A stretch of DNA of 25,406 nucleotides from a virus: IMG/VR virus record IMGVR_UViG_3300034523_000038, positions 1-25,406 of that record, one strand, 5' to 3'. Under the pieces are notes generated by a model that saw only the letters and a program-made list of their open reading frames with translations, was not told where the DNA came from and did not search any database. Shown here piece after piece: positions 1 through 25,406 of the stretch; position 1 is the stretch's first letter, and every line of letters begins with the position of its first letter. The position numbers were made by a program, and so were the translations under genes.

Positions 1-37
1 AACGGTGACCAAAAACACCAAATCCCAGAAACAACAA

Positions 38-62
38 AGCCCGGTCCTTTCTGAACCGGGCT
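38..62 (-). terminator. rho-independent terminator of host tRNA-Pro
   Basis: An 8-bp perfect stem (38-45 pairs with 55-62) with a 9-nt loop is followed on the minus strand by a T-rich run (TTTGTTGTTT). It sits just past the CCA end of the tRNA-Pro remnant, where a tRNA terminator is expected. This suggests that bases 1-78 are host DNA outside the prophage. Confidence 0.75.
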
Positions 63-78
63 AAGTCGTTGAAAAATA

Positions 79-126
79 TGGTCGGGACGGAGTGATTCGA
101 ACACTCGACCCCTAGCACCCCATGCT
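79..126 (-). other. prophage attachment site: 3' 48 nt of tRNA-Pro(GGG)
   Basis: Read on the minus strand this is a tRNA 3' part: the anticodon arm with a 5-bp CTAGC/GCTAG stem and loop ATGGGGT (anticodon GGG), the T arm with GTTCGAATC, an acceptor strand and an encoded CCA. The match to a tRNA stops at 126, inside the anticodon stem. The D arm and 5' acceptor strand are missing, so this is not a functional gene. A 3' tRNA fragment at a prophage edge is the usual product of tyrosine-integrase recombination. Because the host-like terminator lies on this side, this copy is probably the displaced host 3' end, and the intact tRNA should lie at the other prophage end, outside the window. Confidence 0.85.
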
Positions 127-292
127 GGCGGACGTTCCGAAACCCGTTACACAACAGCTGTTTACGTAGGCGCCCACTGCAATCGACGCCTAACGATGTT
201 GAACAAAGATTCACGAATCCCCGCAAATCTCCCTACAGGCTTTCGCCCAGAAAGTCCCTGCCTCGGCGTCCCTGCCGACCGAACACAATCCC
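127..292. other. noncoding spacer between att site and tailspike
   Basis: No ORF with a ribosome-binding site is seen on either strand. A weak 5-bp stem (AGGCG/CGCCT on the minus strand) has no T-tract, so no convincing terminator for the late operon was found here. Late transcription may run through the att site to the terminator at 38-62. Confidence 0.5.
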
Positions 293-2458
293 TTATCGAA
301 TCGTAAGACGGCCAGGGTTAGATGCCCCGTAGGTCATCAACTCGCCATTTTCCCACCATGTAGCAAAGTTGACCCCGACCCGACCTGGCAGTGGCGCCTG
401 TGTGGTGTCAACCGCGAACGGTTTGTTTTTGCTCGACCCGGAAGGAAGCGATAGGAATCCGGTGATCATGCAACCCTTTGGCGAGATCCCAGGGAGTGCA
501 TTGCGGCGCTCAAGCACCACAGAGCCAAGGGCGGAAGTACCGGTCTGCTTGACGAACACGTTTGTCACATGGACGTGATCAACGTCAGTGATCAACACCG
601 CAGCATCCCCACAGTCCCCGTACACGCCGTCCACCTCGACATCAAAGCTGCCAACTCCGAAAAGGTCGATAATTTGCCCAGTAACGCTATCGCCCACGTT
701 ATCAATGAAGCGATTTCTGCCGTATGAGCTGACCAGTTCATAGCAGTCCTCTGGCGCGCCAAGAGCCCAGTTTTCCTGGATGGTCATCCCAGCACTTTCC
801 CAGAACTCGCAGACTTCATTACCAGCCTGGTTGCTCCCGGCCCCTTTCTGGAAATAGCAGCGATACACAGTAACGTCACTTGTGCGCCGCCACTCAAACA
901 GGCGTCGCTCTGCGGCACTCCCTTCGAATGAGCAATATTCGAAGATGCAGTTGTCTGCGCCGTTTCCGTAACAGGCCGTCTGGGTAACGCCGGCGGTATA
1001 AGTGAATCGAACGTTCTTGAAGTGGCTGTGCCGGATCATGTTTGGAACTTGGCTGAATATATCGCCAGGTTTCAGGTAATTCAGATCGCCAATCCCTACG
1101 GCGCAGCCGCCAATGATACTGTCTTGAACTTGCAGGTAGTCGATGGTCCAGCCGTTGCCAACGTGCCAATGGAAGTGTCGAGACAGGAACGAGCAGCGAT
1201 AAATCTCTACCTCAAATTGACCGGCAGCTGCCGCGTAGAAAACGCCGTTTGTTGTCCCAGTATTGGCGTTACCCTGAACAATACAGTCAGTCATCTTCAC
1301 CTTTTTACTGGTGAGCCCAGCGCCAACAAAGATATATGTAGATATTCCAGATATTTCGCAATTTTTAAACTCGATTGATCCAGATGAGACTTGAGTTAGG
1401 GACTCAAGGAATCCTCCAGCCCCACCGGCCCCCGTGAACCTACAACGCTCAAACAAAACATTCGTGCCGAAAGCTGCCATGTTGATGAACGAGGAGCCAT
1501 TGGTGGCACCTGACAAATAGCAGTTGTAGAACTTTACGAAATATGTGGCCGCCGGGTCATTCAATACGATGCCAGGCGTACCGCTGATCGGCGTGATATT
1601 TCGGTTTTTGATGACATAAGGATCAAGTTGCGTCCCGGTACCACTTCCTGCCACTGCTGCCGCGCTGGCTGCTGACGTGATTGAGATAACTGCCGATGTC
1701 ACTCTCGGATCAGTAGTAAGACCGACTTGCGTCGGGTCTGCGGGACCAAGAGTAACCCAGGGTTGGCAGCCCGCTTTTCGTCGAATCCGCTCAGCCTTGA
1801 ACATCGCCTGAAGGCGAATCATCTCTGCCAATGGCTCTGAACCAATCTTGGTAGTAATTTCGGTTCCCTGGGAGACGAACTGATCAACATCCCTTACCCA
1901 GCGCCCGGTGGTGACGCCGGTCACCTGAACGATGTACTTGTCGTCTGCTACGGCCGTGCTGGCTGGTTTCCAAAGGAAGTTACCGCCTAGGCCTGGAGAC
2001 TCTGCGAGGTAGATGGTTTCGCGGTTATACACGCCGCGCAGAGTTTTTAGCTCTGCCAGGCTGTTGATAGTCCGGTTCGCGCGACCAATGCCTGCGGCCC
2101 CCTTGGTAGGGTCGCTGATATCGGAGAGACTTTGCAGTGGCCGAGATACGCCATCAGGATAGGTAAACTCAATATCCTCTGCTCGCTTCGGCAGGATTGG
2201 CAGATACTGGTCCCAGATCAAGTTCCCGGCTGAGTCACGAAGAACCTGGCGATATGCGGAGTCGCCATAAATTGACGCCTCGCCGCGAGCATCCAGAATA
2301 ACTGGATTGGTGTTCAACACGGTCTGGTTAAAGTCTTGCCAGGTATCCTTTGGCGTCGAGGTACCCGGCGCAAAGAAATACACCTTTCCGCCAATTAGCG
2401 GGCGGCCGTTGGCGTCAGAAAACGCCTGTTTCCCGTTTTGAACAAGAAAACCAGTCAT
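293..2458 (-). CDS. tailspike / receptor-binding protein (P22 gp9 position)
   Basis: A 721-aa virion protein, last of the late operon, in the place of the P22 tailspike gene 9. Residues ~8-95 form a virion-attachment module of a type common in podovirus tailspikes (FSDANGRPLIGGKVYFF, then NPVILDARGEASIYG). Residues ~100-230 look like a linker. From ~230 to ~640 the sequence is a long run of short beta-rich, Asn/Gly/Cys-containing rungs (for example VKMTDCIVQGNA, VYRCYFQKG), as in right-handed parallel beta-helix spikes. It should be displayed on the tail and bind, possibly cleave, a surface polysaccharide, but no catalytic residues can be assigned. The start is ATG at 2458 with AGGAAG about 10 nt upstream. 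Confidence 0.85.
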   Translation of the reverse strand: MTGFLVQNGKQAFSDANGRPLIGGKVYFFAPGTSTPKDTWQDFNQTVLNTNPVILDARGEASIYGDSAYRQVLRDSAGNLIWDQYLPILPKRAEDIEFTYPDGVSRPLQSLSDISDPTKGAAGIGRANRTINSLAELKTLRGVYNRETIYLAESPGLGGNFLWKPASTAVADDKYIVQVTGVTTGRWVRDVDQFVSQGTEITTKIGSEPLAEMIRLQAMFKAERIRRKAGCQPWVTLGPADPTQVGLTTDPRVTSAVISITSAASAAAVAGSGTGTQLDPYVIKNRNITPISGTPGIVLNDPAATYFVKFYNCYLSGATNGSSFINMAAFGTNVLFERCRFTGAGGAGGFLESLTQVSSGSIEFKNCEISGISTYIFVGAGLTSKKVKMTDCIVQGNANTGTTNGVFYAAAAGQFEVEIYRCSFLSRHFHWHVGNGWTIDYLQVQDSIIGGCAVGIGDLNYLKPGDIFSQVPNMIRHSHFKNVRFTYTAGVTQTACYGNGADNCIFEYCSFEGSAAERRLFEWRRTSDVTVYRCYFQKGAGSNQAGNEVCEFWESAGMTIQENWALGAPEDCYELVSSYGRNRFIDNVGDSVTGQIIDLFGVGSFDVEVDGVYGDCGDAAVLITDVDHVHVTNVFVKQTGTSALGSVVLERRNALPGISPKGCMITGFLSLPSGSSKNKPFAVDTTQAPLPGRVGVNFATWWENGELMTYGASNPGRLTIR

Positions 2459-2482
2459 ATCGATTACTTCCTGGAGGGCAAA

Positions 2483-2697
2483 TGGAATACATCACCTCGA
2501 TAGCTATCAAGGCGTTTTTTGTGGTTACGGATTATTCGAAAGCGGGGTTTTGGCTGTTTTGGTTAGCGGTTATTTTCGAGGCGTTGCGCCCCGACAGCGT
2601 TAGCCCCGCTGACCCCAAGCCGCTGGAGAAGGAGGTTTTTGGCACCGTTACCAGGACGGGCAAGGACGGTGGACGGATCGGTAAGGAGGTCGACTAA
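2483..2697 (+). CDS. possible small membrane protein on the opposite strand (tentative)
   Basis: A 71-aa ORF starts at ATG 2483 with GGAGG ideally placed just upstream. It reads MEYITSIAIKAFFVV, then a hydrophobic segment around GFWLFWLAVIFEAL, then a charged tail. Its first 80 bases fill the only gap of the distal late operon (2459-2562); the rest overlaps the 3' end of the ejection gene antisense. In P22 the matching gap between genes 16 and 9 holds the divergent immI region, including the membrane protein SieA. No similarity to SieA is claimed. Against it: no clear promoter, and the GGAGG is also the complement of bases near the tailspike ribosome-binding site. It may be chance. Confidence 0.25.
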
Positions 2698-4953
2698 ACG
2701 CGCTTCAATTGCGGGGTTCTGCATTGAGAATGCCTGGCGCAATCCATTGCCACCTGCAACCCCAATCATTGCGCCTTGATTGCCACCAAGAGCATATCCA
2801 AGCGCCCCACCTGCCGATTCCGGCCCAAAAACACGTCCCAGAGCGCCCGGCATCATGGACTGCATCATGTTATCCATGGCTAGGTTCTGAGCGGTGTTTG
2901 AACCTGCGGAGCGTCCAAGGCTTGAGTTTGCCTCTCGCTGCAAGTCCTTGTGCAGGTTGCGCAATGCTTCCATCTGATCGTCAGTGATCGACTTGGCCTG
3001 ATTCGCCCCGGGCTGCGCCCGCATTTTCTCAATACGATTGAGCTGGCTCTTCACCTTTCCGAGCAGGAGGGTTTGACTCGTGGTGTCTGTAAGATCAAGC
3101 CCTTGCAGGAATTTCTGTGCATCAACAGGTTTAGACAGGTCGGAGTATTGCTTGAGATAGTTCCTGAACCCAGGCGCAGCGGCCTCGATCGAGTCATCAA
3201 GAGCATCGCGAACTTGAATCAGTTCGCGGGAAGCCAGCTGCGAGGCTGAGTTGTCACGGCCCGCCACGGTCGTTAGTTGATCATTGATTGACTGACGCAC
3301 GCCGTAGAGTTGGTCCACATCTGATAGAAGCGGCTTTCCAGTGCCATCCGGCTCGATACTCTGACGAACCTTGGCCAGCGCGCCCGCAACTGCCGGGCGC
3401 TGCCCTGAACGAGTTGCCAGAATGCTTTCGATGGTATCGACAACAGGTTTTGCGTCGGCAGGTTTGGCGCCAGCAAGAGCCTGATTAAGAAGCGGGATGG
3501 CCTGCTGGTCACGGACTGCCTCGGCGGCCGCCAGGGTGCTTTTGTCCCCTCTCAGATTATCCAAATATGCTGACCTGGCTGTATCGTTCTGAACCTTAAT
3601 GGCTCCGAATTCGTTCGGAGACTTGTTCAGTGTTTGGCGCTCCACCGCTGCGAGCGCAGGGTTTGCAGTGGCCTGTGCGAGCGTGGGGGTTGAGCCAGGA
3701 ACGTATGTTGTTAGATCTGGAGTCGTTGGCCCCTTACCTGCAACACGCTGAAGAATGTTCTGCGCCACGCGGGTCTGCCCCGATTGCGTGAACGGGTCAA
3801 CTAACGATTGAAGCGCTCCTTTTCCGTATTTGAGGCCAGCACCAAGTACTGGAACCCCCAACCCCAGGGCCGCCCCGAGGCCGGCCGACTCCCCCAGGGT
3901 TGTGTCGGGTTGCCCGCCGGACAGCAACGCACCACCAGCAGCGCCCTGCTGTGCACCGTAAGCCATGCGCGAAGCTAGGTTGCCGCCCTGTCCACGCAGG
4001 AAGTTACCGACACTGGCAAGGGCCTGAGGATTGCCCAGAGCGTTGCCGAGCGCGCGCCCACCCTGAACCGCCACAGCCTCTGCGCCAGCAATGGGGGCCA
4101 TGACGCCACCAATATTGCCAGCAAGCCTGGAAACGCCGCCCTGAATTCCGGCGTCTGGGTTTCTCGCGTCATAGTCGGCACGACTCTGGGCATTGATCTG
4201 CATCTGCTGTTCGGCGGTAGGCATATTAATGCCTGCCTTCCCAAGCAACCCGGTAAGGCCTGATTTCTCTGCGCCTGCGGCAAGCCATTCACTCGGCGCA
4301 TCGAAAACGTCACTCAGTCCTCGGCCTGCGGCGTTGACGTTGCTGATCCCAGTCTCGCCGAGCTTCTGAAGACCCTGCCATGCAAGACCCAGAGGGCCTG
4401 GAGCAGCCTGAGTGGGCGCGGCCGCCGGAACCTGTTCGGGCGCGACAGCCGCTTGCTGTACTGCCGGCGCAGCGGCTTCAGGCCTTGGCCCAAACGCTTG
4501 CTCAAAATCATCAGGCGCCGATACCTGGGCTCCCGGGCGCGGCCCGAAGGCAGCTTCAAAGTCGCTATCAGGTAATGCGCTTTGTTTGGCCACTTGGGGC
4601 ACTCCGTAATTGGTGGAGACTTTGCGCAGATAGTCCTGCGTCTTCGGGCCCCAGGCTGCCTGGTCAGTGCCGCCGTGATAGGCCAGCACTGCCTGTTCGG
4701 CGTTTCCATAGCGGCGCAGGTTCTCGTCCAGCAACTTGGCCACGCCTTCGATGGACTGCGCAGGGTCTTTTGGGTCAATGCCCAGCGCCTTTGCGGTGGC
4801 CGGGATCTGCTGGCCCAGGCCGGTGGCGCCGTATTCACTGTTGTAAGCGTCAGGATTGCCCGAGCTTTCCGTGTGCACGATGGACGCAATCAGCTTGGGA
4901 TCAACGTTGTACTTCTGGCCCGCAGCCTGAATCAGCGGGTCCCACCGGCTCAC
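2563..4953 (-). CDS. DNA-ejection protein with N-terminal lytic transglycosylase domain (P22 gp16 position)
   Basis: 796 aa. Residues 1-115 are an SLT-type lytic transglycosylase domain: E29 in HTESSGNP is the expected catalytic acid, followed by YGATGLGQQIP (41-51) and the AVLAYHGG helix (88-95). Residues 131-158 contain two copies of DFE(A/Q)AFGPRP. A Pro/Ala/Gln-rich linker and several Gly/Ala-rich hydrophobic stretches (about 270-375) follow, of the kind found in proteins that insert into membranes during DNA ejection. The C-terminal half is helical. It probably cuts peptidoglycan locally and helps form the channel for phage DNA. The start is GTG, sharing GTGA with the stop of the upstream ejection gene. 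Confidence 0.8.
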   Translation of the reverse strand: MSRWDPLIQAAGQKYNVDPKLIASIVHTESSGNPDAYNSEYGATGLGQQIPATAKALGIDPKDPAQSIEGVAKLLDENLRRYGNAEQAVLAYHGGTDQAAWGPKTQDYLRKVSTNYGVPQVAKQSALPDSDFEAAFGPRPGAQVSAPDDFEQAFGPRPEAAAPAVQQAAVAPEQVPAAAPTQAAPGPLGLAWQGLQKLGETGISNVNAAGRGLSDVFDAPSEWLAAGAEKSGLTGLLGKAGINMPTAEQQMQINAQSRADYDARNPDAGIQGGVSRLAGNIGGVMAPIAGAEAVAVQGGRALGNALGNPQALASVGNFLRGQGGNLASRMAYGAQQGAAGGALLSGGQPDTTLGESAGLGAALGLGVPVLGAGLKYGKGALQSLVDPFTQSGQTRVAQNILQRVAGKGPTTPDLTTYVPGSTPTLAQATANPALAAVERQTLNKSPNEFGAIKVQNDTARSAYLDNLRGDKSTLAAAEAVRDQQAIPLLNQALAGAKPADAKPVVDTIESILATRSGQRPAVAGALAKVRQSIEPDGTGKPLLSDVDQLYGVRQSINDQLTTVAGRDNSASQLASRELIQVRDALDDSIEAAAPGFRNYLKQYSDLSKPVDAQKFLQGLDLTDTTSQTLLLGKVKSQLNRIEKMRAQPGANQAKSITDDQMEALRNLHKDLQREANSSLGRSAGSNTAQNLAMDNMMQSMMPGALGRVFGPESAGGALGYALGGNQGAMIGVAGGNGLRQAFSMQNPAIEARLVDLLTDPSTVLARPGNGAKNLLLQRLGVSGANAVGAQRLENNR

Positions 4954-6419
4954 TGTACGTACCCCGCCGCCCGCGCTTTAAGCCAGGACTGCTTGAAAGC
5001 CTCCTGATCACGCTTAGGCAAGCTGTCGAGCATCTTGTAGCGCCCTGCCTGGTCCATGTCCTGGGCCACGAACACGCGAGGGTCAATGTCACGACTCCAT
5101 TGGGTAGAGAACTTGTTGTATTGCTCCGGCGGCAACCCGCTGTTCTGCCATGCCTGGTTTTTGGCCAGGATGGCGCGTTGTCCTGCGATCAACACGTCGA
5201 TCAGTTGCTGGTTGCCCAACTTAGACAGCTGGGTGCCAGGGTTGGCCGCGGCCGCCGATGCCAGTTTGGAGTCAGTGCCCTCGCCCAAGCCGGCCAATGT
5301 CGCCTGAGTCGCCTGGGTTGCGTACTTCTTGAATTCCTCGGCGCTGGCGATCTTCTGGGGGTCGATGCCAATTTTCGCGGCGATATCCGGATTGATACCG
5401 GTCACGAATGCCGCGGCGGTGTTGCGCCAGTCGGTGCCCGGGCCCGTGTTGATGTCGGACAGCTTCTCGCGCATGTTCTGGAACTGGTAGATCGACTGCG
5501 GCGCAGAATCGGCCTGCGCCTGCAATGACAGCGATGCCTCTGCCGCCCCCTTGCCGATGGTTTGCGCGGCCTCTTGGGCGCCCAGTGCGGGAGCGGCCTG
5601 CAAGCCTGGAGCCTGGGTAATCGGCCGCAACCGCCCTGTGCCAAGGCTTCCAGCCTGACCTTGCTGTGGGAGCGAACCACCACCGCCACCACCGTTGGCC
5701 AGATCGGCAAACTGCTGCCGCGTGACATTGCGCATGGTCCCGGTGGCTGGATCGAACATCTGCGTCGGTTGCGCGGCGGCTTCGGGTGACATCTGATTGC
5801 TGTATACCGTGTTCTGCCCAGTCGGCGCGCCAGTGAGCGGGTCAAACGCAGAAACAATCTGCTGGGCGCCGGTATTGATGGTCTGCTGTTGCGGCATCAG
5901 TGTCTTGAGGCGGTCGGCGTCGGTACTGAACCCTACGTACTTCTGTTTTGCCCAGTTCATGAGCTGTGACGGATCGCTGGGCATGTCGGCGGTGAAGTTC
6001 ACCGCCTCCTCTGGAGTGAATAGGCCCTGCCTGATACCGGTGCTGGCCAGCTGCATGACCGCCTGCGGAGTGATATTGCCGGATGCCAGCAGACCACCGA
6101 AACCGCCCGACAGAAGATCGGTACGCTTTTGGGCCATTTCCAGCTTGCCCTTGTCGTAGTTCAGGGCAGAATTGCGCGCCTCATTCACCTGGGCCTGGAT
6201 CTGCGGCAGGTTGTAGGCCGCCGGACCCTGCGACAGCGCCGCTGTAAGCTTTCCATAGTCGATGGTGCCGTCCGGGCCGGTCGCGTCTTTATATGCCTGA
6301 GATGCTGCTAGATTGGCCTGCTGCTGCTGCATAACGCCCTTGAGTTGGGTGGCCATACCCAAGGTTTGCAACAATCCTTGTGGCTGCGCACCTAGCGCGA
6401 TGGATGGATCAATAGCCAT
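4950..6419 (-). CDS. DNA-ejection / internal virion protein (P22 gp20 position)
   Basis: A 489-aa protein in the second of three consecutive ejection-gene positions, as in P22 7-20-16. The N-terminus (residues 1-60) is Gln/Ala-rich and helical (LQTLGMATQLKGVMQQQQ), typical of podovirus ejection proteins. A Gly run lies near residue 245, and the C-terminal region from ~300 is helical and charged. There is no enzymatic motif. It should be packed in the capsid and leave with the DNA to build the trans-envelope conduit. The start is ATG 6419 and the gene overlaps its downstream neighbour by GTGA. The role is assigned from synteny and composition, so the exact P22 counterpart is inferred. Confidence 0.7.
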   Translation of the reverse strand: MAIDPSIALGAQPQGLLQTLGMATQLKGVMQQQQANLAASQAYKDATGPDGTIDYGKLTAALSQGPAAYNLPQIQAQVNEARNSALNYDKGKLEMAQKRTDLLSGGFGGLLASGNITPQAVMQLASTGIRQGLFTPEEAVNFTADMPSDPSQLMNWAKQKYVGFSTDADRLKTLMPQQQTINTGAQQIVSAFDPLTGAPTGQNTVYSNQMSPEAAAQPTQMFDPATGTMRNVTRQQFADLANGGGGGGSLPQQGQAGSLGTGRLRPITQAPGLQAAPALGAQEAAQTIGKGAAEASLSLQAQADSAPQSIYQFQNMREKLSDINTGPGTDWRNTAAAFVTGINPDIAAKIGIDPQKIASAEEFKKYATQATQATLAGLGEGTDSKLASAAAANPGTQLSKLGNQQLIDVLIAGQRAILAKNQAWQNSGLPPEQYNKFSTQWSRDIDPRVFVAQDMDQAGRYKMLDSLPKRDQEAFKQSWLKARAAGYVQ

Positions 6420-6436
6420 GATTTGCTCCCCTGGGT

Positions 6437-7171
6437 TTAAGACGTGAGGTAGTTGCCCATAGACGAGCCGAATCCAGACCCCTTGTTTCCATAAAGCGCG
6501 TTATAGAGCATGTAGTTGTTCGCTCCCTGCCCGACGGCATTACCTACGCCCATGATCCCAGACGCAGCAGCATTGCCGCCTTGCGTCAGATAGTTGCCAG
6601 CACTATTCGCCGCCTGCACGCCCTGCTGCCCAGACTGTGCCGCCGAGTTCTGGCCGGTGTTGACCAGGTTTTGCAGGTTGTTCACGTTGTTCGCCGCCAC
6701 CTGGTAGTTGGTGTTGAACGTACTGAGCGCCCGGTTGTACTGGTCGCCGTAAGTCTGGTTGGCAAGTCCGGTGGTGAACTGGCTTAAGCCTTTTGCCTGG
6801 GCTCCAGATAACCCTAACCCTTGAGCGGCCAACGCGTTGTTCGTGCCCTTGAGCCCCTGTTGCAGGGTGAACTGGTAACCGGGGGTGTTTTCAAGGTTAT
6901 TCGGGTCAAACTGAAACGTTTGCTGGAGGGTGGCATTGGGGTTCTGGCTAACATTGCCGCTTCCATCAACGTTGTATCCCATGGCTGCCCAAAGCGGGTT
7001 GATCGCCTGCTGGCCGAGACTGTTATACGGCTCTAGATCTGCCCGCATTTGGGCGGCGGCTTCCGCTGACTGGTCGGAGGCCTTGCCGGCGGCCTTGGCC
7101 TGCTTGCTGGATGCCATGCTTGAGGCAACACCGCCAACAACGGCGCTACCGACAACTGCTGCTGCAACCAT
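6437..7171 (-). CDS. DNA-ejection protein (P22 gp7 position)
   Basis: 244 aa from ATG 7171, chosen because GGAGG lies 7-8 nt upstream; a longer reading would run back into the acetyltransferase gene. The N-terminus is a small hydrophobic Gly/Ala/Val/Ser segment (MVAAAVVGSAVVGGVASSMASS). The rest is very rich in Asn, Gln, Gly and Ala, with a helical centre containing ADLEPYNSLGQQA and LEPYN/GYQFTLQQG motifs often seen in phage 'DNA transfer' proteins. It is probably the smallest of the three ejected proteins, carrying a membrane-seeking N-terminus. Family membership is inferred from position and composition. Confidence 0.7.
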   Translation of the reverse strand: MVAAAVVGSAVVGGVASSMASSKQAKAAGKASDQSAEAAAQMRADLEPYNSLGQQAINPLWAAMGYNVDGSGNVSQNPNATLQQTFQFDPNNLENTPGYQFTLQQGLKGTNNALAAQGLGLSGAQAKGLSQFTTGLANQTYGDQYNRALSTFNTNYQVAANNVNNLQNLVNTGQNSAAQSGQQGVQAANSAGNYLTQGGNAAASGIMGVGNAVGQGANNYMLYNALYGNKGSGFGSSMGNYLTS

Positions 7172-7175
7172 GATT

Positions 7176-7631
7176 TCAGTCCTCCAGCCATTTTGTGTAG
7201 GTGACTTCGCAGCGCTCGTACCCCAAGCGCTCGAACAGCCATGACGCATCCATGTGGCACTTGGAGCCGACAAACATGCGGTTCACCCTGCGTCGGCGCA
7301 GCTCCTTCTCCACGAACTCAAACAGGATCTTGCCCCCGGCCTGGCCGCGTTCGTCCGGCTTGACGTAGAAAATGTCCATGATGCAGGTCAGGCAGGTTTC
7401 GTAATGCAGGCCTGGGGCGATGAAGCCAATGAAGTACCCGGCCAACCGGCCTGAGTCGCGCAGGGTCACCAGCAGAAGTTCGCCGGCCGTCTCCCTGGCC
7501 AAGTAGATATCCCACTGAGGTGCCAGCGGAACCTTGTCCTGGTTCAGGGCCAATTCTGCGTAATGCAGCGGAATGACCTTTTTGAGTTCTTCGATATTTG
7601 CGCTGAACGGCTCAACGTGTGCAGTGATCAT
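7176..7631 (-). CDS. GNAT-family N-acetyltransferase
   Basis: 151 aa with GNAT features in order: beta-rich N-terminal half, motif A at about 84-112 (IMDIFYVKPDERGQAGG, where R95-G-Q-A-G-G is the acetyl-CoA pyrophosphate loop, then a helix) and motif B at 132-140 (LFERLGYER). It should transfer an acetyl group from acetyl-CoA to an amine; the substrate cannot be read from sequence. Its ATG overlaps the stop of the oxygenase gene (ATGA), so the two are translationally coupled, and it ends 4 nt before the gp7-like gene. Expression with the virion genes makes a virion protein or a host surface or tail-assembly protein plausible substrates, but this is inference. Confidence 0.8.
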   Translation of the reverse strand: MITAHVEPFSANIEELKKVIPLHYAELALNQDKVPLAPQWDIYLARETAGELLLVTLRDSGRLAGYFIGFIAPGLHYETCLTCIMDIFYVKPDERGQAGGKILFEFVEKELRRRRVNRMFVGSKCHMDASWLFERLGYERCEVTYTKWLED

Positions 7632-8200
7632 GGGCGGCTACTCTTGATGTCCACCACCAGGTGGATGCGGTCGTGGCCGCTGTTGTTGATGACTTCATGT
7701 TCAAGCGCATTGTTGAACCACCAGATTTCGCCGGGCAGCATGGTTACGTGCTCATCCTCACAGCGAAAATCGACGCCTGGGCCAGCCTGCAACACGATGT
7801 GATGGCGCTCCCAGTATTCCGCGTGTGCCGGAGTGTCTGCGTGCGGGAATATGCAGCCGCCGACCTTCACGCGATTGATGACACAGCGCCCAAGGCGCGT
7901 TCCGCCCACATAGCTCATCAGGTTCATGATCAGTGGGCGGGCCTCTGGCAGTGATGCATAAGCCGGGTAGTCAATGCATTCGTGCTGGTCGTACTTGCTC
8001 AGGTGGTCGGCTACTTCGGCCTCCGTTTCCTTTACCGACTTGACCGGGAAGCGCAGAAGGATGGAATCAGTTTCACCGAATGGACCCTGCGGGTAGTCCC
8101 GCATATAGGTGTCGGCGTGCCATAGGCCTTGGCTGCGATACAGGGCGTGCACCAAAGGCATTACGTCAACGCCCTGGGCGATCTTCAAGAAATTGCGCAT
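7628..8200 (-). CDS. aspartyl/asparaginyl beta-hydroxylase-like Fe(II)/2-oxoglutarate oxygenase
   Basis: 190 aa from ATG 8200. The cupin core resembles the Asp/Asn beta-hydroxylase family (AspH-like): H120 and D122 in FPHADTPAH, the strand pair RHHIVLQ and VTMLPGEIWWFNN, H168 in LEHEVINN, and R178 in DRIHLVVD as the likely 2-oxoglutarate ligand. The family hydroxylates Asp or Asn side chains of proteins using O2 and 2-oxoglutarate. It lies between head/tail-completion and ejection genes and is coupled by ATGA to the GNAT gene. An upstream ATG at 8260 was not used because it would overlap the preceding gene and add an atypical Arg-rich stretch; the ribosome-binding site for 8200 is weak. Confidence 0.78.
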   Translation of the reverse strand: MRNFLKIAQGVDVMPLVHALYRSQGLWHADTYMRDYPQGPFGETDSILLRFPVKSVKETEAEVADHLSKYDQHECIDYPAYASLPEARPLIMNLMSYVGGTRLGRCVINRVKVGGCIFPHADTPAHAEYWERHHIVLQAGPGVDFRCEDEHVTMLPGEIWWFNNALEHEVINNSGHDRIHLVVDIKSSRP

Positions 8201-8214
8201 TTTTCTAACACCGA

Positions 8215-8547
8215 TCAGTTGGAAGGAAGGTATTCGACGCCGCTGACGTTGAGCCCGCACCCGGCACCATCGGCGAACAGCTGCGAGCCTGGGGCAAGCT
8301 TGTGGTTGATTGCGTCAATAAGGCTGAGGGTCTGCCCGGCCGGGATTGTTCGGGAGGCGATCCGGCATGGCGTCGACATGGATGCTCCAGCGGTGACGCG
8401 GTACACGTTTACCGTCACGGCCGCGCCCGTGGGGTTTGTCGCGGTGCACGCATGGATTGCAGCCATGGTCGCGTTCGGCGCCGTGTAGCAGGAGGCTGGG
8501 GTTGCCGAAAGAACAACCGCCGAAGCCATTTCCGTGTAATTGATCAC
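8215..8547 (-). CDS. small beta-rich virion-associated protein, unknown
   Basis: A 110-aa protein with no recognised family. It is predicted beta-rich (alternating V/T/A strands such as AAVTVNVYRVTAG) with four Cys and no signal peptide. The start is GTG, overlapping the upstream stop as GTGA, so it is translated together with the 284-aa protein before it. Position corresponds roughly to P22 gene 14, a small head/tail protein, but no sequence match to gp14 is visible. A decoration or tail-tip role is possible but unsupported. Confidence 0.6.
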   Translation of the reverse strand: MINYTEMASAVVLSATPASCYTAPNATMAAIHACTATNPTGAAVTVNVYRVTAGASMSTPCRIASRTIPAGQTLSLIDAINHKLAPGSQLFADGAGCGLNVSGVEYLPSN

Positions 8548-9398
8548 TGCTGTTTCTCCAGCAAGAAGGTGGCATTTTTGGCCGTGGCGACATTGCCGGA
8601 GTTGGCAGCGCTCCAGTTCCAGCCGATGGTGAGGGTGTTCGAGATAGTGGTGTTTAGCGCGGCGCTCACAGAGCCAAGGGCGGGGCCGCCCAGCACGTTC
8701 CCGGCAGAAGTCAGCATGCCGGCTATCTGCATGGTTCCTGACGTACCAGTCGTCCGGGCAGTGATCGAGACGCTGTAGGCAACGCCAACCCCTGACTGGG
8801 CGGCGGCGGGAAGCGTGAATACCTGGGTCAGGACCTTGGTAGCGCCGGATTTAATCCAAACGGAAAGCGTTCCTGCCGATGCTGCCGAGGTAATGAGGCC
8901 GGTCAGGCGCGCCGCCACGGTAGTGCCGGCGACGATTGATGACGCAGGCAATACGAATGTCAGGATGGGGCCGTCTGCCGTACTGTTCTGCGTCACGACA
9001 TCAGCCAGCAGGGCAGTTGGACTCACGACCGGCAATGACACGGAATCGAGTTTGGCCTTGTCGGTAGCTGACATGAACCCGTTCTGGGCGGAGCTGGCTA
9101 CCTCATGCAGTGCTGGGTCAGCTTGTAGCCCGTGAGTCGGCACAATCCCTTCAGGGGCTGCCTCGGACTGGGCGATAACTACCGGAACCACTTCAAATGA
9201 GCTGACCTGCTCCTGAGGCATCACAGCGGCTTCTACGGTCGCTCCAACAATGGCGCTCTCTGAGGCCGAATCGACACCCTCGGAGCCGCCAGTGCGCCTG
9301 ACAATGGTGCTGAAGAATGCATGCCAGACCGGATTGATGAAGCCGTTACTGTCGAAGATCGGTGTGCCCGTGTCGGGGATCTGGGTAGACAGGTTCAT
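8544..9398 (-). CDS. structural protein in the tail-needle (gp26) position, unknown family
   Basis: 284 aa from ATG 9398, which overlaps the stop of the gp10-like gene (ATGA). Residues ~15-35 (GFINPVWHAFFSTIVRRTGG) match a short N-terminal motif often seen in small podovirus tail proteins, and GFMSATDKAKLDSV near 107-120 matches the 'GFMSaaDKaKLD' motif of phage tail-fibre and structural proteins. The C-terminal ~150 residues are Ser/Thr/Ala/Gly-rich and beta-like. P22 has its coiled-coil needle gp26 here; this protein shows no long coiled coil, so if it plugs the tail it does so with another fold. Confidence 0.6.
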   Translation of the reverse strand: MNLSTQIPDTGTPIFDSNGFINPVWHAFFSTIVRRTGGSEGVDSASESAIVGATVEAAVMPQEQVSSFEVVPVVIAQSEAAPEGIVPTHGLQADPALHEVASSAQNGFMSATDKAKLDSVSLPVVSPTALLADVVTQNSTADGPILTFVLPASSIVAGTTVAARLTGLITSAASAGTLSVWIKSGATKVLTQVFTLPAAAQSGVGVAYSVSITARTTGTSGTMQIAGMLTSAGNVLGGPALGSVSAALNTTISNTLTIGWNWSAANSGNVATAKNATFLLEKQQ

Positions 9399-10810
9399 CT
9401 GGTGGCCTGCTGGATCTGTATGTATGCACCGTTCAAGGCTGTCGGGCAATCAGCGGACCAGGACAACTCAAATACACGGCTTCTGGCCTGGCCCAGCCGA
9501 AGAAATCGGCAGTCCTTCAAATACCCGCCACGCTGGCCAAGCGTCGAGCTGATCGACGTCCCCCAGGACGCTCCCTTGGTATCACTCCAGCGCAGGCGCA
9601 CCTCTGGCGGCGTGCCATAACTTCCTTCACCTACCTCCATAGCGGCCTGGAACTGCTGATAGGTAACGCGGTTTCCGTCATCAGCCATATGCGGGAATGA
9701 GCGCACGCGGCGTACAGGACGCCCATCGTCCGAATAGGCATCTAGACGCAGCTCGTAAATCACGCCGCTCTGGTAATCACCGATCAGGTGCATCCCGTTC
9801 CAGTAGCTGAAACAGCCGGCCATATGCCGGTTGAAGTTGCCCTTCTTGTCCATGGTTGCGCGTTCATGCCACTCGCTGGTGGCGGCGTCGAACACCCAAG
9901 TTTTGTTGGCGGATGGGAAGGTAATGACGTACCAGTAATGGCCTGACATCTGGTGCACGTAGGCGAAGGCATCATCCACCCGCGCATAGGTCTGGAACTC
10001 GTTTTCAATGGCGAAGGTGCTGATGCGCTCCCGGTCATAGTTGACGGTGCGCAAGACCATGCAATTGCCCTCTTTCGACCTGCTGAGCCAATAGAGCGAG
10101 CCATCTGCCTGGGCTATGCTGTCGGCCGAGGCGCATCCGAATTCGATGAATGTCCCGGCTGTGCGCGAGAACGTGAAGGCCGCGCCGCCGGTGTTGGACC
10201 AAATTTCAGTGGTCTGCTGGCCGAACAGAAACACGTTGCGCCGGGTAGCGGCCACGGCCACCAGCGTATCCGCTGCGCCCGATTTGCTGGCGAAGTCCAG
10301 CGAGTCAAAATCGGCCTCGTTGAGCAGCGAGATATACCACTGCTTTGTACCTGGCCGGTTCAGCAGGATATAGCCGTCCACCAGGTCAACCCTTGATGAT
10401 CCGTAGAACGCCTCGTTGACGATCTTGGCGAAGGCCAGCGTCCGAAGGTTGATCGTGTACCCGGATGCGGTGCCGTCAACCACGATTATCTGGTTTCCAT
10501 TGTCGAGCATGTAGCACCGACTGTAGGCCGAATCAATTTGGCCCAGGACGGTGACAGTGAAATCCAAATTCACCCGAACCACGGACTGTCCAACAACCCC
10601 AAACAGGCGGTTATCGGTGCTGGTGTACATGCAGCGCCAGCCGGTGTAATCACCGGCATCCCCTTTTTTCACTGCGCCGGGCGTCGGGTAAAACGTTGCC
10701 GGAAACTCTTCACCCTCGGGGTTTTTCTCTGCGTACAGATTGACGCAGCGCTGGCAAGCGGCGATCAGGCTGCGTGACTGATAGGCGCCGGTAGTAAGCG
10801 GGACTTTCAT
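9395..10810 (-). CDS. packaged-DNA stabilisation protein (P22 gp10-like)
   Basis: 471 aa, almost the same length as P22 gp10. The N-terminus (PLTTGAYQSRSLIAACQRCVNLYAEKNPEG) and the following beta-propeller-like repeats (GTASGYTINLRTLAFAKI, GYILLNRPGTKQWYIS) are characteristic of the gp10 'phage stabilisation' family. It should assemble as the tail hub beneath the gp4-like ring after packaging, preventing DNA leakage and holding the tailspikes. It follows the gp4-like gene with a 2-nt gap, as in P22. ATG start at 10810. Confidence 0.88.
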   Translation of the reverse strand: MKVPLTTGAYQSRSLIAACQRCVNLYAEKNPEGEEFPATFYPTPGAVKKGDAGDYTGWRCMYTSTDNRLFGVVGQSVVRVNLDFTVTVLGQIDSAYSRCYMLDNGNQIIVVDGTASGYTINLRTLAFAKIVNEAFYGSSRVDLVDGYILLNRPGTKQWYISLLNEADFDSLDFASKSGAADTLVAVAATRRNVFLFGQQTTEIWSNTGGAAFTFSRTAGTFIEFGCASADSIAQADGSLYWLSRSKEGNCMVLRTVNYDRERISTFAIENEFQTYARVDDAFAYVHQMSGHYWYVITFPSANKTWVFDAATSEWHERATMDKKGNFNRHMAGCFSYWNGMHLIGDYQSGVIYELRLDAYSDDGRPVRRVRSFPHMADDGNRVTYQQFQAAMEVGEGSYGTPPEVRLRWSDTKGASWGTSISSTLGQRGGYLKDCRFLRLGQARSRVFELSWSADCPTALNGAYIQIQQATR

Positions 10811-10812
10811 GG

Positions 10813-11520
10813 CTATCGGTCCGAGTAGACGTTGTAGGACCCGCCAGGCATCACGGCGGCCGGCATTTGCAGCTTGGCAACTTGCAGATTCGACTGGCGC
10901 ACGGTTGCTAGGCTGGCATTGGCCAGGGCAATAACCACCGGATTAGGCTGCAAGCCATAGTCCGAATAGAGGCGCCCGGCCAGGTTGTACATCAGCGCCT
11001 CTTCATAGACTTCTGGAAGCGTGATGTCGTCATATGCAGACGGGAAGCGACCCAGCGGACGCAAGGCCAGGATATGCAGCTCATAACCGGCACCGGCCAC
11101 CGGCCAGACATGGAGGATGCCCAGCGGCATTTGCGGGTCATACCAGACCAGCGAAGCCATCGACGCCATGGTCTTGGTCGACACCCTGGCGTAGTCGGCG
11201 ATCGACTGGAGCAAGTCCAGCGGATAATCAATTGGCAGCCCTGGGTTGTTCAGCTGACGGCAATAGGCCCCAGACAGCTTTGAGGGGCGCGGTGTATCAA
11301 AGTCGCCACCAACACCCACCGTATAGGTTTGTGCGCCTGTGGCGGTGCACGGAACGTCCACGATCTGGTAGACCACGTTCCGCTTCACCGACCATTGCGC
11401 CATCATCATGTTGAGCTGCTTGAACGCGTCAGACACATCCTCATCCGATGCGGTTTGACCGACCCCCAGCACGCCTATTTTCTTTAGCGCCAGGTTGATC
11501 AGCTCTACTGGGGTGGTCAT
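10813..11520 (-). CDS. head-to-tail adaptor / tail accessory factor (P22 gp4-like)
   Basis: 235 aa. The helical N-terminus (VELINLALKKIGVLGVGQTASDEDV) and the 'QLNMMMAQWS' segment are typical of podovirus gp4-like adaptors that ring the portal after packaging. It is longer than P22 gp4 (166 aa), with an additional middle region. Its position immediately before the gp10-like gene supports the call. ATG at 11520. Confidence 0.8.
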   Translation of the reverse strand: MTTPVELINLALKKIGVLGVGQTASDEDVSDAFKQLNMMMAQWSVKRNVVYQIVDVPCTATGAQTYTVGVGGDFDTPRPSKLSGAYCRQLNNPGLPIDYPLDLLQSIADYARVSTKTMASMASLVWYDPQMPLGILHVWPVAGAGYELHILALRPLGRFPSAYDDITLPEVYEEALMYNLAGRLYSDYGLQPNPVVIALANASLATVRQSNLQVAKLQMPAAVMPGGSYNVYSDR

Positions 11521-11524
11521 GGGG

Positions 11525-11959
11525 TCAGACCTCGGCCAGTTTGGCGTCGATTGCAGCCTGGATCTTGTCGGCGCCGGTTCGTGGGTGCAGGTTCAGGCCC
11601 AGTTCCTTGGCATCCGTCAGCAGCTTCTGGCGCGCTTGCTCGGCCTCATCGGCAGATGGCACCTCTACGAACTGCTCTGCATCGCCCTGACGTCCGCGGG
11701 CGGTGAAGGCATTGAACAGAAGATTCAGCACACCAGGCGCTTCGCCATTCAGCTCTTCATAGTCGAGCCATTTGGTGAACAGCTCGCGGTGGTCGGCAGG
11801 CGGAATACCGCCAGAGCCTTGCGCCAGGCCCGCAGCTTCCGCCTCAGACTTAGGAAATGGGGTGTCAGCCCATTCATCACCAAGGTCGCTTTCTTCACGC
11901 TGGCTTTCAACCACCACCGCGGTGAGGGTCGGGTGGTACTTCCACTTAGGGAAATCCAT
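11525..11959 (-). CDS. small head-region protein with C-terminal HeH/LEM-like motif
   Basis: 144 aa from ATG 11959, chosen because GGAGA lies about 6 nt upstream. The N-terminal ~60 residues are acidic (REESDLGDEWADTPFPKSEAEA). The last ~35 residues (LLTDAKELGLNLHPRTGADKIQAAID) look like a HeH/LEM or SAP-like helix-extended-helix unit, a small fold often attached to phage head proteins. It is separated from the coat gene by a terminator and ends 4 nt before the gp4-like gene. Function unknown. Confidence 0.65.
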   Translation of the reverse strand: MDFPKWKYHPTLTAVVVESQREESDLGDEWADTPFPKSEAEAAGLAQGSGGIPPADHRELFTKWLDYEELNGEAPGVLNLLFNAFTARGRQGDAEQFVEVPSADEAEQARQKLLTDAKELGLNLHPRTGADKIQAAIDAKLAEV

Positions 11960-11972
11960 GATTATCTCCAAT

Positions 11973-11997
11973 CAATAAAAAGGCCCCGAAGGGCCTT
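11973..11997 (-). terminator. internal terminator after the coat gene
   Basis: A 7-bp stem (AAGGCCC/GGGCCTT, 11991-11997 with 11980-11986) with a TTCG tetraloop is followed on the minus strand by TTTATT. It lies 16-40 nt past the coat stop codon and just before the ribosome-binding site of the next gene. A Q-modified polymerase would read through; unmodified or partial termination would make coat mRNA more abundant than that of the tail genes. Confidence 0.85.
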
Positions 11998-12012
11998 GAA
12001 GGTGGCGAGCGC

Positions 12013-13233
12013 TTACAGAACGTCGGCGATGCCGATGCCCCACTCAGGACGCGGAGTTGCGTAGCCGTAGAGGATGTCCAGGCGGCTGATGAACACGTCA
12101 TTGGTGATGTCGAAGCCACGCAAGAAGCGCATCGACACGCCGTCATAGGTCTCGCGGTGCGCCATATCCATGTTGCGCGGCAACGGCAGGTCAGCAGATG
12201 CCATGGTGATCGCCATCGGGTCCATCGCAAAGTTCTTGCGGAAGGTCACGCCGGCACCGCCCACCAGGGTGATCAGCGCGCCGTTGGCCGGCGATGCGGT
12301 AACAGTGCCGTAGGCGACGTTGCCAGCAGCAATTGCCGGGTAGATTGGGATGGTAGTGGCGCCTGCACCAACGTTGGCGGTGACCACGAACTGGCGCAGC
12401 TCGCCGGTGGATTGCTTAGTTACCGGGTTGGTGCCGAACACGCCCGCGATGGTGATCACGTCGCCCTTGGCGAATGTGCCAGTGATTGCTGTCACCGTCA
12501 GAGCGCTACCAGTTTGGTTGGCACCGTTTACAGCGCCCGCCGAGTAGGTGCCGTTGGTGTGTTTGATGACGGTCTGATCCATACCCCAGTCAAAGCCCAG
12601 GGTATCAATCCCCATTTCACCGCTCTTGTACTGATCGCCCACCTTCTGGGTGTTGTTGAACAGCCCTTTCAGGCTGTCAACAGTGCGGGCCTGGGTGCGA
12701 GGGTCAAGAATGGTCTTGCGGCGCCCACGGGCGTTCATGCGCGGCGTTGCCGTCATGTCCAGACGTGCGCCCGCATCCAGCCAGGTGCTGGAGGTCGGCG
12801 TAACGATGGTGCCGGTACCGTCCGTGGCCATGCCCTGGAATGTCAGGTTAGAGAAGCTATCAACCGACTGCATCACATCTACAGCGACACCGCCGGCCAG
12901 AGCATTCACCGCCGGCATGATGAAGCGTTCACTGAAATCATCGATCGACAGCGCCAGTTCGGCAGAGTTGAAGCCCATATCGACACCCTTTTGGGTGGCG
13001 ACAGTCAGCGGGACCTGCCGTTCGTTGGTGTCCTGCGGAACAGCGACACGGCCAGAGCGCACAATGTAGTCATTCGGTAGACGGATGCGCAGGGTGTCAC
13101 CGATCTTGCCGCCGGTTTTGGCGAAGCTGTCGTCGTATTGGGTATCGATGTTGCGCAGGAACAGGTTGCTGTTCTTGAAGAGGCGCAAAGCCTCGCGGGT
13201 GATCATTTGGGGGGTTAACAGGGAGTTAGCCAT
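12013..13233 (-). CDS. major capsid (coat) protein, P22 gp5-like
   Basis: 406 aa. The N-terminal part (ANSLLTPQMITREALRLFKN, IGDTLRIRLPNDYIV, DMGFNSAELALSIDDFSERFI) matches the P22-type coat family, an HK97 fold with an extra inserted domain. The inserted-domain region corresponds to the Thr/Gly-rich middle (~215-320: SALTVTAITGTFAKGDVITIAGV). It sits directly after the scaffold gene, as in P22. The start is ATG with AAGGAAA upstream, a strong ribosome-binding site fitting a protein needed in hundreds of copies. No proteolytic maturation protease gene is present, as expected for P22-type heads. Confidence 0.93.
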   Translation of the reverse strand: MANSLLTPQMITREALRLFKNSNLFLRNIDTQYDDSFAKTGGKIGDTLRIRLPNDYIVRSGRVAVPQDTNERQVPLTVATQKGVDMGFNSAELALSIDDFSERFIMPAVNALAGGVAVDVMQSVDSFSNLTFQGMATDGTGTIVTPTSSTWLDAGARLDMTATPRMNARGRRKTILDPRTQARTVDSLKGLFNNTQKVGDQYKSGEMGIDTLGFDWGMDQTVIKHTNGTYSAGAVNGANQTGSALTVTAITGTFAKGDVITIAGVFGTNPVTKQSTGELRQFVVTANVGAGATTIPIYPAIAAGNVAYGTVTASPANGALITLVGGAGVTFRKNFAMDPMAITMASADLPLPRNMDMAHRETYDGVSMRFLRGFDITNDVFISRLDILYGYATPRPEWGIGIADVL

Positions 13234-13245
13234 GGTGCGTTTCCT

Positions 13246-14001
13246 TTAACGAGATTTTGAGTTCTTTTCTCGCCATTTCGCCCACTCAGCCATGGACATC
13301 TTCGACGGGTCAGTCTCAACCGTCGTAGAGCCATCGATGGGGGTGATTGGCGCAGGTGCTTTCGAAACAGCCTTGGGCACTGGCTGGGCAGCTTTAAGAG
13401 CCAGCCTTTCCAGTTCCCGGCCTTGCTGTACTGGCGGTAGAGAGAGAATGCGGGAGGCTTCTTCTGGGTTCTTACCCAGGGCGTAGATGACCTTGTGAGC
13501 GTCATCCATACCCAGGATCGATTCCACGGAATCCTGGCTAATGCCCAGGGCGTCCAGCGTCACAACAGCGCTCTGGAAGTCTGGGTACTGCTCGGCGCCC
13601 ACCTTCGATACCGTCTGGCCCCGCTCGGCAATAGCCTGGTGCTGGGCCTTTTCCGCAGCGCGTTTCTCGACCAGTTCGTCGATATTCGGTTGCTGTGGAG
13701 TGACATCGGTAGCGTCGGCCTCACCGCCCGCTCTCAACTGCTCTACCAACATGCGGTACCGCTCGGCCGCGCCGGTGCTGGCCTCGGCTTTGCGTTCCGC
13801 TTCGTGTCGCTGCCGCGTCAGTTCACTGATGCGCTTGAGTGCCCACGCGTTGGGGTCCTTCCCTTCCTGCGTGTCGGTGGGCTCTTGCGTGCTATCAGTG
13901 GGTTGCGCGATGTCGCTGGTGGACTGGTCCAGCAATGTGTCGTCCGGCTGCGTCGATTCCGCATCCTGCGAGGTTGTATGCACCTGGGTTTCGTCAGTCA
14001 T
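13246..14001 (-). CDS. scaffolding protein (P22 gp8 position)
   Basis: 251 aa from ATG 14001. Highly charged and Gln/Thr/Asp-rich N-terminus (TDETQVHTTSQDAESTQPDD), a helical middle (LKRISELTRQRHEAERKAEA), and a basic helix at the C-terminus (KMSMAEWAKWREKNSKSR). P22 scaffold also binds coat through a basic helix-turn-helix C-terminus. It directs coat assembly into procapsids and is expected to exit before maturation. It lies between portal and coat. Starts further upstream would overlap portal and add an atypical Pro/Arg-rich tract. Confidence 0.85.
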   Translation of the reverse strand: MTDETQVHTTSQDAESTQPDDTLLDQSTSDIAQPTDSTQEPTDTQEGKDPNAWALKRISELTRQRHEAERKAEASTGAAERYRMLVEQLRAGGEADATDVTPQQPNIDELVEKRAAEKAQHQAIAERGQTVSKVGAEQYPDFQSAVVTLDALGISQDSVESILGMDDAHKVIYALGKNPEEASRILSLPPVQQGRELERLALKAAQPVPKAVSKAPAPITPIDGSTTVETDPSKMSMAEWAKWREKNSKSR

Positions 14002-14050
14002 GGCCTTGGTATCCAAGTAATCAGCACCGGGGAACCGCCCGGAGTCGGGT

Positions 14051-16138
14051 TTATTGCAAGGGTTGCAGCATTGGCTGCGCTTCCGGTGGTGCCGGCTGCG
14101 CATCAATTGGGGATGGGTCTGTAAGGGCGGTGGCCACGGCCTGCTGAGCCATGATTGAGGCTTGCACCGGGTCAAGTTTGGCCATCAGCCCATCAAGGCG
14201 GTCTGTGATGGCTTTGTAGGCGTTGATTTCGTTCGCCTTGTCCTTGTCGCTGGCCTTCTTGTCGTTGTCAGCGGCGGCCTGCATGGCGGCGGCAAGCTGG
14301 GCTTGCAACTGCTGGATCTGCTGCTGGGCGGCTTCCAGCTCTGGGGGCGGGCCTTCGCCGCGGATGTTTGCGGGAATGATGTTCTTCCAGCGCTCGGCCA
14401 GTTCATCCGAAAGCGGGAAGCCGGCGGCTGCGAAGAAAAGATCGCCGGCATTGGGCATAAAGTTTGGATCACTCATCGCCAATTGGCACATAGCCTCAAA
14501 CGCTTCCTCGCGCTTGCTGGCATAGCTCGGACCGCTCTCGGCGATAACCTCGTATTTGCCCATGGCCGGGTTGAACGCCCGGTCCACACCGTCAGTACCA
14601 TCGGTCTTAGGCTGCTCAACCATTGGCTGCTGCTGGTTGGGGTCGATGCGCACGGTGTCGTCGCTACCATCCTCGGCGAGGATGCGCAGCGTGCGCGGCG
14701 TGTCGTAGATCTTGGGGATGATGTCTACCAGGATCTTGCCCGTGTACCGCACGGCCTTGGCCTGGTTGTCCCGGTACTGCATGGTGGCCCGGTCCGACTG
14801 CTTGACCCGCTTGCCGATGGCCACGCCGGATATCTCGTTGGACGGAGCGCCCATCAGCGGGTCATTCTGGCCGCTGACCATCTTCATTTCTTCGGCTGCA
14901 ACCTGCATACCTTGGATGTAGGCGGCGCTCATGACGGGAGGATCGGTGCGCATAGGTGGCGCAACAGGATTCCCTGCGTCGTCAATATCGTTGTATGGCA
15001 GGTGCGAGTGGTTTTCGGTGTTGGCCGTCTCCCAAATGCTCTCGTAGCCTTCAATGGCCTTGGCGCCGGTCACCCATGGGGTTTTGGTCTGGAGCGCTAC
15101 GTACTCAACAGCACCTGACGACCAGTAGTTGTACATGCGCTGCGGGTCTTTCAGGTTGCGAACGTGCCCCTTGCGATCCAGCTTGCCATCGATGAGGGTT
15201 TCCTCACCCACGACGCGCACGATAGGGATAGTCGTGCCTGGCCACTCGCTGCGGTCTATGATCTGGTCACCAGCGATCAGGCACCAATCAACCTTTTGCT
15301 TCTGGATCGGGCGGCGCTGGATTTCCTTATCGGCCATGGCCAGCTTGGCCAGCTCTGGATCGGCCTTCATAAGCTCGGACTGGGTGATCATCGAGATTTG
15401 CACACCATTGACGCCATCAGGCCAAGGCATGGCAATCAGCGTGTCTTTCTCGTAGGTGATGTAGTAGTACTCGGCCACGCGCACCGTGTCTTCATTCGAC
15501 CAGTCGTCGCGCTCGCCCATGGTGGTACTCGCCACCTTGTCCTTGTACGCCGGGTATTTGCGGTTGAAGTCCTCGACCTTCATGTCGTCGAACACGAAAC
15601 CATACTTGGCATCGCTGCCGTCCATTTCCTTGATGTCGGGATCCAGATAGACCGACAGTGGGTTGCGGATACGGCGGATGTAGATTTCTTGGTCGAACGA
15701 GTCATCGCCAGCGTATTCGGTCACCACGCGCCAGTAGCCAATGCCGGTCTTGACCTGGAAGTCCAGGGCGGTGTCGTAGGCATCAGCAGCGTTCGACTGG
15801 TACTCAATGTGCCGGATAACGCCCTCATAGACCTGGGCCGACTCGTAGCTGGCATCACCGCCCACAGCACTGACCTTCACGCTGGGCCGGTTCTCTTTGG
15901 CCTCGTTGATCACCATCAGCGCGTGTTGGCGGGTTTTGTTGATGGTCAGCGACGGCCGCTTGTCCTGGTCCCGGTTCTTGCGCATGCCCTCGGGCCATTG
16001 GTAGCCGTTGTCCGAGTCAGCATTGACGAACTTCAAGTCAGCCAAGAACAGGGTACGAAAGTCGGCCTCGAAGTCCTGGCACCGCTTGAACCGTGCTTTT
16101 GCTTCGGTCAGCAGTTTGTCGTCTTCTTTGTCTGACAC
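14051..16138 (-). CDS. portal protein (P22 gp1-like)
   Basis: 695 aa, close to P22 portal (725 aa). It has typical portal features: the charged N-terminal helix (EAKARFKRCQDFEADFRTLF), FVNADSDNGYQWPEG, the clip/stem region (DYDTALDFQ-type and SVYLDPDIKEMDGSDAKYGF), and a C-terminal Gln/Ala-rich coiled coil at about 605-660 that in P22 forms the barrel inside the head. The dodecamer is the DNA gate and docking point for terminase and gp4-like adaptors. The start is GTG at 16138, 3 nt after the TerL stop, with GGGATAG upstream. Confidence 0.92.
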   Translation of the reverse strand: MSDKEDDKLLTEAKARFKRCQDFEADFRTLFLADLKFVNADSDNGYQWPEGMRKNRDQDKRPSLTINKTRQHALMVINEAKENRPSVKVSAVGGDASYESAQVYEGVIRHIEYQSNAADAYDTALDFQVKTGIGYWRVVTEYAGDDSFDQEIYIRRIRNPLSVYLDPDIKEMDGSDAKYGFVFDDMKVEDFNRKYPAYKDKVASTTMGERDDWSNEDTVRVAEYYYITYEKDTLIAMPWPDGVNGVQISMITQSELMKADPELAKLAMADKEIQRRPIQKQKVDWCLIAGDQIIDRSEWPGTTIPIVRVVGEETLIDGKLDRKGHVRNLKDPQRMYNYWSSGAVEYVALQTKTPWVTGAKAIEGYESIWETANTENHSHLPYNDIDDAGNPVAPPMRTDPPVMSAAYIQGMQVAAEEMKMVSGQNDPLMGAPSNEISGVAIGKRVKQSDRATMQYRDNQAKAVRYTGKILVDIIPKIYDTPRTLRILAEDGSDDTVRIDPNQQQPMVEQPKTDGTDGVDRAFNPAMGKYEVIAESGPSYASKREEAFEAMCQLAMSDPNFMPNAGDLFFAAAGFPLSDELAERWKNIIPANIRGEGPPPELEAAQQQIQQLQAQLAAAMQAAADNDKKASDKDKANEINAYKAITDRLDGLMAKLDPVQASIMAQQAVATALTDPSPIDAQPAPPEAQPMLQPLQ

Positions 16139-16141
16139 GGG

Positions 16142-17626
16142 CTATCCCATCCACGAGTTTGAGCCGGCACGTGGCCTGGCTTTGGGTTTTGCTGTTGCTT
16201 TTGGCTTGCCCACGGCTGATTTCTGTACGGCGAAGCGCCGCATCATGTAGGCGTAGCGGGTTGCAGATAGCAGGTCGTCGCGCAATTTCACGATCTTCCC
16301 GTCATCGCCGCGGTGGTAGTTCAGCTTCTCGTCGAACCATTCGTGCAAGTGGCTGAATACCTTGAAGGTGCCGCTATCCATGCGGCTGTACAGCTCCACC
16401 AGGCCGGCTTCAACACCAACACCGCCGGCTTGCCACGTTGCGTGCTCAAGACACATCTTCCAGCCAGCTTTGGCGTATGCGTCACGCTGCTGGTTGCCGC
16501 TGGACTTCTCCGATTGCAGGCCATCCGCTGGCCATGCAGTGAACACGCCGGCCGCCCACGACTTGATGGCCGACCAGGCAACCTCGGGAACGGTCTTTTG
16601 CTTCTTCCAGGCATGCGTGACGTAGATCACGTCCGCATCCTTGTCCCATGCCAACTGGATATGGGCCTGCGGGTGATCCCAACCAAAGTCCATGCCGTTG
16701 ATCAGCCACCAGTGGTCCGGAATCTCGAAAGGCTCGCACTTGATGGCGTCGTTGCCGATATCGAAAATCAAGCCGGCGCCGAGCAGCGGCATACCCTTGG
16801 TGCGCATATCGCGCTGCCATTCCGGGTACTGGCTCAGCAGGTTTCGCTTCGTCGCCTCGCTGAGGTGCGGTGCGTCGTCCCACGTGGCGCGCTGCATGTA
16901 CTGGCTTTCGCCAGGGGTATCCATGAACTGGACAACAAGTTCTGTTCGCCCGTTTTCCGGGGTGAACGTCAGAATCCCCCGGCCACCTCGCCCCCTGTCG
17001 CCGTTGGCTGTACGGGTGATGACCTGCGGGAATATGGCCTTGTCGCGGGGCTCTTCGTCGATGTGGTACCAATCGACCACGTCACCCATGATTGCGTGCT
17101 GGCCCTGGCTGTAAGACCAGAACTGGACCGTGGCAATGCTGCCGCTTGCATGCTTTACCCGGACCTCACGCATTGCGCCGGAGGTGCCGGTGGCCGACAG
17201 GTGCCCGACGATGCGGTCAGCTGGGATCAGGCCACCAGACCACTTGCCGCCCTCATACGTGCCGAACAAGGGATTTTGCAGCAGGTCGCGGGTTTTCTCC
17301 ATGGAGAAGCCCAGCAGCCAGCACATCGGTGCATGGTCGAACCTGTGGCCCTCCCATCCCTCGGGATACTCACCAAGCAGGTGGGCCGCGTCCACGGTCA
17401 AGCCTGTGCGCGTCTTGCCGACCTGGTTGGCCGCCATGAGCATGCATGCCGAATATTCAGCCGTAGCCTTGATGAACCGCAGCTGCCACTCGTACAACGA
17501 TGCAAACTGAACCTTGAACAGGCGCTGCCTTGCGCGGCGCTCTTTTTCCTCGATCAGCTTCAACAGCTCCTGCTGCGCCGCCCTACGTTCCAGCGAGGCG
17601 TGCAAGTCTGGCGGCGATCTGTGCAT
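16142..17626 (-). CDS. terL: terminase large subunit
   Basis: 494 aa with both expected catalytic centres. ATPase: Walker A-like AANQVGKT (65-72) and Walker B WYHIDEEP with D190 and E191. Nuclease (RNase H-like): D313 in GMDFGWDHP and the DD pair at 450-451 in KIVKLRDDLLSATRY. It cuts concatemers and pumps DNA through the portal. P22-type synteny suggests headful (pac) packaging, though the pac site was not located. The start ATG overlaps the TerS 3' end by 44 bp; a shorter start cannot be ruled out. The Lys/Arg/Pro-rich C-terminal tail (~470-490) is probably the portal- or DNA-contact tail. Confidence 0.93.
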   Translation of the reverse strand: MHRSPPDLHASLERRAAQQELLKLIEEKERRARQRLFKVQFASLYEWQLRFIKATAEYSACMLMAANQVGKTRTGLTVDAAHLLGEYPEGWEGHRFDHAPMCWLLGFSMEKTRDLLQNPLFGTYEGGKWSGGLIPADRIVGHLSATGTSGAMREVRVKHASGSIATVQFWSYSQGQHAIMGDVVDWYHIDEEPRDKAIFPQVITRTANGDRGRGGRGILTFTPENGRTELVVQFMDTPGESQYMQRATWDDAPHLSEATKRNLLSQYPEWQRDMRTKGMPLLGAGLIFDIGNDAIKCEPFEIPDHWWLINGMDFGWDHPQAHIQLAWDKDADVIYVTHAWKKQKTVPEVAWSAIKSWAAGVFTAWPADGLQSEKSSGNQQRDAYAKAGWKMCLEHATWQAGGVGVEAGLVELYSRMDSGTFKVFSHLHEWFDEKLNYHRGDDGKIVKLRDDLLSATRYAYMMRRFAVQKSAVGKPKATAKPKARPRAGSNSWMG

Positions 17627-18101
17627 CGAGTTCGTCGTCCGTCAGGTTGGTGTGGTTGATGTTGCCGCTGTGATTGATCTGATCGCGGAAGGCGTTCACG
17701 TCCACATGCTTGCCGATCAACTCCAGGGCGCGCAGCTTGTCGTGGAACTTCACCTTTCCGGTTTTCATGTCCACTTCCTTGACCATCTGGCGCCAAATCA
17801 GAGGCCACTGCTTGATAGGGAGAAGCTTGCCGTCATCGTCGTGAATCGCGGCCAAGTCCATTTGGTCGATGGCGGTGAGCCTGGTCAGCACGTAGTCAGC
17901 ATCGATCTGCAAGCGCTTGCTGCGGGCTTCCATGCCTGCCCTGATGGCCGCTGATACCTCGGGGTTCTGCATGAGGTTGTACGCCTGGTCCTTGGCGCCC
18001 TTCTCGGCGTACCCGGCGCGTATGGCGGCCTGGGTTTGATTCAAATCCTTGTCCGCCAGGTACTCAGCAACGAATCGCTGCCGCTTCGCACTCATGGCCA
18101 T
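17583..18101 (-). CDS. terS: terminase small subunit
   Basis: 172 aa of the Terminase_2 type: an N-terminal helix-turn-helix DNA-binding segment (KRQRFVAEYLADKDLNQTQAAIRAGYAEKGAKDQAYNL, residues ~5-45), a central oligomerisation region (~60-135) and an acidic C-terminal peptide (NLTDDELDAQIAARLARL) that usually binds TerL. It recognises the packaging start site, which in many such phages lies in or near this gene. ATG at 18101 or 18095 (MAMS); the ribosome-binding site is weak. Confidence 0.88.
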   Translation of the reverse strand: MAMSAKRQRFVAEYLADKDLNQTQAAIRAGYAEKGAKDQAYNLMQNPEVSAAIRAGMEARSKRLQIDADYVLTRLTAIDQMDLAAIHDDDGKLLPIKQWPLIWRQMVKEVDMKTGKVKFHDKLRALELIGKHVDVNAFRDQINHSGNINHTNLTDDELDAQIAARLARLAGT

Positions 18102-18104
18102 GGT

Positions 18105-18365
18105 TCAAACGGTCTCGTATTGGGCGTAGAAGTCCTCGGCATCCCACGCGGTAGCCGCGCCGTCCAGCCACGACACAACCTGGCCTTCTTTCACTGCCAA
18201 GGCGGGAGCGCCGTTGAGAACAAACGTGGATTCTTTGGCGGCGACATCGACCTGATATGCCTGTGAGCGGATCAGGTTGGCCACGTCAGCCGACTGCACG
18301 AGAACGTCGGTCACCTCAATCGCCTGAACGGTTGGGGCTTTCTGTTTGAATGTGTTGGCGGTCAT
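18105..18365 (-). CDS. small hypothetical protein before TerS
   Basis: 86 aa, acidic and probably soluble. It has a beta-strand-like core (TFVLNGAPALAVKEGQVVSWLDG, ~47-69) and an acidic C-terminus (WDAEDFYAQYETV). It overlaps the Rz stop by ATGA and ends 3 nt before TerS, so it is expressed in the lysis-packaging junction. No family was recognised with confidence. Confidence 0.6.
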   Translation of the reverse strand: MTANTFKQKAPTVQAIEVTDVLVQSADVANLIRSQAYQVDVAAKESTFVLNGAPALAVKEGQVVSWLDGAATAWDAEDFYAQYETV

Positions 18366-18838
18366 GGCTTGTTCCTCATGGAGTCGTAGGAGCGCTCACA
18401 GGCGAATCCGGCCCGGCGACTTGCGTCAAGCGCTGTTGCCAGCTCGCCCGCATGGTTGTCAGCTTCTGTGCGCAGCTGGGCGAGCAAATCGGTAAGGTCG
18501 TCGATTGTCTTGCCTCTTGCGGTAAGGCGGGAACGAAGGGCGGCGCGGTCGGCAAGCAACTTGGTTTGCTGCTCGCGCAGGCTGACACCCACAGCAACAA
18601 GCTCAGCAGCGTGAGCGTCATCGCTGATCTTTTGATTGGCTGCATCGGTACGTACCTGTTCAATGGCTTGCTGGTGCTTCTGTTCGGTCTGACGGGCCTT
18701 CTCGCTGTCTTCCCGGGCTTGGGTGGCGATGCTGGCCACGTAGTTCGCGTGGTCGGTCTGCGCGTTGTCCAGGCGATGCGTCTGGATGCCCGCCACGATC
18801 ACCAGCAGCACAATGGCGGCGATCAAGTAGCGGGGCAT
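18362..18838 (-). CDS. Rz: Rz-like inner-membrane spanin (DUF2514-type)
   Basis: 158 aa from ATG 18838. It has one N-terminal membrane anchor (YLIAAIVLLVIVAGIQT, ~4-20) followed by a long charged helical periplasmic domain (~25-145) rich in Gln, Glu, Lys and Arg. This is the topology of i-spanins, which span to the outer-membrane subunit and fuse the two membranes at the end of lysis. Its position behind holin and endolysin and the lipoprotein nested inside it confirm the role. An upstream start at 18973 was rejected since it lies in the preceding gene's 3' part and lacks the signal-anchor context. Confidence 0.82.
   Translation of the reverse strand: MPRYLIAAIVLLVIVAGIQTHRLDNAQTDHANYVASIATQAREDSEKARQTEQKHQQAIEQVRTDAANQKISDDAHAAELVAVGVSLREQQTKLLADRAALRSRLTARGKTIDDLTDLLAQLRTEADNHAGELATALDASRRAGFACERSYDSMRNKP
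18376..18645 (-). CDS. Rz1: Rz1-like outer-membrane spanin lipoprotein nested in Rz
   Basis: 89 aa in another frame, wholly inside Rz. MQPIKRSAMTLTLLSLLLWVSAC is a classical lipoprotein signal with lipobox VSAC; after the Cys come ASSKPS and a Pro-rich stretch (SCLPTAPPFVPALP). Small, Pro-rich lipoproteins nested in Rz are the hallmark of o-spanins. It should be lipidated, sent to the outer membrane and pair with the Rz periplasmic domain. The start is uncertain: ATG at 18645, ATG at 18621 (MTLTLL) or TTG at 18663; none has a strong ribosome-binding site, so translational coupling is likely. Confidence 0.8.
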   Translation of the reverse strand: MQPIKRSAMTLTLLSLLLWVSACASSKPSCLPTAPPFVPALPQEARQSTTLPICSPSCAQKLTTMRASWQQRLTQVAGPDSPVSAPTTP

Positions 18839-18849
18839 GGAGGGATTCC

Positions 18850-19248
18850 TTACTCGGCCGAGTGCAATTGCTGTTTGAGCGCGTAGCCCATCAACGGCCA
18901 AATCTTGGTGATTGCGTTCTGGCGAGCGACCTTCTTGCCAATCTCGGCGTCGAAGTTCGCCTTGGTCACGCATGCGCTCTCACCGGTTACTGTGAAGCCA
19001 TTGCGCAGCACCAGGACGCAGAAGGTCAGCAAGGCCAATTCGCCGTGCGCGCCGGTGAGTCGGGTCAACTCATCCTGTGAATTGAAGGCGGCCTGCACAC
19101 CATCGGCAGCAGTAAAGAAGTACTCGCCGACGATGTTGGCTTTCAGGTCTGCCGGGGTGATACGCGGCGCGGTCAGGCCCTTGGCTTGAATCTCTTGCTC
19201 AATCGATTGATCGTTCACGGGTATTGCCTCTTCGGTTGGGGAATTCAT
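18850..19248 (-). CDS. Gp49-family phage protein
   Basis: 132 aa from ATG 19248, overlapping the endolysin stop (ATGA). It resembles the Gp49-like family found in the lysis and early regions of many siphoviruses and Pseudomonas prophages: GLTAPRITPADLKANIVGEYFFTAADG, then the helix LALLTFCVLVLRNGFTVTGESACV and FDAEIGKKVARQNAITKIWPLMGYAL. The biochemical role of this family is not established to my knowledge. The hydrophobic segment at ~78-90 is short for a membrane span. Placement between endolysin and spanins suggests action late in infection. Confidence 0.75.
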   Translation of the reverse strand: MNSPTEEAIPVNDQSIEQEIQAKGLTAPRITPADLKANIVGEYFFTAADGVQAAFNSQDELTRLTGAHGELALLTFCVLVLRNGFTVTGESACVTKANFDAEIGKKVARQNAITKIWPLMGYALKQQLHSAE

Positions 19249-19760
19249 TGCGCGGCCATGCACTTGGCGTGGCGCTCAAGCTGTCGAGTCCAGACGCCGG
19301 CGCAGCGCTTATTGCCCGGTGTCGAGCAGTCGAAGCCCGCGGCGAACTTGTACTTGAGCAAGTCATTGCAAGCCTGGGCGTAGTTGCCGGCCAGCAGGTC
19401 GCGGCGCGGCGAGCCCTTGAGCCAGGTGCCAATGCCGTACTGGCCCACGAAATCCATGTAGATATCGAATTCAGCCTGGTGCAGCTTCACGCCCGGCAGT
19501 GATGCGGCGAACTGCTTTTCCGCCTGGCTGTTCAGGTTGCGGGCCAGGACTTCGGCGCGGGCCGGGGTGATGGTGTCGCCCATGCGGACCGGCGAACCGT
19601 CTTCGTAGCGGGTTGAGCCGTGGCCGATGGTGGGAACGTCGCCCTTGGTGGGGATCACGGCAACAGGGGTGAACCCTTCGCTGGCCTGCCAGGTGGCGAA
19701 GCCGGCGGCGCTCAGGCTCAGCGCAGCGACGGCGATGCGCTGGCGAAGGACAGGGTTCAT
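19245..19760 (-). CDS. endolysin (lysozyme-type, GH24-like) with SAR N-terminus
   Basis: 171 aa from ATG 19760, chosen for the ATGA overlap with the holin stop. Residues ~8-27 (RIAVAALSLSAAGFATWQAS) form a weakly hydrophobic, Gly/Ala/Ser-rich signal-arrest-release segment. ASEGF places the catalytic Glu at E28, and GDVPTIGHGST (~40-50) is the active-site Thr/Gly loop of the phage lysozyme family. It should be exported by Sec, held in the membrane, and freed when the membrane depolarises, then cleave the glycan strand. D41 may complete the triad, but spacing differs slightly from T4 lysozyme. Confidence 0.87.
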   Translation of the reverse strand: MNPVLRQRIAVAALSLSAAGFATWQASEGFTPVAVIPTKGDVPTIGHGSTRYEDGSPVRMGDTITPARAEVLARNLNSQAEKQFAASLPGVKLHQAEFDIYMDFVGQYGIGTWLKGSPRRDLLAGNYAQACNDLLKYKFAAGFDCSTPGNKRCAGVWTRQLERHAKCMAAQ

Positions 19761-20041
19761 ATTCCGCACCTGTCCATCAGGGCCTTGATGCGGGCTGCGC
19801 TCTCGGCGTCTGCCCTTCTGGCGTCTGCGGCAATGGCTTCGGCCTCCCGTCGATCACGGCGCGCCTGGAAGTAAACGTTGATCAACAAGCCCAGCACGGC
19901 AATGCCAACGCCCGATATGCCGATCCAGTTGACTTGGGAAAGCCAGCCGTAGAGGCCAACGGCGCCGCCGGCGAGCATGCCTTTGTTAGCCACCGACGCA
20001 CCCACCACCTCTACGATGCTCTCGGGCGTCGGGTTGGCCAT
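19757..20041 (-). CDS. holin (two-TM type)
   Basis: 94 aa from ATG 20041, with AGGAGC 6 nt upstream. Two membrane segments are visible: ~19-35 (NKGMLAGGAVGLYGWLS) and ~38-58 (WIGISGVGIAVLGLLINVYF), then a highly charged helical C-terminus (ARRDRREAEAIAADARRADAES). This layout fits two-TM holins or pinholins. With a SAR endolysin next door, a pinholin that only depolarises the membrane would suffice. It is the first gene after the late promoter and tandem terminators. A start at 20068 is possible but has no ribosome-binding site as good. Confidence 0.8.
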   Translation of the reverse strand: MANPTPESIVEVVGASVANKGMLAGGAVGLYGWLSQVNWIGISGVGIAVLGLLINVYFQARRDRREAEAIAADARRADAESAARIKALMDRCGI

Positions 20042-20085
20042 GTTTCTGCTCCTGCCTGGGGCGTCCATACGGGCCTCCAGTAACG

Positions 20086-20111
20086 AAAAAGCCCCGGCAA
20101 ATGCCAGGGCT
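20086..20111 (-). terminator. second late-leader terminator
   Basis: A stem of about 10 bp (20102-20111 with 20090-20099, one mismatch) and a short AA loop is followed on the minus strand by TTTTT (20090-20086). Lies about 45 nt before the holin start, in the leader of the late promoter. Confidence 0.85.
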
Positions 20112-20130
20112 CAGGGATTGTTCCAGGCAA

Positions 20131-20155
20131 CAAAAAACCCGCACTTGGCGGGTTT
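20131..20155 (-). terminator. first late-leader terminator (tR'-like)
   Basis: An 8-bp stem (AAACCCGC/GCGGGTTT, 20148-20155 with 20135-20142) with a 5-nt loop runs on the minus strand into six T's (20137-20132). It begins only about 30 nt after the predicted late transcription start, so default transcription would make a short (~50 nt) RNA. Confidence 0.88.
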
Positions 20156-20189
20156 CTGGTGACCGGGCGTAACTTTGCAACGTGGGGAA

Positions 20190-20219
20190 AATGTACCGGA
20201 ATGCTCGCCATTTGGTCAA
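20190..20219 (-). promoter_or_regulatory. late promoter PR' (sigma70-like)
   Basis: On the minus strand: -35 TTGACC (20219-20214), 18-bp spacer, -10 TACATT (20195-20190); start expected near 20183. The -35 box overlaps the stop codon of the 293-aa upstream gene. Two terminators follow within 100 nt, and then the whole lysis and morphogenesis operon. This is the PR'-tR' arrangement controlled by a Q-type antiterminator in lambdoid phages. Confidence 0.75.
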
Positions 20220-21097
20220 GCGACCCGTTTTGTCACGTCACCGACGCGCTGGCGTTGGCTCCAGTACTCGCTGATCCGGTCGTTGTACACCAGGTGACGT
20301 CCTGGGTTCTCCTGCGTGTCGCTGCCCCACTCGCGTCGGTACGCGGCGCCGTAGGCGTTCATGCGACGGAACCAACGACGCAGCTGCTCGGTGTCCATGG
20401 CGTTAAGGCGTGCGTGCAAGGCTTCGCGGGCCGCATCGCGGCGAGCGGCGTATGTCTCGGCCCGCAGGTCGGCAGCGTGTGCGCGGTCATGCAAGTCCCA
20501 TCGGCTGGCACCGTAAATCTTGCGCTCGGCCATTTTCACGATCACCGCCGCCACGGGCTTCAACGCCTTCGCGTCGAGGGTGTCCACGGTCTTGGCGATA
20601 GCCGACCAGATGCCAGCCCAGTCCCGCGCCCAGTGGCTCACGCTCACCTTTGTCCCGTACCAGTCGTGCACGAACTCAATCACCCGGCCTGGGCCCCATG
20701 GTTCGCGCCCGTTGACGGCGGCTTGGTGGCTGCGTATCGCGGCCAGGGCCATCCAGTGGGCAACCTCCCTGCGCTTGGCGCTGCATTCGCCCAGCTCGAC
20801 CGTCAGGACCACCAGGGCGTGCGCAATGCTCATGTCCTGGCCATTGGCAATCGGGGAGTACAGCGCGTGCCCGAAGTGCTGCAAGGGCTTGGGCAGCGTG
20901 CCGATGGCGGACTGCACCAGGCCAGCCGCCAGCATGTGTGCGCACCGCCCGTTGCTGTCGCGCATTGAGGGCATGGTCTCGCCGATCACCCTGCCCCGCT
21001 TGCCCAGCTTGATGCGCTCCTGGGCCGCTGCCAGCACCGAGTCGCGGCTCTCGTGAAGCGCTTCCCGCCAGGCTTGTCGTGCGCTGATCAGTCTCAT
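20216..21097 (-). CDS. late antiterminator candidate (Q position), family not recognised
   Basis: 293 aa, basic, helical, Arg/Ala-rich. I do not recognise a Q family. It has no membrane segment; there is a Trp/His-rich core (WYGTKVSVSHWARDWAGIWSAIAK, ~148-171) and a strongly charged C-terminal half (AERKIYGASRW, DAAREALHARLNAM, RRWFRRMNAYG). It is the last gene of the early rightward operon, after RusA, and the late promoter's -35 box overlaps its stop codon; in lambda and P22, Q occupies exactly this place. The antitermination role is therefore inferred from position. ATG at 21097 with GGGGGAT just upstream. Confidence 0.55.
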   Translation of the reverse strand: MRLISARQAWREALHESRDSVLAAAQERIKLGKRGRVIGETMPSMRDSNGRCAHMLAAGLVQSAIGTLPKPLQHFGHALYSPIANGQDMSIAHALVVLTVELGECSAKRREVAHWMALAAIRSHQAAVNGREPWGPGRVIEFVHDWYGTKVSVSHWARDWAGIWSAIAKTVDTLDAKALKPVAAVIVKMAERKIYGASRWDLHDRAHAADLRAETYAARRDAAREALHARLNAMDTEQLRRWFRRMNAYGAAYRREWGSDTQENPGRHLVYNDRISEYWSQRQRVGDVTKRVA

Positions 21098-21134
21098 ACA
21101 TCCCCCTTGCGTATTTTCGCGTATCTCTTGTCAG

Positions 21135-21569
21135 TCACAGGCACAGCGGCACAATTCGAACGTGGACGCCAGGGATATCGCCCCAGCGCCGTCTGAACGA
21201 TCCATCCGTAACCTGCACGTCATCCTTGAACACAACGCCGTTGAGAGCGTCACAGACGGCTTTGAGGACGTTGTCGGCATCTGGCTTTTTGGTGCAGGCG
21301 ATATCCCCCGCCAGTGCCTGGGCCTTCCACTTTTTCGACTTGGATTGAGGCACGCCGTGGACAATGCGCAGCTCGATCATCACCGGGCCTTCGATCAGGT
21401 CCCGGCCTTGCATGACGTCCTGGGCGGCGAGCGCTACCAGCCCCTCATAGGCCACGGTCTTGGCCGGCGTGTACATGCGGGCGAAGTTGCCGACCTTGCC
21501 GATGCGGGCGCGGCCTTTGCCTTGAGGATCGCCTGGAACGACGAACGACACGGGTTTGAGGTTATCCAC
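21135..21569 (-). CDS. rusA: RusA-type Holliday-junction resolvase
   Basis: 144 aa. The N-terminus (FVVPGDPQGKGRARIG) and the acidic active site KPDADN (D97, D99) followed by LNGVVFKDD (D116, D117) match the RusA endonuclease family, which as a dimer cuts four-way DNA junctions with symmetric nicks. In lambdoid phages it processes branched DNA before packaging and often replaces NinG/Rap-type enzymes. GTG start at 21569 preceded by GGAGGGG; overlaps the preceding small gene by 8 bp. Confidence 0.92.
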   Translation of the reverse strand: MDNLKPVSFVVPGDPQGKGRARIGKVGNFARMYTPAKTVAYEGLVALAAQDVMQGRDLIEGPVMIELRIVHGVPQSKSKKWKAQALAGDIACTKKPDADNVLKAVCDALNGVVFKDDVQVTDGSFRRRWGDIPGVHVRIVPLCL

Positions 21570-21768
21570 GGGTAACCCCTCCGCTCAAGTGGTCGGCCAA
21601 TGCACCAAAGAATCCGCCTGACTCTGTGCGTGCCTGGGTGCAGCCTGGGCAGTGGCAGCCAAGGTTCCAGCTTCCCTTGCCGCGATACTCGTGAACCGGT
21701 TCGCCTTCCTGCCAGCCCTTGCAGTTACGGTTCCCGCAGACATCGCACGTCGGTTGCTTGTTACGCAT
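21562..21768 (-). CDS. small Cys-rich (zinc-ribbon-like) protein
   Basis: 68 aa with two Cys clusters: C8-x2-C11 plus C16, and C38-x-C40-x2-C43, also H39. This spacing suggests a metal-binding ribbon or knuckle. The C-terminus (GGFFGALADHLSGGVTRG) is low in charge. It overlaps both neighbours by 8 bp, so it is an integral part of the early operon. Function unknown; many lambdoid phages carry nin-like small Cys proteins between P and the resolvase. Confidence 0.65.
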   Translation of the reverse strand: MRNKQPTCDVCGNRNCKGWQEGEPVHEYRGKGSWNLGCHCPGCTQARTESGGFFGALADHLSGGVTRG

Positions 21769-22480
21769 GTTCGTCTCTCCGAATCTTGAGCATGTCCAGC
21801 AACTGGTACCGGGCCGCTTTGGGGTCTCTTGGGATTTGAAGCTTGTCGACGATGCGCTCCGCTTCCTGGCGGCTGTGCTCCAACTGCACCTGATGACGTG
21901 GCCGCATGCTGTCGTGGCTCAGGCCCTTGGCAATGCGCCCTTCCAGCGGCTGGCCGGTTTGTGCACGGCGCATGACGATGGCGTAGTTGCGTTCGAAGCG
22001 TTGGCGCAGCGCCTTGTCGTTGTTCGAATCGGTGTGCAGGTCGTAGGTGCTGGTGGCTTCGGCTGCGATGCGAACAGCGGGATGGCTGTACGTGCCTGCA
22101 CGGGCTTCGTCCCAGGCTTGGGCTTCCGATGGCAGATCGTTCACACGCTTGCACAGGTCGACAAAGTCGCTTGGCGATGGAGGGAACTTGCACTCCTGGA
22201 CCATGCGGTGCAGGCCACGGTTGATCGCGTCGTCACCGAAGTCCTTGACCACGGTCAGCCACACGCGGCGAGCCATTTGCTCAGCCTTCGCATCGCCGTA
22301 GTGTTTCTCGTACCAAGCCGGGAACGCAGTTTTCAGCGTTGCAAACACGCGGCGTACGGCCTGGCGAGCTTCGGTTTCCATCGGGGTGACGTTCTCAGCT
22401 ACCGGCTCACCAAGTTGGGTCTGTGAGGATGTCGTGAGCGTTACGCGTGCGGCCTTGAGTAACTCGTCTACCGGTTTCAT
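21761..22480 (-). CDS. replication protein P-like (helicase loader)
   Basis: 239 aa. The central segment (ARQAVRRVFATLKTAFPAWYEKHYGDAKAEQMARRVW, ~39-75) and the FPPSPSDFVDLCK block (~99-111) match lambda P-type proteins, which capture the host DnaB helicase and bring it to the origin-bound initiator. It follows the O-like gene directly, as O-P in lambda. The ATG at 22480 overlaps that gene by 74 bp and has GGGGGAT upstream; ATG 22381 (METEARQ) would give a shorter product. Confidence 0.78.
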   Translation of the reverse strand: MKPVDELLKAARVTLTTSSQTQLGEPVAENVTPMETEARQAVRRVFATLKTAFPAWYEKHYGDAKAEQMARRVWLTVVKDFGDDAINRGLHRMVQECKFPPSPSDFVDLCKRVNDLPSEAQAWDEARAGTYSHPAVRIAAEATSTYDLHTDSNNDKALRQRFERNYAIVMRRAQTGQPLEGRIAKGLSHDSMRPRHQVQLEHSRQEAERIVDKLQIPRDPKAARYQLLDMLKIRRDEHA

Positions 22481-23177
22481 TGGGTGATCCCCCGTTGGCT
22501 TGCTGGGTGCGTGCTTGGCGTTTCAGTTGCTGGGCGAGTGCGTGTTCCCACTGGGCCTGGGTTTTCAGGTCATCGGGTCGGCTGATCCAGTACGAGCGGA
22601 ATTCGAGAAGCTGGTCGGCTTCGAAGGTTTGGTTTGCCATGCCATTGCGGAACAGGACGGCGGTGAAGGTTTTGGGGTCTGGCTCCCAAGCGTCGTGCAG
22701 CGAGAATTTCGTCTGCGCGGTATGTGTGTGTAGTTCTTTATCTGTATCTGTATCTGTATCTGTATCTCTTATCGTTGAGTTTTCGTTCAACGGAATTTCA
22801 ACGGGCGTTGAACGGGCGTTCACACCCTTTGTTTTCCTGCCGTTCGCACGTGCTGCTCGCGCCTCGGCAGAGGCTTTTCCGGCTGCACTTCGCTGATTTT
22901 GGGTGGCGTGCACAGCCTCCAAATCTCGCTCAATTCGGTCGTGAACCCACTCACCGGAACGCTCGTTGAAAAACTCGTTCAACGACCGTTCAACGTCCGT
23001 CCAACGCTCGTTCGATAGCCGTGCAATCCGGGCCAGCCGGGACACGGGGATAGGTTTGCCGGTCTGCCAGTAGTTGAAGATCAGCAACAGATACGCACCG
23101 TGCTCCTCGGTGGTCAGGTGCATGGTGTCGGCCAGGTAGTCGGCGACGTACAGCTGCATGTACGGGAGGGCTGCCAT
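22407..23177 (-). CDS. O-like replication initiator with DUF1376 domain
   Basis: 256 aa. Residues ~1-95 are a DUF1376 domain (MQLYVADYLADTMHLTTEEHGAYLLLIFNYWQTG), a winged-helix-like module common at the N-terminus of phage replication proteins. A Ser/Thr/Asp-rich linker (~120-150) contains a repetitive DTDTDTDTD stretch. The C-terminus (~158-225: SLHDAWEPDPKTFTAVLFRNGM, FRSYWISRPDDLKTQAQWEHALAQQLKR) resembles DnaT-type primosome domains. It is likely the origin-binding initiator, handing DnaB to the P-like protein. Two groups of 11-bp-spaced iterons lie inside this gene. ATG 23177 preceded by GGAGGAAT. Confidence 0.8.
   Translation of the reverse strand: MAALPYMQLYVADYLADTMHLTTEEHGAYLLLIFNYWQTGKPIPVSRLARIARLSNERWTDVERSLNEFFNERSGEWVHDRIERDLEAVHATQNQRSAAGKASAEARAARANGRKTKGVNARSTPVEIPLNENSTIRDTDTDTDTDKELHTHTAQTKFSLHDAWEPDPKTFTAVLFRNGMANQTFEADQLLEFRSYWISRPDDLKTQAQWEHALAQQLKRQARTQQANGGSPNETGRRVTQGRTRNAHDILTDPTW
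22720..23019. other. candidate phage replication origin: iterons and repeat tract inside the O-like gene
   Basis: Two clusters of a 9-bp near-palindrome (CGTTSAACG) occur at exact 11-bp steps. Cluster A has units at 22773, 22784, 22795, 22806 and 22817; cluster B at 22976, 22987, 22998 and 23009, plus a unit at 22964. An 11-bp step is not a codon multiple, so it is not a protein repeat. Beyond cluster A, in gene direction, lies a T/A-rich repeat tract (22720-22772). Lambda ori has the same order: iterons in the O gene, then an easily melted stretch. Confidence 0.65.
22739..22767. repeat. hexanucleotide tandem repeat (TATCTG x4 plus partial)
   Basis: Four perfect TATCTG units (22739-22762) plus TATCT encode the Asp-Thr repeat in the O-like protein linker. 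Slippage by one unit keeps the reading frame, so the linker length can vary. It adjoins the iteron array and may serve as the melting region. Confidence 0.9.
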
Positions 23178-23179
23178 GG

Positions 23180-23488
23180 CTATTCCTCCTGCAACTGGTC
23201 AACGTTCTGGATCAGTTCCATGTACCGCTTGGCCTGATGCAGAAGGGTTTCAATATCCCGCTTGTCGAAGCACTGCATTGCCTTGGGAACCACTTTCAAG
23301 TCGAGAAAAGCCAGGATTTGACAGAACTGCTCAAACTTCTCCGGCTTCATGCGGCTGATCGTTGCTTCGTCGCAACCGACTGCAAGTGCCACGGACGCAT
23401 TGCCGACAGATGCAAGGGCCTGCATGAGAACGGAGTAGTTCTTGCGGGCCCTTACGGTCTGCTCTTGGCTTAATGGGCTCGTCGACAT
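23180..23488 (-). CDS. cII: CII-like transcriptional activator
   Basis: 102 aa. Matches lambda CII-type proteins: a short N-terminal helix (ARKNYSVLMQALASVG), a helix-turn-helix ASVALAVGCDEATISRMKP (~32-50), then EKFEQFCQILAFLDLKVVP (~51-70) and a helical C-terminal tail. CII activates repressor and integrase promoters when infection favours lysogeny. It begins only 2 nt after the cro stop, with GGTGG upstream. No lambda-type TTGC-N6-TTGC PRE box in the right orientation was found near its start. Confidence 0.82.
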   Translation of the reverse strand: MSTSPLSQEQTVRARKNYSVLMQALASVGNASVALAVGCDEATISRMKPEKFEQFCQILAFLDLKVVPKAMQCFDKRDIETLLHQAKRYMELIQNVDQLQEE

Positions 23489-23490
23489 GG

Positions 23491-23679
23491 CTAAGCCACC
23501 GACTGAGACCGGCTTTCTTGGCCGGCCTTCAGTGCTCCATCAGTGAGCTTTTCCAGCTGGTACTGGCGCAACTCGGGGACTTCATCCCCCCACTGTCGCA
23601 CGGCCTCATAAGTAATTTTGAGAGCCCGTGCGAGCTTGGGGATGGAGCCGTAATAATCAATCGCTGTTTGGCGTTTCAT
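23491..23679 (-). CDS. cro: Cro-like repressor
   Basis: 62 aa from ATG 23679, with GGAGGTG 5 nt upstream. MKRQTAIDYYGSIPKLARALKITYEAVRQWGDEVPE is a helix-turn-helix of the P22 Cro type: helix 2 SIPKLARAL and recognition helix TYEAVRQWG. The recognition helix closely matches that of the CI protein here (SYEAVRQWF), as expected for two repressors sharing operators. It is the first gene of the rightward early transcript and should shut off both early promoters. The longer ORF to 23715 reads through the promoter and was rejected. Confidence 0.88.
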   Translation of the reverse strand: MKRQTAIDYYGSIPKLARALKITYEAVRQWGDEVPELRQYQLEKLTDGALKAGQESRSQSVA

Positions 23680-23705
23680 GGGCACCTCCAATGCTCTTAC
23701 GCCAA

Positions 23706-23734
23706 ATTCAAGCATGCTTGTATTTAATAAGCAA
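23706..23734 (-). promoter_or_regulatory. early promoter PR
   Basis: Proposed on the minus strand: -35 TTGCTT (23734-23729), 17-bp spacer, -10 TTGAAT (23711-23706), start near 23699. The spacer holds most of operator 23709-23720. The PL promoter on the other side of cI has the same design (TTGCAT, 17 bp with the operator, TTTTAT), which supports the choice. Individual boxes are weak. Confidence 0.5.
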
Positions 23735-23756
23735 GCATGCTTGACAAGCGAACTTG
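23709..23756. promoter_or_regulatory. right operator OR: three CAAG-N4-CTTG dyads
   Basis: Three 12-bp dyads lie between cro and cI: CAAGCATGCTTG at 23709-23720, the identical site at 23732-23743, and CAAGCGAACTTG at 23745-23756. Centre distances are 23 and 13 bp. They are the expected binding sites for CI and Cro. The cI-proximal site is the variant one, as OR3 is in lambda. A possible PRM -10 box (TAGATT, 23757-23762) would start cI mRNA at or near its ATG; a leaderless message fits the absence of a ribosome-binding site. Confidence 0.88.
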
Positions 23757-23768
23757 TAGATTTGGCGA

Positions 23769-24485
23769 ATGAACATCACTGATCGAATGACGAAACTTGT
23801 ACTGGCACGGAAGCCTGAAACCGGCGTGCGTGGCGTAAAACGGCTGATCGCGACAACATGCGATGTTAGCTACGAAGCTGTGCGCCAATGGTTCGCCGGG
23901 GACACTGGAAATATCAAAAACCACAACCTGCTGACCCTGGCCCGTGGACTGGATACGACGGTCGACTGGCTATTGGATGGTGTCGGCGATCCACCGAGGC
24001 GGCGTGCCATGGACAACGTAGTGATAGGCGACTTCTCCCGACAGCAGCGGGATGACGAAATCGAAATTCCTCAGTACGACGTGGTGGCCTCGATGGGCCC
24101 GGGCCAGGTTCTGCCAAAGGAATACATCGAGACGGTCCGAAACATCACTGTTCGCACTGAGTACCTGCGCGAACAGGGCATCACCTACACCCATGGCGAC
24201 AATCTGTCGGTGATCACCGGATTCGGCGAAAGCATGGGTGCTACCTTTTCCAGCGGTGACCCACTGATCGTTGATCAGGGCGTTAACGAGGTAGTGGTTG
24301 ATGGTGTCTACGTCTTCACGCTGGACGGGATGCTGTACATCAAGCGCCTGCAACGTCTGCCGAAGATGCTGCGCATGATTTCGGACAACGAGACTTTCCC
24401 TCCCTACGATATAAAGGGTGCCGAACTGACCGACCTGATCATTCATGCCCGCGTCCTGCTGGCCTGGAACGCGAGGAAGTTATGA
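23769..24485 (+). CDS. cI: CI-type prophage repressor with S24 (LexA-like) domain
   Basis: 238 aa. An N-terminal helix-turn-helix domain (~1-75; SYEAVRQWFAGDTGNI as recognition region, then LARGLDTTVDWLLDG), a linker, and a C-terminal S24 peptidase domain (~100-235) with catalytic S155 in GESMGATFSSGD and K192 in YIKRLQR. It keeps the lytic promoters off by binding the CAAG-N4-CTTG operators and normally self-cleaves with RecA. The place where LexA and lambda CI have Ala-Gly reads Met109-Gly110 (ASMG), so cleavage needs checking. Divergent from cro; no ribosome-binding site before the ATG. The next gene overlaps by ATGA. Confidence 0.92.
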   Translation: MNITDRMTKLVLARKPETGVRGVKRLIATTCDVSYEAVRQWFAGDTGNIKNHNLLTLARGLDTTVDWLLDGVGDPPRRRAMDNVVIGDFSRQQRDDEIEIPQYDVVASMGPGQVLPKEYIETVRNITVRTEYLREQGITYTHGDNLSVITGFGESMGATFSSGDPLIVDQGVNEVVVDGVYVFTLDGMLYIKRLQRLPKMLRMISDNETFPPYDIKGAELTDLIIHARVLLAWNARKL

Positions 24486-24787
24486 GATACGGATATGTGA
24501 CGTTTTTACCGATCGTTTTTGCGCTATCAGGATGTGCTACCCAGCTCTCCCCCGCCGGCGCGCAGGTCAAGGTGGTGACAGAGGCTCAGCGTGAGAAATG
24601 CACCCTATTAACCATAATTTCCACCGAGCAATCACTTGGACCGGATAAGCCTGGCAATGCACTGCGCAAAGCCTTGAACGAAGTGGCCGCACTTGGCGGT
24701 AATGGGTTCAGACTGATCAGCAGCAATGTTGGTTTTGACGGGGCATCGGTTACCGGCGAAGCGCTGAAGTGCGGACCTACAATTTAA
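24482..24787 (+). CDS. DUF4156-like lipoprotein co-expressed with CI
   Basis: 101 aa. The signal peptide MRYGYVTFLPIVFALSGC ends in a lipobox (LSGC), so the mature protein starts at Cys18 and is lipid-anchored. The body has the DUF4156 look: a Cys after VVTEAQREKC, a small domain with LNEVAALGGNGFRLISSN, and a final GEALKCG. Overlap by ATGA with cI means it is made in the lysogen from the repressor transcript. This is the lambda rexAB position, so it may be a lysogenic-conversion or superinfection-exclusion protein; no direct evidence shows that. Confidence 0.78.
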   Translation: MRYGYVTFLPIVFALSGCATQLSPAGAQVKVVTEAQREKCTLLTIISTEQSLGPDKPGNALRKALNEVAALGGNGFRLISSNVGFDGASVTGEALKCGPTI

Positions 24788-24800
24788 GGAGATTGATCAA

Positions 24801-25040
24801 GTGGAATGGTATTTTGTGGCGTCCTGGGCCTGCTTTCTCATGCTTTTCGCCAGAATTAAATCCCTCCGCAATGAGTGCGAGTCCTTGAAGGTCGGTCTTT
24901 ACCATACCGAACGGAAGCTTGATCAGCTTTTGGAGAGCTTTGATTTTGCTATTTGCGAACTACGCGACTCCACGAAGGACACTAACGATTTCCTAAAAGG
25001 GTCCGGCATGTACGACCCCCGGTACCGAAGCGACCCGTAG
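24801..25040 (+). CDS. small membrane-anchored coiled-coil protein
   Basis: 79 aa starting with GTG at 24801, with AAGGAG 9 nt upstream. Residues 3-17 (WYFVASWACFLMLFA) form one short membrane segment; residues ~19-62 are a charged helix with heptad-like Leu spacing (LRNECESLKVGLYHTERKLDQLLESF). It follows the lipoprotein by 13 nt and is followed by a terminator, completing a cI-lipoprotein-membrane-protein operon. No family recognised. It may work with the lipoprotein at the envelope, or be an independent lysogeny gene. Confidence 0.65.
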   Translation: MEWYFVASWACFLMLFARIKSLRNECESLKVGLYHTERKLDQLLESFDFAICELRDSTKDTNDFLKGSGMYDPRYRSDP

Positions 25041-25063
25041 GTCATCCAAACATAATTTTCAAT

Positions 25064-25088
25064 GCCCGCCGCCGAGCGGGCTTTTTTT
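25064..25088 (+). terminator. terminator of the cI operon
   Basis: A 6-bp stem GCCCGC/GCGGGC (25064-25069 with 25076-25081), 6-nt loop, then seven T's (25082-25088). It ends repressor-operon transcription just before the PL region. Confidence 0.92.
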
Positions 25089-25107
25089 CGTCTCAAGGAA
25101 AAATACA

Positions 25108-25162
25108 CAAGTGAACTTGCATATCAGATACAAGCATGCTTTTATAAGTGCAAGTCCGCTTG
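25108..25162. promoter_or_regulatory. left-type operator OL: three CAAG-N4-CTTG dyads
   Basis: Sites CAAGTGAACTTG (25108-25119), CAAGCATGCTTT (25131-25142, one mismatch to the OR consensus) and CAAGTCCGCTTG (25151-25162) repeat the operator motif found between cro and cI. Centre distances are 23 and 20 bp. The 23-bp step equals that of two OR sites. CI and Cro should bind here too, and CI could loop OR to OL over ~1.4 kb. Confidence 0.87.
25117..25145 (+). promoter_or_regulatory. early promoter PL
   Basis: Plus strand: -35 TTGCAT (25117-25122), 17-bp spacer containing the middle operator, -10 TTTTAT (25140-25145; TTTATA with 18 bp is equivalent), start near 25152. It mirrors PR and points away from cI into the recombination/integration arm outside the window. 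Confidence 0.5.
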
Positions 25163-25406
25163 CATATGCGGAATACGGCGCAAGCCACCGCTCTTTAGTT
25201 CCACCGCCTCACCTTGCCGGATCACCACCGGCCATTGCTTCAACTGTTACGCGATCAGGCACAGCGAGCCCTGATCCCTGGGGGCCTCCCCCAGTCCGGC
25301 GCGGCAGGGCCGGTAAGTGGAGTGTCAGTGAAGGCTGACTGTCGGGCCCCGAAGGCCCCCGAGAAAGTAATCGCCCAGTCCGCAGGTGGCGTGTAACAGC
25401 GGCCAG
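25163..25406 (+). promoter_or_regulatory. PL leader with boxA-like site and a chain of hairpins
   Basis: No convincing ORF. CGCTCTTTA at 25189-25197 matches the boxA element of nut and rRNA antitermination sites, about 37 nt after the predicted PL start. Stem-loops follow at 25216-25232 (GCCGG/CCGGC), 25253-25276 (GATCAGG/CCTGATC), 25278-25294 (CTGGGGG/CCCCCAG), 25296-25313 (CCGGC/GCCGG), 25324-25339 (GTCAG/CTGAC) and 25344-25358 (GGGCC/GGCCC). None ends in a T-tract, so they are not intrinsic terminators. The layout fits a nutL-type antitermination leader; the window ends within it. Confidence 0.55.

Follow-up and report, generated by a model that had tools for sequence, protein, structure and literature searches.

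Which genes does a prophage express together with its repressor, and what might they do for the lysogen? The question is raised by a 25,406-base virus record (the window, by which we mean the whole stretch of DNA analysed) with a P22-type gene set and the lysis genes of a tailed phage; the named phages closest to it have Pseudomonas as their host. At its right end lies a lambda-like immunity region in which two further genes follow the repressor gene. A cro gene of the P22_Cro family (23491–23715, minus strand; Pfam 1.9e-23) and a cII-like activator gene (23180–23488, minus strand; phrog_725, 2.4e-30; Pfam Phage_CII, 8.1e-6) read leftward. Divergent from cro, cI reads rightward (23769–24485, plus strand) and encodes a 238-aa repressor with HTH and S24 peptidase parts (Pfam Peptidase_S24, 1.2e-14; phrog_4 transcriptional repressor, 5.4e-40). 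Next come a gene for a predicted lipoprotein of 101 aa (P0001; 24482–24787, plus strand), a gene for a small protein of 79 aa (P0002; 24801–25040, plus strand) and an intrinsic terminator (GCCCGCCGCCGAGCGGGC-T7, 25064–25088, plus strand) that ends the cI operon. An OR-like operator array lies between cro and cI (23709–23756; palindromes at 23709, 23732 and 23745), and an OL-like array is found at the presumed PL (25108–25162; palindromes at 25108, 25131 and 25151). Each holds three CAAGCNNGCTTG-like palindromes, such that the triple-operator OL mirrors OR; in lambda, OR and OL have three operators each. Over the window as a whole, the motif occurs about as often as chance predicts (22 sites, 19.75 expected), and the case for these operators therefore lies in their paired clusters flanking the cI operon.

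The original prediction placed the two genes in the position of lambda rexAB, and the layout it described was confirmed throughout. The TGA that closes cI (...AAGTTATGA) overlaps the ATG of the lipoprotein gene as ATGA, a 13-nt gap separates the lipoprotein gene from the small gene, and the terminator and OL follow. Both genes lie on the strand of cI, directly downstream of it and before OL, and both operator arrays are present. The translational overlap and the lack of any terminator before 25064 make it probable that cI, the lipoprotein gene and the small gene are co-transcribed, as had been proposed. The one sigma-70-like site within the lipoprotein gene (24591) does not exceed chance expectation, and no RNA families were found in the window. 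Elsewhere in the window, an aspartyl/asparaginyl beta-hydroxylase-type protein (7628–8197, minus strand; Pfam 2e-14) and a GNAT acetyltransferase (7176–7631, minus strand) are encoded amid virion genes. The gene at 22407–23177 contains a TCTGTA hexanucleotide array of 5.5 repeats (22735–22767), which encodes a DTDTDTDT run and is possibly a length-variable, frame-neutral tract.

A search with the cI of the window identified 12 viral contigs with repressors 80–98% identical and with the same operators and terminator. All 12 present the order cI, slot, terminator, OL operators, and in 11 of them all three OR palindromes keep their distances from cI (in L043, two of the three do). Identity to the window is 74–88% over the last 200 bp of cI and 76–95% over the 130 bp that begin with the terminator, as against 16–53% over the slot itself, where the longer versions align globally no better than unrelated DNA would. 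Grouping translations by eye, we distinguished a 104-aa transmembrane (TM) protein (L032, L033 and L035), a 150-aa protein whose N-terminus bears a TM segment (L036 and L043; phage UFJF_PfDIW6 has it too, as gp39), a protein of about 120 aa with a signal peptide (L034, L037 and L040), a 62-aa TM protein (L041 and L042) and an empty slot (L038 and L039); the contigs compared are incomplete viral sequences from uneven sampling. The signal-peptide cargo presents a weak HdeA-type periplasmic likeness (E 0.0046 for the L034 copy, under the cut-off). The original prediction looked for the same lipoprotein and small gene next to cI in related prophages, and this part of it fails because the pair is absent there: 0 of the 12 relatives carry it, their slots holding other cargo or none. 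Neither the pair nor the further slot cargo that we ran against PADLOC matched any of its models. Taken together, the comparison makes a strong case at the sequence level that 24486–25063 is an exchangeable cassette slot at the 3' end of the lambda-like cI operon of a P22-type Pseudomonas prophage, with the terminator as its right border.

Five cargo-bearing types can be counted when the window is included, and in each of them one or more of the encoded products have a signal peptide or TM segment. Outside the slot of UFJF_PfDIW6, a related phage, 6 of 40 short genes have a comparably strong hydrophobic segment. At that base rate, five of five types would be expected with a chance of about 1e-4 if they are independent, given a crude hydrophobicity threshold that the window's P0002 alone would narrowly miss. 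Envelope-directed cargo throughout is thus unlikely by chance. Since the same-immunity flanks hold varied cargo and all cargo-bearing versions appear envelope-directed, the slot is best described as a cassette site for envelope proteins.

How does this cargo compare with known occupants of such a position? With lambda rexAB it shares the slot between cI and OL/PL, the number of genes and the expected expression from the cI promoter. However, rexAB encode a cytoplasmic sensor and a multi-TM protein, whereas the window would encode an outer-membrane (OM) lipoprotein and a one-TM helix. Searches of Pfam, PHROGs and PADLOC at E ≤ 1 gave no match to the RexA and RexB families, and we rejected homology to RexAB, there being no sequence family in common. 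The interval between cI and N, downstream of the repressor in diverse prophages, is already published as a mosaic hotspot that holds rexAB, bstA and other morons (PMC8585504, PMC7067206). BstA acts by abortive infection and moves to the sites where phages replicate, whereas the window cargo is predicted to be envelope-directed. The 12 loci share with the morons of the Rex slot the exchange of cassettes between otherwise similar immunity regions.

The coding composition of the lipoprotein gene prefers frame 0 to the five alternatives, although weakly (0.08, where non-coding sequence has its 95th percentile at 0.05); the gene is not a chance ORF, because homologues exist in other phages, with about 46–55% local identity. 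P0001 has the lipobox L15-S-G-C18 followed by A-T-Q. The LSGC lipobox without Asp at position +2 is found in P0001 and its homologues and predicts lipidation and OM sorting, which agrees with the envelope targeting originally proposed. The DUF4156-like label that came with that proposal holds as a remote match (PF13698; E 1.1e-4, positions 2–90 of 90 in the profile aligned) and not as formal membership, as the 23.0 bits fall below the Pfam cut-off of 28.9 bits. By sequence, P0001 is a remote DUF4156 relative. Six of the eight family members match DUF4156 at E ≤ 0.01 (best 4.4e-6), and the scores of L002 (26.4 bits) and L058 (20.2 bits) are also under the 28.9-bit cut-off. At E ≤ 1, Pfam gave P0001 one other match, weak and spurious, and the RcsF family was absent. 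A tblastn search of P0001 against 50,697 phage records gave no match at E ≤ 0.01 and so no similarity to known Llp/Cor-type members; the lipoprotein was not found in known phages or plasmids, and a sequence search against solved structures gave no match. Two papers mention DUF4156, and by title and abstract neither concerns phages.

Viral relatives of the lipoprotein were detected in seven loci (L001–L005, L008 and L031), and a further one (L006) in a Massilia genome. Four of the viral copies lie in the operon of a repressor other than that of the window. L002 and L003 present the order cI, two small genes, lipoprotein, terminator, OL; L004 adds to this order a 208-aa TM gene after the lipoprotein; L031 has a repressor, one small gene, lipoprotein, terminator and OL. 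Each has operator words common to both flanks and distinct from those of the window, and together they make up two operator systems other than the window's. Global identity to the window is 42–51% for these lipoproteins and 2–24% for their repressors, computed over the shorter sequence so that the low values are merely indicative. In L002 (4436–4970), L003 and L004, the two genes between cI and the lipoprotein are small and apparently related (about 91 and 85 aa), the second ends in PPEPE(I/V)PF, and the copies tested belong to no Pfam, PHROGs or NCBIfam family. A further prophage, in a Pseudomonas-type genome (L058:3690–5271), has an S24 repressor, one intervening gene of 167 aa and a more distant DUF4156-like lipoprotein in tandem; the viral contig L064 has this tandem too, with an identical lipoprotein gene, and a search for operator words common to the two flanks found none in either. 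In another Pseudomonas-type genome (L062), two near-identical DUF4156-like lipoprotein genes (5955–6293 and 13127–13465, minus strand) lie in direct orientation about 7.2 kb apart, and between them are an AbiEii gene and a Zorya set of type II (ZorA2, ZorB2 and ZorE2).

Other homologues lie outside a cI operon: those of L001 and L005/L006 follow virion or packaging-type genes and that of L008 is in an unrelated setting. Among the independent lineages besides the window, two of five have the lipoprotein in the slot (P about 0.02, with a 5% chance per gene assumed), which amounts to a modest enrichment after merging related loci. Of the unit first proposed, then, the lipoprotein type recurs in other cI operons and its pairing with the small gene is not conserved; the broader claim on the slot and the lipoprotein is strengthened by these sequence comparisons. 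A GP(D/N)K(P/S)G(N/S)A motif is common to the phage members as well, and the lipobox, both cysteines of the mature protein (C40 and C97) and this motif are kept across divergent phages. This conservation argues for purifying selection on the lipoprotein and, together with the uniformly envelope-directed cargo of the slot, makes it unlikely that the two genes are passengers in a recombination hotspot, without selected function and tolerated because cI is transcribed, a reading that would suit the empty slots of L038 and L039 and the lack of any relative found for the small gene.

We then considered the predicted fold. An AlphaFold2 model of P0001, computed with eight sequences, forms an alpha/beta domain starting at residue 24 (mean pLDDT 81). 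Foldseek and VIA-align group this model with RcsF, YdgH-type and YbjQ-type proteins, and RcsF, the envelope-stress lipoprotein of Enterobacterales, is at the top (Z 9.8 for 2y1b and 9.7 for 2l8y; 72 of 86 residues, 1.9 Å, 18% identity). RcsF chains taken from complexes also match, with Z 9.0 for the IgaA complex and Z 7.7 for the BamA complex. In the model, C40 opens the first strand and C97 stands at the end of the final one; because both positions are conserved, a C40–C97 disulphide likely closes the RcsF-like domain. P0001 thus resembles RcsF as a predicted OM lipoprotein with RcsF as its best structural match, but the linker from the lipidated cysteine to the fold is short: secondary structure begins about six residues after C18, whereas a long linker would be expected for threading through an OMP. 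Given this linker, the 18% identity and the lack of an RcsF family match, we rejected P0001 as an RcsF orthologue. Folds of the RcsF/YdgH/YbjQ type are common and leave the function undecided; the proteins that have them include stress sensors and secreted proteins not known to exclude phages.

The small gene starts with GTG 13 nt past the lipoprotein stop, which its strong ribosome-binding site, AAGGAG, overlaps. The gene call is based on this site, the open frame and the coding composition, in which frame 0 is favoured over the other five (0.156), more clearly than for the lipoprotein. The AlphaFold model of P0002 is a single helix (residues 2–67, pLDDT 96 in most of it). Its N-terminal TM segment is short and borderline, with a best 17-residue Kyte-Doolittle mean of 1.54 against the usual 1.6, and the flanking charges predict an N-out/C-in topology that would leave the helix in the cytoplasm and about four residues outside. 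No relatives were found in phages and viral contigs, nor in 423 Pseudomonas-type genomes in a search that had no positive control, and tblastn against the collected loci gave the window itself as the sole significant match. P0002 is probably a separate accessory with a cytoplasmic helix instead of an obligate partner of the lipoprotein.

These properties bear on two readings in which the proteins would work together. A relay after RcsF and IgaA, in which the lipoprotein senses OM disturbance at adsorption and P0002 passes the signal to a Rex-like abortive response, would account for the RcsF fold, the IgaA-bound chain among the best matches, the adjacency of a lipoprotein gene and a TM-helix gene with the second ribosome-binding site on the first stop, and the TM protein that directly follows the lipoprotein in L004 as well. 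We consider it improbable: with only about four residues predicted outside, P0002 offers the lipoprotein little to contact, the two proteins are not conserved together, and the TM protein of L004 is unrelated in sequence. Still less probable is a second spanin pair like Rz1/Rz, an OM lipoprotein and a one-TM coiled coil acting in lysis. The superficial architecture, a small lipoprotein adjoining a long one-TM helix, is similar, but the canonical pair already follows the endolysin gene on the minus strand, as an Rz-like spanin (18362–18838) with an Rz1-like lipoprotein nested in it (18376–18621; phrog_312, 1.9e-23, and phrog_11621, 3.7e-14, for the pair). Moreover, the topology predicted for P0002 is the reverse of the N-in/C-out of an i-spanin, the lipoprotein is modelled as a folded alpha/beta domain, and the location is a lysogenic operon, not a late one. 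On the P0002 topology and the canonical pair elsewhere in the window, we rejected this identity.

We favour, at a probability of roughly 0.4, a role of the lipoprotein in superinfection exclusion, in which it would be expressed in lysogeny, face the periplasm from the outer membrane and dock on an OM beta-barrel receptor. Transcription from PRM/PRE would cover cI and cargo alike, and the cargo would be produced in the lysogen. The lipoprotein would be sorted to the outer membrane with its RcsF-like domain towards the periplasm and would dock on the periplasmic side of a beta-barrel serving as a phage receptor, blocking receptor binding or DNA entry in the manner of Llp on FhuA and Rtp45 on LptDE. 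The scheme fits because an OM lipoprotein of barrel-binding fold is predicted to be encoded with the repressor, and by analogy it makes the phage exclusion proposed for the two genes plausible. Small phage lipoproteins exclude phages through OM receptors from the periplasm (PMC9586334, PMC12685063): Llp turns the outer loops of FhuA inward (PMC9586334), Rtp45 alters the outer loops of LptD (PMC12685063), and for mEpimmI lipoproteins, phage exclusion was seen in infection assays (PMC11893012). P0001 shares with Llp of T5, Cor, Rtp45 and the mEpimmI Lpp a small size, an expected periplasmic side at the outer membrane and a cysteine pair capable of a disulphide, and the mEpimmI lpp genes lie near virion-type genes as do the L001 and L005/L006 homologues. 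However, the mature domain of P0001 is about 84 aa and predicted to be RcsF-like, whereas Llp has about 61 aa and Rtp45 about 6 kDa, and the window copy differs from all four in lying in a cI operon and in having no sequence match in the phage collection.

A benefit to the host other than defence against phages is nearly as likely as exclusion. On this alternative the genes would be a lysogenic-conversion moron without anti-phage action, and the lipoprotein would modify the envelope to the general advantage of the lysogen, as with lambda Bor, through stress tolerance, vesicles or resistance to host defences or predators. Lipoproteins of the DUF4156/RcsF fold are also chromosomal: among the control genomes, E. 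coli gave a DUF4156 match, and L059 has a copy whose setting is not that of a phage. In addition, the weakly HdeA-like periplasmic cargo of the slot suggests envelope or stress functions. In contrast, the best-studied cargo of the slot in other phages, rexAB and bstA, is anti-phage (PMC8585504), and cassette exchange between constant flanks resembles the diversifying selection expected of exclusion genes, although this is not decisive. The recurrence of such a lipoprotein at the same place in unrelated phages suggests a change to the host envelope, most likely directed against competing phages.

As far as our searches show, three elements are new: a DUF4156-like occupant of the slot with a predicted RcsF fold, its recurrence across operator systems, and cargo that appears entirely envelope-directed in a Pseudomonas immunity type. 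More speculatively, temperate phages of several unrelated immunity types could have repeatedly recruited RcsF-fold lipoproteins as gatekeepers of lysogeny, so that a domain by which bacteria bind and monitor beta-barrels would serve prophages to jam a barrel receptor from the periplasm. If true, although we hold this generalization to be doubtful, these lipoproteins would form an exclusion family distinct from Llp/Cor in a slot with uniformly envelope-directed cargo. A repressor-adjacent gene is among the few that a prophage keeps on, and the cargo of this slot is therefore a readout of what is selected in lysogeny. With five envelope cassettes that are interchangeable in one immunity module, and an empty site besides, a near-isogenic test set is at hand for superinfection exclusion in Pseudomonas, and the lipoprotein connects phage biology with DUF4156, a domain of unknown function. 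If exclusion is confirmed, the short list of phage entry blockers would gain a lipoprotein fold whose beta-barrel partners are known.
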